The translations under genes and the position numbers were made by a program. A DNA stretch of 64,000 bases, from assembly GCF_002176815.1 (NCBI RefSeq), contig NZ_CP021648.1, positions 3,170,001 to 3,234,000 of the forward strand, given 5' to 3'. Positions 1 to 64,000 of this stretch are shown piece after piece. The notes under the pieces were generated by a model, which saw nothing but the letters and a program-made list of their open reading frames with translations, searched no databases and was not told the origin of the DNA. How positions within the stretch are numbered: position 1 is the first letter of the stretch; every line of letters starts with the position of its first letter. This stretch comes from Acidovorax sp. T1. GTDB taxonomy: Bacteria; Pseudomonadota; Gammaproteobacteria; Burkholderiales; Burkholderiaceae_C.

Positions 1-168
1 TGCGCCCGCCTGCACGGCATGGGGTTGCAGGCGCCACCATGCCAGACCGGCACCGCCAACGGCGGCCGCTGCGGCCACACCGGCATACAGGGCCCGGCGC
101 CGGCTCACCGGCTTTGTGGCGTGAGGGGGCACAGAAGAAGCAGAAGATTCCATCATGGGCGCGGTCAT
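1..168 (-). CDS. TlpA/thioredoxin-like protein, N-terminal part
   Basis: This is the first 56 codons of a gene that runs off the left edge of the window. The N-terminus is basic (residues 19-25, KPVSRRR) and is followed by an Ala/Gly-rich hydrophobic segment (about residues 28-44) and WWRLQP, as in a membrane anchor or twin-basic signal sequence. The ATG overlaps the stop of the upstream hypothetical gene (ATGA), so the two genes are translationally coupled. Membrane-anchored TlpA-type disulfide reductases with this kind of N-terminus are commonly found near mpl in Comamonadaceae, which is the basis of the call. No thioredoxin CXXC motif lies inside the window, so the family assignment is an inference. 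Confidence 0.5.
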   Translation of the reverse strand, partial: MTAPMMESSASSVPPHATKPVSRRRALYAGVAAAAAVGGAGLAWWRLQPHAVQAGA

Positions 169-761
169 GGAACATTTTCCTGGAGAAGGCGCCGCACGGC
201 GGTGATGTCACCACGCGGCGATCGCCCCTTGGCATCGGGGCGCAAAGCCCCGCGCAAATCGTCAAGATCGTAGATCAGCAAATGCACGCCGATCATTTCA
301 CCCAGTTCAGGACACATGCTGCCCACACTCAGGGCCTCCACAGAATCGCCGTGAAAGCCCGGAACAGTGCGCGGCTCGTAATCGACGTTGTGGTCTATCA
401 ACGCGATTTCGGCCGATTTGGAGTCATCGCAGAACAACTGCAAATAAATATCTGACAGCCGCGTGGCCGTACCACGCCACACCGCCCCTCCCAAGTGGGG
501 CCGAAAGGCCGCCATGCGTTCCATCCAGACCAGCGCCAGCTGGCGCAGGGCACGCAATTCGTTTGGCTGGGTGTCGGCGCAAAAGAGCGCGATGTATTCG
601 CGCACCGCCTCTTCCACCGCGTCGTTGTCGGGCAGCGGGGTGCGCGCTGGCAGGCCGAGTTCACGCAGCGCGCGGCGCTTGGCAGGGCCCCATTCCAGCC
701 CCTCTTCCACGACCAGCCGGGCAGTGGTGCTGACGATTTCGGCGCTCAAAGATGTTGGCAT
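165..761 (-). CDS. Conserved hypothetical protein, 198 aa
   Basis: I do not recognise a characterised family. The protein is acidic, soluble and mostly helical, with no signal peptide or membrane segment. Its N-terminus (MPTSLSAEIVSTTARLVVEE) looks like a real start. Upstream in-frame codons continue for 47 residues, but that sequence is Pro/Gly-rich and uncharacteristic, so the ATG at 761 was chosen. The C-terminal half contains a sequence (SVGSMCPELGEMIGVHLLIY) typical of a small globular domain. It is divergent from mpl and overlaps the following TlpA-like gene by 4 nt. Confidence 0.75.
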   Translation of the reverse strand: MPTSLSAEIVSTTARLVVEEGLEWGPAKRRALRELGLPARTPLPDNDAVEEAVREYIALFCADTQPNELRALRQLALVWMERMAAFRPHLGGAVWRGTATRLSDIYLQLFCDDSKSAEIALIDHNVDYEPRTVPGFHGDSVEALSVGSMCPELGEMIGVHLLIYDLDDLRGALRPDAKGRSPRGDITAVRRLLQENVP

Positions 762-879
762 GGCAGAACCGGATGGCGTTGGAGGCGCTATTGTGGCGCG
801 AACCCATGACAGACCGCCACTGCGCACCCCATGGCCCGGCGGCGACACGGCCATTGGTGGCCACAGGCCACCGATGACA

Positions 880-932
880 CTATGTTTTTCATAGCTTCTC
901 ACGCTTACCGCTCAAGCGCTACAGGGCGTTTT
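880..932. repeat. Dispersed GCGCTT/AAGCGC palindrome, copy 1
   Basis: The sequence CATAGCTTCTCACGCTTACC is followed by CTCAAGCGCTACAGG. It belongs to the dispersed intergenic family described in the findings. It lies in the divergent region between the hypothetical gene ending at 165 and mpl, just upstream of the mpl -10 box. Confidence 0.6.
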
Positions 933-944
933 CTGGTTGAACCT

Positions 945-950
945 TAGAAT
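945..950 (+). promoter_or_regulatory. Putative -10 box of mpl (leaderless-type)
   Basis: TAGAAT lies 8 nt before the mpl ATG. At this spacing transcription would start at or within about 2 nt of the ATG. No good -35 hexamer is seen. The call is an inference from spacing and consensus. Confidence 0.35.
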
Positions 951-958
951 CTGCGCCC

Positions 959-2383
959 ATGCACATACACATACTGGGGATCTGCGGCACCTTCATGGGG
1001 GGTCTGGCCGCGCTGGCCCGCGAAGCCGGACACAGGGTAACGGGCTGTGATGCCGGCGTTTACCCACCCATGAGCGACCAGTTGCGGGCCCTGGGCATCG
1101 AATTGATCGAAGGATTTGGCACCGACCAGCTGGCGCTGCGCCCCGATGTGTTCGTCGTGGGCAACGTGGTCAGCCGGGCCCGCTTGGCAGACGGCAGCCC
1201 GAAGTTTCCCCTCATGGAAGCCATCCTGGATGCCGGCCTGCCCTACACCAGCGGCCCGCAGTGGCTGGCCGAACAGGTGCTGCAGGGCCGGCATGTGCTG
1301 GCAGTGGCAGGAACCCATGGCAAGACGACCACCACGTCAATGCTGGCCTGGATTCTGGATAGCGCCGGGCTGCAGCCGGGCTTCCTGATTGGCGGCGTGC
1401 CACTGAACTTTGGCGTCTCCGCCCGCCTGGGCGCCCCGCAGCGTCCCGGCGCAGGCGACGGGGCGCTCGACACCCGCCCGCTGTTTGTGATCGAGGCCGA
1501 CGAATACGACACCGCCTTCTTCGACAAGCGCAGCAAGTTCGTCCACTACCGCCCGCGCACGGCGGTGCTGAACAACCTGGAGTTCGACCACGCCGACATT
1601 TTTGACGATCTGGCCGCCATCGAACGCCAGTTTCACCACCTGGTGCGCACCGTGCCGCCTTCGGGCCGCGTGGTGGTCAACGGGCTCGAAGAGAGCCTGG
1701 CCCGCGTGCTGCACACGGGTTGCTGGAGCACGGTGAGCAGCTTCGGTGCCGCAGTGAGCGATTTTTCTGCCGTGGGCGACCCGCAGGCTTTTGACGTGCT
1801 GCACCAGGGCGAAGCCGCAGCGCGCGTGCAATGGGGCCTGACTGGCGTGCACAACCAGCTCAATGCGCTCGCCGCCATCGCAGCGGCGCACCATGTGGGC
1901 GTGCCGGTGCAGCAGGCGGCACAGGCGCTGGCCGATTTTCAGAATGTCAAACGCCGCATGGAGTTGCGCGGCACCGTGGGCGGCATCGCCGTGTACGACG
2001 ATTTTGCGCACCATCCCACGGCGCTGCGCACCACACTGGACGGCCTGCGCCGCAGCCTCGGGCCCGATGCGCGCATCCTGGCGGTGTTCGAGCCGCGCAG
2101 CAATACCATGAAACTGGGCGCCATGAAAAGCCAGCTGCCCTGGGCGCTGGAGCCCGCCAACCTGGCCTTTTGCCACACGGCGGGGCTGGACTGGGATGCC
2201 GCTGCGGCCCTGGCGCCGCTGGGCGTGGGCCCCGGCCAGCGCGCGCAGACCGCGCCGGACATTGACACCCTGGTCAGCCAGGTGGTGCAAGCGGCGCAAC
2301 CGGGCGATCACATTGTCTGCATGAGCAATGGCGGCTTTGGCGGCGTGCACGAGCGGCTGTTGCAGGCACTATCAAAAAAATAG
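959..2383 (+). CDS. mpl: UDP-N-acetylmuramate:L-alanyl-gamma-D-glutamyl-meso-diaminopimelate ligase
   Basis: Mpl is the cytoplasmic murein-recycling ligase that joins the recovered tripeptide L-Ala-gamma-D-Glu-mDAP to UDP-MurNAc, using ATP. The 474-aa protein has the Mur ligase layout. There is an N-terminal Rossmann-like domain starting MHIHILGICGTFMGG, a P-loop in the ATPase domain (AGTHGKTTTTSM, about residues 116-127), the acidic motif FVIEADEYDTAFFDKRSKF (residues near 175-195) characteristic of Mpl, and a C-terminal domain with YDDFAHHPTA. The length is normal for the family. No RBS is evident and the -10 box sits 8 nt before the ATG, so the mRNA may be leaderless. The last codons (LSKK, stop) lie inside a dispersed repeat. 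Confidence 0.97.
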   Translation: MHIHILGICGTFMGGLAALAREAGHRVTGCDAGVYPPMSDQLRALGIELIEGFGTDQLALRPDVFVVGNVVSRARLADGSPKFPLMEAILDAGLPYTSGPQWLAEQVLQGRHVLAVAGTHGKTTTTSMLAWILDSAGLQPGFLIGGVPLNFGVSARLGAPQRPGAGDGALDTRPLFVIEADEYDTAFFDKRSKFVHYRPRTAVLNNLEFDHADIFDDLAAIERQFHHLVRTVPPSGRVVVNGLEESLARVLHTGCWSTVSSFGAAVSDFSAVGDPQAFDVLHQGEAAARVQWGLTGVHNQLNALAAIAAAHHVGVPVQQAAQALADFQNVKRRMELRGTVGGIAVYDDFAHHPTALRTTLDGLRRSLGPDARILAVFEPRSNTMKLGAMKSQLPWALEPANLAFCHTAGLDWDAAAALAPLGVGPGQRAQTAPDIDTLVSQVVQAAQPGDHIVCMSNGGFGGVHERLLQALSKK

Positions 2384-2424
2384 CTGTTTGCGCTTACTAC
2401 ATAAGCGCTAGCGGCTATTTTTGC
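2369..2424. repeat. Dispersed palindrome, copy 2, overlapping the mpl stop
   Basis: AATAGCTGTTTGCGCTTACT is followed by ATAAGCGCTAGCGGCTATTT. This is a near-complete copy of the family. The mpl stop codon TAG is the TAG of the first AATAGCT arm, so the repeat supplies the end of the reading frame. Confidence 0.75.
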
Positions 2425-2431
2425 TGAATAT

Positions 2432-2743
2432 TCAGAAGGAAACCGCCATGCCCGGCACGTCCACTCGCACCACGGGTTTGGCCAGCGCGGCACTGGCGGC
2501 GCGGGCGAAATCACGCGACCACACGGGATCGTTGAACAACGAGGCGCCGGCGGCGCGCGCCACGGTCAGCACCTTGTCGGCCAGCAACACCTTGCCACTG
2601 GCGCGCAGGGGTTCGCAATCCAGGGCAATGAACTGATCGTCCAGCCAGTGGCGCCCGGCTTCATGCGCCATGGGCTCCTGGCCCTCCAGATCAAAACGGA
2701 ACTCCTGGTTTCCAGTCAGCTGGACCGACACTTCGCTGTGCAT
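2432..2743 (-). CDS. Conserved hypothetical protein, 103 aa
   Basis: This is a small soluble protein with no signal peptide or membrane segment. It reads as an alpha/beta protein with the segments VQLTGNQEFRFDLEG and HWLDDQFIALDCEPLRASGK. I do not recognise a characterised family. It has a good ATG start and sits between mpl (convergent) and aroG (same strand, about 98 bp upstream), so it could be read through from the aroG promoter. Codon use matches its neighbours. Confidence 0.7.
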   Translation of the reverse strand: MHSEVSVQLTGNQEFRFDLEGQEPMAHEAGRHWLDDQFIALDCEPLRASGKVLLADKVLTVARAAGASLFNDPVWSRDFARAASAALAKPVVRVDVPGMAVSF

Positions 2744-2841
2744 GATGGGTTGCCTTTCTGGCGCAAGGGGGATGTAAGCCGGGGCCGCACACCGGCGGGC
2801 CCCACCAAAGGTTTGAGCTTACACCGCGCAGCAGCGCAGAC

Positions 2842-3963
2842 TCAGCGCGCGCGGCGGGCCACCACGGCGGCCGACAGTTCGGCCAGCGACTGCAGCGAAT
2901 CATCCCAGCCCAGGCAGGCATCGGTAATGCTTTTGCCGTATTCGAGCGCAGCGGGCAGGTCCTTGCCCGGCGAGAACTTCTGGGCACCGGCGTTCAGGTG
3001 GCTTTCGATCATCAGGCCAAAAACGCTGCGCGAGCCGCCGGCAATCTGGGCGGCGATGTCACGCGCCACATCCAGCTGCTTTTCGTGCTGCTTGCTGCTG
3101 TTGGCGTGGCTGCAATCGACCATCAGGGTGGGCGGCAGCTTGGCGGCTTCGAGGTCCTTGCACGCGGCGGCCACGCTGGCGGCATCGTAATTGGGCGCCT
3201 TGCCGCCGCGCAGGATGACGTGGCAGTCCTTGTTGCCCTTGGTGTTGACGATGGCGACCTGGCCGTTTTTGTGCACCGACAGGAAGTGGTGGCCCCGGCT
3301 GGCCGACTGGATGGCGTCGGTGGCGATGCGGATGTTGCCGTCCGTGCCGTTCTTGAAGCCGATGGGCGCCGACAGGCCCGATGCCAGCTCGCGGTGCACC
3401 TGGCTCTCGGTGGTGCGAGCACCAATGGCGCCCCAGCTGATGAGGTCGCCGATGTACTGGGGCGAGATCACGTCCAGAAACTCACTGCCGGCGGGAATGC
3501 CCAGGCGGTTGATCTCGATCAGCAACTGGCGCGCGATGCGCAGGCCTTCGTCGATGCGGTAGCTTTCGTCCAGATAGGGGTCGTTGATCAGGCCCTTCCA
3601 GCCCACCGTGGTGCGGGGTTTCTCGAAATACACGCGCATCACGATTTCCAGCGTGTCGGCGTACTGGGCGCGCACGGCGGCCAGGCGGCGGGCATATTCC
3701 AGCGCCGCGGCGGGATCGTGGATGGAGCAGGGGCCAATCACCACCAGCAGGCGGTCGTCCTTGCCGGCCATGATGTGGTGGATGTTCTTTCGCGTCTGGG
3801 TGATCAGCGCTTCCACCGGCGTTCCGCTGATGGGGAAAAAGCGGATCAGGTGCTCGGGAGGTGGCAACACGGTAATGTCCTTGATACGTTCGTCGTCGGT
3901 CTGGCTGGTTTTCTCGACGCTGCGGTACCAGGAATCGGTAGCGGGGGTGGCGTGGGCCGTCAT
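2842..3963 (-). CDS. aroG: 3-deoxy-7-phosphoheptulonate synthase (DAHP synthase, class I)
   Basis: This enzyme condenses phosphoenolpyruvate and erythrose 4-phosphate to DAHP, the first step of the shikimate pathway, in the cytoplasm. The 373-aa protein fits the AroF/G/H type: an N-terminal extension with PPEHLIRFFPISGTP, then VVIGPCSIHDPAAALEYA (PEP/metal site), KPRTTVGWKGLINDP, GARTTESQVHRE, DCSHANSSKQ and the C-terminal SITDACLGWDD. Feedback type (Phe, Tyr or Trp) cannot be read safely from sequence. The gene is preceded by an aromatic leader peptide and an intrinsic terminator ending 38 nt before the ATG, so it is very probably controlled by transcription attenuation. aroE lies elsewhere in the window (19.65 kb) and is not linked. 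Confidence 0.97.
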   Translation of the reverse strand: MTAHATPATDSWYRSVEKTSQTDDERIKDITVLPPPEHLIRFFPISGTPVEALITQTRKNIHHIMAGKDDRLLVVIGPCSIHDPAAALEYARRLAAVRAQYADTLEIVMRVYFEKPRTTVGWKGLINDPYLDESYRIDEGLRIARQLLIEINRLGIPAGSEFLDVISPQYIGDLISWGAIGARTTESQVHRELASGLSAPIGFKNGTDGNIRIATDAIQSASRGHHFLSVHKNGQVAIVNTKGNKDCHVILRGGKAPNYDAASVAAACKDLEAAKLPPTLMVDCSHANSSKQHEKQLDVARDIAAQIAGGSRSVFGLMIESHLNAGAQKFSPGKDLPAALEYGKSITDACLGWDDSLQSLAELSAAVVARRAR

Positions 3964-4000
3964 GGTGGCTTCCTCGTGGATTGAAATGTCAGAAGGTCAG

Positions 4001-4038
4001 AAAAACAAAAACCGCCGGGCTTTTCAGCGTCGGCGGTT
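4001..4038 (-). terminator. Attenuator terminator hairpin upstream of aroG
   Basis: On the minus strand an 8-bp stem (AACCGCCG with CGGCGGTT, 4031-4038 and 4010-4017) encloses an inner GCT-GAAA-AGC stem-loop and is followed by TTTTTGTTTTT. It is a textbook intrinsic terminator placed between a leader peptide and the aroG start, pointing towards aroG. Confidence 0.88.
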
Positions 4039-4084
4039 GGTATGGTGAGGTTGGTGGGCTTGCGCGTTGTCCTCTCATCCGCCG
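4031..4084 (-). promoter_or_regulatory. Predicted antiterminator of the aroG leader
   Basis: The minus-strand segment CGGCGG at 4079-4084, inside the last codons of the leader peptide, is complementary to CCGCCG at 4031-4036, the 5' arm of the terminator. It duplicates the terminator 3' arm (CCCGGCGG in both). A ribosome paused on the Phe/Tyr/Trp codons leaves this segment free to capture the 5' arm and prevent termination. A ribosome reaching the stop codon would cover it and allow termination. The pairing is seen in the sequence; the mechanism is inferred. Confidence 0.75.
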
Positions 4085-4131
4085 GGGACTGAGATCCAAA
4101 ACCAAAAATAAAACGCGCTGCGAACTTGCAT
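4075..4131 (-). CDS. aroG leader peptide with a Phe-Tyr-Phe-Trp-Phe-Trp run
   Basis: This 18-codon open reading frame, MQVRSAFYFWFWISVPGG, ends in TGA. Six consecutive codons are TTT TAT TTT TGG TTT TGG, covering all three aromatic amino acids, which is extraordinarily unlikely by chance in a high-GC genome. It lies 37 nt upstream of the terminator stem, the usual spacing for a ribosome-mediated attenuator. No clear Shine-Dalgarno is visible. An extended -10-like TGCTACATT (4139-4147 on the minus strand) ends only 7 nt before the ATG, so the leader mRNA may start at or near the ATG. It is too short to be found by ordinary gene callers. Confidence 0.85.
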   Translation of the reverse strand: MQVRSAFYFWFWISVPGG

Positions 4132-4244
4132 GTGAATCAATGTAGCACAGTGTTTGCCGCACCGCAGCAAGCATGGGGCTTTGTGGCGTGGCGGCAACTG
4201 CCCTGGCGGACGGCGATGGCACCCGGCTGGCGAGGGGCAGGCTT

Positions 4245-4781
4245 TTATCCGCGCAAGTGCCGCAGCCAGGCCTGCACGCGCTGCCAGCCCGACAAGCGCG
4301 GCGGCGCGGCCTCGGACACATCGCTGTGCGGGCCGCTATCGTGCTCGTACATATCGATGAGCAGCAAGGCCTCGCCCAGCGTGCGCCAGGCCAGCAGTTC
4401 GAATTGCCGAAAGCAGGCGCCCTCGCGCGCGCTATGGCGCTCCAGCGCCTGCAGCCATGCGGCAATGGTGTCGCGCAACTCCCGCAGCGCGCGCTGGTAG
4501 GCGCCAAACTCGTACAACGCGTGCCAGGCGGAACCCAGGCCCGTCAGGAAAAGCTGGTGCTCGCGTGCGCACTGGGCCAGTTCGACCACGCGGCGGGTGA
4601 TAGCACTGGCATCCGCGCCAGACCGGCGCAGACGCGTCGCCTCGTCGATGTGCATCGACAGCGCCCCCAGGCTGTCCCGCAGCTGGCGGGAATCCTCGTC
4701 GGCCACGCCTTCGCGCAGAAAACGGCTGATGTCGCCAAACGACTGAAGGGTTTGCTGCAAACTGGAAAGCGGCGCCGGCAT
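4245..4781 (-). CDS. Conserved hypothetical protein, 178 aa, helical
   Basis: This is a soluble, strongly helical protein that starts MPAPLSSLQQTLQSFGDISR, with many Leu/Arg heptad-like stretches (residues 20-120). It has no signal peptide and no recognised domain. In-frame codons extend 60 residues further upstream, but that sequence is Arg/Gly-rich and lies in the gap before tldD, so the ATG at 4781 was preferred. It follows tldD on the same strand with a 92-bp gap and may be co-transcribed. Its end lies just upstream of the aroG leader region. Confidence 0.7.
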   Translation of the reverse strand: MPAPLSSLQQTLQSFGDISRFLREGVADEDSRQLRDSLGALSMHIDEATRLRRSGADASAITRRVVELAQCAREHQLFLTGLGSAWHALYEFGAYQRALRELRDTIAAWLQALERHSAREGACFRQFELLAWRTLGEALLLIDMYEHDSGPHSDVSEAAPPRLSGWQRVQAWLRHLRG

Positions 4782-4873
4782 GGCGTGATTGTGCGCCCGC
4801 CTCTGCGGGATGTCGTCCCCCGTGCGGCCCGCCGAAAGCCGCAGGGCACCGAAGCCCCCACCCCGGCGGGGTT

Positions 4874-6358
4874 TCAGGCCGTTCCGCCGACCGTCAGCCC
4901 GTCGATCCGCATCGTGGGCTGCCCCACGCCCACCGGCACGCTCTGGCCTTCCTTGCCGCAAGTGCCCACGCCGCTGTCCAGGCGCATGTCGTTGCCGATC
5001 ATGCTGACGCGCTTGAGGCAGTCGGGGCCGCTGCCGACGATGGTCGCGCCCTTGACCGGGTAAAGAATCTTGCCGTTTTCCACCCAGTAGGCCTCGCTGG
5101 CCGAGAACACGAACTTGCCCGACGTGATGTCCACCTGCCCGCCGCCAAAGTTGGTGGCATACAGGCCCTTTTTGATGCTGGCCACGATCTCCTGGGGGTC
5201 CTTGTCGCCGCCCAGCATGTAGGTGTTGGTCATGCGCGGCATGGGAATGTGCGCATAGCTTTCGCGCCGGCCGTTGCCGGTGGGCGCCACGCCCATCAGG
5301 CGGGCGTTGAGCGAATCCTGGATGTAGCCCTTCAAAATACCGTCTTCGATCAGCACATTGCGCTGACTGGTGTTGCCCTCGTCGTCCACATTGAGCGAGC
5401 CGCGCCGGTCGGCGATGGTGCCGTCATCGAGCACCGTGACGCCCTTGGCCGCCACGCGCTGGCCGATGCGGCCGCTGAAGGCGCTGGAGCCCTTGCGGTT
5501 GAAATCGCCCTCCAGCCCGTGGCCGATGGCCTCGTGCAGCAGGATGCCGGGCCAGCCGGGGCCCAGAACCACCGTCATCTCGCCCGCAGGCGCGGGGCGC
5601 GACTCGAGATTGACCAATGCGGCGTTCACCGCCTCGTCCACATACTGGGCAATTTGCGCTTCATCAAAATACGCCAGCCCAAAGCGCCCACCGCCACCGG
5701 CCGAGCCCATTTCACGGCGACCGTTCTGTTCAGCGATCACCGTCACCGACAGCCGCACCAGCGGCCGCACATCGGCCGCCAGCGTGCCGTCCGCGCGGGC
5801 CACCAGCACCACGTCGTATTCGCTGGCCAAACCGGCCATGACCTGGGCCACGCGCGGGTCCTTGGCGCGGGCGCGCTGCTCCACCTGCATCAGCAAATCC
5901 ACCTTGGCCGTGCTGTCCAGCGTGGAGATGGGATCCACGCCGGGGTAGAGGCTGCGCCCGCCTGCTATCTTTTTAGAAGCTACTCGCGCACGACCCGCCT
6001 GCGCCACAGCCGAAATAGACCGTACAGTGCGGGCCGCATCAAGCAGCGAGGCTTCGGAGATATCGTCGGAATAGGCAAAGGCTGTCTTTTCGCCGCTGAT
6101 GGCTCGCACCCCCACGCCCTGGTCAATGGAGAACGAGCCTGTTTTGACGATGCCCTCTTCCAGGCTCCAGCCTTCGCTACGGGTGTATTGGAAATACAGA
6201 TCGGCATCGTCCACCTGGTGGGTGCGAATTTCAGCCAGCGCACGCGCCAGATGGCCTTCGTCAAGACCAAAAGGCGTCAGGAGCAACTGGCGGGCAACAT
6301 CCATGCGTTGCAGGGTGGACGCGCGCTGGGGCGCGGCAGAGGGGGAGCGTGATGACAT
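4874..6358 (-). CDS. tldD: Metalloprotease TldD
   Basis: TldD with its partner TldE/PmbA forms a heterodimeric zinc protease that degrades unfolded or modified peptides in the cytoplasm, for example in maturation of microcins or of antitoxins. The 494-aa protein has the usual length and the family's metal motif HEAIGHGLEGD (HEXXXH, about residues 276-286), followed by NRKGSSAFSGRIG and the C-terminal segment SGPDCLKRVSMIGNDMRLD. No pmbA is present in the window. A half copy of the dispersed repeat (5962-5990) lies inside the coding region without breaking the frame. Confidence 0.96.
   Translation of the reverse strand: MSSRSPSAAPQRASTLQRMDVARQLLLTPFGLDEGHLARALAEIRTHQVDDADLYFQYTRSEGWSLEEGIVKTGSFSIDQGVGVRAISGEKTAFAYSDDISEASLLDAARTVRSISAVAQAGRARVASKKIAGGRSLYPGVDPISTLDSTAKVDLLMQVEQRARAKDPRVAQVMAGLASEYDVVLVARADGTLAADVRPLVRLSVTVIAEQNGRREMGSAGGGGRFGLAYFDEAQIAQYVDEAVNAALVNLESRPAPAGEMTVVLGPGWPGILLHEAIGHGLEGDFNRKGSSAFSGRIGQRVAAKGVTVLDDGTIADRRGSLNVDDEGNTSQRNVLIEDGILKGYIQDSLNARLMGVAPTGNGRRESYAHIPMPRMTNTYMLGGDKDPQEIVASIKKGLYATNFGGGQVDITSGKFVFSASEAYWVENGKILYPVKGATIVGSGPDCLKRVSMIGNDMRLDSGVGTCGKEGQSVPVGVGQPTMRIDGLTVGGTA
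5962..5990. repeat. Half copy of the dispersed palindrome inside tldD
   Basis: TGCTATCTTTTTAGAAGCTA followed by CTCGCGC matches the outer arm of the family (TGCTATT..GATAGCTGCTAGCGC). Its low GC stands out from the surrounding gene. It encodes part of RARVASKKIAGG. It could be coincidence, but two or three other genes in the window carry similar inserts. Confidence 0.4.
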
Positions 6359-6457
6359 ACAGCCATTTTAGGCGTGCCGCCATGCCCTGCGCGGCGCAAG
6401 GGGCGCATGCCCTCGCGGCGCACCGCCCCACCCCTGCGGGGCCATGGCACCGTCTGG

Positions 6458-6805
6458 TTACGCCGCCTGATTCGCCGTCTGGTCGTCCGTCGCCGCCCCG
6501 GGGGCGTTGGCCTTGACCGATGCGATACCTTCGTCGCGCGCCTTCTCGCCAGAAAACATCTGGCTTTGGCCAATGACCTGGCCGTTGCCCGCCTTGAGCG
6601 TGAAATAGGGCGATCCGTCCTTGGCGCTCAGCCTGCCATAACGGCCATCGTCGGGCGCATTTTTCTTGACCGACTCAATACCATTAAGCGCGCTGGCTTT
6701 GGAGTCGTAGAGCTCGCTGGTCAAAATGACCTTGCCGTTGTCTGCCAGCAGATTGAAGACGAACTTTTCGTTCTTGGATTTTTTCAGCTCAAACCTGGAC
6801 GCCAT
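6458..6805 (-). CDS. YegP/DUF1508 family protein
   Basis: The 115-aa protein is made of two tandem DUF1508 repeats: residues about 1-50 (FELKKSKNEKFVFNLLADNG, then SELYDSKASALNGIESVKKNA) and about 58-103 (FTLKAGNGQVIGQSQMF, then ARDEGIASVKANA). This is the usual YegP organisation, a small cytoplasmic protein of unknown function. The start at 6805 is supported by a strong GGAGG Shine-Dalgarno 8 nt upstream, and the in-frame ATG-less extension above it was dropped. The C-terminal 10 residues are a disordered Asp/Ala/Gln tail. Confidence 0.92.
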   Translation of the reverse strand: MASRFELKKSKNEKFVFNLLADNGKVILTSELYDSKASALNGIESVKKNAPDDGRYGRLSAKDGSPYFTLKAGNGQVIGQSQMFSGEKARDEGIASVKANAPGAATDDQTANQAA

Positions 6806-6930
6806 GGGAAACACCTCCGGATGAATGCCAAAACACGGTTGGCACCCGCGTTGTAACCCGCAAGCCCCCATCGCGCAAGAGGCGGCAGGGAAGGCGGCAG
6901 GGAAACGGGAAAGCGCCCGTTAAGCGCCGA

Positions 6931-8103
6931 TTACAGCGCCGGCCGCGCGTCGCTGGGGTCGATGCGCTGCGCCCGCGCCACCGACATCAGAATGCCCAGC
7001 GCCAGCCCCAGCGTGACCATGGCCGTGCCGCCATAGCTGATGAACGGCAGCGGCACGCCCACCACCGGCAAGATTCCGCTGACCATGCCCATGTTCACAA
7101 ACGCATAGGTGAAGAAGATCATCGACACCGCCCCCGCCATGAGCCGCCCGAACAAAGTGGTTGCGCCCACCGCAATGGCCAGCCCGCGCCACACCAGCAG
7201 CAAAAAGCACACAATCAGAAACAGGTTGCCGACCAGGCCGAATTCTTCGGAAAAGGCCGCAAAGATGAAGTCGGTGGTGCGCTCGGGAATGAACTCCAGG
7301 TGGGTCTGCGTGCCGGCCATGAACCCTTTGCCAAAAACGCCGCCCGAGCCAATGGCAATCATGCCCTGGATGATGTGAAAACCCTTGCCCAGCGGGTCGC
7401 GCGAGGGATCGAGCAAGGTGCATATGCGCTGCTGCTGGTAGTCATGCAGGATGGACCAGCGCACGCCGTCGGCGCACAGCCGGGGCTCCAGCGAGACCAG
7501 CAGCACGATGCCCACGACGCCCAGCAACACCGGGGGCAGCACCAGCTTCCACGACAAGCCGGCAAAAAAGATCACCGACAGCCCCGCCGCCAGCACCAGC
7601 AGCGAGGTGCCGAGGTCGGGCTGCTTCATGATCAGGCCCACGGGAATGACCAGCAGCAGCCCCGCGGCGGCAAAATCCAGCGGCCGCAGTTGCCCCTCGC
7701 GCTTCTGGAACCACCAGGCCAGCATCAGGGGCATGGCGATCTTGAGCAGTTCGCTGGGCTGAATGACAACGCCGAGGTTGATCCAGCGCTGGGCCCCCTT
7801 CTTGGTGATGCCGAACAAGGCCACCGCCACCAGCAGCGCCACCCCCACGGCATACAGGGGCACAGCCAGGGCCATGATCTTCTGGGGCGGCACCTGGGCC
7901 ACCATGAACAAGATGGCAACGGCAATCAGCATGTTGCGCGCATGGTCCGCAAAGCGCGTACCGTGGTCGTACCCGGATGAATACATGGCCAGCAACCCGG
8001 CGCTGGCGAGCACAGCCACCACCAGGACGAGCGGCCAGTCAAACCCTTGGAACAGGGGCAAAAAACGCTGGGGGAAAGAAGGTTTGTCGAAAACGGCGGC
8101 CAT
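6931..8103 (-). CDS. rodA: Rod shape-determining protein RodA (SEDS glycosyltransferase)
   Basis: RodA polymerises lipid II into glycan strands for cell elongation, with a cognate class B PBP (PBP2/MrdA) and MreBCD. The 390-aa protein has about ten hydrophobic membrane segments. It contains SEDS hallmarks: WINLGVVIQPSELLKI, PDLGTSLLVLAAG, the extracellular loop near DPSRDPLGKGFHIIQGMIAI, and the C-terminal GVPLPFISYGGTAM. The ATG at 8103 was chosen over a TTG six bases earlier. Only rodA is here: mreBCD and mrdA are not in the window, and the next gene on this strand is a histidine kinase 31 bp upstream. Confidence 0.96.
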   Translation of the reverse strand: MAAVFDKPSFPQRFLPLFQGFDWPLVLVVAVLASAGLLAMYSSGYDHGTRFADHARNMLIAVAILFMVAQVPPQKIMALAVPLYAVGVALLVAVALFGITKKGAQRWINLGVVIQPSELLKIAMPLMLAWWFQKREGQLRPLDFAAAGLLLVIPVGLIMKQPDLGTSLLVLAAGLSVIFFAGLSWKLVLPPVLLGVVGIVLLVSLEPRLCADGVRWSILHDYQQQRICTLLDPSRDPLGKGFHIIQGMIAIGSGGVFGKGFMAGTQTHLEFIPERTTDFIFAAFSEEFGLVGNLFLIVCFLLLVWRGLAIAVGATTLFGRLMAGAVSMIFFTYAFVNMGMVSGILPVVGVPLPFISYGGTAMVTLGLALGILMSVARAQRIDPSDARPAL

Positions 8104-8134
8104 GGGCAATTATCCCTGCCGGCACCACGACCTG

Positions 8135-9979
8135 TCAGGCCAACGTGATTTCCACCACGGTCTCGCCCACCCTGCTGCGAATGACAAGGGCGGCACCGAT
8201 GGCCTTGGCACGCTCATGGAGCGCAAGCAGCCCTTTGCGAAACGGTCGCGCGGTGTCATAACCCACCCCGTTGTCCGCAATGCGAACCACGACCCAGTGT
8301 CCCTGCGCCTTGGCCTCGATCCGCAGCTTGCTGGCGTGCGCATGCTGCAGCACATTGGACAAGGACTCCAGCACCATGAATTGCAGATGCCGCATGCCGA
8401 CCGCATCCAGCCGCTCCAGCGGTTCAATCAGGTCCACGTCCCAAAGCAGTTCGATATCCGCCGCATTGAGCTTAGGCTCCAGCCGGTAACGCAGATTGGC
8501 CAGCAAGCCCGTGACATCCCCCGCAGGAAGGTGCATGGCATCTATCGACAGTTTGATCTGGTCCAGTGAATCCCGCAGCGTATGCAGCACCTCGTCGTTG
8601 CTCGCCCGGCCCGACTGCAGTTGCCGGATGGCGGCACTGATGTGGGCCCCTACCCCGTCGTGCAGATCACGCAGGATGCGTGTGCGCTCGTTCACCCGTT
8701 CCTGCTCCCGCGCAAGCAACTCCAGCCGCTCGTAGCTTGATTGCAGCGCCTGCTCCTTGGCGGCCATCTGCAGGGCCATGGTGGACAGCAGGTATCGCAC
8801 CTGCACGCTGGCCTCCCGAAACCGCGTGAACACAATATAGGCCAGCAACACGCCGAAAACCACCGAGGAGTAACGCATCAACGTATTGCCCCCCAGCGTC
8901 ATCTGCACCCGAAACACAGCCCAATCCCGCACGCCCACCAGCAAGTTGAAAACCAAGGCGGCAGCAACCAGCCGGTGCAGATGGCTGCCCGTGCGCAGCG
9001 CAGACCAGCAGTACAGCGCTACAAACGGCAGAGCGACAACGCCCAGACTCGCATACCACCAGGTCAGCCACCCCTTGTAGCCCCATTGCGCTGCGACCGC
9101 GCAGCCAACCCCCGTGACCAGCAGGAGGGCCAGCGCCCACTGCAGACGCACCACACTGAAACGCCCACGCCAACCCACCGCCAACGCACTGAACATCAGC
9201 ATGGACGCTACCCAAACCCCGAGCGCCTCAATAAACAGAATGTCCCACCAGAACCTGGGCAAGGGCGGCGTCTCCAGCAGCACGCTGCCCACGCGCAGAC
9301 TCCAGAAATATTCTGCGAGCGCCGCATAGAGATACAGCGGATCCCTCTGTTTTCCGGGCGACTGGGTCGGGTTGACCTGTGTCCACCAGAGTGCCAAAGC
9401 AATCGTGCCCACCAGCAGGCTCACAATGACAACAACCCGCGTTCCCGTGACACGCTGAAGATACTCCGCGTCATACAGCGGCACGATCTCAGCGTGCGAC
9501 CCCACCCAGGGGCTGGCCACGCCAGCCCGCCGGGCATGATCGGCCCGAATTCGGACCTGGATCAGGTTGTCTTGCCGCAGCAAACCTACCGGAATGGTGA
9601 TGAGGCGGGGGATCTGGCCGTAGTCGTTTCGGTCAAACGTTTTCAGGTCGCCCTTGCTGTCCAGCAAGGCACCGTTGAGCCGGACCTCGTAAGCGTTGCC
9701 AAGGCGCAGGAAATACAGAAACCAGGGCTCTTTCGGTATGTCCTGAAGCGACAGCGACATCTCGAATTCGGCATGCCCCCGGCCCCCGCGATGCCACCAG
9801 TCCCACACATAAGGCAGCGTCGCCTCGAAATGCCTCACCTGCCCATCGACTTCAACTGTCGCCTGGGCTGAGGTCAATTGCAGCGGCGCGGCCTGTACGC
9901 CACTGACCATGGCCAGCCACCACAGCAATACACCCAACAGGCGGATGAAGGACAAGAACCCAAAAGAACGACGCCGCAT
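8135..9979 (-). CDS. Membrane histidine kinase, NarL/DegS type, with 7-TM sensor
   Basis: This 614-aa sensor kinase has an N-terminal signal segment (residues 10-30), an extracytoplasmic beta-rich domain (about 31-180, with YEVRLNGALLDSKGD resembling a sugar-binding jelly roll), and about seven hydrophobic segments (about 185-385), like 7TM-DISM receptors. A coiled linker follows, then a HisKA_3 phosphoacceptor (RILRDLHDGVGAHISAAI) and a HATPase with ADNGVGYD. HisKA_3 kinases pair with LuxR-type regulators, and one is encoded 9 bp upstream on the same strand. The ligand is unknown. The divergent lipoprotein gene is a plausible target. Confidence 0.9.
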   Translation of the reverse strand: MRRRSFGFLSFIRLLGVLLWWLAMVSGVQAAPLQLTSAQATVEVDGQVRHFEATLPYVWDWWHRGGRGHAEFEMSLSLQDIPKEPWFLYFLRLGNAYEVRLNGALLDSKGDLKTFDRNDYGQIPRLITIPVGLLRQDNLIQVRIRADHARRAGVASPWVGSHAEIVPLYDAEYLQRVTGTRVVVIVSLLVGTIALALWWTQVNPTQSPGKQRDPLYLYAALAEYFWSLRVGSVLLETPPLPRFWWDILFIEALGVWVASMLMFSALAVGWRGRFSVVRLQWALALLLVTGVGCAVAAQWGYKGWLTWWYASLGVVALPFVALYCWSALRTGSHLHRLVAAALVFNLLVGVRDWAVFRVQMTLGGNTLMRYSSVVFGVLLAYIVFTRFREASVQVRYLLSTMALQMAAKEQALQSSYERLELLAREQERVNERTRILRDLHDGVGAHISAAIRQLQSGRASNDEVLHTLRDSLDQIKLSIDAMHLPAGDVTGLLANLRYRLEPKLNAADIELLWDVDLIEPLERLDAVGMRHLQFMVLESLSNVLQHAHASKLRIEAKAQGHWVVVRIADNGVGYDTARPFRKGLLALHERAKAIGAALVIRSRVGETVVEITLA

Positions 9980-9988
9980 GTGCAGTGG

Positions 9989-10747
9989 TCAGTCCGATCG
10001 GCCGCTGGAATAGCTCGGCAGCAGCCCCAATTTGACCGCTTCATAAACCGCTTCATTCTTGGAGTGCACAGCCAGCTTGCTGTAAAGGCTCTTGATATGC
10101 GTGCGCACCGTGTGCACGCTGATGCCCTGCAGGCGCGCGGTTTCCCCATAAGAAAACCCTCGTGCGATCAGCTCCAGAACTTCTTGCTCCTTGCCCGATA
10201 ACAACACCGGCTCTGGCGCATTGCGGCCCGCCTGTCCGTCACCCATTGCAGATGCTGTGTTCTTGAGCGCAACCGGACCACCTGGCTGAAGTTGCGCTGG
10301 CGAACGCGTGGCGTGCAAGCTCAGGTACTTGGACAAGACCCGCCGCGCGATCATGGGCGAAATGGGCGAAGCGCCCTGCTTCATCTCCAAAATGGTTTCC
10401 GCAACATTTTCTGGCGTGGAGTCCTTGTGGATGTAGCCCAGCGCGCCGGCTTCAATGCTAGCCAGCACGTTGTCCTCGTCGCCAAACATCGAGATCACCA
10501 GCGGCTCGCACTCCGGATGCAGCTGCCGCGCATACCGGATCACTTCCAGTCCGCTGCCATCGGGCAGCCCTAAGTCCACCAGCAAAACATCCACCTGATG
10601 CTCGGCATCGTCCAGCCAGGCCCGTGCCTCGGCAACGGAGCCCATGCTGGCAGCCAGCGCCAACCGGTCGCAACGTGACACGCTGGCGGCAAAAAACTCG
10701 CGCATCTGCGAGTCGTCTTCAACAATCAGCACACGCCACACAGGCAT
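9989..10747 (-). CDS. LuxR/NarL-family response regulator
   Basis: This 252-aa two-domain regulator has a receiver domain at residues 1-125 (acidic pocket ED11D12, phospho-acceptor D58 in LLVDLGLPDGSG, switch S/T near VISMF, K in YIHKDSTPENV), a roughly 60-residue linker and a C-terminal LuxR HTH (LSGKEQEVLELIARGFSYGETARLQGISVHTVRTHIKSLYSKL). It is the partner of the kinase 9 bp downstream. Start choice: the ATG at 10747 directly abuts AAGGGAG, whereas a GTG two codons later (10741) has the ideal 6-nt spacing, so the true start may be GTG at 10741. A perfect palindrome TCAAACCGGTTTGA lies just upstream and may be autoregulatory. Confidence 0.93.
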   Translation of the reverse strand: MPVWRVLIVEDDSQMREFFAASVSRCDRLALAASMGSVAEARAWLDDAEHQVDVLLVDLGLPDGSGLEVIRYARQLHPECEPLVISMFGDEDNVLASIEAGALGYIHKDSTPENVAETILEMKQGASPISPMIARRVLSKYLSLHATRSPAQLQPGGPVALKNTASAMGDGQAGRNAPEPVLLSGKEQEVLELIARGFSYGETARLQGISVHTVRTHIKSLYSKLAVHSKNEAVYEAVKLGLLPSYSSGRSD

Positions 10748-10758
10748 CTCCCTTGGGC

Positions 10759-10772
10759 TCAAACCGGTTTGA
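10759..10772. promoter_or_regulatory. Perfect 14-bp palindrome upstream of the response regulator
   Basis: TCAAACCGGTTTGA is a perfect inverted repeat whose near edge is 12 bp from the ATG at 10747. Its position suggests an operator for this regulator or another factor. The binding protein is unknown. Confidence 0.45.
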
Positions 10773-10827
10773 ATAGGTAACCCGCAAGCAGCATAAACCT
10801 GTGCCGTCCAAACCACCAGCCACCCAC

Positions 10828-10897
10828 CATCCCATGAATAAGGGAGCACGCCAGAACGCCGCAGCGGCGGTTGTAGCCCCCCCATGTTCATGGGATG
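10828..10897. promoter_or_regulatory. Inverted-repeat operator-like pair in the divergent region
   Basis: CATCCCATGAA (10828-10838) and TTCATGGGATG (10887-10897) form a perfect 11-bp inverted repeat with 48 bp between. The second arm overlaps a compact dyad CCCATGTTCATGGG (10881-10894). The pair lies between the LuxR-type regulator gene and the lipoprotein gene and could hold the promoter-control site for either. The dyads are seen in the sequence; the role is inferred. Confidence 0.4.
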
Positions 10898-10986
10898 CAA
10901 TCCGTCACGACTATCGGCTCAATTAGCTCCGAGCGGAATCTGGAAGGCTTTGCAGACCGCTTGATTCAAACTCCTTGGAGATACTT

Positions 10987-13332
10987 ATGACGATGCAACT
11001 CGGCAAACTGGCATTTGCCCTGGCAGGTGCTGCCATGCTGACCGTAGCAGGGTGTGGTGGTGGCGGTGACAGCACGCCCGCACCACCGCCCGCGGCGGCC
11101 AAGACCAGCGTGCCCGTGACCGTAGTCGACGGCGCGATCGAGAAAGCCACGGTATGCCTGGACAAAAACCTCAATGGTGTTTGCGACCCCAGCGAACCTT
11201 CAGGCAGGACGGACATCGACGGCAAGGTGACGCTGCAAATTGACAGTGCAGACGCCAACAAGTACCCGATCCTCGCGGTCGTCGGCACCGATGCCGTCGA
11301 TAAGGATCACGGCCCCGTCACGACCCCCTTCACCATGCAGGCCCCAGCCGACAAACCTGCGGTCGTCAGCCCACTGACCACGCTGGTGCAATCCGTGATT
11401 TCCAACACCGGTGCCAACAGTGCCGATGCCGAAGCCTCCGTCAAAGCCCAAACCGGCCTCAACGTTTCGCTGTTTGCAGACTTCACCAAGGACAGCACGG
11501 CCGACAGCCAGGCCGCCGCCACTGTGGCACGCATGGTGGTGTTGACCACCCAGCAACAATCCACCCTGCTGAGCAACACTGTGGGCTCGAGCGCCATCGA
11601 CGGCGCAGTAATCAAACAGTCCGATCTGGACAAGATCATCCAGAACAGACTGCTTGAAATCCTGCCGGCGCTACTGACTGCATTGGCAGACCCCAGTGTC
11701 CAGAACGCAGCCCCGGCGGACAAGGATGCGGCGTTGCTGGCCCAGGCCAATACGCTGGTCAATAGCCCAGACACTGGCATCCCAACGACTGCCGTCACCA
11801 CCCTGGTTGCCATCAACAACCAGACCGCTTCTCCCACCGTGGTGGCAGAAACACCCGCAGCAGGTGGAACCTTGCGCAGCCTGAATTTCACGGATTCTGC
11901 AAACTGGTCTGTCAGAGCCCTCGTTTCCACGCTGGCGCAGAACACCCCGGATGCCTCGAACAACGTCAAGTATGTAAGCCGCCGCTACAACAGCGTGAAC
12001 GGTGCGGTGGCCGCATGGAACAACGGAGGCAGCCCCAACCGCCAGGCAGACCTGCATTTCAATGGGGCCAGCTGGGTCGGTTGTGCCTTGAACAGCGAAA
12101 ACACCAGTACGGTGCGCGATGCCAAAGGCAACTCCAGCTACAACGACTGCGACAAGATGGAAACCGGCCGGTCGAACCGCGCCGTATTCGACATCGCCGA
12201 CCGCCCCATGATCGACGTGTACAACCAGATCACAGCAGCTGGCTACACCAACCTGGCCATCGCTTCGGCAGCCACCGTTCTGAGCGCTGCCAAGTTCCCG
12301 GCCGGTGCCAAATTGTTCTACCAATCGAACACGCCCCTGACTACAGCGGTGGCTTATTACCCGGGAAGCAGCAACTATGTGACGCAGTACAGCCCGGCTG
12401 TCTCTGCCGGAGGTATTGCGAGCACCCAGGGAGCCACTGCAGGCTGCAACTCCAGCGAGTTCAGGGACACCAACGGCACCAACAGCGCCACGCTGGAGGG
12501 CATGATCAGTGCCATGACGGGTACGCCTTGCGTGTTTGCACAGGGCAAGTTTACGTACAACAACGTTCTCTACACGAGTCCAGACCCGACCGATGAGGCA
12601 TGGGGCAACAGCACCGTCAGCCTCGGCAACATCGGTAACGCACCGGTGGGTACAGGCGCCACGGCACCGGGCTTTTACAGCGGCAATACCAGACTTCGTG
12701 TGGCCTTCAAGGGCGCTGGCACGAACCCGGTGACTTACTACGCCTGCAAGGAGCGCTTCAACAATGGCTCGGCACGCAACTGCACAGAGATCGGCACGGG
12801 CACCTACACCATCACAACCCAGGGCGACGCGCGCGTCATGACACTGAGCAACCCGCCCCTGGTCGCCAATGGACTGGGTTACCAGCGTGTGTTTGTGGAG
12901 CGGGGTAACAAGGTCTACCTGGGCTACCAGAACAACATGACGACCACCAACACCGCGCGGTTGAATCTGGCTGCCACCAACGCCCTGGCCGCCCAACTGG
13001 GGTTGCCCGCCATGGATCCGGAGGTGCCCTTGGCCTTGACGAGAACATCCTACTCGGGCGAATGGGTGGTTTCCGACCCCGTTGCAGCGGACGGATCAAC
13101 CACCATCCGTATTGATGGCAACGGCAACGTCACTTGCACCTGGATAGACAGCACCGGGACCGGGACCAATCCATGCACCCTGTCGTTTACAGACCTGGCA
13201 ACTGGCGCCTTTACCCTGACCGATGCTGACGGTACCGCCACTGGTACCCTCAATTTCTTGACGGGCGCGGCCAGCGGAACATTTGCAGATACAGACGGCT
13301 CGACGGGCAGCTTCATGGGTGTCCGTCGCTAA
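10987..13332 (+). CDS. Large secreted lipoprotein, function unknown (781 aa)
   Basis: The ATG at 10987 follows a GGAG box with 6-nt spacing. A signal peptide ends in a lipobox (LTVAGC, Cys at about residue 22), followed by GGGGDSTPAPPPAAAK, a flexible tether, so this is an outer-membrane or periplasmic lipoprotein. Residues about 40-75 hold a carboxypeptidase-like/Ca-binding-type repeat (CLDKNLNGVCDPSEP). The middle is Asn/Thr/Ser/Ala-rich with paired cysteines, and the C-terminus has Gly/Asp/Thr-rich beta segments (DADGTATGTLNF). Asn/Thr content is higher than in neighbouring genes. It diverges from the two-component operon and has its own terminator. I cannot assign a function. Confidence 0.88.
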   Translation: MTMQLGKLAFALAGAAMLTVAGCGGGGDSTPAPPPAAAKTSVPVTVVDGAIEKATVCLDKNLNGVCDPSEPSGRTDIDGKVTLQIDSADANKYPILAVVGTDAVDKDHGPVTTPFTMQAPADKPAVVSPLTTLVQSVISNTGANSADAEASVKAQTGLNVSLFADFTKDSTADSQAAATVARMVVLTTQQQSTLLSNTVGSSAIDGAVIKQSDLDKIIQNRLLEILPALLTALADPSVQNAAPADKDAALLAQANTLVNSPDTGIPTTAVTTLVAINNQTASPTVVAETPAAGGTLRSLNFTDSANWSVRALVSTLAQNTPDASNNVKYVSRRYNSVNGAVAAWNNGGSPNRQADLHFNGASWVGCALNSENTSTVRDAKGNSSYNDCDKMETGRSNRAVFDIADRPMIDVYNQITAAGYTNLAIASAATVLSAAKFPAGAKLFYQSNTPLTTAVAYYPGSSNYVTQYSPAVSAGGIASTQGATAGCNSSEFRDTNGTNSATLEGMISAMTGTPCVFAQGKFTYNNVLYTSPDPTDEAWGNSTVSLGNIGNAPVGTGATAPGFYSGNTRLRVAFKGAGTNPVTYYACKERFNNGSARNCTEIGTGTYTITTQGDARVMTLSNPPLVANGLGYQRVFVERGNKVYLGYQNNMTTTNTARLNLAATNALAAQLGLPAMDPEVPLALTRTSYSGEWVVSDPVAADGSTTIRIDGNGNVTCTWIDSTGTGTNPCTLSFTDLATGAFTLTDADGTATGTLNFLTGAASGTFADTDGSTGSFMGVRR

Positions 13333-13370
13333 CCAATCCGGCAAGCGGCTATAGGGCTGCCCTGATCCTC

Positions 13371-13397
13371 AAAGCCCTGCTCCGGCGGGGCTTTTTT
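13371..13397 (+). terminator. Intrinsic terminator after the lipoprotein gene
   Basis: AAAGCCC and GGGGCTT arms enclose TGCTCCGGC and are followed by six Ts, starting 38 bp after the stop codon at 13332. Confidence 0.8.
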
Positions 13398-13430
13398 ACG
13401 ACCACTCTTTCATATAGGCCGGGTGAGACT

Positions 13431-14150
13431 TCATCCCGCCTGCCGGAACTCCATCACGGCCTGGTTGCTCAGGGTACGAAACAAACCCAGGACCTTGTCA
13501 TCCACCACGATGGCGCCGGGCGATGACTGGTCGGCATAGATCAGGGCGAATGGTTGGCCCTTGACCTGCGGGGGCAGCGACAAGAAAGCCGGCGCATTGA
13601 TGCCATGACATACAACTGTGGCAGGCGCGCCTACATGCGCGCCTGGGTGGCATCGTTGATCAGAGTTTCCGCCCCGCGGCACAGACCGCGGTAAACAGGT
13701 CGCCGGGCGTACTCAAGGCACGGCGGCATCCCCCTGGGGCGCCGGCAGCGTCAGCAAACAGGCCGCCGCAGAGCCCGGCTGGCATTGCTGGCCGCTGTGG
13801 GGGCGCTAACGGGTGCCGCCCAGCCGCGCAAGGCGTCGCGAAATGCCTCTGCGGTGGCGTAGCGCGCCGCCGGGCTGCGCGCCAGCGCGCGCTGCAATAG
13901 GGCGCGCAGGGTGGTGCCATCCACCCCTTGCACCGTGAGCAGCGCCACCATCGGCGCCACGGCGTCGTGGGGCACACACCGACCCTGCTGCGCCAGGTGT
14001 TCCGCTTGATGGCCATCTGGCGCTGCAGGCGAGAATCGAATGTCAGCCACACGGCGGTCTGGGCGTCGGCCCCAGCACCCGCAGCAATTCAAGACTGCCC
14101 AGCGCGGAGGAGGCTTGCCCCCCCCCCGAAACCAGTCGTTTAGCGATGGA
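13431..14150 (-). pseudogene. Remnant of a Ser/Thr kinase-type regulatory gene
   Basis: Pieces of one protein can be read in order, in different frames, on the minus strand. First is a glycine-loop start GSLELLRVLG (14070-14100), then after a 1-nt frame slip AQTAVWLTFDSRLQRQMAIK, matching kinase strands beta1-beta3. The catalytic loop is missing. Next comes a C-lobe end (LLQRALARSPAARYATAEAF, about 13855-13890), a region with an in-frame TAG (near 13630), and finally a GAF/HDOD-type tail INAPAFLSLPPQVKG and GQPFALIYADQ. At least two frameshifts, one stop and a large internal deletion show the gene is dead. A run of ten Cs (14118-14127) lies near its 5' end. Confidence 0.78.
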
Positions 14151-14250
14151 AAGCGGGGCAAAATCGGGGCTGGTATGCGAGGCAAAACCAGGCGCCGCAC
14201 GGCGGTAGCTGCCCTTCCATACTTCCACCCAAAGCACCCTCCAAAGCCCC

Positions 14251-14835
14251 ATGACCACCACGCACCTGCTGTACCTGCATGGCTTTCGCTCCTCCCCCCA
14301 GTCGGCCAAGGCCCGGCTGATGGCGGCCTATGTGGCGCAACACCATCCTGCCGTGCACTGGTGGTGCCCCCAGTTGCCGCCCTCGCCCCGGGCCGCCATG
14401 GATCGGGTGGCCCAAGGCATTGCTGCCTGGCCGCGGGCCACCATGGCCGTGGTGGGCTCTTCGCTGGGGGGCTTTTATGCCAGCTGGGTGGCGCGGCAAA
14501 CGGGCTGCGCGAGTGTGCTGCTGAACCCGGCCGTGGACCCGGCGCGGGACCTTGCGCGCCATATCGGCGAGCAAACGGCATGGCACGACCCGGCCGAACG
14601 TTTTTTCTTCCTGCCCGAATACATTGGGCAGTTGCAGGCCCTGGCCGCGGAGTGCCCGCTGTCTGCGGGCCGCGAAATGGCCATCATCGCCAAGGGCGAC
14701 GAGGTGCTGGACTGGCGGGAGATGGCGGCGCGCTACCCCGCCGCCCAGATCACGCTGCTCGAAGGCAGCGACCATGCGCTGAGCGACTTTGGCGGCCACC
14801 TGCCGGCCGTGGCGAAGTTTCTGCGACTGGCATAA
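14251..14835 (+). CDS. YqiA/YcfP-like alpha/beta hydrolase
   Basis: This 194-aa protein of the small esterase family (YqiA, UPF0227-type) has a short alpha/beta fold. It opens with LLYLHGFRSSPQSAKA (oxyanion region HGF), carries the nucleophile elbow GSSLGGFYASW (Ser at about residue 71), an acid in IIAKGDEVLDW and the catalytic His in EGSDHALSDF. It probably hydrolyses short acyl esters in the cytoplasm; the physiological substrate is unknown. No Shine-Dalgarno is obvious. It converges on the ligase gene that ends 13 bp downstream. Confidence 0.9.
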   Translation: MTTTHLLYLHGFRSSPQSAKARLMAAYVAQHHPAVHWWCPQLPPSPRAAMDRVAQGIAAWPRATMAVVGSSLGGFYASWVARQTGCASVLLNPAVDPARDLARHIGEQTAWHDPAERFFFLPEYIGQLQALAAECPLSAGREMAIIAKGDEVLDWREMAARYPAAQITLLEGSDHALSDFGGHLPAVAKFLRLA

Positions 14836-14847
14836 CCAAGATGGAAG

Positions 14848-16464
14848 TCACTGCAGCGCTGGCGGGGCAGCGCGCTGGGCACTCACCCAACGCGCATGTT
14901 CCTCGGGGTAGGCCGCACGGTAGCGCCGCAGCTGAAAGGCCACCTCGTCGTCCATTCCCAACAACAGTGCGCTCTCTATAAGCTTTTCGATCACCCGGGG
15001 CTCGGGTGAAAAATGCAGCAGCTCCGTGGCCAGCGTGTGGATTTGCGGCGCGTTCTCGCGCGTGAGCGCCGTGATGGTCAACAGCGCAAAATCCACCTGG
15101 TTGGTGAACAGCAGGGTGTTGGACACCTTGGCCAGCGTGTCCGCCTGGTAGGCCAGCGGCCGGGCTGCCATGGGGCGGTAGAGCTGGCTGACACGGTAGT
15201 AATCCCACGCAATGCCAGCGCCCGCCACGCCCACCGCCACCACCACCACGGCAGCGCTGGCCAGAAAACGCGCAGAACGCACCCAGCCCGGCAGCGCCCG
15301 GCGCCACAGCAAGGCCAGCGCCAGCACCGTGACGAGCTGGAATGGGCCGTACCACAGAGGAAACTCAACCATGCTGTGCAGGCCGATGATGGCCAGCACA
15401 CCCCAGGCCAGCTGGCGCAGCGGATCGGTCTCGCACCACGGACGCGCGCGCACCACCCAGGCCAGCACGGCGCCGCATGCCACGGCAGCCACCGGCAGGC
15501 CCAGCTCCACCGCCAGATGCAAGGGCAGGTTGTGGGCGTTGTCCAGCAGCGCGCAAAAGCGCTCGCCGGGAAACAGCGTCATGTAGTGCGCATAGTCCAG
15601 CTCGCCCCAACCCCAGCCCGTCCAGGGCTTCTGCGCGATCAGGTACAGCACGTTGGACCACAGAGTCCGTCGGCTGCTGCAGGCCTGCAGGTCCCCCCCG
15701 ATGCGGGCAAAAACCCCCTCGGTGGCAAACCCCGTCCAGTCCAGCAACAGGCGCGAAAGCAGCCATCCCGCCAGGGCATAGAGCGCCAGCCCGATCACGG
15801 CCAGGCCCACCACCAGGCGCCCACTGGTGCCGCGCCACAGCACCAGCAGTGCCACGATCAGCAACCACTGCATCGCCCCGGTGCGCGATGCCGTGGCCGC
15901 GCTGGCCACCGCCAGCAACGCAAGCGCCCACGCCAACAGCATTCCCACCAGCCACGACGGCCATTCGCGCCCGCCGCCCTGCAGCGCTTGCTGCAGGGGC
16001 GTTACCGGCGCCGCAGTGTCCGCCGCCGCCAGGCGCACCTGCATCTGTGCCACCAACCACATGAGCGCCCACACGCCCAGGCTCATCAGCGACGCCTGCT
16101 GGTTGCGCTGGCGCAGGTTGCCGATGGCCTGCCCCGGCGTGGACGGCTGCACCCAGGGTGCCAGGCCGGGGTCGCCCAAAAAGTACTGCAGCAACCCGAC
16201 CACTGCGGCCAACAAGGCCGCCAACAGCAAGCCCACCGCCAGCGGCGATGCCAGGAACGCTCGCCCACCGGACCCCAGGGCGCCAGCCGGCGAGCGGCGC
16301 AGCCCCCAGCCACGGCAGACCACGATAAGGGCCAGCACCGCACCACAAGCCCAAGCCGCCACCAGGGGCCAGAAATTGGACAGGGGCGGCTGCGGGTACG
16401 AAAAGAGAAACGGCAAAGCCACTGCCAGCAGGGTCAGCGGCGCAGCAACGGCATCCAGACGCAT
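14848..16464 (-). CDS. O-oligosaccharyltransferase/O-antigen ligase family protein (PglL/Wzy type)
   Basis: This 538-aa inner-membrane protein has about twelve hydrophobic segments and a C-terminal soluble tail (about 430-538). The signature region (GWGWGELDYAHYMTLFPGER followed by LDNAHNLPLHLAVELG) carries the conserved His of Wzy_C/PglL enzymes, which move lipid-linked glycans onto pilin or other proteins. The C-terminal tail resembles the Wzy_C_2 extension of PglL, which favours a protein glycosylation ligase over a lipid A ligase. No pilin or glycan genes are nearby. The start MRLDAVAAPLTLLAVALPF was preferred to upstream in-frame codons because it begins directly at the first membrane segment. 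Confidence 0.85.
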   Translation of the reverse strand: MRLDAVAAPLTLLAVALPFLFSYPQPPLSNFWPLVAAWACGAVLALIVVCRGWGLRRSPAGALGSGGRAFLASPLAVGLLLAALLAAVVGLLQYFLGDPGLAPWVQPSTPGQAIGNLRQRNQQASLMSLGVWALMWLVAQMQVRLAAADTAAPVTPLQQALQGGGREWPSWLVGMLLAWALALLAVASAATASRTGAMQWLLIVALLVLWRGTSGRLVVGLAVIGLALYALAGWLLSRLLLDWTGFATEGVFARIGGDLQACSSRRTLWSNVLYLIAQKPWTGWGWGELDYAHYMTLFPGERFCALLDNAHNLPLHLAVELGLPVAAVACGAVLAWVVRARPWCETDPLRQLAWGVLAIIGLHSMVEFPLWYGPFQLVTVLALALLWRRALPGWVRSARFLASAAVVVVAVGVAGAGIAWDYYRVSQLYRPMAARPLAYQADTLAKVSNTLLFTNQVDFALLTITALTRENAPQIHTLATELLHFSPEPRVIEKLIESALLLGMDDEVAFQLRRYRAAYPEEHARWVSAQRAAPPALQ

Positions 16465-16609
16465 TTCAATCAAACCAGAGCACAGTAGCGGAAGCGTTGG
16501 ATCATAGGGGTGCGCGCGGCATCTGCCTTCGCTGCGGCATCGCCTTGCATCCCAACGGGTCGGCAAGCGCTGAAAATCTGCCCCCTGCACCCATGGGAGA
16601 ATGCCGCCC

Positions 16610-18691
16610 ATGCACGCATTGTTTGAAGAAGCCGGCAAATTCATGGCCGGCCGTATCCTGTCCGAAGCGGAAAGCTCGGCCCAAGTCGAGCTCGATTCGG
16701 GCAAGCGGGTCAAGGTCAAGGCCGCGAACCTCCTGTTGAAATTTGACAAGCCCGCGCCGTCGGAGCTGATGGCGCAGGCGCAGGCCATTGCCCAAAGCAT
16801 CGAGCTGCCCCTGGCCTGGGAATTCGCGCCCGAGGACGATTTCGGCTTTGCCGACCTCGCGCGCGACTATTTTTCAGACAACGCCACGCTGGCCCAGCAG
16901 GCCGGTGCGCTGTTCGCCCTGCACGAGGCGCCGCACTACTTTCGCCGTGCTGGCAAGGGCCGCTTCAAGAAGGCGCCGGCCGAAATCCTGCAACAGGCGC
17001 TGGCCGCCATCGAGAAAAAGAAACTGATCGTGCAGCAGATCAGCGACTGGGCCGAGGCGCTGGGACGCGGCGAATGCCCGCAGCCCATCCGCGAGCAGCT
17101 CTACAAAATTTTGTTCCGCCCGGACAAGAACGCGCCCGAATACAAGGCCGTGGTCGAGGCCAGCCGCGCCACGCACCTGGCGCCGCTCGATCTGCTGCAA
17201 AAAGCGGGCGCCATCGACTCCAGCTACCAGTTCCACTGGAAGCGCTTTTTGTTCGACAACTTCCCCAAGGGCACGGGCTTCCCGCAGCTCACTGCGCCGC
17301 AGCCGCCCGCAGACCTGCCGCTGGCACCGGTGCAGGCCTATTCCATCGACGACTCGCAAACCACCGAGATCGACGACGCGCTGTCGGTGCAGGGCCTGGG
17401 CACGGGCACCGTGGTGCTGGGCATCCACATTGCCGCGCCCGGCCTGGCCATCCAGCCCGGCAGCGCCATCGACCAGCTGGGCCGCAGCCGCCTGTCCACC
17501 GTCTATATGCCGGGCTACAAGATCACCATGCTGCCCGACGAGGTGGTGCAGATCTACACGCTGGACGAAGGCCGCGCCAACCCTGCGGTGTCGCTGTACG
17601 TCACGGTGAACGAAGCCACGCTGGAGATCACCGGCACCGAAACCCGGCTCGAGCGCGTGCCCGTGGTGGCCAACCTGCGCCACGACCAGCTCGACCACAT
17701 CGTCACCGAGGCCTGGCTAACCGACCCGGCGATGCAGATAGAAAACACCCCGCAGCGCTTGCTGGATGTGCGCGACCAGCTATCATTTTTGCACCGCCTG
17801 GCCAAGAGCCTGAAGGCCCAGCGCGAAGTGGTGCGCGGCAAGCCCGAGAACTTCAATCGGCCGGACTACAACTTCCGCCTGATTGGCAATGACAAGGCCG
17901 AGCCCAACGGCTCGGAAACCGTGCAGATCACCACCCGCCAGCGCGGCGCGCCCCTGGACCTGATCGTGGCCGAGGCCGCCATCGTGGCCAACAGCACCTG
18001 GGGCAGCTGGATGGCCGAGCTGGGCGTGCCCGGCATCTACCGCAGCCAGGCCAGCATGGCACCGGGCGTGAAGGTGCGCATGGGCACCAAGGCGCTGCCG
18101 CACGCCGGCATTGGCGTCAAAAGCTATTCGTGGGCCACCTCGCCGCTGCGCCGCTATGTCGATCTGGTAAACCAGTGGCAGATCATTGCCTGCGTGCGCA
18201 ACGGCAAAACAGCGGCGCTCGCGGCCCCCTTCAATCCCAAGGACGCCGAGCTGTTCTCCATCATCAGCAGCTTTGACGCGGCCTACAGCGCCTACAACGG
18301 CTACCAGGCCGGCATGGAGCGCTTCTGGACGCTGAAGTACGTGGAGCAAAACGGCATCACCGAGCTCAACGCCACCGTGTTCAAGGAAGGCCCGGGCGGC
18401 AGCTTTCTGGTGCGGGCGGACGAGCTTCCGCTGGTCTTCCCCGTGCTGGGCGCGCAAAACCTGCCGCGCGGCGCACGCCTCAAAGTCAAGCTCGGGGAGG
18501 TGGACGAGATCACGCTCGACATCCACGGCACGGTGGTCGAGCGCCTGGACGACCCGGCCGACGCCAGCGATGACGGCCCGGTGGAGGACGCCGAGGACGA
18601 CGAAGCCGTGGCCGGCCCCATCGCCATTGCCGTCGATGTGAATGAAGCCGAGGCCAGCGCCCCCCCAAGCGCCGATAATCCGACCTCGTGA
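16610..18691 (+). CDS. RNB-domain exoribonuclease (RNase II/R family)
   Basis: This is a 3'-5' hydrolytic exoribonuclease of 693 aa. The catalytic RNB core runs from about residue 240 to 560, beginning AYSIDDSQTTEIDDALSV with the Asp cluster that binds magnesium. It continues through STVYMPGYKITMLPDEVV and the 3'-end segment SYSWATSPLRRYVDLVNQWQ (conserved SPLRRY). The N-terminal part lacks clear cold-shock domains, and the C-terminus ends in an acidic tail (EDAEDDEAV), so this is the shorter beta-proteobacterial RNB type rather than classical RNase R. The ATG at 16610 was chosen because GGGAG lies about 11 nt upstream. Its TGA overlaps the GTG of the next gene. Confidence 0.92.
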   Translation: MHALFEEAGKFMAGRILSEAESSAQVELDSGKRVKVKAANLLLKFDKPAPSELMAQAQAIAQSIELPLAWEFAPEDDFGFADLARDYFSDNATLAQQAGALFALHEAPHYFRRAGKGRFKKAPAEILQQALAAIEKKKLIVQQISDWAEALGRGECPQPIREQLYKILFRPDKNAPEYKAVVEASRATHLAPLDLLQKAGAIDSSYQFHWKRFLFDNFPKGTGFPQLTAPQPPADLPLAPVQAYSIDDSQTTEIDDALSVQGLGTGTVVLGIHIAAPGLAIQPGSAIDQLGRSRLSTVYMPGYKITMLPDEVVQIYTLDEGRANPAVSLYVTVNEATLEITGTETRLERVPVVANLRHDQLDHIVTEAWLTDPAMQIENTPQRLLDVRDQLSFLHRLAKSLKAQREVVRGKPENFNRPDYNFRLIGNDKAEPNGSETVQITTRQRGAPLDLIVAEAAIVANSTWGSWMAELGVPGIYRSQASMAPGVKVRMGTKALPHAGIGVKSYSWATSPLRRYVDLVNQWQIIACVRNGKTAALAAPFNPKDAELFSIISSFDAAYSAYNGYQAGMERFWTLKYVEQNGITELNATVFKEGPGGSFLVRADELPLVFPVLGAQNLPRGARLKVKLGEVDEITLDIHGTVVERLDDPADASDDGPVEDAEDDEAVAGPIAIAVDVNEAEASAPPSADNPTS
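17738..17795. repeat. Possible degenerate palindrome copy inside the RNB gene
   Basis: Read on the minus strand: AAAAATGATAGCTGGTCGCG, then CATCCAGCAAGCGCTGCGG. The arms and spacing match the family (GATAGCTGCTAGCGC...AAGCGCTAGAGG). It stays in frame and encodes QRLLDVRDQLSFLH. Similarity by chance cannot be excluded. Confidence 0.35.
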
Positions 18692-19572
18692 AACCACGCA
18701 CCTTCCTCACCCGCTTCAGCACGCTGCAGCTCACGCTGGGTGTGTCGGTGGCGCTGCATGCAGCGCTGCTGTCGGTGCGCTTCATCGACCCCGAGGGCTT
18801 CCACCGCGTGTTCCAGGACACGCCGCTCGAAGTCATCCTGGTCAATGCCAAGTCCAACGAACGGCCCGACAAGGCCCAGGCCATCGCCCAGGCCAACATG
18901 GCCGGGGGTGGCGAGGCCGACAAGGGCCGGGCCACCAGCCCGCTGCCTTATTCGGCGCTCACGGCGGTGGGAGACGATTACGAGGAATCGCAGCGCCGGC
19001 TGGACGCGCTGCAAGAGCAACAAAACCAGTTGCTGGCCCAGCTGCGCAAGCAGATCGCCGCGCTGCCTGCGCCCGATCCACGCAAGCCCAGCCAAAGCGG
19101 CAGCCAGGCCGCCGAAGAGGAAAAGCGCCGCCAACTCGTCAAGCTGCTGGCCGAGATCGAAAAGCGCATCAACGAAGAAAACAAGCGCCCGAAAAAGCGC
19201 TACATCAGCCCCGCCACCCGCGAAGAAGCCTACGCGGTCTATTACTCGGCGCTGCGCAGCAAGGTCGAAGACAAGGGCACCGAAAACTTCCCCGAGCAAG
19301 GCGGCAAAAAGCTGTATGGCGAGCTGACGATGATCGTCACCGTGAACCACGATGGCCGCGTCCTGGCCACCGAGGTGGTGCAAGGGTCGGGCAACCCCGC
19401 GCTGGACCGGCAGGCCGAGGCCATTGCGCGGGCCGCCGGCCCGTTCGGCGCCTTCAATGCCGAGATGCGCCGCCAGGCCGACCAGATTGCCATGGTGGCG
19501 CGGTTCAAGTTCACGCGCGACCAGACCCTTCATACCAACCTTGAAGCCTCCCCCGAAAGCCGCGCCCCCTGA
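18688..19572 (+). CDS. TonB-like energy transducer/TonB C-terminal domain protein
   Basis: This 294-aa protein has one N-terminal membrane anchor (about residues 13-31), a coiled-coil, Gln/Glu/Lys-rich periplasmic region (about 100-175, ESQRRLDALQEQQNQLLAQL) and a C-terminal TonB domain (YGELTMIVTVNHDGRVLATE through VARFKF). The usual Pro-Lys-rich spacer is replaced by a coiled coil, as in TolA. No exbB/exbD or TonB-dependent receptor lies in the window. The GTG start overlaps the RNB stop (GTGA), so translation is coupled, and GATAAT lies 8 nt before the GTG. Its link to an exoribonuclease is positional and unexplained. Confidence 0.87.
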   Translation: MKPRTFLTRFSTLQLTLGVSVALHAALLSVRFIDPEGFHRVFQDTPLEVILVNAKSNERPDKAQAIAQANMAGGGEADKGRATSPLPYSALTAVGDDYEESQRRLDALQEQQNQLLAQLRKQIAALPAPDPRKPSQSGSQAAEEEKRRQLVKLLAEIEKRINEENKRPKKRYISPATREEAYAVYYSALRSKVEDKGTENFPEQGGKKLYGELTMIVTVNHDGRVLATEVVQGSGNPALDRQAEAIARAAGPFGAFNAEMRRQADQIAMVARFKFTRDQTLHTNLEASPESRAP

Positions 19573-19649
19573 GCAACGGTCTCCGGTGGCCTGCGGCGCG
19601 CCAGACGACCCAGCACCCGGCCCACACTCTTCACTTCACACCGCGTTCC

Positions 19650-20486
19650 ATGAGTTCTTCCGCTGACCTGTATTGCGTGATGGGCAACCCGGTGGCGCAC
19701 AGCCGCTCGCCCGTCATCCACGCCCGTTTTGCCGAGCTGACCGGCGAGCACCTGGTGTACGAGCGCTGCCTGCTGCCCATCGACGGCTTCGCCCAGGGCG
19801 TGCGCGAGTTCATCGCGCGCGGCGGGCGCGGCTGCAACGTCACCGTGCCCTTCAAGATCGAAGCCGCCGCCCTGGCCACCACGCGCAGCGAACGCGTGCA
19901 GCGCGCTGGCGCCGCCAACACCCTGGTGTTTGCCCCCGATGGCATCCACGCCGACAACACCGATGGCCTGGGGCTGGTGGCCGACATCACGCGCAATGCC
20001 GGCCTGCCGCTGGCCGGGCGCGACGTGCTGCTGGTGGGCGCCGGTGGCGCTGCTGCGGGCGTGCTGGGCCCCCTGCTGCAGGCGGGCGTGCGCCACATCA
20101 CCGTGGCCAACCGCACGCTGGCCCGGGCCCAGGCGCTGGTGCAGGCCCATGCCGACCTGGCATTGCTATATAAAGCAGAGCTACTGGCGCTTACACCACA
20201 AGCGCTAGAGGAAGACTTCGACCTCATCATCAATGCCACGGCCAGCAGCCTGAGCGGCGACAGCGTTCCCGTGCCCGCCCATGTGCTGCGCTCCGGCAGC
20301 CTGGCCTACGACATGATGTACGGCCCGGCGGCGCAGGGCTTCCTGAACTGGGCGCGCCAGCACGGCGCCGTGCCCCGCGATGGCCTGGGCATGCTGGTGG
20401 AGCAGGCGGCCGAGGCCTTTGCCCTGTGGCGCGGCGTGCGCCCGCCATCGGCGCAGGTCCTGGCCGAGCTGCAGGCCACGGTGTGA
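19650..20486 (+). CDS. aroE: Shikimate dehydrogenase (NADP+)
   Basis: AroE reduces 3-dehydroshikimate to shikimate with NADPH in the cytoplasm. The 278-aa protein has normal length and all key motifs: shikimate-binding GNPVAHSRSPVIHARF, catalytic Lys in NVTVPFKIEAA, Asp in NTDGLGLVAD, the nucleotide-binding GAGGAAAGVLGPLL, ANRTLARAQ, and the C-terminal DGLGMLVEQAAEAF. A repeat-like segment (20162-20212) inside the gene encodes LLYKAELLALTPQALE between the Rossmann strands without breaking the frame. It is followed 14 bp later by mtgA. Confidence 0.97.
   Translation: MSSSADLYCVMGNPVAHSRSPVIHARFAELTGEHLVYERCLLPIDGFAQGVREFIARGGRGCNVTVPFKIEAAALATTRSERVQRAGAANTLVFAPDGIHADNTDGLGLVADITRNAGLPLAGRDVLLVGAGGAAAGVLGPLLQAGVRHITVANRTLARAQALVQAHADLALLYKAELLALTPQALEEDFDLIINATASSLSGDSVPVPAHVLRSGSLAYDMMYGPAAQGFLNWARQHGAVPRDGLGMLVEQAAEAFALWRGVRPPSAQVLAELQATV
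20162..20212. repeat. Dispersed palindrome copy inserted in frame in aroE
   Basis: ATTGCTATATAAAGCAGAGC, then CTGGCGCTTACACCACAAGC, then GCTAGAGG. All parts of the family are present (TGCTAT arm, GAGCTACTGGCGCTTA, AAGCGCTAG). The local drop in GC inside aroE is conspicuous. It encodes about 17 residues in a surface region after the NADP-binding strand. Confidence 0.7.
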
Positions 20487-20499
20487 GCGGGTCACAACC

Positions 20500-21234
20500 A
20501 TGAAAGCCGTGCTGCGTTGGCTGGGCCTGGTGCTGGTGGCCGTGGTGGCCCTGCAACTTTTTTTTGTGGCGCGCATCGCGATGATGGCCGTGGTCGCCCC
20601 CGAATCCACCACCTTCCAGCGCTCTGAAATCTGGGCCCAACTGGCCGGCAAGGGGCAGGTGCACTGGCGCCAGCAGTGGATGCCTTACACCCAGATTTCC
20701 GACCACCTCAAGCGCGCCGTGATTGCCGCGGAAGACGACAGCTTCGTCAACCACGACGGCGTGGACTGGAACGCCATCGAAAAGGCCTGGGAACGCAACG
20801 CCCAGGCCGAGGCACAGATCGCCAAGGCCCAGGCCCGCGCGCCCAACCAACCCGTGCGCGCACCCAAGATTCGCGGCGGCTCCACCATCACCCAACAGCT
20901 GGCCAAGAACCTGCTGCTCTCGGGCGAACGCACCCTGCTGCGCAAGGGGCAGGAGTTCGTGCTGGCATTGCTGCTGGAGCAATTGCTCACCAAGCAACGC
21001 ATCCTGGAGATCTACCTCAACAGCGTGGAATGGGGCGACGGGGTCTTTGGCGCCGAGGCCGCAGCCCAGCATTACTTCAAAAAGCCGGCCGCACGCCTGT
21101 CGCCGCAAGAGGCCGCGCGACTGGCCGTCATGCTGCCCGCGCCCAAGCGTTTCGAGAAGACGCCGGGCTCGGCCTACCTGGCGGGGCGCACGCGCACCAT
21201 CGTGGCCCGCATGGGCAGCGCCGAGCTGCCCTGA
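20500..21234 (+). CDS. mtgA: Monofunctional biosynthetic peptidoglycan transglycosylase
   Basis: MtgA is a membrane-anchored family GT51 glycosyltransferase that polymerises lipid II in the periplasm. The 244-aa protein has one N-terminal membrane segment (about 5-27). Next come the catalytic motif AAEDDSFVNHDGVDWNAI (first Glu), the second conserved motif RGGSTITQQLAKNLLL, KGQEFVLALLLEQLLTKQRILEIYLNSVEWG, and PQEAARLAVMLPAP. There is no transpeptidase domain. The start was set at the ATG that begins the membrane anchor, 14 bp after aroE. The aroE-mtgA order is common in beta-proteobacteria. Confidence 0.96.
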   Translation: MKAVLRWLGLVLVAVVALQLFFVARIAMMAVVAPESTTFQRSEIWAQLAGKGQVHWRQQWMPYTQISDHLKRAVIAAEDDSFVNHDGVDWNAIEKAWERNAQAEAQIAKAQARAPNQPVRAPKIRGGSTITQQLAKNLLLSGERTLLRKGQEFVLALLLEQLLTKQRILEIYLNSVEWGDGVFGAEAAAQHYFKKPAARLSPQEAARLAVMLPAPKRFEKTPGSAYLAGRTRTIVARMGSAELP

Positions 21235-21330
21235 AAAGGTGTGAAGAATGGCGCCAGCGCCGGTGATTCACCACAGTGCACAGCGCCCCAACCGGAGCGC
21301 CCCGTGGGCCCGCTATGGCGCAACCGGTAA

Positions 21331-21807
21331 CTATTTTTTGCTTTTGCGCCGCTTGCCGAAAGCCTTGGCGAGCGGCTTGGGAGCACACCCCAGCGCGGCA
21401 CGGGCCAGGGCGTCGGCCTGCGCATTGCGGTGGCGGGGAATCCACTGCAGGCTTACCACCGCAAACGACTGCAGCAGGGTGCGCGCCTCATCAAACAGGT
21501 CGTTGAGCCGCACGATGGGCGGAGCCGCCGTGCCGCCCAGCTGCTCTACCAGAATGCTGCTGTCGCTGTACACACGCAGGGCGCTGGCCCCGCGCGCCTG
21601 CAGCTCACCCAGGGCCAGCAGCAGGGCCCGCAGCTCGGCCTCGTTGTTGCAGCCCGTGGTGTGGGTTGCCTGCGCGAGGGTGTGCCGGGTGCCGTCGGGC
21701 GCGCAAAGCACCACGCCCATTCCCATGCGGCCGGGGTTGGGCATGGCGCTGCCGTCGCAGTAGATGATCCAGAGGCTGCCCGGGGCGGGTTCGCACTCCG
21801 GATTCAT
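21331..21807 (-). CDS. Ribonuclease HI family protein
   Basis: This 158-aa RNase H fold protein has the catalytic acidic residues in place: IIYCDGSAMPNPG (Asp18), NNEAELRALLLAL (Glu57), YSDSSILVEQL (Asp82) and RHRNAQADALAR (Asp132). It is probably active on RNA-DNA hybrids. It belongs to the short RNase HI-like group, and rnhA itself is probably elsewhere. The C-terminal tail KPLAKAFGKRRKSKK is strongly basic and may bind nucleic acid. Longer in-frame sequence upstream overlaps the DUF3297 gene and was rejected. Confidence 0.88.
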   Translation of the reverse strand: MNPECEPAPGSLWIIYCDGSAMPNPGRMGMGVVLCAPDGTRHTLAQATHTTGCNNEAELRALLLALGELQARGASALRVYSDSSILVEQLGGTAAPPIVRLNDLFDEARTLLQSFAVVSLQWIPRHRNAQADALARAALGCAPKPLAKAFGKRRKSKK

Positions 21808-21860
21808 CGCGCAGGCTGCACCATCCACGTCGCTGGCGGGCGCCGTGGCGGGGACGGTCG

Positions 21861-22109
21861 TCAACGGTAGAACGCTTCGACCTTGCCCTTGAGCTTGATC
21901 AGCAGCGGCTTGCCCTTGCGATCGAGCGTCTTGCCCGCGGGCACCTTGACCCAGCCTTCGCTGATGCAGTATTCCTCGACATCGAAGCGGTCCTTGTCGT
22001 TCAGGCGGATGCCGATGTCGTGCTCGAACACGGCGGCAACATGGTGCGGGCTGCGCGGGTCGATGGACAGGTGGTCGGGCAGCGGGGGAACGGAATGGGC
22101 GTCGGTCAT
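21861..22109 (-). CDS. DUF3297 family protein
   Basis: This 82-aa soluble protein matches the conserved DUF3297 pattern: LPDHLSIDPRSPHH, then FEHDIGIRLNDKDRFDVEEY, CISEGWVKVPAGKTLDRKGK and a C-terminal KLKGKVEAFYR. The family is widespread in Proteobacteria and has no known function. It lies 53 bp upstream of the RNase H gene on the same strand and is probably co-transcribed with it. Confidence 0.9.
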   Translation of the reverse strand: MTDAHSVPPLPDHLSIDPRSPHHVAAVFEHDIGIRLNDKDRFDVEEYCISEGWVKVPAGKTLDRKGKPLLIKLKGKVEAFYR

Positions 22110-22332
22110 GAAAATCTTTGAAGGGATGAATGCAGGAAAGCAGCGATTTTCCCCGGATTTGGCCGGGCCCGGGCCGGTTGCCCGCCCTTTTCAGCGCACC
22201 GGCAGGCGCCACGCGGCTGCAGCAGCGGCCCCGTATCATCGCCCCCACGCTTGCCCGGCTGAATACATGCCTTTGCGCCGGGCCAGTTTTTCGCCAGCCC
22301 TGAGCACTGGCACCCTGATTTTTAGACAAAAC

Positions 22333-22383
22333 GGGCTGCAGCGCTTATCAAAAAAGCGCCAGCAGCTATTAATAAAATAGCGC
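22333..22383. repeat. Dispersed palindrome, copy upstream of ruvC
   Basis: GGGCTGCAGCGCTTATCAAA, then AAGCGCCAGCAGCTATTAAT, then AAAATAGCGC directly at the ruvC ATG. The terminal TAAAAT could act as the ruvC -10 box, 5 nt before the ATG, so the repeat may have supplied the promoter. Confidence 0.75.
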
Positions 22384-22932
22384 ATGAGAATTCTGGGAAT
22401 TGACCCCGGCCTGCAGACCACAGGCTTCGGCCTGATCGATGTGGACGGCCACCGGCTGAGCTACGTGGCCAGCGGCACCATCCGCACCACCGCGCTGGCC
22501 CTGGGCGACCTGCCGGGCCGGCTCAAAGTGCTGTTCGACGGCATCAGCGAGGTGGCGGCGCGCTACCAGCCCGACGTGGCCACCGTCGAGATCGTCTTCG
22601 TCAACGTCAACCCCCAGTCCACGCTGCTGCTGGGCCAGGCCCGCGGCGCCGCCATTACGGCCCTGGTGGCCAGCAACCTGCCCGTGGCCGAATACACCGC
22701 ACTGCAAATGAAAAAGGCCGTGGTCGGCCATGGCCGCGCCGCCAAGACCCAGGTGCAGGAGATGGTGCGCCGCCTGCTGCAGCTGCCCGGCCTCCCCGGC
22801 ACCGATGCGGCTGATGCGCTGGGCATGGCCATCACGCACGCGCACGCCGGCGCGGCCATGGCGCGGCTGGGCGAAGCGGCCACGCTGCAGCGGCGCCAGC
22901 ACGCGATGTACAAGGGCGGCCGCAGCTACTGA
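22384..22932 (+). CDS. ruvC: Crossover junction endodeoxyribonuclease RuvC
   Basis: RuvC resolves Holliday junctions together with RuvAB. The 182-aa protein has the expected length and acidic active site: Asp7 in [16 protein letters not shown], Glu69 in ATVEIVFVN, and the C-terminal pair in [16 protein letters not shown]. ruvA and ruvB are not in this window. The start codon is preceded by repeat-derived sequence rather than a Shine-Dalgarno. Confidence 0.97.
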
Positions 22933-23000
22933 CATGCCCGGTGCTGCGACGCAACGGGGCGCAATACCCTGCTGCGGGCAGGCGCCCTAAAATCGGCCGG

Positions 23001-23441
23001 ATGGCCCTCCCACCCGCTCCTGCGCCCGCACCGTCCTATGGCCATCTCACTTCGACCGAAGCGATCGCCGGCTTCATCTTCGTAAAAATTCCGGTCGGCC
23101 GCCGGCACGACGAGGCGGACCCTCTGCACCGCCGCGAGGACACCATCGACCAGATGCTGCGTGCGCAGGGCCTGGGGCTGGTGGTGGGCTGGGGCGACTC
23201 GCTGGGCGAGCGACGCCCCGATGGGCAGCGGCCTGCCGCCTATATCCGCATCGACATCAATGCCACCGACGTGCAGGCGACCCGCAGCGCCCTGCGCGCG
23301 CTGCTGCCCACCCTGGGCGCGCCCGCCGGCACCGAAATCCACTACACGCTGGCGGGGCACAGCCTGCAGGACATTGCCCGCGAAACCGGCTGGCAGCTGG
23401 AACAGGCCATTCAACCCCTTCAAAACCGGCCGCATCCCTGA
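23001..23441 (+). CDS. Conserved hypothetical protein, 146 aa
   Basis: I do not recognise the family. After a Pro/Ala-rich start (MALPPAPAPAPSYGH) it reads as a compact alpha/beta protein with GFIFVKIPVGRRHDEADPLH, GLGLVVGWGDSLGERRPDG, AAYIRIDINATDVQATRSAL and a C-terminal helix. It has no signal or membrane segment. TAAAAT lies 7 nt before the ATG, a leaderless-type arrangement like mpl. It follows ruvC by 68 bp on the same strand. Confidence 0.75.
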   Translation: MALPPAPAPAPSYGHLTSTEAIAGFIFVKIPVGRRHDEADPLHRREDTIDQMLRAQGLGLVVGWGDSLGERRPDGQRPAAYIRIDINATDVQATRSALRALLPTLGAPAGTEIHYTLAGHSLQDIARETGWQLEQAIQPLQNRPHP

Positions 23442-23445
23442 CGGG

Positions 23446-23484
23446 AAAAGCGCTGAACGCTATTGATTAAGTAGCATCTAGCGA
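23446..23484. repeat. Degenerate dispersed palindrome
   Basis: AGCGCTGAACGCTATTGATT, then AAGTAGCATCTAGCGAC. The order of half-sites is rearranged relative to the consensus. It lies in the convergent gap between the hypothetical gene and the CZB gene. Confidence 0.45.
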
Positions 23485-23490
23485 CACGAA

Positions 23491-23976
23491 TCAGCGCCCC
23501 AACCCGCGCTTGAGCTCCTTGAGCAACAGCAGCACCTGATTGGAGGCATGGCGGCAACGGCCATTGAGCAACTGCACGGCTTGGGCCTGTTCTCCGGCCT
23601 GAAAACTCGTGACCACGGCTGCGACCTGCTCGTGAAAATACCGGTGACGCGCCACCAGCATGTCAAAGGCCGGGAAATGCCCCAGCCGCTCACGGCCCGT
23701 TCCATTGAGCCAGCGGCCCAGGTCGCAGCGGTCGTCCTGGCAGATGCGCTCGGGCTGCATGACCTCGCTGGAGCGGCCATGCACCATGTCCTGCAGTTGC
23801 AGGCGCCAGCCTTCATGGCTGGCAATGGCCGCATCGATGTCGATCTCGGTCATCAGCATGGCGGCGTCCTGCGCATCCAGCACCAGTTCGCTGCCGTTGT
23901 CTTCCACCGCCCAGGTGGTTTCGAGGCTGGAAGGATCCTGTTCACGAATCTTGAAGAGACGACTGAAAAAACCCAT
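23491..23976 (-). CDS. CZB-domain (chemoreceptor zinc-binding) protein
   Basis: This 161-aa cytoplasmic protein carries one CZB domain (about residues 48-125) with the zinc ligands H54 (AIASHEGW), C84 (RCDLGRWLNGTG), H111 and H115 (ARHRYFHEQVA). CZB domains sense zinc, and through it hypochlorite or redox state, in chemoreceptors and diguanylate cyclases. Here the domain stands alone with a short N-terminal segment and a C-terminal helix (LLLLKELKRGLGR). No chemotaxis or GGDEF gene is adjacent, so it may act in trans on such a protein. Confidence 0.85.
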   Translation of the reverse strand: MGFFSRLFKIREQDPSSLETTWAVEDNGSELVLDAQDAAMLMTEIDIDAAIASHEGWRLQLQDMVHGRSSEVMQPERICQDDRCDLGRWLNGTGRERLGHFPAFDMLVARHRYFHEQVAAVVTSFQAGEQAQAVQLLNGRCRHASNQVLLLLKELKRGLGR

Positions 23977-24178
23977 TTTTCCCCCAAAGCATGGTGTCTT
24001 CCACCCAGCGCACGCAAGCGCGGCTCCGGGTGGTTTTGAAACATTTTGTTAGCGGATCGATCTTTTGGCTACCAAAATTTGGCAATCCCGTCGTCCGCGT
24101 GGCGGGCTGACCTTGCACCAAGGGCCAGATCCCGCAGCCCCGGCAGCAGCCTTGGCGCCCTGCGCCGACAATTGCGCC

Positions 24179-25186
24179 ATGACTGCCATCCAACGCCCCA
24201 CCCTTTCCATGCTCGATCTGGTTGCCGTGCGCGAGGGCGGCACCGTCGCCCAGGCACTGCAAATCGCCCTGCGCACCGCGCAACACGCCGAATCGCTCGG
24301 CTTCAAGCGCTATTGGCTGGCAGAGCACCACAACATGGCCGGCATTGCCAGCTCGGCCACCGCCGTGCTGGTGGGGCACATTGCCGGGGGCACGCAGCGC
24401 ATCCGCGTGGGTTCGGGCGGCGTGATGCTGCCCAACCATGCGCCGCTGGTGGTGGCCGAAGCCTTTGGCACGCTGGCCGAGCTGTACCCGGGGCGCATCG
24501 ACCTGGGCCTGGGCCGCGCGCCCGGCACCGACCCCGCCACCATGCGCGCGCTGCGCCGCAGCCGTGTGGAGACAGCCGACGATTTCCCGCAGGATGTGGC
24601 CGAGTTGCAGCGCCTGCTGGCGCCGGCCGAGCCCAACCAGCGCCTCATCGCCATGCCCGGTGCGGGCACCAACGTGCCCATCTGGCTGCTGGGCTCCAGC
24701 CTGTTTTCGGCGCAATTGGCGGCCGAGCGCGGTCTGCCCTATGCCTTTGCCTCGCACTTTGCGCCGCGCCTGCTGCACCAGGCGCTTGATCTGTACCGCA
24801 ACCTCTACCGGCCATCGGCCCAGTGGCCCAAGCCCTACGTGGCCATCGGCGTGCCGCTGATCGCGGCGCCCACCGACGCAGAGGCCGAGTTTCTGGCCAG
24901 CAGCACCTACCAGCGCGTGCTGGGCATCCTGACGGGCGACCGCAGCCGCCTGCTGCCGCCCGTCGAGAACTTTGCCGCCAGCCTGCAGCCGCAAGAGCGC
25001 GCGGCCATTGGCGACTTTCTGGCTGCTGCCGTGATCGGCGGGCCCGACACGGTGCGCGCCGGCCTGGCCCATCTGCACAAGACCACGGGCGCCGACGAAC
25101 TCATGCTGGTCAGCGACGTGTTCGACCCGGCACTGCGCCTGCGCTCGCTCGACATTGCGGCGGCGGCCCTCGCCGAGATGGCCTGA
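24179..25186 (+). CDS. Luciferase-like (LLM class) flavin-dependent oxidoreductase
   Basis: This 335-aa (beta/alpha)8-barrel protein of the bacterial luciferase-like monooxygenase family, MsnO8 type, probably uses reduced FMN. Recognisable segments are [59 protein letters not shown] and [14 protein letters not shown]. The substrate is unknown. The ATG at 24179 starts the conserved region ([15 protein letters not shown]), and GACAAT precedes it by 6 nt, a possible leaderless promoter. The longer in-frame extension upstream was rejected. Confidence 0.9.
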
Positions 25187-25272
25187 AACCCGGGCTGCGC
25201 CGCGTCGCGGGCAGCGGCTACCATCACGGGCTGGCTGATTGCGCCTGACCGCTCCTCTGGTTACCCCTTTTC

Positions 25273-26505
25273 ATGCCCGCTTTTTCTTTTGAAGCCCTGG
25301 ACGCCCAGGGCCAGACCCGCAAGGGCCTGATGGAAGCCGACACGGCCAAGTCGGCCCGCAGCCTGCTGCGGGCCCAGGCGCTGGTGCCCTTGAGCGTGGA
25401 ACCCGTGCAGACCGGCCAGTCGCTCGATGGCACACAGGCCGGACTCGGGCAGCGCCTTTTCACCCGTCCCGTGTTTGGCGCCTCGGCCCTGTCGGTCTGG
25501 ACGCGCCAGCTGGCGGGGCTGGTGTCATCAGGCCTGCCGCTGGAGCGTGCGCTCACCGCGCTCTCGGACGAAGCCGACGACGAGCGCCAGCGCCACCTGG
25601 TGGCGGCCCTGCGCGCCGAGGTCAATGCCGGCGCCACCTTTGCCCGCGCGCTGGCCCAGCACCCGCGCGAATTCTCCGACATCTACTGCGCCGTGATCGG
25701 TGCCGGCGAGCACAGCGGCAACCTCGGCCTGGTGCTCGAACGCCTGGCCGACGACCTCGAAGAACGCCAGGCCCTGAAGGCCAAGCTGATGGGCGCGGCG
25801 CTGTACCCGGCCATCGTCACCCTGATCGCCATCGTGATCGTGCTGTTTCTGGTGAGTTATGTGGTGCCACAAGTGGCCAGCGTGTTTGCCGGCACCAAGC
25901 GCGCCCTGCCCTTCCTCACGGTGGCCATGCTGGGCCTGAGCGCCGTGGTGCGCAGCTATGGCTGGCTGATGCTGGTTGCTTTAATTTTGATAGCTGCAGG
26001 CGCACGCTGGGCCTTGACCATCGAGCGTTTTCGCCAAAAGTTCGATGCCGCCTGGCTGAACCTGCCCCTCGTGGGCAAGCTGGCGCGCGGCTACAACGCG
26101 GCGCGCTTTGCCAGCACGCTGGCCATGCTGGCCAGCGCGGGCGTGCCCATCCTCAAGGCCCTGCAGGCCGCCGCCGAAACCCTGAACAACCGCGCGCTGC
26201 GCGCCGACGCGCTCGATGCGCTGGTGCTGGTGCGCGAAGGCGCCCCGCTGGCCTCGGCACTGGCGCAGAAAAAGCGCTTTCCCGGCCTGTTGTCGATGTT
26301 TGCGCGCCTGGGCGAGCAGACCGGCCAACTGCCGGTGATGCTGCAGCGCGCAGCCACCCAGCTGTCCACCGAAGTGCAGCGCCGCGCCATGCAGCTGGCC
26401 ACCATCCTGGAGCCGCTGCTCATCGTGGCCATGGGCCTGGTGGTGATGCTGATCGTGCTGGCGGTGCTGCTGCCGATCATCCAGCTGAACCAGTTCGTGA
26501 AGTGA
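25273..26505 (+). CDS. gspF: Type II secretion system F family protein
   Basis: This 410-aa inner-membrane protein of the GspF/PilC family forms the platform on which the assembly ATPase acts. It has two T2SSF domains (about residues 70-195 and 275-400) and three membrane segments (about 170-195, 218-240, 378-402). It begins PAFSFEALDAQGQTRKGLME, typical of GspF. It stands alone here with no gspE, gspG or secretin gene nearby. Repeat-like AT-rich sequence (25975-26007) encodes part of the second membrane segment. The next gene starts 4 bp after its stop. Confidence 0.93.
   Translation: MPAFSFEALDAQGQTRKGLMEADTAKSARSLLRAQALVPLSVEPVQTGQSLDGTQAGLGQRLFTRPVFGASALSVWTRQLAGLVSSGLPLERALTALSDEADDERQRHLVAALRAEVNAGATFARALAQHPREFSDIYCAVIGAGEHSGNLGLVLERLADDLEERQALKAKLMGAALYPAIVTLIAIVIVLFLVSYVVPQVASVFAGTKRALPFLTVAMLGLSAVVRSYGWLMLVALILIAAGARWALTIERFRQKFDAAWLNLPLVGKLARGYNAARFASTLAMLASAGVPILKALQAAAETLNNRALRADALDALVLVREGAPLASALAQKKRFPGLLSMFARLGEQTGQLPVMLQRAATQLSTEVQRRAMQLATILEPLLIVAMGLVVMLIVLAVLLPIIQLNQFVK
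25975..26007. repeat. Half copy of the dispersed palindrome inside gspF
   Basis: GTTGCTTTAATTTTGATAGC, then TGCAGGCGCACGC, matches the outer half of the family (TGCTATT..TTTGATAGCTGC.GGCGC). It is in frame and encodes VALILIAAGAR in a membrane segment, where such a sequence is easily tolerated. Confidence 0.5.
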
Positions 26506-26509
26506 CTTT

Positions 26510-27427
26510 ATGGCCGTGACATTGGACGACAAGCTGGTGGTGGCGATTTCGTCGCGCGCGCTGTTCGATTTCGAGGAGGAAAACCGCCTCTTCGACCCAC
26601 TGGACCCGCGCCCTTACATGGAGCTGCAGCAGCAACGGCTGCATGTCCCGGCGAAACCTGGCGTGGCCTTTGCGCTGGTGAACAAGCTGCTGGCGTTCAA
26701 CACGCCCCAGGCCAGGCCCGTGGAGGTCGTCATCCTCTCGCGCAACGATCCCGTCAGTGCGCTGCGCATCTTTCACTCGGCCCATAACGCGGGCCTGCCG
26801 CTGGAGCGGGGGGTGTTCACCCAGGGACGGGATCCGTTCAAGTACCTGCGCCCCTTGGGCGCGCACCTGTTCCTGTCGGCCAACGAAAAGGATGTGAGCG
26901 AAGCGCTGGCATTGGGCTTCCCGGCAGCGCGCGTACTCACAGACTCGGCCGCCGCTGGCTCCAACTACCCCAACGAGCTACGCATTGCCTTCGACGGCGA
27001 TGCCGTTTTGTTTTCGGACGAAGCCGAGCGCGTCTACCAAGCCGAAGGGCTCGCGGCCTTCCAGACGCACGAGATCAGCAAAGCCGCGCTCCCCCTGTCG
27101 GGCGGTCCTTTCAAACCCCTGCTGGCTGCATTGCACCAGCTTCAGCAGCAGGCCGATGTGTCGGGCATGCGCCTGCGCACTGCGCTGGTCACCGCCCGCA
27201 GCGCGCCAGCGCATGAGCGCGCGATCAATACGTTGATGAAATGGAACCTGGCGGTGGATGAGGCCATGTTCCTGGGCGGACTGGAAAAAGGTCCATTCCT
27301 GCGCGAGTTCGAACCCGATTTCTTTTTCGACGACCAGACGGGTCACGCGACCTCCGCAGCCCGCCATGTGCCTGCAGGCCATGTGAGCAGCGGTATCGCC
27401 AACCAGGCCCCCCCGTCCGCCCCATGA
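26510..27427 (+). CDS. 5'-nucleotidase (cN-I-like)
   Basis: This 305-aa protein of the cytosolic 5'-nucleotidase family related to eukaryotic cN-I dephosphorylates nucleoside monophosphates. The family start LVVAISSRALFDFEEENRLF is present, and the HAD-type catalytic aspartates are in LRIAFDGDAVLFSDEAE (Asp162 and Asp164). Later motifs are GPFKPLLAALHQLQ and RTALVTARSAPAHERAI. The protein starts 4 bp after gspF and is probably co-transcribed with it, without a functional reason I can see. Confidence 0.9.
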   Translation: MAVTLDDKLVVAISSRALFDFEEENRLFDPLDPRPYMELQQQRLHVPAKPGVAFALVNKLLAFNTPQARPVEVVILSRNDPVSALRIFHSAHNAGLPLERGVFTQGRDPFKYLRPLGAHLFLSANEKDVSEALALGFPAARVLTDSAAAGSNYPNELRIAFDGDAVLFSDEAERVYQAEGLAAFQTHEISKAALPLSGGPFKPLLAALHQLQQQADVSGMRLRTALVTARSAPAHERAINTLMKWNLAVDEAMFLGGLEKGPFLREFEPDFFFDDQTGHATSAARHVPAGHVSSGIANQAPPSAP

Positions 27428-27599
27428 TGCGTGCCATGCCCATGGGACGCGAAGGCAGCGTGAACGGGCCCTGTGCAAACCGTGATCGCCCGGCAAAAGA
27501 ATGCAACACCCGGTGAAAGCCTGCACCCGCAGCGTTGCAAACCCGCCAGGCGGCCGCAGGTGTGCCACCATGGCCCATTCGATCCAAGGAGCCTTGCGC

Positions 27600-27971
27600 A
27601 TGAAGATATTGTTGGCACTGCTGGCCACCCTGGGCTGCAGCGTGGCCCTTGCCAACCCGCCCGGGGTGGCCGCCGCCCCCGCCAGGGCAGCGGCCAGCGC
27701 CCCGGCTGCGGCCCCGCTTTCCAAGGGCGAAGTCAAGGCCATGCAGGAGTTCAAGATGCTCGACTTCAATGGCGACGGCAAGCTCAGCCGCAGTGAAGTC
27801 GTGCTGTTTCCGCGCCTGTCTGCCGCCTTTGACGAAACCGACACCGATCACGACAACTTTGTGTCGTATGCCGAAGTGCGGGTTTTTGCCGCCAAGTACC
27901 GCGCCGAACGGGAGCGCAAGCGGGCCGCACAGGCAGAAGTGGCATCGGACAACCCAATGCCCAAGCCCTGA
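27600..27971 (+). CDS. Secreted EF-hand protein
   Basis: This 123-aa precursor has a signal peptide (MKILLALLATLGCSVALA, cleavage before NPPG), an Ala/Pro-rich spacer, then two EF-hand loops: DFNGDGKLSRSE (about residues 59-70) and DTDHDNFVSYAE (about 80-91). It ends in a basic helix (KYRAERERKRAAQ). It is probably a periplasmic calcium-binding protein. AAGGAG lies 9 nt before the ATG at 27600, fixing the start. Confidence 0.88.
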   Translation: MKILLALLATLGCSVALANPPGVAAAPARAAASAPAAAPLSKGEVKAMQEFKMLDFNGDGKLSRSEVVLFPRLSAAFDETDTDHDNFVSYAEVRVFAAKYRAERERKRAAQAEVASDNPMPKP

Positions 27972-28003
27972 CGGGATGAGCGGCCGCGCATTGGACGCCA
28001 AAA

Positions 28004-28056
28004 CGCCGCTGAGCGCTTATACAGCAAGCGCAGCCAGCTATTTATTCAATAGCAAA
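28004..28056. repeat. Dispersed palindrome after the EF-hand gene
   Basis: CTGAGCGCTTATACAGCAAG, then CGCAGCCAGCTATTTATTCA, then ATAGCAAA. It is a full-length copy in the convergent gap. Confidence 0.75.
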
Positions 28057-28152
28057 TGCAAACAGAAGAAATGCCTGCCTGCGGCCTTATTCCGTGTCCA
28101 ATTCATTCGTGTCCAGGCAAAGCAACAGCGACATGGGTGACTGGGCAATGGA

Positions 28153-28584
28153 TTACAGGCCGGAGGTGCGCTTGATCTTGGGGTCCGAATAGGTCAGCGG
28201 CTCTTCCTTGACCTGCTGGGCCAGGCGCTCCTGCAAGGTCATCTTGTGGATGTCCTGCGCCAGCTCAATCGCGCTGCCGCTGGCCCGCCACATGGACTGG
28301 AGGAACTCGATCAGCTGCTTGGAGATGGGCTCTTTGGGCGGCTCGGGCGGCTCCTCGGCCGTGTCCTTTTTCTTGACCTCCGTCCAGTCGCGATTGGGCG
28401 AATCGGGGGCGGAGGGCTTGTCGGGCTCGCGCACGATGGCGCCTTCTCCCAGGCGGTCCATGGACTCTACCGGGTTGGGCGCGTTGATGGGACGCACCGC
28501 AGGGGCGCCTGAAGCGCCAGTGGAATACAAATCAGCGCCCTGAGGACGCCAGTTTGGCGAACGATCGACAGGTGGCAGTTGCAT
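28153..28584 (-). CDS. Conserved hypothetical protein, 143 aa, disordered N-terminus
   Basis: Unrecognised. Residues 1-90 are Pro-, Asp- and Glu-rich and probably disordered. The C-terminal part (about 90-130) is helical and contains KQLIEFLQSMWRASGSAIEL and KMTLQERLAQQVKEEPLTYS. It has no signal or membrane segment and a clear ATG start. It follows the ABC-DUF1854 operon but is separated from it by a terminator, so it is probably transcribed on its own. Confidence 0.7.
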   Translation of the reverse strand: MQLPPVDRSPNWRPQGADLYSTGASGAPAVRPINAPNPVESMDRLGEGAIVREPDKPSAPDSPNRDWTEVKKKDTAEEPPEPPKEPISKQLIEFLQSMWRASGSAIELAQDIHKMTLQERLAQQVKEEPLTYSDPKIKRTSGL

Positions 28585-28650
28585 GGCAATGGCCCTTCAT
28601 GAATGGAAAAATAGGACTGCTTTACAGCCTCTTCGTACATTCATTACGGC

Positions 28651-28684
28651 AAAAAGAAGGGGGAATTAAGCCCTTTTTTTCCTT
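28651..28684 (-). terminator. Intrinsic terminator of the ABC-DUF1854 operon
   Basis: On the minus strand AAGGGCTTAATTCCCCCTT forms a short hairpin followed by CTTTTT. The plus strand also ends in a run of Ts, so it may work in both directions. It lies 67 bp after the DUF1854 stop. Confidence 0.65.
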
Positions 28685-28750
28685 TTCAGCAAAAAACAGA
28701 GTTTTTACCTGCTGGCCACAGGCCTGCAACGGCCAATTGGTGCTCTCTTT

Positions 28751-29272
28751 TTATAAAAAACGCTCTAGCAAGCGCCGAGAGTGCTTATCCAGTACCGTGG
28801 TATCGGGCACGCGAAACTGCATGCCATCTCCGGCGGCAATCAGCAGGCGCGTGCGCCCGGCCAGGCGGCGAATGTCTTCCTCAGCCTTCAGCACAAACTG
28901 GGCCGGGCCTTTGTCGGTCTCGACAGTCCAGGTGCTGGGTGTGGAAAAACTCGAAACGGACGAGATCTGGCGGATAGTGGGCACAAACTCCCGCACCGCC
29001 AGTTCCTCCTCAATCAGGCGGCGCTCTGCCTCGGGCAGCTGGTCCAGCCGGTCAATCCAGAGCAGTTCATGGCCATCCGCACCGATGAGGGAAAGGCCCT
29101 CCGACGGCGCCGCGATGGGAAACGCGCGCACGGGCGTCACACCTTCGTGGACGGTGCCGTCGGGCAGGGTCAGGACCAGTCGGCCGTGGGGGTTGCGAGC
29201 CAGGGTGAATACAGGCGAGGACACAAGCGCGAAGGCGGTGGGGTTCATGGCGGTTTTTTCGGTGTCTGTCAT
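28751..29272 (-). CDS. DUF1854 protein, cyanophycin-associated
   Basis: This 173-aa DUF1854 family protein has no signal or membrane segment. It starts MTDTEKTAMNPTAFALVSSP, is beta-rich in its first half (LARNPHGRLVLTLPDGTVHE, VRAFPIAAPSEGLSLI), and ends in IRRLAGRTRLLIAAGDGMQF. Its ATG overlaps the stop of the ABC transporter gene (ATGA), so the two are coupled and probably act together. In beta-proteobacteria this pair is regularly found next to cphA genes, as here. The molecular role is unknown. Confidence 0.88.
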   Translation of the reverse strand: MTDTEKTAMNPTAFALVSSPVFTLARNPHGRLVLTLPDGTVHEGVTPVRAFPIAAPSEGLSLIGADGHELLWIDRLDQLPEAERRLIEEELAVREFVPTIRQISSVSSFSTPSTWTVETDKGPAQFVLKAEEDIRRLAGRTRLLIAAGDGMQFRVPDTTVLDKHSRRLLERFL

Positions 29273-31581
29273 GGATTGCCTGCGGGGTGCGCCGAGTGCA
29301 GCAGACTGCTGTCGATGATGACGCCGGCAGCCTGGGCATCTTCTTCGGCGCGGCGGGCCTGGGCTTCGTACAGGCGCCAGTAGGCCCCCTCTTTTTCCAT
29401 CAGTTCGTCGTGCGGCCCCACCTCGACCACCTCGCCACGGTCCATCACCACCAGGCGATCGGCCTTGCGCAGGGTGGACAGGCGGTGGGCAATGGCGATG
29501 GTGGTGCGGCCCTGCACCAGGTTGTCGAGGGCTTTCTGGATTTCTTTTTCGGTCTCGGTGTCCACGGCCGAGGTGGCTTCATCGAGGATCAGGATGCGCG
29601 GGTCGATCAGCAGCGCGCGCGCAATGCTGATGCGCTGGCGCTCGCCGCCCGACAAACCCTGGCCGCGTTCGCCCACCAGCGAGTCGTAGCCGTGCTGCAG
29701 GCGCAGGATGAACTCGTGCGCGTGGGCGGCGCGGGCCGCCGCAATGATTTCTTCGCGCGTGGCTTCGGGCTTGCCGTAGGCAATGTTTTCGGCAATGGTG
29801 CCGAAGAACAAAAAGGGCTCCTGCAGCACCAGGCCGATGTGGCGGCGGTAGTCGGCCACGGCAAAGCGGCGAATGTCCACGCCATCGACCTGGATCGAGC
29901 CGTCGCTCACGTCGTAAAAGCGGCTGATCAGGTTGACCAGCGTGCTCTTGCCCGAACCGCTGTGTCCCACCAGGCCGATCATTTCGCCGGGGCGAATGTC
30001 CAGGTCCAGGTGCTTGATGACGGCGCGGCTGCCGTAGCGAAAACCGACGTTGCGCATCTGGATCGCGCCCTCGACGCGGGCCAGCTTCACGGGCTGAACC
30101 GGGTCGGGCACGTTGCTGACATGGTCCAGGATGTCAAAGATGCGCTTGGCGCCCGCCGCCGCCTTTTGCGTGACCGAAACGATGCGGCTCATCGAATCGA
30201 GCCGGCCATAAAAGCGCCCGATGTAGGCAATGAAGGCCGTCAGCACACCCACCGTGATCTGGTTGCGCGACACCAGCCAGATGCCGAAGCCCCAGACCAC
30301 GAGCAAGCCGATCTCGGTCAGCAGCGAGACTGTGGGGGTGAACAGGCTCCAGGTCTTGTTGAGCTTGTCGTTCACCTCCAGGTTGTGCTGGTTGGCATCG
30401 CGAAAGCGCTGCGCCTCGCGCTTTTCCTGGGCGAAGGCCTTGACCACGCGGATGCCGGGAATGGTGTCGGCCAGCACGTTGGTGACCTCGGACCACACGC
30501 GGTCGATCTTCTCGAAGCCCGTGCGCAGGCGGTCGCGCACGGTGTGGATCATCCAGCCGATGAAGGGCAGCGGCACCAGCGTGACCAGCGCCAGCCAGGG
30601 GTTGATGGAGAACAAAATGGCCGCCGTCATGCAGATCATCAGCACGTCGGTGACGAAATCGAGCGCGTGCAGCGACAGGAACACGTTGATGCGGTCGGTC
30701 TCCGACCCGATGCGCGCCATCAGGTCGCCCGTGCGCTTGCCGCCAAAGTAGTCGAGCGACAGGCGCAGCAGGTGCTCGTAGGTGGTGGTGCGCAGGTCGG
30801 CGCCAATGCGCTCGGACACCAGCGCCAGGATGTAGGTGCGCGCCCAGGAGAGGCCCCAGGCGGCCAGGGCCGACAGCAGCAGGCCGCTCAGATACAGCAG
30901 CACCAGAGCGGGTTCGATCTGCTGGCCGTTCTGGAACGGGATCAGGATGTCATCCATCAGCGGGATGGTGAGATAGGGCGGCACCAGCGTGGCCGCCGTG
31001 GACGCCAGCGTCAAAGCAAAGCCAGCGGCCAGCTGCTTGCGGTAGGGCCGCGCAAAGCGCCACAGGCGCAGCAGCACCCAGGTAGAGGTTTGCGGCGGCT
31101 GGGCACGCGCGCAGGCCGGGCATTCCTCGGTGTCGGGGGGCAACGGCGCATGGCACAGCGGGCAGGCAGGTTCATCGGCCTCTTCCTGCGCTGCACCGGC
31201 CACCAGGCTGCGGGCCGCTGCCTGCTCGAACCGCTGCACCAGGCGCAGGGCCTGGGGGTGGTGCGCCAAGGTAAAGCGCCACAACGCCAGCCGCGCCTCG
31301 GGGGCCTGCAGCTCCAGCGTGCCCACCCCGCCGTGGTCCTGCATGCGCAGTGTCAGCCCGCTCGACAGCGGCCAGGCGCGCCAGGCGGCAGCCCCCGGCT
31401 CGCAGGCCAGAATGCGCTCCGGGGTCACCACCACCCAGCCGGTGGCAAAGCGCAGTTCGGCGCTCAGGTCAACCTGTAACGCGGCCAGCACGTTCTCTTG
31501 GGGCGCGAGCATGGCCCGCAAATCGCCCCCCTGGGGGCCAGAAAAGACACCGGAGGCGTCCACAGAATGGTGATGTTGCAT
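29269..31581 (-). CDS. Cyanophycin-associated ABC transporter, fused membrane and ATPase domains
   Basis: This 770-aa ABC half-transporter of the exporter type has an unusual N-terminal extension. Residues 1-135 form a soluble domain (VLAALQVDLSAELRFATGW). A zinc-ribbon-like element follows, with CPLC (140-143) and CPAC (154-157). The six-helix transmembrane domain covers about 175-470, and the ATPase has GHSGSGKSTLVNL (Walker A), LSGGERQRISIAR (signature) and ILILDEATS (Walker B). It diverges from cphA' and is coupled to DUF1854. The substrate is unknown; export or import of cyanophycin-related peptides is a guess. Confidence 0.9.
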   Translation of the reverse strand: MQHHHSVDASGVFSGPQGGDLRAMLAPQENVLAALQVDLSAELRFATGWVVVTPERILACEPGAAAWRAWPLSSGLTLRMQDHGGVGTLELQAPEARLALWRFTLAHHPQALRLVQRFEQAAARSLVAGAAQEEADEPACPLCHAPLPPDTEECPACARAQPPQTSTWVLLRLWRFARPYRKQLAAGFALTLASTAATLVPPYLTIPLMDDILIPFQNGQQIEPALVLLYLSGLLLSALAAWGLSWARTYILALVSERIGADLRTTTYEHLLRLSLDYFGGKRTGDLMARIGSETDRINVFLSLHALDFVTDVLMICMTAAILFSINPWLALVTLVPLPFIGWMIHTVRDRLRTGFEKIDRVWSEVTNVLADTIPGIRVVKAFAQEKREAQRFRDANQHNLEVNDKLNKTWSLFTPTVSLLTEIGLLVVWGFGIWLVSRNQITVGVLTAFIAYIGRFYGRLDSMSRIVSVTQKAAAGAKRIFDILDHVSNVPDPVQPVKLARVEGAIQMRNVGFRYGSRAVIKHLDLDIRPGEMIGLVGHSGSGKSTLVNLISRFYDVSDGSIQVDGVDIRRFAVADYRRHIGLVLQEPFLFFGTIAENIAYGKPEATREEIIAAARAAHAHEFILRLQHGYDSLVGERGQGLSGGERQRISIARALLIDPRILILDEATSAVDTETEKEIQKALDNLVQGRTTIAIAHRLSTLRKADRLVVMDRGEVVEVGPHDELMEKEGAYWRLYEAQARRAEEDAQAAGVIIDSSLLHSAHPAGNP

Positions 31582-31662
31582 AGGTTTGGGTTCTCTGCCG
31601 CCGGCGAAACAAAGCCGCACGCGGTGCAGAAGCCGGAATTTTGACCGAAACCCGAAACACCA

Positions 31663-31732
31663 GTGCAAACTGCACGCCCCCTCCACCCATGGATTGGCAA
31701 AACAGGCGCCCAACCGGGCGCACAATTGCACT
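31663..31732. promoter_or_regulatory. Inverted repeats in the cyanophycin divergent promoter region
   Basis: GTGCA-AAC-TGCAC at 31663-31675 is a perfect 5-bp dyad, and GCACAATTGCAC at about 31720-31731 is a second near-palindrome with the same TGCAC core, one in front of each divergent gene. They may bind a regulator of the cyanophycin locus. The evidence is weak. Confidence 0.25.
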
Positions 31733-31782
31733 TCCGCACTCCCTGTCCGGCCCGTCCGGTGCCTCCTGAACCGCTCCGAAAC

Positions 31783-33993
31783 ATGGCAAAAATCGACGAC
31801 ATCCAACTGCTCCGCATCAACTACCTGCGCGGCCCCAACATCTGGACCTACCGGCCGGCCCTGGAAGTCTGGCTGGACCTGGGCGTTCTGGAGGACCATC
31901 CCTCCAACACCTTGCCCGGGCTCAATGACCGCCTCACGACCTGGCTGCCCGCGCTCGAAGAGCACCACTGCGGCGTGGGCGAGCGCGGCGGTTTCCTGCA
32001 GCGCCTGCAAGAGGGCACCTGGTGCGGCCATGTGCTCGAGCATGTCGTCATCGAGCTGCTCAACCTGTCGGGCATGCCCACGGGTTTCGGCCAGACCCGC
32101 AGCACATCGGTGCGCGGCGTGTACCGCATGGTTTTCCGGGCACGGGACGAGCAGGTGGCCCGCGTTGCGCTGGCGCAAGGCCACCGCCTGCTGATGGCCG
32201 CCATCAACGATGAACCGTTTGACGTGCAGGCCGCTGTGTCGCGGCTGCGCACCGAGGTCGATGACCGCTACCTGGGCCCCAGCACCGCCTGCATCGTGAC
32301 GGCGGGCACCGACCGCGGCATTCCCCACATTCGCCTGAACGATGGCAACCTGGTGCAACTGGGCTACGGCGCTGCGCAGCGCCGCATCTGGACGGCCGAA
32401 AGTGAATTCACCAGCGCCATCGCCGAAGGCATCGCCAGCGACAAGGATCTCACCAAAAGCCTGCTCAAGGCCTGCGGCGTGCCCATTCCAGAAGGCCAGG
32501 TGGTCAACAGCCCCGAAGAGGCCTGGGAAGCCGCCGAGGACATCGGCCTGCCCGTGGTGGTCAAACCGTCGGACGGCAACCATGGCCGTGGCGTCACGCT
32601 GGACCTGCGCAAGAAGGAAGACATCGAGGCGGCCTACCATGTGGCCTACCCCGAAGGCAGCGATGTGATGGTCGAGCGCTTCATCCCCGGCGACGAACAC
32701 CGCCTGCTGGTGGTGGGTGGCAAGCTGGTGGCGGCCGCGCGCGGCGAGGTGGTCAGCATCACCGGCAACGGCCGGTCCACCGTCAAGGAGCTGATCGACA
32801 GCCAGATCAACTCCGACCCGCGCCGGGGCTACGAAGAAGAATACCCGCTCGAAATCATCGACCTGGCAACCGACACCAAGGTGCAGCTCGAACTCAAACG
32901 CCAGGACCTCGAAGCCGACTCCGTGCCCGCCGCAGGCCGCCAGGTGGTGGTACAGCGCAACGGCAACATGACCGTGGACTGCACCGACGACGTGCACCCC
33001 GAAGTGGCCTACATTGCGGCGCTGGCCGCCAAGGTGGTGGGGCTGGACATCGCCGGCATCGACATGGTGGCGCAAGACATCTCCCGCCCGCTGCACGAAC
33101 AGGGCGGCGCCATTGTGGAAGTGAACGCCGGCCCCGGCCTGCTGATGCACCTCAAACCCGCCGTGGGCGCGCCCCGGCCCGTGGGCCAGGCCATCGTCGA
33201 GCACCTGTTCCCGTCGGAAGAGCACGACGACGATGACACCGTCGGCCGCATCCCGGTGGTGGGCGTGGCCGGCACGCGGGGCACATCCACCATTGCGCGC
33301 CTGGTGGCCTGGCTGCTGCACCTGAGCGGGCGGCACACCGGCCTGGCCTGCCGCGAGGGGCTTTTTCTCGACCGCCGCTGCGTGGAAGCCGCGGACAGCG
33401 CCCACTGGGAAGCCGCCCACCGCCTGCTGATGAACCAGATGGTGCAGGCTGCCGTGATTGAAAACGACGCCCGCACCATCCTGCGCGACGGCCTGGCCTA
33501 CGACCGCTGCCAGGTGGGCGTGGTCACCGACATGGATGGCGCAGAAAACCTGCCTGAATTCGACATCCAGAGCCGCGAGCAGATGACCAAGGTGCTGCGC
33601 ACGCAGGTGGATGTGGTGCTGGACGGTGGCGCCGCCGTGCTCAACGCGGCCGATCCGCAAGTGGCCGACCTGGCCCCGCTGTGCGATGGCGATGTGGTGC
33701 TGTATGCCCAGGACGCCAGCCTGCCCGCCATCGTGGAACACCGCGCCCGCGACCAAGGGCGCGCCGTGCTGGTGCGCAACAGCCGCGTGGTGCTGGCCAC
33801 GGGCAGCGCCGAGCATGTGCTGGGCACGCTCGCCGAGCTCACGTTCGGGCGCAACGCCATCGAGCCCGACACCGATGCCCTGCTGGCCGCCATTGGCGCG
33901 GCGTGGGCGCTGGACATTGCCCCCGACCTCATCGGCGCCGGCATCAAGACGTTCGAGCCGGAACTGCCGCCCGTGAGCACCCTGCCCACCTGA
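31783..33993 (+). CDS. cphA': Cyanophycin synthetase-like protein CphA'
   Basis: This 736-aa paralogue of cyanophycin synthetase has an N-terminal domain (1-160), an ATP-grasp domain (about 220-480, with PVVVKPSDGNHGRGVTLDLR, ERFIPGDEHRLLVVGGK and IVEVNAGPGLLMHL), and a shortened Mur-ligase-like domain from about 490. The P-loop there reads GTRGTSTIARL, so the catalytic Lys of GTNGKTTTARL in the downstream CphA is Thr501. The Mur half is therefore probably inactive. This resembles CphA2-type enzymes, which polymerise beta-Asp-Arg dipeptides with one ATP site. It lies 79 bp upstream of cphA. Confidence 0.92.
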   Translation: MAKIDDIQLLRINYLRGPNIWTYRPALEVWLDLGVLEDHPSNTLPGLNDRLTTWLPALEEHHCGVGERGGFLQRLQEGTWCGHVLEHVVIELLNLSGMPTGFGQTRSTSVRGVYRMVFRARDEQVARVALAQGHRLLMAAINDEPFDVQAAVSRLRTEVDDRYLGPSTACIVTAGTDRGIPHIRLNDGNLVQLGYGAAQRRIWTAESEFTSAIAEGIASDKDLTKSLLKACGVPIPEGQVVNSPEEAWEAAEDIGLPVVVKPSDGNHGRGVTLDLRKKEDIEAAYHVAYPEGSDVMVERFIPGDEHRLLVVGGKLVAAARGEVVSITGNGRSTVKELIDSQINSDPRRGYEEEYPLEIIDLATDTKVQLELKRQDLEADSVPAAGRQVVVQRNGNMTVDCTDDVHPEVAYIAALAAKVVGLDIAGIDMVAQDISRPLHEQGGAIVEVNAGPGLLMHLKPAVGAPRPVGQAIVEHLFPSEEHDDDDTVGRIPVVGVAGTRGTSTIARLVAWLLHLSGRHTGLACREGLFLDRRCVEAADSAHWEAAHRLLMNQMVQAAVIENDARTILRDGLAYDRCQVGVVTDMDGAENLPEFDIQSREQMTKVLRTQVDVVLDGGAAVLNAADPQVADLAPLCDGDVVLYAQDASLPAIVEHRARDQGRAVLVRNSRVVLATGSAEHVLGTLAELTFGRNAIEPDTDALLAAIGAAWALDIAPDLIGAGIKTFEPELPPVSTLPT

Positions 33994-34072
33994 AGCCCAA
34001 CCGTTGTTGATGCCATCGCCTTCGAACTGACCGGGGCCTGCCAGCCCTGATGGACCACAGAAAGACACTTCC

Positions 34073-36652
34073 ATGGATGTATCCCGCACCCGGGCCCTGC
34101 GCGGCCCCAACCTCTGGAGCCGCCACATGGCCATCGAGGCCGTGGTGGCCTGCGCCGAATCCGAACGGGCCATTGCCCGGATGGCCGGTTTTGAAGCCCG
34201 GCTGCGCGCCCTGTTTCCGGCCATCGGCATGCTGCACCCCGAAGGCGGCAGCGGCGATGTCTCGCTCGCCCATGTGCTGCAAACGGCGGCGCTGGCGCTG
34301 CAGGCCCAGGCCGGCTGCCCGGTGACCTTTGCCCGCACCACCGCCACGACCGATGCCGGCGTGTACCAGGTGGTCGTCGAGTACAGCGAGGAAGCCGTCG
34401 GCCGCCAGGCCTTTGAAGACGCCCAGCGCCTCATCAACGCCGCGCTGGGTCAGGGCGAGTTCGATGCCGAAACGGCCATTGCCAACCTGCGCGAGCTCGA
34501 CGAAGACGAGCGCCTGGGCCCGAGCACCGGCTCCATCGTCGATGCCGCCGTGGCGCGCGACATTCCGTTTCGCCGCCTCACCCGCGGCAGCCTGGTGCAG
34601 TTTGGCTGGGGCTCCAGGCAGCGCCGCATCCAGGCCGCCGAGATCGACTCGACCAGCGCCGTGGCCGAATCCATTGGCCAGGACAAAGACCTCACCAAGC
34701 GCCTGCTGCATGCAGCCGGCGTGCCGGTGCCGCTGGGCCAGCCCGTCAACACGCTGGAAGAAGCCTGGGAAGTGGCCCTGAAAGTGGGCCTGCCCGTGGT
34801 GGTCAAACCCCAGGACGGCAACCAGGGCAAGGGCGTCACGGTCAACATCACCGACCGTGCCCAACTCGAAGAGGCCTACAAGAACGCGGCCGACTACGGC
34901 ACCGTGATGGTCGAGCGCTTCCTGCCCGGCCACGACTTCCGCCTGCTGGTGGTGGGCGACCAGCTGGTGGCCGCCGCCCGGCGCGAGCCGCCCCAGGTGC
35001 TGGGCGACGGCCAGCACACCGTGCGCGAGCTGGTGGACCAGGTCAACCTTGACCCGCGCCGTGGCGAGGGCCATGCCACCTCGCTCACCAAGATCCGCCT
35101 CGATGACATTGCCGTGGCCCGCCTGGCCGCCCAGAACCTGACCCCGGACTCTGTGCCGCCCAAGGGCCAGCGCGTCATCCTGCGCAACAACGCCAACCTG
35201 TCCACCGGCGGCACCGCTACCGACGTGACCGACGACGTGCACCCCGAAGTGGCCGCGCGCGCCGTGGCCGCCGCCCAGATGGTGGGCCTGCACATCTGCG
35301 GCGTGGACATGGTGGCCGAGACCGTGTTGCGCCCGCTCGAAGAACAAGGCGGCGGCTTTGTGGAAGTGAACGCCGCCCCCGGCCTGCGCATGCACCTGGC
35401 CCCCAGCTACGGCAAGCCGCGCAATGTGGGCCAAGCCATGGTGGACCGCCTGTTCGGCCATGGCGACGACGGCCGCATCCCGGTGGTGGCCGTCACCGGC
35501 ACCAACGGCAAGACCACCACGGCACGCCTGATCGCCCACCTGTTCACGGCCCAGGGCCTGCGCGTGGGCATGACCAACACCGATGGCGTGTATGTGAACG
35601 GCCGACAGATCGACAGCGGCGACTGCAGCGGCCCCAAGAGCGCCCGCAACGTGCTGCTGCACCCCGAGGTGGACGCGGCCGTGTTCGAAACCGCGCGCGG
35701 CGGCATCCTGCGCGAAGGCCTGGGCTTTGACCGCTGCCAGGTGGCCGTGGTGACCAACATCGGCGCAGGCGACCACCTGGGCCTGAACTACATCACCACG
35801 GTGGAAGACCTGGCCGTGCTCAAGCGCGTGATCGTGCAGAACGTGGCCACCACAGGCTACGCGGTGCTCAACGCGGCCGACCCCATCGTCGCCGCCATGG
35901 CGCCAGCCTGCCCCGGCAAGATCATCTTCTTTGCCAGCGACCGCCACCACCCCGTGATGGCCACGCACCGCGCGCAAGGCCACCGCACCGTGTATGTGGA
36001 TGGTGACTCCATCGTGGCCTCGGAGGGTTCGTGGCGCGAAACCATCCACCTGCGCGACGTGCCCATCACGCGCAACGGCAAGATCGGATTTCAGGTCGAA
36101 AACGTCATGGCCTCGGTGGCTGCCGCCTGGGGCGCAGGCCTGCCCTGGCAGACCATTCGCCGCGGGCTCTCGGGCTTTGTGAATGACAGCGACAACGCTC
36201 CAGGCCGCTTCAACCTCATGGATTTCAAGGGTGCCACGGTGATCGCCGACTACGGCCACAACCCCGATGCGATGCGCGCCCTGGTGCAGGCCGTGGAAGC
36301 ACTGCCTGCCAAGCGCCGCAGCGTTGTGATCAGCGGTGCCGGTGACCGGCGCGACGAGGACATCCGCGAGCAAACGGTGATCCTCGGTGCGGTCTTTGAC
36401 GACGTGATCCTGTACCAGGACGCCGCCCAGCGCGGCCGAGGCGACGGCGAAGTGATGGCCCTGCTGCGCGAAGGCCTGGCCGGTGCCACACGCACCCAGC
36501 ACATCGAAGAGATCCGGGGCGAGTTCATTGCCATCGACACCGCCCTCGACCGCCTGCAGCCGGGCGACCTGTGCCTGGTGCTGGTGGACCAGGTGGAAGA
36601 AGCCCTGGCCCACCTGGCGCGCCGCTGCGCCGAAACCGGGGTGGCCGCATGA
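34073..36652 (+). CDS. cphA: Cyanophycin synthetase CphA
   Basis: CphA makes the storage polymer cyanophycin by alternately adding Asp to the backbone (ATP-grasp site) and Arg to its side chain (Mur-ligase site), using ATP twice. The 859-aa protein has an N-terminal domain (1-160), ATP-grasp (about 220-475, PVVVKPQDGNQGKGVTVNI), and an intact Mur-type P-loop GTNGKTTTARLIAH with Lys480. Next come ARGGILREGLGFDRCQVAVV and DYGHNPDAMRALVQAV. Length is typical of CphA1. It follows cphA' and overlaps creA by 4 nt (ATGA), so the three genes form an operon ending at the terminator at 37152. Confidence 0.97.
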   Translation: MDVSRTRALRGPNLWSRHMAIEAVVACAESERAIARMAGFEARLRALFPAIGMLHPEGGSGDVSLAHVLQTAALALQAQAGCPVTFARTTATTDAGVYQVVVEYSEEAVGRQAFEDAQRLINAALGQGEFDAETAIANLRELDEDERLGPSTGSIVDAAVARDIPFRRLTRGSLVQFGWGSRQRRIQAAEIDSTSAVAESIGQDKDLTKRLLHAAGVPVPLGQPVNTLEEAWEVALKVGLPVVVKPQDGNQGKGVTVNITDRAQLEEAYKNAADYGTVMVERFLPGHDFRLLVVGDQLVAAARREPPQVLGDGQHTVRELVDQVNLDPRRGEGHATSLTKIRLDDIAVARLAAQNLTPDSVPPKGQRVILRNNANLSTGGTATDVTDDVHPEVAARAVAAAQMVGLHICGVDMVAETVLRPLEEQGGGFVEVNAAPGLRMHLAPSYGKPRNVGQAMVDRLFGHGDDGRIPVVAVTGTNGKTTTARLIAHLFTAQGLRVGMTNTDGVYVNGRQIDSGDCSGPKSARNVLLHPEVDAAVFETARGGILREGLGFDRCQVAVVTNIGAGDHLGLNYITTVEDLAVLKRVIVQNVATTGYAVLNAADPIVAAMAPACPGKIIFFASDRHHPVMATHRAQGHRTVYVDGDSIVASEGSWRETIHLRDVPITRNGKIGFQVENVMASVAAAWGAGLPWQTIRRGLSGFVNDSDNAPGRFNLMDFKGATVIADYGHNPDAMRALVQAVEALPAKRRSVVISGAGDRRDEDIREQTVILGAVFDDVILYQDAAQRGRGDGEVMALLREGLAGATRTQHIEEIRGEFIAIDTALDRLQPGDLCLVLVDQVEEALAHLARRCAETGVAA

Positions 36653-37149
36653 CCACCGCACGCCGCCGGGCCGCAGTGGCGGGGGGCCTGCTGGCCACCA
36701 CCTTGCTGGCAGGTGCTGCGCTGGCCGCATCGGGCGAAAAAATCGGCACCGTGGATACGGCCTTTCAGTGGATCGGCCGCGACCACGACATCATCGTGGA
36801 AGCCTACGACGACCCCGGCGTGCAGGGCGTGACCTGCTATGTCTCGCGCGCCCGCATCGGCGGCGTCAAGGGCACGCTCGGCCTGGCCGAAGACCGCGCC
36901 GAGGCATCGATTGCCTGCCGCCAGGTGGGGCCAATCCGCATCCCCGAGCCTTTGAGGAAGCAGGAAGAAGTGTTCAGCGAGCGCATGTCCATCCTGTTCA
37001 AGCGCCTGCGCATCGTGCGCATGGTGGACCCGGCGCGCAACACGCTGGTCTACCTCACCTATTCAGAAAAGCTGATAGACGGCTCGCCCCAGAACAGCGT
37101 GACCGCCGTGCCGGTGGACCGCGCCACACCCATCCCGCTGCGCAAATGA
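36649..37149 (+). CDS. creA: CreA family periplasmic protein
   Basis: This 166-aa CreA family protein has a signal peptide (about residues 1-27, ending GAALAASGEK) and the family core EKIGTVDTAFQWIGRDHDI, VEAYDDPGVQGVTCYVSRAR, SIACRQVGPI and YLTYSEKLIDGSPQNSVTAV. The two cysteines may form a disulfide. The function of CreA is not established. Here its ATG overlaps the cphA stop, making it the last gene of the cyanophycin operon, an unusual setting for creA. Confidence 0.92.
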   Translation: MTTARRRAAVAGGLLATTLLAGAALAASGEKIGTVDTAFQWIGRDHDIIVEAYDDPGVQGVTCYVSRARIGGVKGTLGLAEDRAEASIACRQVGPIRIPEPLRKQEEVFSERMSILFKRLRIVRMVDPARNTLVYLTYSEKLIDGSPQNSVTAVPVDRATPIPLRK

Positions 37150-37151
37150 AC

Positions 37152-37176
37152 CGGGGGCGCAAAGCCCCCGATTTTT
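37152..37176 (+). terminator. Intrinsic terminator of the cphA'-cphA-creA operon
   Basis: CGGGGGC-GCAAA-GCCCCCG forms a perfect 7-bp stem followed by ATTTTT, 3 bp after the creA stop. Confidence 0.88.
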
Positions 37177-37183
37177 GGATGAA

Positions 37184-37236
37184 ATGGGCCTCTAGCGCTT
37201 ATCCATCCAGCGCAAGCAGCTATTAATTGAAGAGCA
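37184..37236. repeat. Dispersed palindrome after creA
   Basis: GGGCCTCTAGCGCTTATCCA, then TCCAGCGCAAGCAGCTATTA, then ATTGAAGAGC. It sits just after the operon terminator. Confidence 0.75.
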
Positions 37237-37247
37237 GATTCATCCGG

Positions 37248-37898
37248 TCAACCCTGTGCCGCAATCTGGCGCAGCGCCTGCTCGAACACCTCCACCGGCT
37301 GCCCACCCGAGATCAGGTGGCGGTCATTGATGATGATCGCGGGCACCGAGTGAATGCCCTGCTGCTGATAGAACTGCTCGCGCTGGCGCACCTCGCTGGC
37401 ATAGCGGTCTGAGGCCAGCAGCTCGCGCGCCGCGTTGGCATCCAGCCCCACCTCGCCCGCCACGCGCACCAGCACCCCATGGTCGCCAGGGCTTTGGCCG
37501 TCGGTGAAATAGGCCTTGAACAGCGCCTTCTTGAGCGCGGACTGCAGACCCTTCTCTTGGGCCCAGTGCAGCAGCCGGTGCGCATCAAACGTGTTGTAGA
37601 TGCGGCTGCGCTTGTCCATGTTGAAAGTGAAACCCAGCTCCGCCCCGCGCGCGGCAATGGCCTCGCGGTTCTTCTGGCTCTGCTCAGGCGAGGCGCCGTA
37701 CTTTTCGTGCAGGTGCTCGCCAATGTCCTGGCCTTCGGCGGCCATCTGCGGGTTCAGCTCGAAGGGCTGGAAGTGCAGGTCGAGCGCGACTTCGCCCTTG
37801 AGCCGGTCCGCAGCCTGTTCCAGCGCCTGGAGGCCGATGATGCACCAGGGGCAGGAGACGTCGGAAACGAAATCGATCTTGAGGGTTTTGGTGGTCAT
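37248..37898 (-). CDS. DsbA-fold oxidoreductase, FrnE/HCCA isomerase-like
   Basis: This 216-aa thioredoxin-superfamily protein of the FrnE group has the active-site motif CPWC in FVSDVSCPWCIIGLQALEQA, an inserted helical domain (about 60-170), and the cis-Pro region QGIHSVPAIIINDRHLISGG. There is no signal peptide, so it is cytoplasmic, as expected for FrnE rather than DsbA. The reaction is probably thiol-disulfide exchange or glutathione-dependent isomerisation. The start was placed at the ATG beginning MTTKTLKIDFVSD. It lies 70 bp downstream of the acyl-CoA ligase gene on the same strand. Confidence 0.88.
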   Translation of the reverse strand: MTTKTLKIDFVSDVSCPWCIIGLQALEQAADRLKGEVALDLHFQPFELNPQMAAEGQDIGEHLHEKYGASPEQSQKNREAIAARGAELGFTFNMDKRSRIYNTFDAHRLLHWAQEKGLQSALKKALFKAYFTDGQSPGDHGVLVRVAGEVGLDANAARELLASDRYASEVRQREQFYQQQGIHSVPAIIINDRHLISGGQPVEVFEQALRQIAAQG

Positions 37899-37968
37899 GG
37901 CGGGTTCGCAGAAAAATTCAGCCCACGATGCTAGACCGAAGCATTGGCCTTTGCAGGCCAGGTTTTTT

Positions 37969-39483
37969 TCACCCAAGCATCTCCCTCAACGCCGTCTTGA
38001 GCACCTTTCCGTAGCTGTTCTTGGGCAGCGCCTGCACCCACCGGTACGCCTTGGGCCGCTTGAAGCGCGCAATGTGGTCGTGGCACAGGGCGTCGAGCGC
38101 GGCATCCTCCACCGGCCCGCCATCGCCCGCCACGACAAAGGCGACCACCACCTCGCCCCAGTCGGCATCGCGCTGGCCAATCACTGCCACCTCACGCACC
38201 TGGGGGTGCAGCAGCAGCACTTCCTCCACCTCGCGCGGGTAGATGTTGGAGCCGCCGGAGATGATCACGTCCTTGGAGCGGTCCTTGAGCGTGAGAAAAC
38301 CGTCGCCATCCAGTTGCCCCATGTCCCCGGTGCAGAGCCAACCATCGCGCAGCGTCTGGAACGTGGCGGTGGGGTTGTTCCAGTAGCCGGACATCACGGT
38401 CTCGCCGCGCACTACCACCTCGCCCGTCTCGCCCGCAGGCAGTGGCTGTCCGGCCGCATCGACCACGCGCACCTCCACCAGCGACTGCGCCACGCCGACC
38501 GAGGCCATGCGCTCGGCCCAGCGCGGGTGGTTGCGGTCGGCCAGCTGCGCGCGGGCCAGTGCGGTAATGGTCATCGGGCTTTCGCCCTGGCCGTAGATCT
38601 GCACGAGGCGGTTGCCCATGGTGGCCAAGGCCTGGCGCAGGTCGTCGGCATACATGGGGCCACCGCCGTACACGATGGTCTTGAAGCCCGCCACGTCAGC
38701 GCCCGTGGCCCGCACATGCTCCACCAGCCGGTGCACCATGGTCGGCGCCGCAAACAGCGTGAGCTGGCCCACCGAGGCGGCCAGCTGCACCAGCTCGGCG
38801 GGATCAAAGCCGCCCGACACGGGCACGACGTGGCGTGCGCCCCGCAGCACCTGGGCGTAGTTGTAGAGCCCCGCGCCGTGCGACATGGGCGCGGCATAGA
38901 CCATGGCATCGCCCGGGGCGATGTCGTCCACGTCGGTGAAATAGCAGGCCGTCATGGCCAGCAGGTTGCGGTGCGTCTGCATCACACCCTTGGGGCGGCC
39001 GGTGGTACCCGAGGTGTAGAACAGCGATGCAACATCCTGCGGGGCACGGTCGTGGACCTCCATGGGTGGATGCAACACGGCAGCCCGATAGGCATCAGAG
39101 CCGAAGAGCAGCAGGCCAACCTCCGATGCGCCGGCCTCGCGCGCGGCCGAGGCGAGCGATTGCGATGCCAGAACCATGCACGCCCCGGAATCAGCCAGCA
39201 CATGCGCCAGCTCTTTGGCATGCAGTTTGTAGTTGACCGGCACCGACACCGCGCCCGCCCACAAAACAGCATGCAGCGCCTCCAGATATTCCGGACAATT
39301 GGCGGCGTAGATGGCCACGCGGTCGCCGGGCGCTACGCCGCCCTGCTTGCGCAGCCAGGCTGCCAGGGCCGCGGTGCGCGCACCCAGGGCGCCGTAGCTC
39401 AGCAGCACCTGGTCGCCGTGCAGCACGGCGGGTTGATCGGGGTAGCGCTGGGCGCTGCGGCTGAGCAGATGGGCAATGTTCAT
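37969..39483 (-). CDS. AMP-binding acyl-CoA ligase
   Basis: This 504-aa protein of the adenylate-forming superfamily activates a carboxylic acid to acyl-AMP and then acyl-CoA. Motifs present: FYTSGTTGRPKGVMQTH (A3, phosphate loop), IYGQGESP (A5), DGWLCTGDMGQLDGDGFL (A7), LKDRSKDVIISGGSNIYP (A8), and the catalytic Lys in LPKNSYGKVLKTALREML (A10). The N-terminus MNIAHLLSRSAQRYPDQPAV fits fatty- or aryl-acyl-CoA synthetases. The specific acid cannot be told from the sequence. Confidence 0.93.
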   Translation of the reverse strand: MNIAHLLSRSAQRYPDQPAVLHGDQVLLSYGALGARTAALAAWLRKQGGVAPGDRVAIYAANCPEYLEALHAVLWAGAVSVPVNYKLHAKELAHVLADSGACMVLASQSLASAAREAGASEVGLLLFGSDAYRAAVLHPPMEVHDRAPQDVASLFYTSGTTGRPKGVMQTHRNLLAMTACYFTDVDDIAPGDAMVYAAPMSHGAGLYNYAQVLRGARHVVPVSGGFDPAELVQLAASVGQLTLFAAPTMVHRLVEHVRATGADVAGFKTIVYGGGPMYADDLRQALATMGNRLVQIYGQGESPMTITALARAQLADRNHPRWAERMASVGVAQSLVEVRVVDAAGQPLPAGETGEVVVRGETVMSGYWNNPTATFQTLRDGWLCTGDMGQLDGDGFLTLKDRSKDVIISGGSNIYPREVEEVLLLHPQVREVAVIGQRDADWGEVVVAFVVAGDGGPVEDAALDALCHDHIARFKRPKAYRWVQALPKNSYGKVLKTALREMLG

Positions 39484-39778
39484 CGGGTGCGATCCATCAC
39501 GGAAAAAGGCAGTGGGCCATGCGGCACTGTAGGCGATTCGAGCGGCTGCGCGCAGACGCTGCAAGGCCCAATGGAAGTGCGCAATCCCCACCAACGGGGC
39601 GTCAGAAGCACCCGGTAACTTCGCGCTGCCAATTCCCCACAGTCTGTGGCGTTGAAACGCGCTTGCCTAGACTGCATATGTTTCGCACATGCCCGCGCGG
39701 CCTCTTTTGTCGTGCGCCGGGGTACGTGCTTTTCACGCCCTCCTTCCTTTATTCACCACTCCCCGCGAGCTGCAACGC

Positions 39779-40744
39779 ATGACACTGGACCAGCAAAAAT
39801 CCATCCTCACCATCGCCCTCTTGGCCGCGTTTGCGGACGGCAACAAAGACGACGCCGAGCGGGAAGAGATCCGCCGCATCGCCCAGTCACTGGCTGGCGA
39901 TGCGGACCTGGTTGACCTGCCGCGCATCTACCAGGACGTGCTGCTGCAGCGCACCGGCGTGCAGACAGCTGCCGAGGCCTTGAGCGAACCCATGCACCGT
40001 CAGCTGGCCTACGAAATGGCGGTGTGCGTGTGCGATGTGGACGGCCGCCAGACGGCTGCCGAACGCGATTTTCTGGCGACACTCAAAACGGTGCTGCAGC
40101 TCGATGGTCAGCAGACCGCCGCGTTTGACCAGGAAGCAGATGCGCTGGTGGAGGTGGCCGAAAATGCCATTCCGGCCGCCCTGCCCGCAACCACCGCGGC
40201 AGCGGGCGCCGCACCCACCATGGGCACATCGGATGCGGATCTGGACAAATCCATCCTCAACTACGCCCTGCTCAACGGCGCGCTGGAGCTACTGCCGCAG
40301 TCCTGGGCGTCGATGGCCATCATCCCGCTACAGGTGAAGATGGTGTACGGCATTGGCAAGGCCCACGGCGTGGAACTGGACCAAGGACACATCAAGGAGT
40401 TCATTGCCGCCGCCGGGGTGGGCCTCACGTCGCAATACCTGGAGCAGTTTGGCCGCAAGCTGCTCGGTGGCCTGCTGGGCAAGGCAGTGGGTCGAACCAT
40501 TGGCGGCATGGGCAGCGCGGCCACGGGCATGGCGTTCTCGTTTGCCACCACCTATGCGCTGGGGCAGGTGGCCCGACGCTACTACGCGGGCGGCCGCGTG
40601 ATGAGCACGACCATGCTGCGCGACAGCTTCCAAAACCTGCTCGGCCCCGCCAAGCAGCTGCAGACGCAATACCTGCCGCAAATCCAGCAAAAGGCCGCCA
40701 CGCTGGATGCTGGCCAGATCCTGGCAATGGTGCGGGGAGCGTAG
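39779..40744 (+). CDS. TerB-like plus DUF697-like protein
   Basis: This 321-aa protein has an N-terminal TerB/DjlA-like acidic helical domain (about 1-120, LLAAFADGNKDDAEREEIRR and VCDVDGRQTAAERDFLATL), an Ala-rich linker (about 135-160), and a C-terminal domain resembling DUF697/YcjF (about 165-285, IPLQVKMVYGIGKAHGVELD, IKEFIAAAGVGLTSQYLEQF, GRKLLGGLLGKAVGRTIGGM), which probably contains amphipathic membrane segments. It may link metal or stress sensing to a membrane-associated activity; the function is not known. The upstream gap of 295 bp shows only a weak TTGAAA/CATATG promoter-like pair (39652-39680). Confidence 0.82.
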   Translation: MTLDQQKSILTIALLAAFADGNKDDAEREEIRRIAQSLAGDADLVDLPRIYQDVLLQRTGVQTAAEALSEPMHRQLAYEMAVCVCDVDGRQTAAERDFLATLKTVLQLDGQQTAAFDQEADALVEVAENAIPAALPATTAAAGAAPTMGTSDADLDKSILNYALLNGALELLPQSWASMAIIPLQVKMVYGIGKAHGVELDQGHIKEFIAAAGVGLTSQYLEQFGRKLLGGLLGKAVGRTIGGMGSAATGMAFSFATTYALGQVARRYYAGGRVMSTTMLRDSFQNLLGPAKQLQTQYLPQIQQKAATLDAGQILAMVRGA

Positions 40745-40772
40745 GCACCAAGGGCCCTGTCACGCCCCATTT

Positions 40773-40827
40773 TGCTTCGTTATTGATAGCTTCAAGCGCT
40801 TTCACAGAAAGCGCCAGAAGCCATTTT
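40773..40827. repeat. Dispersed palindrome after the TerB-like gene
   Basis: TTGATAGCTTCAAGCGCTTT, then CACAGAAAGCGCCAGAAGCC. Both arms are present, with a shifted centre. Confidence 0.7.
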
Positions 40828-40961
40828 CACCTCTATCGCAGCGCCTGTTAACCTGCATCGGCGCCGAAGTGCTTAGCGCAGTAGCGGGCACGGCCGCTGC
40901 GCCGTTGCAACACTGGCGCAACACCCCGTGGCGGGCGCAGCGGCACATGCCAGAATCGGCC

Positions 40962-42119
40962 ATGCACGCCGCCACGGACCCTGCAGCCACCACCGCCCTT
41001 CAGCCGTCCAAGCCCCGCTCCGATAGCGCCATGACGGCCCTGTACAGCGCGGCGCTGGGGCCCGTCCATCTGTCCCGTTACCTGCCGGTTTTTGCGCGCT
41101 TTGATGAGGCCGGCCGCACCACCACCAGCTGGAACTGGGCGGCCAGCCTGTGCACCCTGAACTGGATGGTGTTTCGCCAGCTGTGGGGCGCGGCGCTGGT
41201 GTATGTGGCGGCCGCCGAGGGCCTGGCGCTGCTGGTGTTCGGCCTGGGGCGGCCGCTGCTGCAATGGCCCCAGGCAGTGGAATGGGGCGTGGTCGGGGCG
41301 TTTTTTCTGCTCGGTTGCGCCGTGCCCGGCCTTTACGGCAATGCCCTGCTGCATGCCGACGCCCACAAGAAAATTGCACGGGCACTGACCGCCACACACA
41401 CCTTGAACGAAACCCGCGCGCTGCTGGCACGGCAAGCCAGCTCCTGGAAACGGCTGGCCTGGCTGGCGGCGGGCAACCTGGCGCTGGCGCTGGCCGCTGC
41501 CGGTGTCTACCTGGCGATTCCCTCCACGGTAGCACCGCAAAGCGCGGACCCGGCCACGCCCACACCAACCGCATCAGCACCCCAAAAAACCGATGCACCG
41601 GCGGCGACAAGCGCCGCCACGCCACCCCAACGCTCTGCGTCCGAGGCGGCAGCCATCCCGGCGCCGCCGGCCGCCCCCGAACCGGCGCAGGCTCCACCCG
41701 AACCGGCGTCCTTAGCGCCTGCCCCTTCCGCAGCACCGATGGAGCGGGCCTCGCGCCCCACCATGGCCACCGCGCCCACCGCTCCCGCCAAGCGCGCATC
41801 GCCATCCCAGGCCAAGGCATTGGCTCCCGACACGGCAGCTGCCTCGGCCGAAAACAACAACGCCCTGCCAGTGGTGGGCACCGCGCCTGGCTACTACATC
41901 AACGTGGGTCTTTTTGCCAACGAAGCCAATGCCCGCAGGGCCCAGGCGCGGTTGCTCAATGAAGGACTGCCCGCATTCCGACAGGAAATTCTCACGGCCA
42001 AAAAACGCCGGCTGCGGGTGCGGGTGGGCCCCTACAGCGACCACGCCGATGCCGACGCAGCGGCCGTCACCATCCGGTCCATGGCGCTGGAAGCAGTGGT
42101 GATCAAGCTGGGGGCCTGA
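40962..42119 (+). CDS. DUF2628 membrane protein with SPOR domain
   Basis: This 385-aa protein starts with a DUF2628 domain (about residues 20-150: FARFDEAGRTTTSWNWAASL, then NWMVFRQLWGAAL) carrying two or three membrane segments. A further membrane segment follows (about 158-175). Next is a long low-complexity Ala/Pro/Thr periplasmic linker (about 185-300) and a C-terminal SPOR domain (about 305-383, GYYINVGLFANEANARRAQA through VVIKLGA), which binds denuded septal glycan. The protein probably acts at the division site. CAGAAT lies 5 nt before the chosen ATG. Confidence 0.87.
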   Translation: MHAATDPAATTALQPSKPRSDSAMTALYSAALGPVHLSRYLPVFARFDEAGRTTTSWNWAASLCTLNWMVFRQLWGAALVYVAAAEGLALLVFGLGRPLLQWPQAVEWGVVGAFFLLGCAVPGLYGNALLHADAHKKIARALTATHTLNETRALLARQASSWKRLAWLAAGNLALALAAAGVYLAIPSTVAPQSADPATPTPTASAPQKTDAPAATSAATPPQRSASEAAAIPAPPAAPEPAQAPPEPASLAPAPSAAPMERASRPTMATAPTAPAKRASPSQAKALAPDTAAASAENNNALPVVGTAPGYYINVGLFANEANARRAQARLLNEGLPAFRQEILTAKKRRLRVRVGPYSDHADADAAAVTIRSMALEAVVIKLGA

Positions 42120-42155
42120 GCCGGTTGCATTGCCAGGGCACTGCCTATATCCAGA

Positions 42156-42213
42156 AAAACAGGCTCCAGCGCTTGATGATGTTGCGCATATAGCTATCAC
42201 TTCAATAGCAAAA
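42156..42213. repeat. Dispersed palindrome upstream of groESL
   Basis: ACAGGCTCCAGCGCTTGATG, then ATGTTGCGCATATAGCTATC, then ACTTCAATAGCAAAAG. It lies in the 358-bp gene-free stretch 42120-42477, which also holds the groE promoter and CIRCE; the rest of that gap shows nothing I can name. Confidence 0.7.
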
Positions 42214-42332
42214 GAATCCAGCCGAAACCGTGGATACGCAGCAACCATCCAGCCTGCTTGGTGCGGCCCCTCCACAGCGCCTGCCCGCAGCACGTCTCCA
42301 CTCCCCCAATCCCCCAAACGGCGGGGAAGGTC

Positions 42333-42360
42333 TTGAAATAGACACAAATGCCCGTATCAT
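42333..42360 (+). promoter_or_regulatory. Sigma-70-type promoter of groESL
   Basis: TTGAAA (42333-42338), a 16-bp spacer and TATCAT (42355-42360). CIRCE begins at the last base of the -10 box, so HrcA would cover the start site. No separate sigma-32 promoter is obvious. Confidence 0.75.
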
Positions 42361-42386
42361 TAGCACTCACCCCGAATGAGTGCTAA
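42360..42386 (+). promoter_or_regulatory. CIRCE operator (HrcA site)
   Basis: TTAGCACTC, nine bases, GAGTGCTAA: a perfect 9-9-9 CIRCE element. It shows that groESL is repressed by HrcA. Confidence 0.97.
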
Positions 42387-42477
42387 CAAGCACTTGTGCG
42401 GAGGAAGTTTGGTGGCGTCCGAAATTTCGGGCGCTTCGTAATCCAGCTTTTTATTGTCAGTCAACAGGAGCAATGCA

Positions 42478-42768
42478 ATGAACCTTCGCCCTCTGCACGA
42501 TCGCGTGATCGTCAAGCGTATCGAAAGCGAAACCACGACCGCCTCCGGCATCGTGATCCCCGACAACGCCGCCGAAAAGCCCGATCAAGGTGAAGTGCTG
42601 GCCGTCGGCCCCGGCAAGAAGAACGACAAGGGCGAGCTGATCGCCCTGAACGTGAAGGTCGGCGACCGCGTTCTGTTCGGCAAGTACTCGGGCCAGACCG
42701 TCAAGGTCAAGGGCGACGAACTCTTGGTCATGAAAGAAGACGATTTGTTTGCAGTGGTCGAGAAGTAA
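42478..42768 (+). CDS. groES: Co-chaperonin GroES
   Basis: This 96-aa heptameric lid of the GroEL chaperonin starts [20 protein letters not shown]. It has the mobile loop ([20 protein letters not shown]) and the C-terminal [23 protein letters not shown] lies 9 nt before the ATG. It is first in the groESL operon under CIRCE control, and the gap to groEL contains a dispersed palindrome. Confidence 0.99.
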
Positions 42769-42792
42769 TTTCTCGCCCTCTGAATCACTCAT

Positions 42793-44518
<1,726 letters not shown>

Positions 44519-44565
44519 TTGCCCGGTCCCTGCGCAGCCTTCATGGCTGCGCAGCCCCACAAAGA

Positions 44566-44597
44566 GCCCGCAGGTCTTATGGCCTGCGGGCTTTTTT
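44566..44597 (+). terminator. Intrinsic terminator of groESL
   Basis: GCCCGCAGG and CCTGCGGGC form a perfect 9-bp stem, followed by TTTTTT. A second hairpin, TGCGCAGCC/GGCTGCGCA, lies just before it. Confidence 0.92.
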
Positions 44598-44929
44598 CAT
44601 GCGACGAAGGGCGCGCCGTAGGTGTTGGTCGATCCCTCGCCGGGCTGCACCCACCAGTACAGCAGTACAAAAAAACCAATCCCGGTCAACAAAAGCAGTT
44701 GCCACCAGCCCGTGCGGCCAATGTCGTGCAGGCGGCGCGTGCCCACGGCCAGTGCCGGAAACAGCAGCGCCAGCGAGGCCAGGCCGTAAACCACGTCACC
44801 GAGCATGCCGGCAATGATCATCACTACCACCTGGAACAGAAAAAACCACCAGTACTCGGAGCGTGATGCGCGCCCCGAAAACGTGGCGTACTGCCCCAGG
44901 CACGATTGGATTGCCTGAACAAAATCCAT
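44597..44929 (-). CDS. DUF805 membrane protein
   Basis: This 110-aa small inner-membrane protein of the DUF805 family (YhaH-like) starts MDFVQAIQSCLGQYATFSGR. The family signature SGRASRSEYWWFFLF is followed by three hydrophobic segments and TRRLHDIGRTGWWQLLLL. The function is unknown. It converges on groEL; its stop codon begins at the last T of the groESL terminator. Confidence 0.9.
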   Translation of the reverse strand: MDFVQAIQSCLGQYATFSGRASRSEYWWFFLFQVVVMIIAGMLGDVVYGLASLALLFPALAVGTRRLHDIGRTGWWQLLLLTGIGFFVLLYWWVQPGEGSTNTYGAPFVA

Positions 44930-45071
44930 GGTGTAGTCCCCCTCTCTTGGTTGAATGTTGGCGAAATGGGGCGAATGCCCATGGACATGATAGGGGTGCA
45001 GTGCGACAAGCACGCGCGACGAGGCCGGTTGCCAGGGCCCTGCCGCAGTCCACACCATTCCGCGCCGGAAT

Positions 45072-45128
45072 GCTTCTTTTTTAATAGCTGTTAGCGCTTA
45101 TTGGACAAGCGCTTTCGGCCATTTTCAA
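45072..45128. repeat. Dispersed palindrome upstream of the SHP operon
   Basis: TAATAGCTGTTAGCGCTTAT, then TGGACAAGCGCTTTCGGCCA. Near-complete copy in the 281-bp divergent gap between the DUF805 and SHP genes. No clear promoter is visible there. Confidence 0.78.
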
Positions 45129-45210
45129 TAAAACAATCTGCCGGACGCATGCGCGCCCCAGCAAGGCGCGTCTTAAGCCATTCTTCATGCCCGCCTTGCA
45201 CCATGGCGGC

Positions 45211-45660
45211 ATGCACACCCCACTCACCACCTTTCTCACCCGTGTGGCCGCCCTGCTGGCACTGGCCTTTGCCCTGGCGCCCGCCCATGCCGGCGACACC
45301 ACGGCCGCCGCGCAGATGCAGCGCTGGAGCGAGGCCTCCGGCAAGCCCGTCAGCGCCGAGCGCGGCCGTGTGTTTTTCACCAGCCGCCATGGCGGCGAAT
45401 GGTCGTGCGCCTCGTGCCATGGCAATCCGCCCACCACGTCCACACGCCACGCCCGCACGGGCAAGACCATCACCCCGCTGGCGCCGGCGTTCAATCCCGA
45501 GCGCTTTACCGACACCGCCAAGGTGGACAAATGGTTTCGCCGCAACTGCAACGACGTGCTGAGCCGCGAATGCACCGCCGTCGAAAAGGCCGACGTGTTG
45601 GCCTGGCTGCTGCAGTTGGATGCCAAAAACCCACCCCAAACCGCCAAGGAAAAGCCATGA
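45211..45660 (+). CDS. shp: SHP-type monoheme cytochrome c (DUF1924)
   Basis: This periplasmic c-type cytochrome of 149 aa resembles the sphaeroides heme protein, a high-spin heme that binds O2 or NO. It has a signal peptide (about 1-27, ending PAHAGDT), heme motif CASCH (residues 66-70), TRTGKTITPLAP-like segment TGKTITPLAPAFNPERFTD, and RNCN at about 111-114, where the family has its distal Asn ligand and disulfide. SHP receives electrons from the diheme cytochrome encoded next. The start at 45211 is chosen over 45187 because it begins the signal peptide. Confidence 0.88.
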   Translation: MHTPLTTFLTRVAALLALAFALAPAHAGDTTAAAQMQRWSEASGKPVSAERGRVFFTSRHGGEWSCASCHGNPPTTSTRHARTGKTITPLAPAFNPERFTDTAKVDKWFRRNCNDVLSRECTAVEKADVLAWLLQLDAKNPPQTAKEKP

Positions 45661-46163
45661 ACCGCACCGCAACCACCCTGGCCCACACGCCGTTTGTGCG
45701 CACTGTTCGCCGGTCGTCCGCCCTGCTGGCGCTGGCCTGCGCACTGCCCGCCGCCTGGGCCGACAGCCGCGCGATGCCCGCCCGCGCCATGCTGCCGGCC
45801 TACCAGCAGGAGTGCGCCGCCTGCCACATGGCCTACCCGCCCGGCATGCTGCCCGCCAGTTCGTGGAGCCGCATGATGAAAGGGCTGGACCAGCATTACG
45901 GCACCGACGCCTCACTCGACCCGGCCATGGTGCGCCAGATCAGCACCTGGCTCGAAGCCCATGCGGGCACCTACCAGCGCGTGCGCGAGGCGCCGCCGCA
46001 AGACCGCATCACCCAATCTGCCTGGTTCGAGCGCAAGCACCGCGCGGTGGAGCCCGCCGTCTGGAAGCGCACCGCCGTGGGCAGCCGCGCCAACTGCATG
46101 GCCTGCCACACCCGCGCCGACCAGGGCGACTTTGACGACGACCGCGTCCGCATCCCGAAGTGA
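45657..46163 (+). CDS. dhc: Diheme cytochrome c (DHC), SHP partner
   Basis: This 168-aa periplasmic protein has an N-terminal signal segment (about 15-35, LLALACALPAAWADSRA) and two heme-binding motifs, CAACH (53-57) and CMACH (near 147-151). It belongs to the DHC family that donates electrons to SHP. Its ATG overlaps the SHP stop (ATGA). Each heme probably has a second His ligand from the intervening helical region (WFERKHRAVE). Confidence 0.9.
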   Translation: MNRTATTLAHTPFVRTVRRSSALLALACALPAAWADSRAMPARAMLPAYQQECAACHMAYPPGMLPASSWSRMMKGLDQHYGTDASLDPAMVRQISTWLEAHAGTYQRVREAPPQDRITQSAWFERKHRAVEPAVWKRTAVGSRANCMACHTRADQGDFDDDRVRIPK

Positions 46164-46171
46164 GAACCACC

Positions 46172-46939
46172 ATGACTTCTGACACCCTTTCTACCGCCTC
46201 GCCCTCTTCCGCTTCCGCGCCGTCCCCGGCGCAAGCGCCAACGCCCCGACCGGCCACCCGCCGTGTGGTCGATGCCACCACGCGCATGCTGCACTGGCTG
46301 ATGGCGCTGAGCTTCACGGTGGCTTACGTCACCGCCGACGGCGAGCGCTGGCGGCTGGTGCATGTCACGCTGGGCTACACGCTAGCCGGGCTGGTGGTGG
46401 CACGCCTGCTGTGGGGTCTGTTCGGGCCGCGCCAGGCCCGCATCTCGGTGCTGTGGCGCAAGCTGCAGGGGCTGCCGGCATGGCTGAAGTCCCTGGCCGC
46501 CGTGCGCTCGCCCAGCGCCCTTCAGGCCACCTGGCGGCCTGGGCAAAACCTGCTGATGGCAATGGCTGTGGCGCTAATCCTGGCGCTGGTGCTGCCGCTC
46601 AGCCTCAGCGGCTATGCCGTGTGGGACGAATGGGGTGGCGAATGGCTGGAGGATCTGCACGAATTCTTTGGCAACACCCTGCTGTTCGTGGTGCTGGCGC
46701 ATATCGGCCTGATCGCTCTCTTAAGTGCGCTGCGCCGCAAGAACCAGGCATTGCCCATGCTGACGGGCCGCGTGCAAGGCCCGGGGCCCGACCTGGCGAA
46801 AAACAACCATGGCTGGCTCGCCGCGGCCGTGCTGGCCTGCGTGCTCGCCTTCTGGGCCTGGCAGTGGGACCAGGCGCCCCAACTGCCCGCCGCCGATGCC
46901 ACGCGCTGGAGCGAGAATCGCCACGGTAACGACCACTGA
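46172..46939 (+). CDS. Cytochrome b561-like membrane protein of the SHP operon
   Basis: This 255-aa inner-membrane di-heme cytochrome b is the likely quinol-side donor to DHC. After a Ser/Pro/Ala-rich cytoplasmic N-terminus (about 1-35) it has four or five membrane segments. His residues are placed for two hemes: RMLHWLMALSF, RLVHVTLGYTLAGL, LEDLHEFFGNTLLF and VLAHIGLIALL. A C-terminal membrane segment ends near FWAWQW. A GTG at 46160 overlapping the DHC stop is an alternative start; the ATG at 46172 was preferred. Confidence 0.9.
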   Translation: MTSDTLSTASPSSASAPSPAQAPTPRPATRRVVDATTRMLHWLMALSFTVAYVTADGERWRLVHVTLGYTLAGLVVARLLWGLFGPRQARISVLWRKLQGLPAWLKSLAAVRSPSALQATWRPGQNLLMAMAVALILALVLPLSLSGYAVWDEWGGEWLEDLHEFFGNTLLFVVLAHIGLIALLSALRRKNQALPMLTGRVQGPGPDLAKNNHGWLAAAVLACVLAFWAWQWDQAPQLPAADATRWSENRHGNDH

Positions 46940-46957
46940 CCGAAAGAGCCCCGTCTC

Positions 46958-47623
46958 ATGCGCATCCTGCTGGCCGAAGACGACGAATTGCTGGGCTCGG
47001 GCATCCGCGCCGGCCTGGCGCAAAACGGCTTCCAGGTGGACTGGGTGCGCGACGGCGTGGCAGCCGAGCGCGAGCTGGCCACCGGCGCCTACCAGGCTGC
47101 CGTGCTGGACCTGGGCCTGCCTCGGCAAGACGGCATGGAGGTGCTGCGCCAGGTGCGCGCGCGGCGCAACACCACGCCCGTGCTGGTGCTCACGGCCCGC
47201 GACGCCGTGCCCGCACGCATAGCCGGGCTGGATGCGGGTGCCGACGACTATCTGATCAAACCCATCGATCTGCATGAGCTGGCCGCCCGCCTGCGCGCCC
47301 TGGTGCGGCGCGCGCACGGCCAGAGCGAAACCCGGTTGACTGCGGGCCCGGTAGAACTGGACCCGGCGGCGCACCAGGTGTGGTGCCACGGCGAGGCGGT
47401 GGAGTTGTCCAACCGTGAATACGACCTGCTGCACGCGCTGTTGCTCAACGCCGGGCGCGTGCTCAGCCGCGAACAGCTGGAGCAGCGCCTGTACCAATGG
47501 GGCAGTGAGATCAACAGCAACGCGGTCGAAGTGCATATCTACCACCTGCGGCGCAAGCTGGGCGCGGCCCTGATCGAGACCGTGCGCGGCGTGGGCTACC
47601 GCATTGCACGGGAGCCGGCATGA
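46958..47623 (+). CDS. OmpR/QseB-family response regulator
   Basis: This 221-aa regulator has a receiver domain (1-118: acidic pair in AEDDELLG, phospho-Asp in AVLDLGLPRQDGMEVL, T in LVLTARDA, K in DDYLIKPIDLHEL) and a winged-helix DNA-binding domain (about 128-218, LSNREYDLLHALLLNAGRVL, SNAVEVHIYHLRRKLG). It follows the cytochrome b gene by 18 bp and overlaps the kinase gene by 4 nt, so it is probably in the SHP operon and may control it. Confidence 0.94.
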   Translation: MRILLAEDDELLGSGIRAGLAQNGFQVDWVRDGVAAERELATGAYQAAVLDLGLPRQDGMEVLRQVRARRNTTPVLVLTARDAVPARIAGLDAGADDYLIKPIDLHELAARLRALVRRAHGQSETRLTAGPVELDPAAHQVWCHGEAVELSNREYDLLHALLLNAGRVLSREQLEQRLYQWGSEINSNAVEVHIYHLRRKLGAALIETVRGVGYRIAREPA

Positions 47624-48990
47624 GCAGCGCCGCCGCCCCCCGCCCGCCACACGCACAGCGCTCACTGCAGGCCCGGCTGCTGACCACGGTGCTGACGCTG
47701 GTGCTGGTGGCTTGGGGCGTGGCCGCAGCGCTGGCCTGGCACGAAACCGACGAGGAGGTCAGCGACCTGCTCGATGCCCATCTGGCGCAGACCGCCGCCC
47801 TGCTGCGCCTGCAACCGCTCGATGAATTGACCGAAAGCCGCCTGAACGAGGCGCCCGACCTGGATAAGCACCAGCCGCGCGTGGTGTTCCAGCTCTGGCA
47901 TGAAGACAAGTTGCTGGCCCGTTCGGCCAGCGCGCCGCAAGAACCCCTGGCGCAACAGCGCCAACGTGGGTTTGCCGACAGCCAGGTGGACGGCAAGGCC
48001 TGGCGCGTGTTCGTCACCCAGGGGCGCGAGCGCGATGTGCGCATCGTGGTGGGCGAGCTGCAGTCGGTGCGCCGCGAGATCGTGCTGGCCAGCCTGACCA
48101 GCATCCTCAAACCGATGGCGTGGGCACTGCCGCTGCTGGCGCTGGGCATCTGGTGGGCAGTGCGCGGCTCGGTGCGGCCGCTGGGCCGACTCGGAAACGC
48201 CGTGGCCGCGCGCCAGCCGCAGTCGCTCGCGCCGCTGTCCACCGCAGGCGTGCCGCCCGAGGTGCTGCCGCTGGTCACGGCGCTGAACGAGCTGTTCGAG
48301 CGCATGGCCCGGTTGCTGGCCACAGAGCAGCAATTCACCGCCGACGCGGCGCACGAGTTGCGCACCCCCATTGCCGGCATCCGGATGCAGGCCCAAGTGG
48401 CGCAGGGTGCCACCGACACGCAAGAGCGCGCCGCGGCCCTACAAGCCACGGTTCAGGGCTGCGACCGCGCCACCCGCCTGGTGGAACAACTGCTGCAACT
48501 GGCCCGGCTCGATGCCGAATCCACCCATGACAGCGGCAACAACACGCCGCTGGCCGAGGTTTTGCGCCAGGTGACCGCCGATCTGCAGGGCGCGGCAGCG
48601 CGCCGGCAGCAGCGCATCATGCTGCGCGAACCCCTTGCGCCCGGCGTGCACATCCCGTTGCCCGAGCCGCTGACCCGCGTGCTGCTGCGCAACCTGCTGG
48701 ACAACGCCTTGCGCTACAGCCCCGACGGCGCCGAGGTACTGCTACAGATAGACGAGCAGGGCGATGATCATGCGCAACTGAGCGTGGAAGACAGCGGCCC
48801 GGGCCTCACGCCCGAAGAACTGGCACGGCTGGGAGAGCGGTTTTTTCGGGTCCTGGGCACCGGCCAGAGCGGCAGCGGCCTGGGCTGGTCCATCATCCAG
48901 CGCATTGCGCGCCTTCACCATTTGCAGGTGGGCACCGACCGCAGCCCGGGGCTGGGCGGGCTGCGCGTCACGGTGCGCTGGAAGCCTTAG
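47620..48990 (+). CDS. QseC-family sensor histidine kinase
   Basis: This 456-aa kinase has two membrane segments (about 23-45 and 165-185), a periplasmic sensor domain of about 120 residues, and a short HAMP-like linker. The HisKA box follows (FTADAAHELRTPIAGIRMQA), then HATPase motifs NLLDNALRYSPDG, VEDSGPGLTPEE and GLGWSIIQRIARLH. The ATG overlaps the regulator stop. As part of the SHP-DHC-cytochrome b cluster it may sense redox state, oxygen or nitric oxide; this is inferred from context only. Confidence 0.93.
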   Translation: MSSAAAPRPPHAQRSLQARLLTTVLTLVLVAWGVAAALAWHETDEEVSDLLDAHLAQTAALLRLQPLDELTESRLNEAPDLDKHQPRVVFQLWHEDKLLARSASAPQEPLAQQRQRGFADSQVDGKAWRVFVTQGRERDVRIVVGELQSVRREIVLASLTSILKPMAWALPLLALGIWWAVRGSVRPLGRLGNAVAARQPQSLAPLSTAGVPPEVLPLVTALNELFERMARLLATEQQFTADAAHELRTPIAGIRMQAQVAQGATDTQERAAALQATVQGCDRATRLVEQLLQLARLDAESTHDSGNNTPLAEVLRQVTADLQGAAARRQQRIMLREPLAPGVHIPLPEPLTRVLLRNLLDNALRYSPDGAEVLLQIDEQGDDHAQLSVEDSGPGLTPEELARLGERFFRVLGTGQSGSGLGWSIIQRIARLHHLQVGTDRSPGLGGLRVTVRWKP

Positions 48991-49027
48991 ACCGGCATTC
49001 TCCGCAGCCCTCACCGGACCACAATTG

Positions 49028-49082
49028 CTTCATTTTTAATAGCTACCAGCGCTTTATGGATAAGCACTAGAGCCCATTTTTC
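49028..49082. repeat. Dispersed palindrome between the kinase and eda
   Basis: TTTTAATAGCTACCAGCGCT, then TTATGGATAAGCACTAGAGC. Near-complete copy in the convergent gap. Confidence 0.75.
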
Positions 49083-49091
49083 ATCCAAATT

Positions 49092-49744
49092 TCAGTCACC
49101 ACCACGCCCCAAGGCCTGCGCGGCCCGTGCCAGCTGGGTGATGCGCGCCCAGTCGCCAGCACGCACCGCGTCGGCGGGTGTGAGCCACGAGCCACCCACG
49201 CAGCGCACATTGGGCAGCGCCAGGTAGTTGGGCGCGGTGATCGAAGTGATGCCGCCCGTGGGGCAAAAGCTCACCGTGCCAAACGGGCTGACCCAGGCCT
49301 TGAGCAGCGGGATGCCGCCCACCGCCTCGGCCGGAAAGAGCTTGAGAAACGAGAATCCATCGGCCAGCGCGGCCATGATCTCGCTCGCCGTGGCCACGCC
49401 GGGCAACAGCGGCAGGTGCAGGCCCTGGCAGGCACGGCCCACCTCAGACGTGTAGCCCGGGCTTACGGCAAAACGGGCACCGGCCTCGCTGGCGCGGCGG
49501 GCGTCGTCAGCGTTGAGCACCGTGCCCACGCCCACCACGGCCTCGGGCAGCTGGCGGGCAATGGCCTCGATGGCAGGCAGGCCGGCCGGGGTGCGCAGCG
49601 TGACTTCCAGCACCTTCACGCCACCGGCGAGCAGCGCCTCGGCCAGCGGCAGCGCGTCGGCCACGCGGTCGATCACGATGACCGGGATGACGGGGCCATG
49701 GCTGGCAATGTCGACAGGGTTCATGGGCGCAGCGGAAGATTCGA

Positions 49745-49754
<10 letters not shown>
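49092..49754 (-). CDS. eda: 2-dehydro-3-deoxy-phosphogluconate (KDPG) aldolase
   Basis: Eda cleaves KDPG to pyruvate and glyceraldehyde 3-phosphate, the last step of the Entner-Doudoroff pathway. The 220-aa class I aldolase has its Glu in [16 protein letters not shown] and its Schiff-base Lys in [20 protein letters not shown] (phosphate binding) and a C-terminal [11 protein letters not shown] also match. Its start overlaps the end of edd by 10 nt, so the two are translationally coupled. Confidence 0.97.
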
Positions 49755-51514
<1,760 letters not shown>

Positions 51515-51544
51515 GGGATGCTCCCTCAGAATATCGACCTAGAA

Positions 51545-51559
51545 TGTAATTTAATAACA
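51545..51559. promoter_or_regulatory. HexR-like box between edd and the SMP-30 gene
   Basis: TGTAATTTAATAACA matches the HexR pattern TGTAAY-N3-RTTACA with one arm mismatch (ATAACA). It sits midway in the 60-bp divergent promoter region, so it could repress both edd-eda and the lactonase gene. Confidence 0.75.
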
Positions 51560-51574
51560 CTTTCAGATCAAGCC

Positions 51575-52483
51575 ATGCCCTTGCAAGCGCTCCCGTTGCC
51601 GCCCTCGGAGCTGGGCGAATCACCCTTCTGGCACCCGCTGGAGCAGCGCCTTTATTGGTGCGACATTGCAGGCTTTGCCGTGAACGCATGGGAGCCGGGC
51701 ACCGGCCGCCGCTGGCAATGGAAGATGCCGTCGGAGCCCGGATGCTGCGCACCATCGGTCGATGGAAAAATAGTAATCGGGTTACGCGACGGGTTGTATC
51801 ACCTGGACTGCACGACCGGCGCCCTGGCTTGCCTGGCCACCCTGCCGGCCGACGCGCACGACACCCGCCTGCTGCGCCTGAACGATGGCAAATGCGACAC
51901 TGCCGGCCGGTTCTGGGCCGGCTCCATGATCACGCCGCGCACGCACGCGGGTGCCGCCCTGTGGCGCCTGGACTGCACCACGGACCACTGCGCCATCGAC
52001 CGCATGGCGGGTGACAATTTCACGGCCAATGGCCTGGCCTTCAGCCCCGACAACCGCTGGATGTATTGGTCCAACACGCCCGAACACCGCATTGACCGCT
52101 TTGCGTTCGACGCTGCCACGGGGCGCATCAGCGATCGGCAACCCTGGGTCCGCTTCGCCCCCAAGGTTGCGGGCGAACCCTATGGTGGCCGCCCCGATGG
52201 CGCCAGCGTGGATGTGGACGGCAACTACTGGGTGGCCATGTATGAAGGGGCCAGCATTCTTCAGCTGTCGGCTGCGGGCGAGGTGCTGCAACGCATCCCC
52301 ACACAGGTGCAATGCCCCACCATGGTGTGCTTTGGCGACGACGATCTGCGCACGCTCTACATCACCTCGGCGCGCGCCGGGCGGCCGGCCAGCGAATGCG
52401 AGGCCGCCGTTCCCGCAGGCAGCCTGCTGCGCATGCGGGTGGACATTCCGGGTCTGCCGGTGAACTTTTTTCGGACCCGCTGA
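51575..52483 (+). CDS. SMP-30/gluconolactonase family lactonase
   Basis: This 302-aa six-bladed beta-propeller hydrolase of the SMP-30/regucalcin family has metal-site signatures including GESPFWHPLEQRLYWCDI (Glu), LNDGKCDTAGRFWAGSM (Asn, Asp), FTANGLAFSPDNRWMYWSNT and RPDGASVDVDGNYWVAMYEG (Asp). It hydrolyses sugar lactones. Its divergence from edd across a shared HexR-like box suggests it opens gluconolactone, or even 6-phosphogluconolactone, for the Entner-Doudoroff route, since no pgl lies in the window. Confidence 0.92.
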   Translation: MPLQALPLPPSELGESPFWHPLEQRLYWCDIAGFAVNAWEPGTGRRWQWKMPSEPGCCAPSVDGKIVIGLRDGLYHLDCTTGALACLATLPADAHDTRLLRLNDGKCDTAGRFWAGSMITPRTHAGAALWRLDCTTDHCAIDRMAGDNFTANGLAFSPDNRWMYWSNTPEHRIDRFAFDAATGRISDRQPWVRFAPKVAGEPYGGRPDGASVDVDGNYWVAMYEGASILQLSAAGEVLQRIPTQVQCPTMVCFGDDDLRTLYITSARAGRPASECEAAVPAGSLLRMRVDIPGLPVNFFRTR

Positions 52484-52496
52484 AGGGGCACCAGTC

Positions 52497-54065
52497 TCAG
52501 CCGCGCAGGCGTTGCAGCAAGCCTGCCGTGGATGAATCGAGCCCGGATACATCGCCGCTGGCCAGCCGCTGCTGCAGGTCGCGCGCCAGCACCTTGCCCA
52601 GCTCCACGCCCCACTGGTCGAAGCTGTTGATGCCCCACAGGGCGCCGCTGACAAACACGCGGTGCTCCTGCAAGGCGATGAGCGCCCCCAGCGACTCGGG
52701 CGTCAGGGACTCCAGCAGCAAAAAGGTGCTGGGCCGGTTGCCCGGGAAATGCCGATGCCCATCGTCGCTGGCCTTGCCCACCATCAGCGCCTGCACCTGT
52801 GCCAGGGCATTGGCGAGCACCTGATCATGGTGGCCGACAAGCGAGTGCGCCGGTTGGCGCACCGCCACGATTTCCAGCGGCAGCACATCCGAGCCCTGGT
52901 GCAGCATCTGAAAGAACGCATGCTGCCCGTTGGTTCCCGGCTCGCCCCACAGCACGGGCGACGTGGCATAGGCCAGGGCCTCGCCACTGGCGGCCACGCG
53001 CTTGCCATTGCTCTCCATTTCGAGCTGCTGCAGATAGGCCGACCAGCGCCGCAGCCCGGCGTGGTACGGCGCCACACAACGGCTCGTAAAGCCATGGAAA
53101 TTGCGATACCAAACATCGAGCAAGCCCAGGCGCACGGGCAAATTCGCCGCCAGCGGTGCGGTGCGAAAGTGCTCGTCCATGGCATGCCCACCCGCCAGCA
53201 GCCCGCGAAAACCGGCGGCGCCGATCGAGATGGCCAGCGCCAGGCCAATGGACGACCACAGCGAATAGCGCCCACCCACCCAGTCCCAGAAACCAAACGA
53301 CCGGGTGATGCCCAGTGCCTTTGCGGCATCCGGCTGGGCCGTGAGCGCCACAAAATGGCGCGCCACATCCGTGCCACCCTGCTGGGCAAACCAGGCCAGG
53401 CACGAACGTGCGTTGGTCATGGTTTCTGCCGTGGTGAAGGTTTTGGAGGCCACCAGGAACAAGGTGCTTTGCGGCCGCAGCAGCCGCAGCACGCCCGCCA
53501 GCTCGTGGCCATCGGCGTTGGAAACGAAGTGAAACCGCTTGCCCGGCGCGCGGTAGGCATCCAGCGCCAGTACGGCCATGTGCGGCCCCAGGTCCGAGCC
53601 GCCGATGCCGATGTTCACCACGTCGGTGATGCCCTCGTCAGCGCGCATGCGGTCGGCAAAAGCCAGCATGGCGTCCAGCGTGGAGTGCACCTCGACCAGG
53701 CTCTCGGCCACTCCGGGCAGATCACCCGGCAGCACCTGCCCTGGCGGACGCCGCAGCAGGGTGTGCAATACCGCACGGCCCTCGGTGGTGTTGATGGGCT
53801 CGCCGTGCAGCATGGCGTCGCGGTGCTGCTCCAGCCCGCACGAGCGCGCCATGTCCATCAGCAGTACCTCGGTGGTCGGGTCCCAGAGGTTCTTGGAAAG
53901 ATCGGCAAACAGGTGGGGTGCCACCTGGCTGAAATGTTCAAAACGCCCGGTGTCCTCGGCAAAAGCCTGGCGCAGATCAAGACGCGCACCCTGCGCTGAA
54001 AAATGGGCCTTCAACAAGGACCACTGGGGCGTCTGATCACAACGAAGAAACTCGGACATGTCCAT
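52497..54065 (-). CDS. pgi: Glucose-6-phosphate isomerase
   Basis: Pgi interconverts glucose 6-phosphate and fructose 6-phosphate. The 522-aa protein carries the family signatures GIGGSDLGPHMAVLAL, VASKTFTTAETMTNARS, FGFWDWVGGRYSLWSSIGL and the C-terminal WGINSFDQWGVELGKVLA (catalytic Lys). Two ATGs are close together (54065 and 54059) and neither has a clear Shine-Dalgarno. The gene diverges from zwf across an AT-rich 160-bp region with two HexR-like boxes. Confidence 0.97.
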   Translation of the reverse strand: MDMSEFLRCDQTPQWSLLKAHFSAQGARLDLRQAFAEDTGRFEHFSQVAPHLFADLSKNLWDPTTEVLLMDMARSCGLEQHRDAMLHGEPINTTEGRAVLHTLLRRPPGQVLPGDLPGVAESLVEVHSTLDAMLAFADRMRADEGITDVVNIGIGGSDLGPHMAVLALDAYRAPGKRFHFVSNADGHELAGVLRLLRPQSTLFLVASKTFTTAETMTNARSCLAWFAQQGGTDVARHFVALTAQPDAAKALGITRSFGFWDWVGGRYSLWSSIGLALAISIGAAGFRGLLAGGHAMDEHFRTAPLAANLPVRLGLLDVWYRNFHGFTSRCVAPYHAGLRRWSAYLQQLEMESNGKRVAASGEALAYATSPVLWGEPGTNGQHAFFQMLHQGSDVLPLEIVAVRQPAHSLVGHHDQVLANALAQVQALMVGKASDDGHRHFPGNRPSTFLLLESLTPESLGALIALQEHRVFVSGALWGINSFDQWGVELGKVLARDLQQRLASGDVSGLDSSTAGLLQRLRG

Positions 54066-54081
54066 GGTACGCAAACAAAAA

Positions 54082-54096
54082 AGTAACCAAATTACA
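54082..54096. promoter_or_regulatory. HexR-like box upstream of pgi
   Basis: AGTAACCAAATTACA, 14 of 15 positions as in TGTAAC-N3-ATTACA palindromes, 17 bp from the pgi start. Confidence 0.65.
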
Positions 54097-54166
54097 AAAA
54101 CTTCAAGCGACAGAAAATTAAAAAATCCAAAAAAACCTTGCCTAATCGAAGAAGACCAAACACCAA

Positions 54167-54181
54167 TGTAACGAGATTACA
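54167..54181. promoter_or_regulatory. HexR-like box upstream of zwf
   Basis: TGTAACGAGATTACA is an excellent match to the HexR consensus (TGTAAC-GAG-ATTACA). It overlaps a -10-like TACAAT (54178-54183), 45 bp before the zwf start, the classic position for a repressor. Confidence 0.85.
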
Positions 54182-54225
54182 ATTACCGGCCTGATGCAGA
54201 CTCGCCCCCCATCGCCGGAGACCCC

Positions 54226-55680
54226 ATGAGTTTTGACCTCGTCCTGTTTGGCGGCACCGGCGACCTCGCCTGGCGCAAACTCCTGCCCGCGCTGTTCCAG
54301 GCCTTTCGGCACGGCACGCTGCCCGAAGGTGGCCGCATTATCAGCGTGGCGCGGGACGATCTTACCGACGATCAATACCGCAGCCGAATCCAGATGCGCT
54401 TTGACGATGTCGAGTTGGCCAAACGCCCGACACCTCAGGAGTTTTCGCGCTTCGCGGCGCTGCTGCACCACCTTCGCATGGACCTGTCGCAACCGCAGGA
54501 TTATGGGCGGCTGGCCGACATGATCAAGGCCCGCAATGCCGACTCGCTGGTGATGTATGTCGCCACGGCGCCCAGTCTTTTCACGACCGTCTGCGAGCAG
54601 ATCGCGGCCGTCGGACTGAACGGCCCCGCCACCCGCGTGGTGCTCGAAAAACCCCTGGGCCATGACCTGCAATCGAACCGCGCCATCAACGAGGCGCTGC
54701 GGCACGTGCTGCGGGAAAACCAGGTGTTTCGCATCGACCACTACCTGGGCAAGCCATCGGTGCAGAACCTCTTTGCCATGCGCTTTGGCAATGCGCTGTT
54801 CGAGCCCCTGTGGCGGCGCGAAACCATTGCCAACATCCAGATCACCATCGCCGAAGAACTGGGCGTGGAAACCCGCGGCGCCTTCTACGACCAGACGGGC
54901 GCCCTGCGCGACATGGTGCAAAACCATGCCCTGCAATTGCTGTGCGCCATTGGCATGGAGCCGCCCATCAACGCCAGCGCCAACGCCATTCGCGACGAGA
55001 AACTCAAGGTGCTGCAATCGCTCAAGCCCTGGAGCCCCGACACCATCGGCCAGCATGTGGTGCGGGGGCAATATGCCGCCGGCACGCGCCAGGGCCAGGC
55101 CGTTGCGGGTTATTTGCAGGAAAGCGGCGTTGCCCCGGGCAGCACCACAGAGACCTTTGTGGCCCTGCGCACCGAAATTTCCAACTGGCGCTGGGCGGGC
55201 GTGCCATTTTTCATCCGCACCGGCAAACGCCTGGCGGGCCGCAACGCCCACATTGTGGTCAATTTCCGGCCCGTGCCCCACCCGATCTTCAAGACCCCGG
55301 CGGGCGCCGCCAACCGCCTGGTCATCAACCTGCAGCCCAAGGACGGGCTGGAGTTGCACCTGCTGGCCCAGGGCGCCGCGCAGCACCAGACCGAACCCGC
55401 GCTGGCGCCAGTGCACCTCAACCTCGACTTTGACCAGCGCTTTGGCACCGAACGCGTGGGCGCCTACGAGCGCCTGCTGCTGGACGTGATCGCAGGCCGG
55501 CTGAACCTGTTTGTGCGCAGTGACGAGCAGGAGGAGGCCTGGCGCTGGGTGGAGCCCATTCTGGCGCACTGGCGCACCGATCCGCACGGACCGCGGCCCT
55601 ATGCAGCCGGCAGCTGGGGCCCCAGCGCCGCCAGCGCCATGATCGCGCGCGACGGCTTTTGCTGGAGCGAGGAAGTCTGA
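54226..55680 (+). CDS. zwf: Glucose-6-phosphate 1-dehydrogenase
   Basis: Zwf oxidises glucose 6-phosphate to 6-phosphogluconolactone with NAD(P)+. The 484-aa protein has the nucleotide-binding LVLFGGTGDLAWRKLLPALF, the substrate motif FRIDHYLGKPSVQNL (catalytic His and conserved Lys), and a normal C-terminal domain (WAGVPFFIRTGKRLAGRNAH). GGAG lies 5 nt before the ATG. It is the first gene on the plus side of the pgi/zwf divergent region and is not followed by pgl, which is usual in many relatives. Confidence 0.97.
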   Translation: MSFDLVLFGGTGDLAWRKLLPALFQAFRHGTLPEGGRIISVARDDLTDDQYRSRIQMRFDDVELAKRPTPQEFSRFAALLHHLRMDLSQPQDYGRLADMIKARNADSLVMYVATAPSLFTTVCEQIAAVGLNGPATRVVLEKPLGHDLQSNRAINEALRHVLRENQVFRIDHYLGKPSVQNLFAMRFGNALFEPLWRRETIANIQITIAEELGVETRGAFYDQTGALRDMVQNHALQLLCAIGMEPPINASANAIRDEKLKVLQSLKPWSPDTIGQHVVRGQYAAGTRQGQAVAGYLQESGVAPGSTTETFVALRTEISNWRWAGVPFFIRTGKRLAGRNAHIVVNFRPVPHPIFKTPAGAANRLVINLQPKDGLELHLLAQGAAQHQTEPALAPVHLNLDFDQRFGTERVGAYERLLLDVIAGRLNLFVRSDEQEEAWRWVEPILAHWRTDPHGPRPYAAGSWGPSAASAMIARDGFCWSEEV

Positions 55681-55687
55681 AACAGGG

Positions 55688-56809
55688 TCAGCGCTTGCGA
55701 ACCACCACGCTACCGATGGAATAGCCCGCGCCAAAGGAGCAGATCACGCCCAGATCACCGGCAGCCAGGTCGTCCCGGTGCTTGTGAAACGCAATGATGG
55801 AGCCCGCCGATGCGGTGTTGGCGAACTCGTCCAGGATCAGGGGAGCCACGTCAGCACCCGCATCCGCGCCCACCAATTTCTTGATGACCAGCTGGTTCAT
55901 TCCATGATTGGCCTGGTGCAGCCAATAGCGGCGCACGGCCGTCGGTGCCTGCTCCAGCGCGGCCAGATGGGCCTCGATGTGGGCGGCAGCCAGCGGCACC
56001 ACTTCCTTGAACACTTTGCGGCCCTCCTGGCGGAAGGTCTTGTCGCGCGCGTTCGGGTCGCTGTCCTCGCAGCGGTTGAGAAAGCCGAAGTTGTTGCGGA
56101 TGCTGTTGGAGAACTGGGTGGCCAACTTGGTGCCCAGCACTTCCCACTGGTCGGCCGAGGTGGCGCAGTCGGCCCGCTCGACAATTACCGCCGTGCAGAC
56201 ATCGCCAAAGATGAAATGGCAATCACGGTCGCGCCATTCGTGGTGGCCCGAGGTGATCTCGGGGTTGACCACCAGCACGCACTTGGCGCTGCCGGTGCGC
56301 ACGGCGTTGACGGCCTGCTCGATGGCAAAGGTGGCCGACGAGCAGGCCACATTCATGTCAAACCCATAGCCGCCCGCACCCAAGGCCTGCTGGATCTCGA
56401 TGGCCATGGCCGGGTAGGCGCGCTGCATGTTGGCCGCCGAGCACAGCACGGCATCGATCTGGTCGCCGGTCTTGCCAGCGGCATCCAGCGCCTTGCGCGC
56501 AGCGTCCACGGCAATCTCGGCCATCAGCGACAGCTGATCGTCGGACCGCTCGGTAAAGCGTGGGTACATGCGTGAAGGGTCCAGCACACCGGTTTTCTCC
56601 AGCACATAGCGCTGCTTGATGCCGGAGGCCTTTTCGATGAATTCGACGCTGGAATAGGTCAACGGCTCGCGCACGCCGGCGGCGATTTCGTCAGCAAGGC
56701 GCGCGTTTTCCTGGTCCACATAGCGGTTGAAGGCTTCAACCAGCTCGGCATTGGTGATGGTGTGCGGGGGCTGGTAAATGCCGGTTCCGCTGATGACAAC
56801 TGAGTGCAT
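55688..56809 (-). CDS. Beta-ketoacyl-ACP synthase III-type enzyme
   Basis: This 373-aa thiolase-fold condensing enzyme has the KAS III triad: Cys in DMNVACSSATFAIEQAVNAV, His in WLHQANHGMNQLVIKKL and Asn in DEFANTASAGSIIAFHK. It is longer than E. coli FabH (317 aa) and has the N-terminal insertion (RYVDQENARLADEIAAGVRE) of the stand-alone beta-proteobacterial group. It is not next to other fab genes, so it may serve a special acyl product rather than bulk fatty-acid initiation. A half HexR site (TGTAACGAG, 56852-56860) lies upstream but is probably fortuitous. Confidence 0.9.
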   Translation of the reverse strand: MHSVVISGTGIYQPPHTITNAELVEAFNRYVDQENARLADEIAAGVREPLTYSSVEFIEKASGIKQRYVLEKTGVLDPSRMYPRFTERSDDQLSLMAEIAVDAARKALDAAGKTGDQIDAVLCSAANMQRAYPAMAIEIQQALGAGGYGFDMNVACSSATFAIEQAVNAVRTGSAKCVLVVNPEITSGHHEWRDRDCHFIFGDVCTAVIVERADCATSADQWEVLGTKLATQFSNSIRNNFGFLNRCEDSDPNARDKTFRQEGRKVFKEVVPLAAAHIEAHLAALEQAPTAVRRYWLHQANHGMNQLVIKKLVGADAGADVAPLILDEFANTASAGSIIAFHKHRDDLAAGDLGVICSFGAGYSIGSVVVRKR

Positions 56810-56913
56810 GAATCAATTCCTGTTGCCTGAACTCCAGGCAGGGTGCGCAAGTGTAACGAGCCAGGGCAAGGGCTGCGCGAGTGCCGGGTGCGCGCCAGCG
56901 CAGCCCTACGCGA

Positions 56914-57861
56914 TCAGGCCGCCTGGATGAGTTTTTCCAGCTTCACGGCATCTGCTGCAAAGCTGCGGATGCCCTCGGCCAGCTTTTCGGTGGCCATGGC
57001 GTCTTCATTCAGCGCAAAGCGGAAACCCGATTCGTCGAACTGAACCGCAGGCAGCGGCATGGTGCGGGCTGCCTCGGCATTGAGCGCCGGTTGCAAGGGA
57101 GCCTCCGAGGCCGCGAGCTGTGCCAGCAGCTCGGGGGCGATGGTCAGCAGGTCGCAGCCGGCCAGCGCGGTAATCTGGCCAATGTTGCGAAAGCTCGCGC
57201 CCATCACCTCGGTGGCAATGCCGAAATGCTTGTAGTGGTTGTAGATCTGGGTGACCGATTGCACGCCCGGGTCGTTGGCGCCGCTGCGCGCGGCCTCGTC
57301 CCAGCTGGCACCGGCCTGTTTTTTGTACCAGTCGTAGATGCGCCCGACAAACGGCGAAATCAATTGCACCTTGGCCTGCCCGCAGGCAACCGCCTGGCAA
57401 AACGAGAACAGCAGCGTGAGGTTGGTGTGAATGCCGCGCCGTTCCAGCTTTTCTGCGGCCTTGATGCCTTCCCAGGTGGCCGCCACCTTGATGAGCACCC
57501 GGTCGATGTGAATGCCCTGCGCCTGGTACAGCTCGATGATCCGCTCCGCCCGCGTGACGGTGGCGCTGGTGTCAAAGCTCAGGCGCGCATCCACTTCGGT
57601 GGACACCCGCCCCGGAATGGTGGCCAGAATCTCGCAGCCAAAGCGCACCAGCAGGCGGTCGATCACCTCATCCATGGGGCGATCTTTCCATTGGGCCACG
57701 GTGGACTGCAGCAAAGGCGCGTATTCGGGCTTTTGCACGGCCTTGAGGATCAGCGACGGGTTGGTGGTCGCATCCTGGGGCTGGAATTGCGCCAGCTGCT
57801 TGAAGTCGCCGGTATCGGCGACCACGGTGGTGAACTGTTTGAGGGCGTCAAGCTGATTCAT
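56914..57861 (-). CDS. tal: Transaldolase (TalB type)
   Basis: Transaldolase moves a dihydroxyacetone unit between sedoheptulose 7-phosphate and glyceraldehyde 3-phosphate in the pentose-phosphate pathway. The 315-aa protein has [45 protein letters not shown] (Schiff-base Lys) and [18 protein letters not shown]. The start [19 protein letters not shown] was used; a long in-frame extension upstream covers repeat sequence and was rejected. It diverges from hexR. Confidence 0.97.
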
Positions 57862-57938
57862 GGCAAAAGTCTCATGGGGTGGACAGTGGACAAGCAGGCC
57901 TGCCAGCACGATGGGTCTGGCCCTTGGATGTCTCCAGT

Positions 57939-58014
57939 ACCGTTCAGGCTGAGCTGGTCGAAGCCCTTCGACAAGCCAGTCCCGGGCCAGCCGAACGGCT
58001 CGGGGCGAACGGTT
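57939..58014. repeat. REP-like palindromic repeat
   Basis: CCGTTCAGGCTGAGCTGGTC, then GAAGCCCTTCGACAAGCCAG, then CGAACGGCTCGGGGCGAACG. It resembles the widespread proteobacterial repeat with CCGTTC/GAACGG ends and the GTCGAAG/CTTCGAC core. It lies between tal and hexR. Confidence 0.7.
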
Positions 58015-58097
58015 CAACACTTATAGGGGCCGCGCCAATGTGACGAGGCATGCAACCCCCAAGTGTAGACGGCCCGTTACCGAGACGGCCCCGGGCA

Positions 58098-58112
58098 TGA
58101 AACCGCGTTACA
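58098..58112. promoter_or_regulatory. HexR-like box between tal and hexR
   Basis: TGAAACCGCGTTACA matches TGTAAY-N3-RTTACA with one change. It lies 40 bp upstream of hexR and suggests autoregulation. A related arm, GCGCCAATGTGACG (58032-58045), facing the other way, mirrors CGTTACATTGGCGC (58107-58120). Confidence 0.7.
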
Positions 58113-58151
58113 TTGGCGCACCCTCGTTTCTGACTTTTCCGTGGATTTGAC

Positions 58152-58997
58152 ATGCTGGACCGCATCACCGCCTCCCTGCCTTCCCTGGCCCCCGCCGAGC
58201 AGCGCGTGGGCCGTCTGGTGCTGGAGGACGCACGCGCATTTGCCCGCCTTCCGGTGCGCGAGCTGGCCGCGCGCGCGCTGGTCAGCAAGCCCACCGTGGT
58301 GCGCTTTTGCCGCAGCATGGGCTACGACGGCCTGGCCGATTTCAAGCTCAAGCTCGCCGGCAGCGTGAGCGAAGGCGTGCCCTTCATTCACCGCAGCGTG
58401 GACGCCGACGACAAAACCGGCGATGTGCTGGTCAAGGTGGTGGACAACGCGGTGGCCGCCTTTTTGCAATACCGCAACGCCGCCAGCACGGTGGCCATCG
58501 AACGCGCCGCCGAGGCCATCACCAGCACCTGGAAAGCGGGCAAGCGCATCGAGTTTTATGGCGCGGGCAATTCCGGCTTCGTGGCGCAGGATGCGCAGCA
58601 CAAGTTCTTTCGCCTGGGCGTGACATCCATCGCCACCAGCGACGGCCATATCCAGGTAATGAGCGCCACCCTGCTCGGCCCGGGCGACTGCGCGGTGATT
58701 ATCTCCAACTCGGGCCGCACGCGCGACCTGATGGACGCGGCAGACATCGCGCGCAAGAACGGCGCCACCACCATTGCCATCACCGCCAGCGGCTCGCCCC
58801 TGGTAACCGCCTGCGCCATCCACCTGGCCGCCGACCACCCCGAGGGCTACGACCGCTACAGCCCCATGGTGTCGCGCCTGCTGCACCTGCTGGTGATTGA
58901 CGTGCTGGCCACGTGCGTGGCGCTGCGCATCGGACCATCGCTGCAACCGGTGCTGCAGCAGATAAAGGACAACCTGCGCGCCAAGCGCTATACCTGA
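58152..58997 (+). CDS. hexR: RpiR/MurR-family regulator HexR
   Basis: This 281-aa repressor has an N-terminal RpiR helix-turn-helix (1-77, RVGRLVLEDARAFARLPVRE, then SKPTVVRFCRSMGYDGLADF) and a C-terminal SIS sugar-phosphate domain (about 110-260, RIEFYGAGNSGFVAQDAQHK, AVIISNSGRTRDLMDAADIA). In Pseudomonas HexR represses zwf, edd and gap genes and is released by KDPG. Here it sits at the end of the zwf/edd block whose promoters carry matching boxes, so the name is well supported by context. Confidence 0.9.
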   Translation: MLDRITASLPSLAPAEQRVGRLVLEDARAFARLPVRELAARALVSKPTVVRFCRSMGYDGLADFKLKLAGSVSEGVPFIHRSVDADDKTGDVLVKVVDNAVAAFLQYRNAASTVAIERAAEAITSTWKAGKRIEFYGAGNSGFVAQDAQHKFFRLGVTSIATSDGHIQVMSATLLGPGDCAVIISNSGRTRDLMDAADIARKNGATTIAITASGSPLVTACAIHLAADHPEGYDRYSPMVSRLLHLLVIDVLATCVALRIGPSLQPVLQQIKDNLRAKRYT

Positions 58998-59019
58998 CGC
59001 GCCGCCATCGCCTGGGCAC

Positions 59020-60003
59020 TCAGTCCAGCTTCACCCCGGCATCGCTGATCACCTTGCCCCACTTCGTGGTCTCCGACGCAAGGAAAGCGTCGCAGGCCTC
59101 GGGCGTGGTGCCTTCGGCAAACGTGCCCATGGTTTCCAGCTTGGCGCGGGTTTCTTCGCTGTGGATGATCTGGTTCACTGCCTCCGACATGCGCTTGACG
59201 ATGTCGCGCGGTGTGCCTGCCGGGGCAATCATGCTGGCCCAGGTGCTGCCCAGCATGCCGGGAATGCCCTGCTCCACGAAGGTCGGCACATCGGGCAGGA
59301 TGGGCAGGCGCTTTTCGCTGGCCACACCGATGAGGTGGATGCGACCGGCCTTGGCGGGCTGGATCAGGTTGGGTGGCGGGTCGAGGAACAGCGGCACCTG
59401 GCCGCCCAGCAGATCGGCCAGCGCGGGCGACGCACCCCGGTACGGTATGTGGACCATGTAGGTCTTGGTCAGCGTCTTGAGCAACTCGCTGGTCAGGTGC
59501 GCCGCCGAGCCGCTGCCCGACGAGGCAAAGCTCACCTTGCCGGGGTTGGCCCTGGCGTAGGCCACCAGCTCCTTGGTGTTCTTGAACGGCGCATTGCCAG
59601 ACACCGCCGCCACCAGGGGCGACACGCCCATCAATGAAACGCCCACCAGATCCTTGCGTGCGTTGTAGGGCAGCTTGGGGTAGAGCGTGGTGTTGGCCGT
59701 GAAGGCCGGAATCACGACACCAAAGGTGTGCCCGTCGGGCGCCGATTTGGCCACCGCATCGACACCGATGATGCTGTTGGCACCGGGCTTGTTGTCGATC
59801 ACCACGGGCTGACCCAGCTGCTTTTGCAGGCCCACCTGCAGCAGGCGCGCCATCTGGTCGGTAAAGCCACCGGCCGTGTAGGGCACGATGATCTTGATCG
59901 GCTTGCTCGGCCAGGCCGTTTGCGCCAGCGATGGCAGGGCCACGCTGGCCAGTGCGGCGGTGCCGGCCTGCACCAGGGTGCGGCGGGAAAGTTTCACGCT
60001 CAT
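59020..60003 (-). CDS. Bug-family (TctC-like) substrate-binding protein
   Basis: This 327-aa periplasmic solute-binding protein has a twin-Arg-like signal sequence (MSVKLSRRTLVQAG, cleaved after SLAQ). Family motifs include WPSKPIKIIVPYTAGGFTDQ, QLGQPVVIDNKPGANSIIG and AKSAPDGHTFGVV, which bind the carboxylate group of the ligand. No tctA/tctB membrane genes are nearby, as for most orphan Bug proteins in Comamonadaceae, so the ligand is unknown. It follows etfA on the same strand with a repeat copy between. Confidence 0.92.
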   Translation of the reverse strand: MSVKLSRRTLVQAGTAALASVALPSLAQTAWPSKPIKIIVPYTAGGFTDQMARLLQVGLQKQLGQPVVIDNKPGANSIIGVDAVAKSAPDGHTFGVVIPAFTANTTLYPKLPYNARKDLVGVSLMGVSPLVAAVSGNAPFKNTKELVAYARANPGKVSFASSGSGSAAHLTSELLKTLTKTYMVHIPYRGASPALADLLGGQVPLFLDPPPNLIQPAKAGRIHLIGVASEKRLPILPDVPTFVEQGIPGMLGSTWASMIAPAGTPRDIVKRMSEAVNQIIHSEETRAKLETMGTFAEGTTPEACDAFLASETTKWGKVISDAGVKLD

Positions 60004-60039
60004 GGGTTTTGTCTCCGTTCTGTTTCTAGATAAATGCTG

Positions 60040-60092
60040 ACGCTAGCGCTTATGGGATAAGCGCTAGCAGCTATAATAATAATAGCATTTGC
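60040..60092. repeat. Dispersed palindrome upstream of a Bug gene
   Basis: GACGCTAGCGCTTATGGGAT, then AAGCGCTAGCAGCTATAATA. This is one of the best copies, with a perfect GCTAGCGCTTAT/ATAAGCGCTAGC stem. Confidence 0.85.
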
Positions 60093-60097
60093 AGGCG

Positions 60098-61030
60098 TTA
60101 CAGCGCCTTGACCAGTTCCGGCACGGCCGCAAACAGGTCCGCCTCCAGCCCATAGTCGGCCACGCTGAAGATCGGCGCCTCGGGGTCCTTGTTGATCGCC
60201 ACGATCACCTTGGAGTCCTTCATGCCCGCCAGGTGCTGGATCGCACCCGAGATGCCCGCTGCGATGTACAGCTGCGGCGCCACGATCTTGCCGGTCTGGC
60301 CCACTTGCCAGTCGTTGGGCGCGTAGCCCGCGTCCACTGCAGCGCGGCTGGCGCCCAGAGCTGCACCGAGCTTGTCGGCCAGCGGGGTCATGACTTCGTC
60401 GAACTTTTCCTTGCTGCCCAGGGCGCGGCCGCCGGAGACGATGATCTTGGCGGCGGTGAGTTCGGGCCGGTCGCTCTTGGCGATTTCGCTGCCCATGAAC
60501 TTGCTCTTGCCGTCGTCGGCCGTGGCAGCGGCGGTTTCCACTGGTGCGCTGCCTCCCGTGGCGGCGGCGGCGTCAAAGCCAGTGGTGCGCACGGTGATGA
60601 TCTTGACGCTGTCTGCGCTTTGCACGGTGGCAATGGCGTTGCCGGCGTAGATGGGGCGCTCGAAGGTGTCTTGGCTCACCACTTTGGTGATGTCGCTGAT
60701 CTGGGCCACGTCGAGCTTGGCGGCCACGCGGGGGGCCACGTTCTTGCCGCTGGCGGTGGCCGGGAACAGGATGTGGCTGTAGTTGGATGCGATGGCCAGT
60801 ACTTGCGCGGCAACGTTTTCTGCCAGGCCGTGTTCCAGGCCGGGTGCGTCGGCGTGGATGACCTTGGCAACGCCGGTGATCTGGGCGGCTGCCTGTGCGG
60901 CGGCGGCTGCGTTGTGGCCGGCAACCAGCACGTGCACATCCCCACCACAGGCCACAGCGGCGGTGACGGTGTTCAGGGTTGCGCCCTTGATGGTGGCGTT
61001 GTCGTGTTCAGCAATAACGAGAGTTGTCAT
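60098..61030 (-). CDS. etfA: Electron transfer flavoprotein alpha subunit
   Basis: EtfA carries FAD and with EtfB passes electrons from acyl-CoA dehydrogenases to ETF:quinone oxidoreductase. The 310-aa protein starts [20 protein letters not shown] and ends with the FAD-binding domain ([57 protein letters not shown]). It lies 152 bp downstream of etfB, with a repeat-like palindrome in the gap. Confidence 0.97.
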
Positions 61031-61117
61031 GACAGTCGTCTTTCTCTTGAATCTTGGAGGGTGTCGGCATCAACCGCGGTCTTCGATCAACCGGGGCCGA
61101 TGCGCGGGACACCGAGG

Positions 61118-61183
61118 AAGGGCCGCGCCGCACCGAGGGTGTCGTCCCCCTTGGGGGGAAGGCGCGAAGCGACTCAGGGGGGT
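61118..61183. repeat. GC-rich palindrome between etfB and etfA
   Basis: TCCCCCTTGGGGGGA (61145-61159) forms a strong hairpin flanked by GGCGCGAAGCGACTCAGG. I recognise this as a hairpin type often seen near gene ends in Comamonadaceae, but a copy count was not possible. It may act as a terminator or mRNA processing site within etfBA. Confidence 0.45.
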
Positions 61184-61932
61184 CAAATAACTTTTGCTTC
61201 GTTCTTGAGTTTGTCGACCAGGGCAGCGACGTCGGCCACCTTGATGCCGGCACCACGTTTGGCGGGCTCGGTCACCTTGAGGGTCTTCAGGCGCGGGGCC
61301 ACGTCCACGCCAAGGTCTTCGGGCTTCATGGTGTCCAGCTGCTTTTTCTTGGCCTTCATGATGTTGGGCAAGGTGACGTAGCGGGGCTCGTTCAGGCGCA
61401 GGTCGGTGGTGATGACGGCAGGCAGGCTCAATGCCAGGGTTTCCAGGCCGCCGTCGACTTCGCGGGTGACGCTGACGCTGTCCGCCGAGAGTTCGACTTT
61501 GCTGGCGAACGTGGCCTGGGGCAGGTCGGCCAATGCGGCGAGCATCTGGCCGGTCTGGTTGGCGTCGTCGTCGATGGCTTGTTTGCCCAGAATCACGAGC
61601 GATGGCTGCTCCTTGTCGATCAGCGCCTTCAAGAGCTTGGCCACGGCCAGCGGCTGCAGGTCGGCGTCGGTTTCCACCAGGATGGCGCGGTCGGCGCCGA
61701 TGGCCATGGCGGTGCGCAGGGTTTCCTGGCACTGGGCCACGCCGCAGCTGACGGCGATGACTTCGGTCACCAGGCCTTTTTCTTTCAGGCGCACGGCTTC
61801 TTCGACGGCGATTTCGTCAAAGGGGTTCATGCTCATCTTGACGTTGGCTGTGTCCACACCGCTGCCGTCCGATTTGACGCGGACTTTCACGTTGTAGTCC
61901 ACCACGCGTTTGACAGGGACAAGAATTTTCAT
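61183..61932 (-). CDS. etfB: Electron transfer flavoprotein beta subunit
   Basis: This 249-aa EtfB (FixA-like) subunit binds AMP and contacts the dehydrogenase. It has the family start [60 protein letters not shown] and [20 protein letters not shown] (ETF beta signature). The long in-frame extension upstream overlaps the nitronate monooxygenase gene and was discarded. It is probably transcribed with the monooxygenase gene 38 bp upstream. Confidence 0.97.
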
Positions 61933-61970
61933 GGGATATCTTTCCTTGGGGGGTTCCAGAAATAAACGGG

Positions 61971-62954
61971 CTAGGCCGCCGGGCGCAGCAGCCCGGCCAG
62001 GCGTTCGCTGATGAGCGCATCGGCCTGGGCCATGATGGAGTCGATCAATTGCTGCACGGTGGGCACGTCGTGGATCAAGCCAGCCACCATGCCGCACGAC
62101 CAGACGCCCGCCTCCATGTCGCCATCCTGCATGATGCGCGGATAGACACCCGCCACTTCGGGCGCAATGTCCGCGAAGGTGATGGCCGCGCCCAGTTCGC
62201 GCTCTTTTTGCAGCAGGCGCTCGGCGGCACCATTGGTCAGCACGCGCTCGGTGTTGCGCAGCGGGCGCATGACCAGGCGGGTGTCGAGCTCGCTGGCCGC
62301 CACGATGGCGCGCTTGACGTTGTCGTGCACGGGCGCCTCTTGTGTGGCAATGAAGCGTGTGCCCATGTTGATGCCCTCGGCGCCCAGCGCCAGCGCGGCC
62401 ACCAGCGAGCGGCCATCGGCCATGCCGCCCGAGGCGACAAAGGGAATCTTCAACGCCTCTGCCGCACGCGGCAACAGGATGAAGTTGGGCACATCGTCCT
62501 CGCCCGGATGGCCACCGCATTCAAAGCCATCGACGCTGATGGCGTCGCAGCCAATGGCCTCGGCCTTGAGCGCGTGGCGCACCGAGGTGCACTTGTGGAT
62601 GACCTTGATGCCCGCCTCCTTGAGCGCAGGCAGCCATTTTTGCGGGTTGTTGCCCGCTGTCTCGACCACTTTCACGCCGCCATCGATGATGGCTTTCACG
62701 TAGCCGGGGTAGTCGGGCGGGTTGACCGATGGCAAAAAGGTCAGGTTGACGCCGAAGGGCTTGTCGGTCATGGCGCGGCAGCGCGCAATCTCGCGCGCCA
62801 GCAGCTCGGGTGTGCGCTGCGTGAGGCCGGTGATGATCCCCAGGCCGCCCGCGTTGGAGACCGCCGCAGCCAGCTCGGCCAGGCCGACATGGTGCATGCC
62901 GCCCTGGATGATGGGGTGCACTATGCCAAACAGCTCGGTAATGCGTGTCTTCAT
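61971..62954 (-). CDS. Nitronate monooxygenase-like flavoprotein
   Basis: This 327-aa TIM-barrel FMN protein of the 2-nitropropane dioxygenase family has [80 protein letters not shown] and [20 protein letters not shown]. The natural role could be nitronate detoxification or an enoyl-ACP/NAD(P)H:quinone reductase-type reaction. It starts 7 bp after the stop of a Bug gene and is followed by etfBA, suggesting a shared operon. Confidence 0.9.
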
Positions 62955-62961
62955 GACGGCG

Positions 62962-63951
62962 TTACTCGGAGGCAATGCCCTTATCGCGGATCAGCTGGCC
63001 CCAGCGGGTGTAGTCCTGCTGCACGCGCTGGCCCAGCTGCGCCGGGGTCTGGAAATGGGCGATGGCACCGGCGTTCAGCAGCTTGTCCTGCACTTCCTTC
63101 TCGGCCAGGATCTGCTGCACCTCGTTTGCGATGCGATCGACCACCGCCTTGGGTGTGCCCAAAGGCGCCAGCAGGCCGCCCCACGACACGGCGTCGTAGC
63201 CCTTGATGCCCTGCTCGGCAATGGTCTTGACGTCGGGCAGCATGGTCACGCGCTGGGGCGAGCCCACGGCAATGGCGCGCAGCTTGCCGGCCTGGATGTG
63301 TGGCAACGCAGCCACCAGGTCGGCATACATCACGGGCACCTGGCCGCCGATGGTGTCGGTGATGGCCGGCACGCCGCCCTTGTAGGGCACATGCTGCATG
63401 TCAAAGCTGGCCATCTGCTTGAGCAGCTCCATGCTCAGGTGGCCAAAACTGCCCGCGCCCGAGCTGGTGTAGTTGAGCGGCGTCTTCTGCGCCTTGGCAT
63501 GGGCGATGAGGCTCTTGAGGTCGGTCACATCGGGCAGCAGCCTGGGGTTGACCACCACCACGATGGGCAGGTCGTACACCGTGGCCACGGGGGTGAAATC
63601 TTTCACCGTGTCGTAGCCGGCCTTTTTGTACAGGTGCGGCGCCAGCAGCGTGGGCGTGGCCAGCATCATCAGCGTGTAGCCGTCGGCCGGGCTTTTGCTG
63701 ACCTGGGCGGCAGCAATCGACCCCGAGGCACCCGCCTTGTTCTCGACGAGCACGGTCTGCTTGAGGCGCTCACCCAGCTTCTGGCCGACGATGCGCGAAG
63801 CCGTGTCAGTAGGGCCGCCCGCCGGAAAGGGCACGACCAGCTTGATCATCTTGTCAGGCCAGGCTGCCTGCTGCGCCATGGCGCTGCCGACCAGCAGCGG
63901 CGCAACAGCCAGGGCCAAGACGGTGCGTCGGCAAAAAGGTGAAAATTTCAT
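62962..63951 (-). CDS. Bug-family (TctC-like) substrate-binding protein
   Basis: This 329-aa periplasmic protein has a signal peptide (about 1-26, LALAVAPLLVGSAMAQQ). The Bug motifs WPDKMIKLVVPFPAGGPTDT, KQTVLVENKAGASGSIAAAQ and SKSPADGYTLMMLATPT follow. It is the first gene of the likely Bug - nitronate monooxygenase - etfB - etfA cluster. Its sequence differs clearly from the Bug protein at 59.0 kb, so they probably bind different ligands. No membrane components are seen. Confidence 0.92.
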   Translation of the reverse strand: MKFSPFCRRTVLALAVAPLLVGSAMAQQAAWPDKMIKLVVPFPAGGPTDTASRIVGQKLGERLKQTVLVENKAGASGSIAAAQVSKSPADGYTLMMLATPTLLAPHLYKKAGYDTVKDFTPVATVYDLPIVVVVNPRLLPDVTDLKSLIAHAKAQKTPLNYTSSGAGSFGHLSMELLKQMASFDMQHVPYKGGVPAITDTIGGQVPVMYADLVAALPHIQAGKLRAIAVGSPQRVTMLPDVKTIAEQGIKGYDAVSWGGLLAPLGTPKAVVDRIANEVQQILAEKEVQDKLLNAGAIAHFQTPAQLGQRVQQDYTRWGQLIRDKGIASE

Positions 63952-63963
63952 GGCAGTCTCCGT

Positions 63964-64000
63964 TTTATATAAAAACAGGCTCTAGCGCTTATTCAGCAAG
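63964..64000. repeat. Dispersed palindrome, cut by the right window edge
   Basis: ATATAAAAACAGGCTCTAGC, then GCTTATTCAGCAAG. This is the first half of a copy upstream of the Bug gene; the rest lies outside the window. Confidence 0.7.

Follow-up and report, generated by a model that had tools for sequence, protein, structure and literature searches.

A probable transcription attenuator with a phenylalanine-, tyrosine- and tryptophan-containing leader peptide upstream of aroG in Acidovorax and other Burkholderiales

The window, which is the whole stretch of 64,000 nucleotides of Acidovorax sp. T1 that was analysed, contains the aroG gene on its minus strand, preceded by a short leader open reading frame (ORF) and an intrinsic terminator (Table 1). 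In a profile search the aroG product matches TIGR00034 with 537 bits (1.3e-161, cut-off 173), and it scores 546.5 with the AroG-specific profile, which is under the cut-off of 568 of that profile. The leader ORF, with its 18 codons and its run of six aromatic codons, is read exactly as it was described in the original prediction, and among the 631 ORFs that begin with ATG and encode 10-45 aa on either strand of the window it is the sole one with at least 5/8 aromatic residues. The terminator is also found where it was predicted, having a U-rich tail that extends to 4001, with the correction that the distance to the ATG of aroG at 3963 is 37 nt and not 38 nt.

Table 1. Features of the aroG leader region in the window.
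Feature	Position	Strand	Basis
Predicted extended -10 element, TG-C-TACATT, 7 nt ahead of the leader ATG	4139-4147	minus	Hexamer spacing across relatives
Leader ORF, 18 codons plus TGA, peptide MQVRSAFYFWFWISVPGG (ATG 4131-4129, TGA 4077-4075)	4075-4131	minus	ORF call; aromatic-run ORF in 79/79 testable relatives
Uninterrupted run of six control codons, Phe Tyr Phe Trp Phe Trp (codons 7-12, TTT TAT TTT TGG TTT TGG, 4113-4096)	4096-4113	minus	Reading of the window and codon tables of relatives
Predicted 1:2 hairpin (anti-antiterminator/pause) with its arms at 4094-4086 and 4080-4073	4073-4094	minus	Individual folds
Region 2, CGGCGG, in the last codons of the leader; antiterminator 5' arm and copy of the terminator 3' arm	4079-4084	minus	GGCGG in 104/108 leaders; pair counts
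Predicted antiterminator 2:3, CGGCGG (4084-4079) with CCGCCG (4036-4031)	4031-4084	minus	Fold, -16.7 kcal/mol
Intrinsic terminator 3:4, stem AACCGCCG (4038-4031) with CGGCGGTT (4017-4010), U-rich tail to 4001	4001-4038	minus	Terminator call; fold, -17.1 kcal/mol; covariation
aroG, DAHP synthase (3-deoxy-7-phosphoheptulonate synthase), predicted target of the attenuator	2842-3963	minus	ORF and TIGR00034

An ORF of up to 238 aa (4245-4961, minus strand) lies between tldD and the aroG leader on the same strand, and no NCBIfam match is found for the stretch 4248-4916. On the other side, about 98 nt past aroG and on the same strand, there is a 103-aa ORF (2432-2743, minus strand), which may be co-transcribed with aroG. 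A second DAHP synthase is encoded elsewhere in this genome (L002, G000:C1:20749-21807); it is 56% identical and has no aromatic leader upstream, and the aroG-type attenuator is confined to one of the two DAHP synthase paralogues of this genome. No such aromatic leader is found upstream of pheA of the same genome.

The folding energy of the leader region (151 nt) is unremarkable (z 0.07), a two-hexamer promoter scan finds nothing at this region of the window, and none of the Rfam covariance models, including Trp_leader and Phe_leader, reaches its gathering score in the window or E<=1 within 3960-4200. The case for an attenuator therefore rests on comparison with related loci. In a scan of named genomes and metagenome-assembled genomes (MAGs) for AroG, the best 80 loci (L003-L082) were taken, which are mostly Comamonadaceae by their titles and which were not chosen for having an aromatic leader; the nearest relatives among them are Acidovorax defluvii and A. 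delafieldii 2AN, being 98% identical. One locus with only 31 nt of upstream sequence (L012) was dropped, leaving 79 testable relatives. Each of these has an upstream ORF with at least 6/8 aromatic residues, as has the window, and in all 80 cases an intrinsic terminator, recognized by pattern as a 3' arm followed by a T run, is located between the leader ORF and aroG. The presence of the aromatic-run ORF together with the same terminator in the window and in all 79 relatives makes a chance origin of this leader appear very unlikely. Codons for Phe, Tyr and Trp are all present in 79 of these 80 leaders, the exception being a MAG (L047) with GGG instead of TGG.

A joint set of 108 leaders was compiled, in which 83 are from the own family and 25 from other families. 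The core [FY]FWF is shared by 78 of the 83 family leaders, and its four codons change in the manner of a coding sequence, almost only at synonymous sites, when the 78 leaders are anchored on it (first codon TAC 54, TAT 21 and TTC 3; second TTT 77 and TTC 1; third TGG 78; fourth TTC 64 and TTT 14). The codons ahead of the core are more variable, including codons for Ala, Gly, Ser and Arg. Swapped orders also occur within the family, FYFWFY in 3/83 and FYFYFW in 8/83 leaders, and this free order suggests, as far as can be judged from the sequences, that the presence of each amino acid outweighs its place in the leader. The 108 leaders favour TTT over TTC (298 vs 176), and this preference is reversed in aroG of the 80 loci (111 TTT vs 565 TTC).

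With a covariance model built for the element, matches at E<=0.01 are obtained in 194 of 200 family genomes, including 176 of the 179 good genomes; the six unmatched genomes have assemblies with 210 to 700 contigs. The element is also specific for its gene: when eight of the matched genomes were searched again, nine matches below 1e-10 were obtained, eight of which show the aromatic leader in front of aroG, and the region displayed for the remaining one (L190) is aroG itself. Weaker matches in the family were considered as candidate attenuators of other genes, and none of the ten inspected (out of 17) has an ORF with at least 5/8 aromatic residues.

It had been pointed out from the window alone that the last leader codons contain a CGGCGG, copying the 3' arm of the terminator and able to pair with its 5' arm. 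This motif is indeed located at 4084-4079, and the proposed pairing is supported by the relatives, since GGCGG is kept in 104 of the 108 leaders of the joint set, in three reading frames and with one covarying pair. The first base of GGCGG is at codon position 1, 3 or 2 in 73, 27 and 4 leaders, respectively, such that the tail of the leader peptide reads VPGGRE, PLAEG or SPRRS; the use of three reading frames implies selection on the RNA and not only on the peptide. In three of the four leaders without GGCGG (L031, L038, L092 and L096) a CCGGCG is still found, L038 being the exception. The base ahead of GGCGG varies jointly with the terminator, CCGG occurring with CCGCCGG and CTGG with CCGCCAG.

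The covariation was quantified in an alignment of 63 of the 72 listed elements. In the antiterminator, a C-G pair has become U-A in 13 of the 63 elements, and all 13 double changes are at this one pair; none of 500 shuffles, which ignore relatedness, has as many double-changed cells, and 93% of the cells are paired, as compared with 17-66% after sliding. In the terminator, a G-C pair has become A-U in 16 of the 63 elements at the column that matches this antiterminator pair, and the 18 double changes over two pairs are likewise not reached in any of 500 shuffles, again ignoring relatedness, with 97% of the cells being paired vs 27-60% after sliding. The numbers of pairs with double changes and of further pair types are not above the shuffles for the antiterminator (499/500 as high), and with the terminator these two measures are matched in 106 and 500 of 500 shuffles, respectively. 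Pairing is lost at the outermost position of the antiterminator in 20 of the 63 elements. In L036 and L140 the arm finder was misplaced, due to which the 3:4 fold of L036 was cut wrongly. In Extensimonas perlucida (L025:1321-1455, plus strand), the leader copy and both terminator arms have changed jointly, giving GCTGGCGG with CCGCCAGC; this triple change concerns a single lineage within the family. As far as can be judged from sequence, the comparison of upstream regions that the original prediction had proposed as a check finds the aromatic run and the hairpins conserved, with covariation in the antiterminator and terminator stems.

The alternative folds were studied with single sequences and with the wider alignment, which were used in place of an RNAalifold analysis of the family. 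RNAalifold with the family sequences alone gives no consensus 1:2 hairpin, and it finds the six-pair GGCGG 2:3 helix without covariation, because the arms hardly vary within the family and the alignment is gappy. In the single-sequence folds of 29 chosen elements, each has a 1:2 hairpin that spans the last part of the aromatic run, and the 2:3 helix gains further inner pairs, which in the window are predicted to be GAGG (4074-4071) with CCTC (4050-4047). The predicted antiterminator and the terminator of the window are about equal in energy (Table 1). For 91 elements, being those left when 17 of the 108 were excluded as duplicates, as lacking region 2 or for unusual spacing, the mean z is -1.1 for the 1:2 region, where the window itself has +0.5, and -1.25 for the interior of 2:3, where the window has -2.1; control stretches have a value of -0.02 as the reference for both means.

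The spacing is also in agreement with such alternative folds. The last aromatic codon ends 7-12 nt ahead of GGCGG in 99 of 104 elements (12 nt in the window), and the stop codon is found 1-26 nt past GGCGG across the elements. A ribosome covers about 10 nt beyond its A site, and it can be envisaged that a ribosome stalled at an aromatic codon would leave region 2 free or just at its edge, and that a ribosome at a nearby stop codon would mask it.

Immediately upstream of the leader ATG the family has mostly TGTGCTACATT or variants of it (TATATT, TAGAGT), resembling an extended -10 element. This hexamer ends 6-8 nt ahead of the ATG in 77 of 80 leaders, and the three outliers are explained by the chosen ATG of L011, L017 and L027, which is later than another in-frame ATG. 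A -10-like hexamer 5-9 nt ahead of the ATG is present in 80 of the 83 family leaders, as compared with 0-2 of 83 in nine control windows, and at this leaderless spacing it is also present in 12 of the 25 leaders of other families (0-1 in controls). A Shine-Dalgarno-like motif is found in none of the 83 family leaders and in one (L095) of the 25 others. The transcription start is predicted at about 4133-4131, 0-2 nt ahead of the leader ATG, and given the extended -10-like element at 6-8 nt from the ATG and the lack of a Shine-Dalgarno sequence the aroG leader mRNA is probably leaderless. A start downstream of 4075, by which the leader would remain untranscribed, had been named as an argument against the attenuator; the predicted start is instead at the leader ATG. 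The main text of a paper on transcription start sites of Burkholderia cenocepacia does not mention aroG. A further ORF with a similar upstream motif is seen outside the window, ahead of trpE of the same genome (G000:C1:3679732-3681129), where a 27-codon ORF, MFIHHVFITGCSDRGAWPWRTPVLLNA, includes Trp-Pro-Trp (L206:3086-3169, minus strand) and TACACT ends 6 nt ahead of its ATG. From its sequence, this may be another leaderless leader, and no U-tract terminator is seen after it.

The spread of the element beyond the family was assessed with 150 genomes drawn evenly from the order. An AroG homologue is present in 115 of them, and 69 upstream stretches (29 loci and 40 fetched), covering a part of these 115 genomes, were inspected. 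A leader with its terminator is found in 28 of these 69 stretches, covering 13 families including the own family, and L143 was accepted among the elements despite having only 4/8 aromatic residues. The leader peptides differ strongly across the order, as exemplified by MTRRFFFFFYYFPCLLADGTG and MKFASPAFYFYFYGFLKPLAEEGTRSI. No accepted element is found in the other 41 stretches, among which L123 and L132 have an ORF with 5/8 aromatic residues without a matching terminator and L141 has a matching terminator without an aromatic leader. Outside the order, clear copies are found in family f63 only (L155, L156 and L231), and 27 of 28 class loci inspected are without the element, the exception being L231 of f63. 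In a class-wide search with the model, 45 of 274 genomes match at E<=0.01, those below 1e-10 being three genomes of the own family and two of f63; 15 of 30 loci were inspected in following up the class-wide matches. In another family of the class (f92), a weak model match is a divergent look-alike (L172, genome G527), having a CFFYFSFF leader before a different DAHP synthase gene, together with a terminator that is matched by a copy within the leader (GCTGGG with CCCAGC). Judging from its sequence, the L172 leader is possibly convergent.

Taken together, aroG is very probably (with a probability of about 0.9) controlled by this element through ribosome-mediated transcription attenuation like that of trp in E. 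coli, as originally proposed, a reading that is strongly supported by the conservation, the copied arm and the covariation. RNA polymerase would start at, or about two bases from, the leader ATG, and a ribosome would load on the leaderless mRNA and trail the polymerase closely. When charged tRNA-Phe, tRNA-Tyr or, in the own family, tRNA-Trp is scarce, this ribosome would stall in the aromatic run, covering region 1 and blocking the 1:2 hairpin, such that region 2 (CGGCGG, about 11 nt past the run) would stay available for pairing with the terminator 5' arm; the 2:3 helix would then form and transcription would read on into aroG. When all three are plentiful, the ribosome would reach the stop codon and mask region 2, the 3:4 terminator would form and transcription would end before aroG.

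The identity of the amino acids that are sensed is less certain than the attenuator itself. The proposal that one leader reads Phe, Tyr and Trp holds within the family with respect to the codons, of which all three kinds are kept in 79 of 80 leaders, and it does not extend in this form to other families, where Trp is missing in 11 of 25 leaders. Trp codons are present in 82 of the 83 family leaders vs 14 of the 25 elsewhere, a comparison that has to be read with the restriction that the 28 order elements were picked for an aromatic leader, by which the amino acid shares are not free of selection. True sensing of three inputs, with a separate response to each amino acid, is given slightly less than even odds. 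The same holds for the complete reading, in which a leaderless attenuator would sum the shortage of Phe, Tyr and Trp and would set the entry into the shikimate pathway at the RNA level in many families of the Burkholderiales, the order of the codons being free and all three being kept in the Comamonadaceae.

It is also quite conceivable, at a little less than these odds, that the same attenuator senses mainly Phe, with or without Tyr, and that the Tyr and Trp codons are tolerated neighbours which keep the run slow or T-rich. In the joint set Phe is present in 108/108 leaders, Tyr in 105/108 and Trp in 96/108, with means per leader of 4.39 Phe, 1.73 Tyr and 0.95 Trp (7.07 aromatic codons overall), the Trp codon being single in most leaders. 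Such a sensor would agree with the Phe-Tyr-Phe leader aroR of Corynebacterium glutamicum, which is described as reacting to Phe and not to Tyr (PMC11802643), and with the drop of sensitivity with the fraction of regulatory codons as treated in PMC1183508. Against it, Trp is nearly invariant in the named set and changes its position while Tyr fills its place, and 75 of the 78 anchored leaders have retained Tyr at codon -2.

It is improbable that the terminated leader has a further function in trans, be it that of a small leaderless mRNA or of an sRNA, for which the trpL RNA of Sinorhizobium is a precedent (PMC7298713). The predicted leaderless start and a predicted terminated product of about 130 nt would suit such a role, and there is no pointer to it among the findings at the locus. 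Leader peptides with arrest or sensor functions exist generally, such as TnaC, and the hydrophobic aromatic peptide could in principle act as a nascent-chain arrest or stress sensor, halting the ribosome upon a signal from free amino acids or from slowed translation, and not as a sensor of charged tRNA; the N-terminus MQVRSAF is well kept among close Acidovorax relatives, but the identity, order and number of the aromatic residues vary and the tail is read in three frames, which makes this reading quite improbable. A plain terminator or insulator of transcription from the same-strand ORF upstream, with an aromatic ORF present by chance, is scarcely credible despite the intrinsic terminator, being rejected by the conservation of the ORF in all testable relatives and opposed by the promoter-like element, the arm copied in three frames and the covariation.

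The trp-type attenuator at aroG is a likely regulator of the enzyme with which aromatic amino acid synthesis begins in a large and metabolically important order. Since a single leader has separate codons for each amino acid, the attenuator offers a clean system for studying the joint effect of several starvation signals, and it is also suitable for asking whether a leaderless start aids the coupling of ribosome and polymerase. It could also be used as a switch in strains that produce aromatic compounds.

Leaders in which one peptide has the control codons of several pathway products are known from the ilvGMEDA and thr operons of E. coli, which differ from the aroG leader in belonging to the branched-chain and Thr/Ile pathways, and trpL of E. 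coli has a Shine-Dalgarno sequence. The amino acid leaders of Rfam, such as Trp_leader, are of the same kind of mechanism as the aroG leader, and Rfam also has Phe_leader and other amino acid leaders. The original paper on the aroR-aroF attenuator of C. glutamicum is reportedly Neshat et al. 2014, and for the ilvBNC leader of that species, formation with no ribosome binding site is reported (Morbach et al. 2000). Among the open-access papers listed in searches directed at this element, beyond which most subscription journals lie, no description of an aromatic attenuator of aroG in Burkholderiales was found. In its passages on Phe and Tyr operons a survey of Actinobacteria has no RNA elements before them, the main text of a survey of premature terminators does not include DAHP synthase, and work on regulons of Proteobacteria describes TyrR and TrpR as regulators of aroG/aroF in gamma-proteobacteria.

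Among the closest known systems is aroR-aroF of C. glutamicum, where a DAHP synthase is preceded by a leader peptide with aromatic codons and controlled by ribosome-mediated attenuation (PMC11802643; the aroF leader also appears in an earlier RNA-seq paper, PMC4046766). By this precedent the idea of an attenuator at a DAHP synthase is less new than was originally thought, with its novelty standing for the Burkholderiales as far as the sources considered here go. The aroR system differs from the aroG leaders in being from an Actinobacterium and, in these accounts, in having no mention of Trp, whereas the aroG leaders are from Burkholderiales, include Trp and are rich in aromatic codons. The uORFC-13-1 motif before aroF of Acholeplasma, described as a predicted upstream ORF (uORF) with Phe followed by an intrinsic terminator (PMC8632094), is similar in having both elements before a DAHP synthase gene, and is different in having a ribosome binding site and at least one Phe codon, with 24 examples that are restricted to Acholeplasma and environmental DNA. 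Attenuation of a DAHP synthase gene was also hypothesized for aroF of E. coli (Camakaris et al. 1980, via PMC2659441 and PMC8632094), and an RNA candidate upstream of aroF of Shewanella is noted as 'Attenuator sensing tyr-tRNA' (PMC2659441); the E. coli case is a gamma-proteobacterial hypothesis for which these sources give no comparable leader. The trp and pheA/pheST attenuators of E. coli share with the aroG leader the control codons near region 1 and the alternative 1:2, 2:3 and 3:4 hairpins (PMC1183508), unlike it responding to one amino acid each and controlling branch genes or a tRNA synthetase and not the common first enzyme. In the trpLE(G) system of Sinorhizobium meliloti the 5' end of the attenuator RNA is the ATG of the leader ORF, which is thus leaderless (PMC7298713), as is probably also the case here; this leader is specific for Trp and is from an alpha-proteobacterium. 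The kind of attenuator is old, as known from trp and pheA, and its Trp-containing and probably leaderless form in the Burkholderiales, as it emerges from the sequence comparison, appears to be new.
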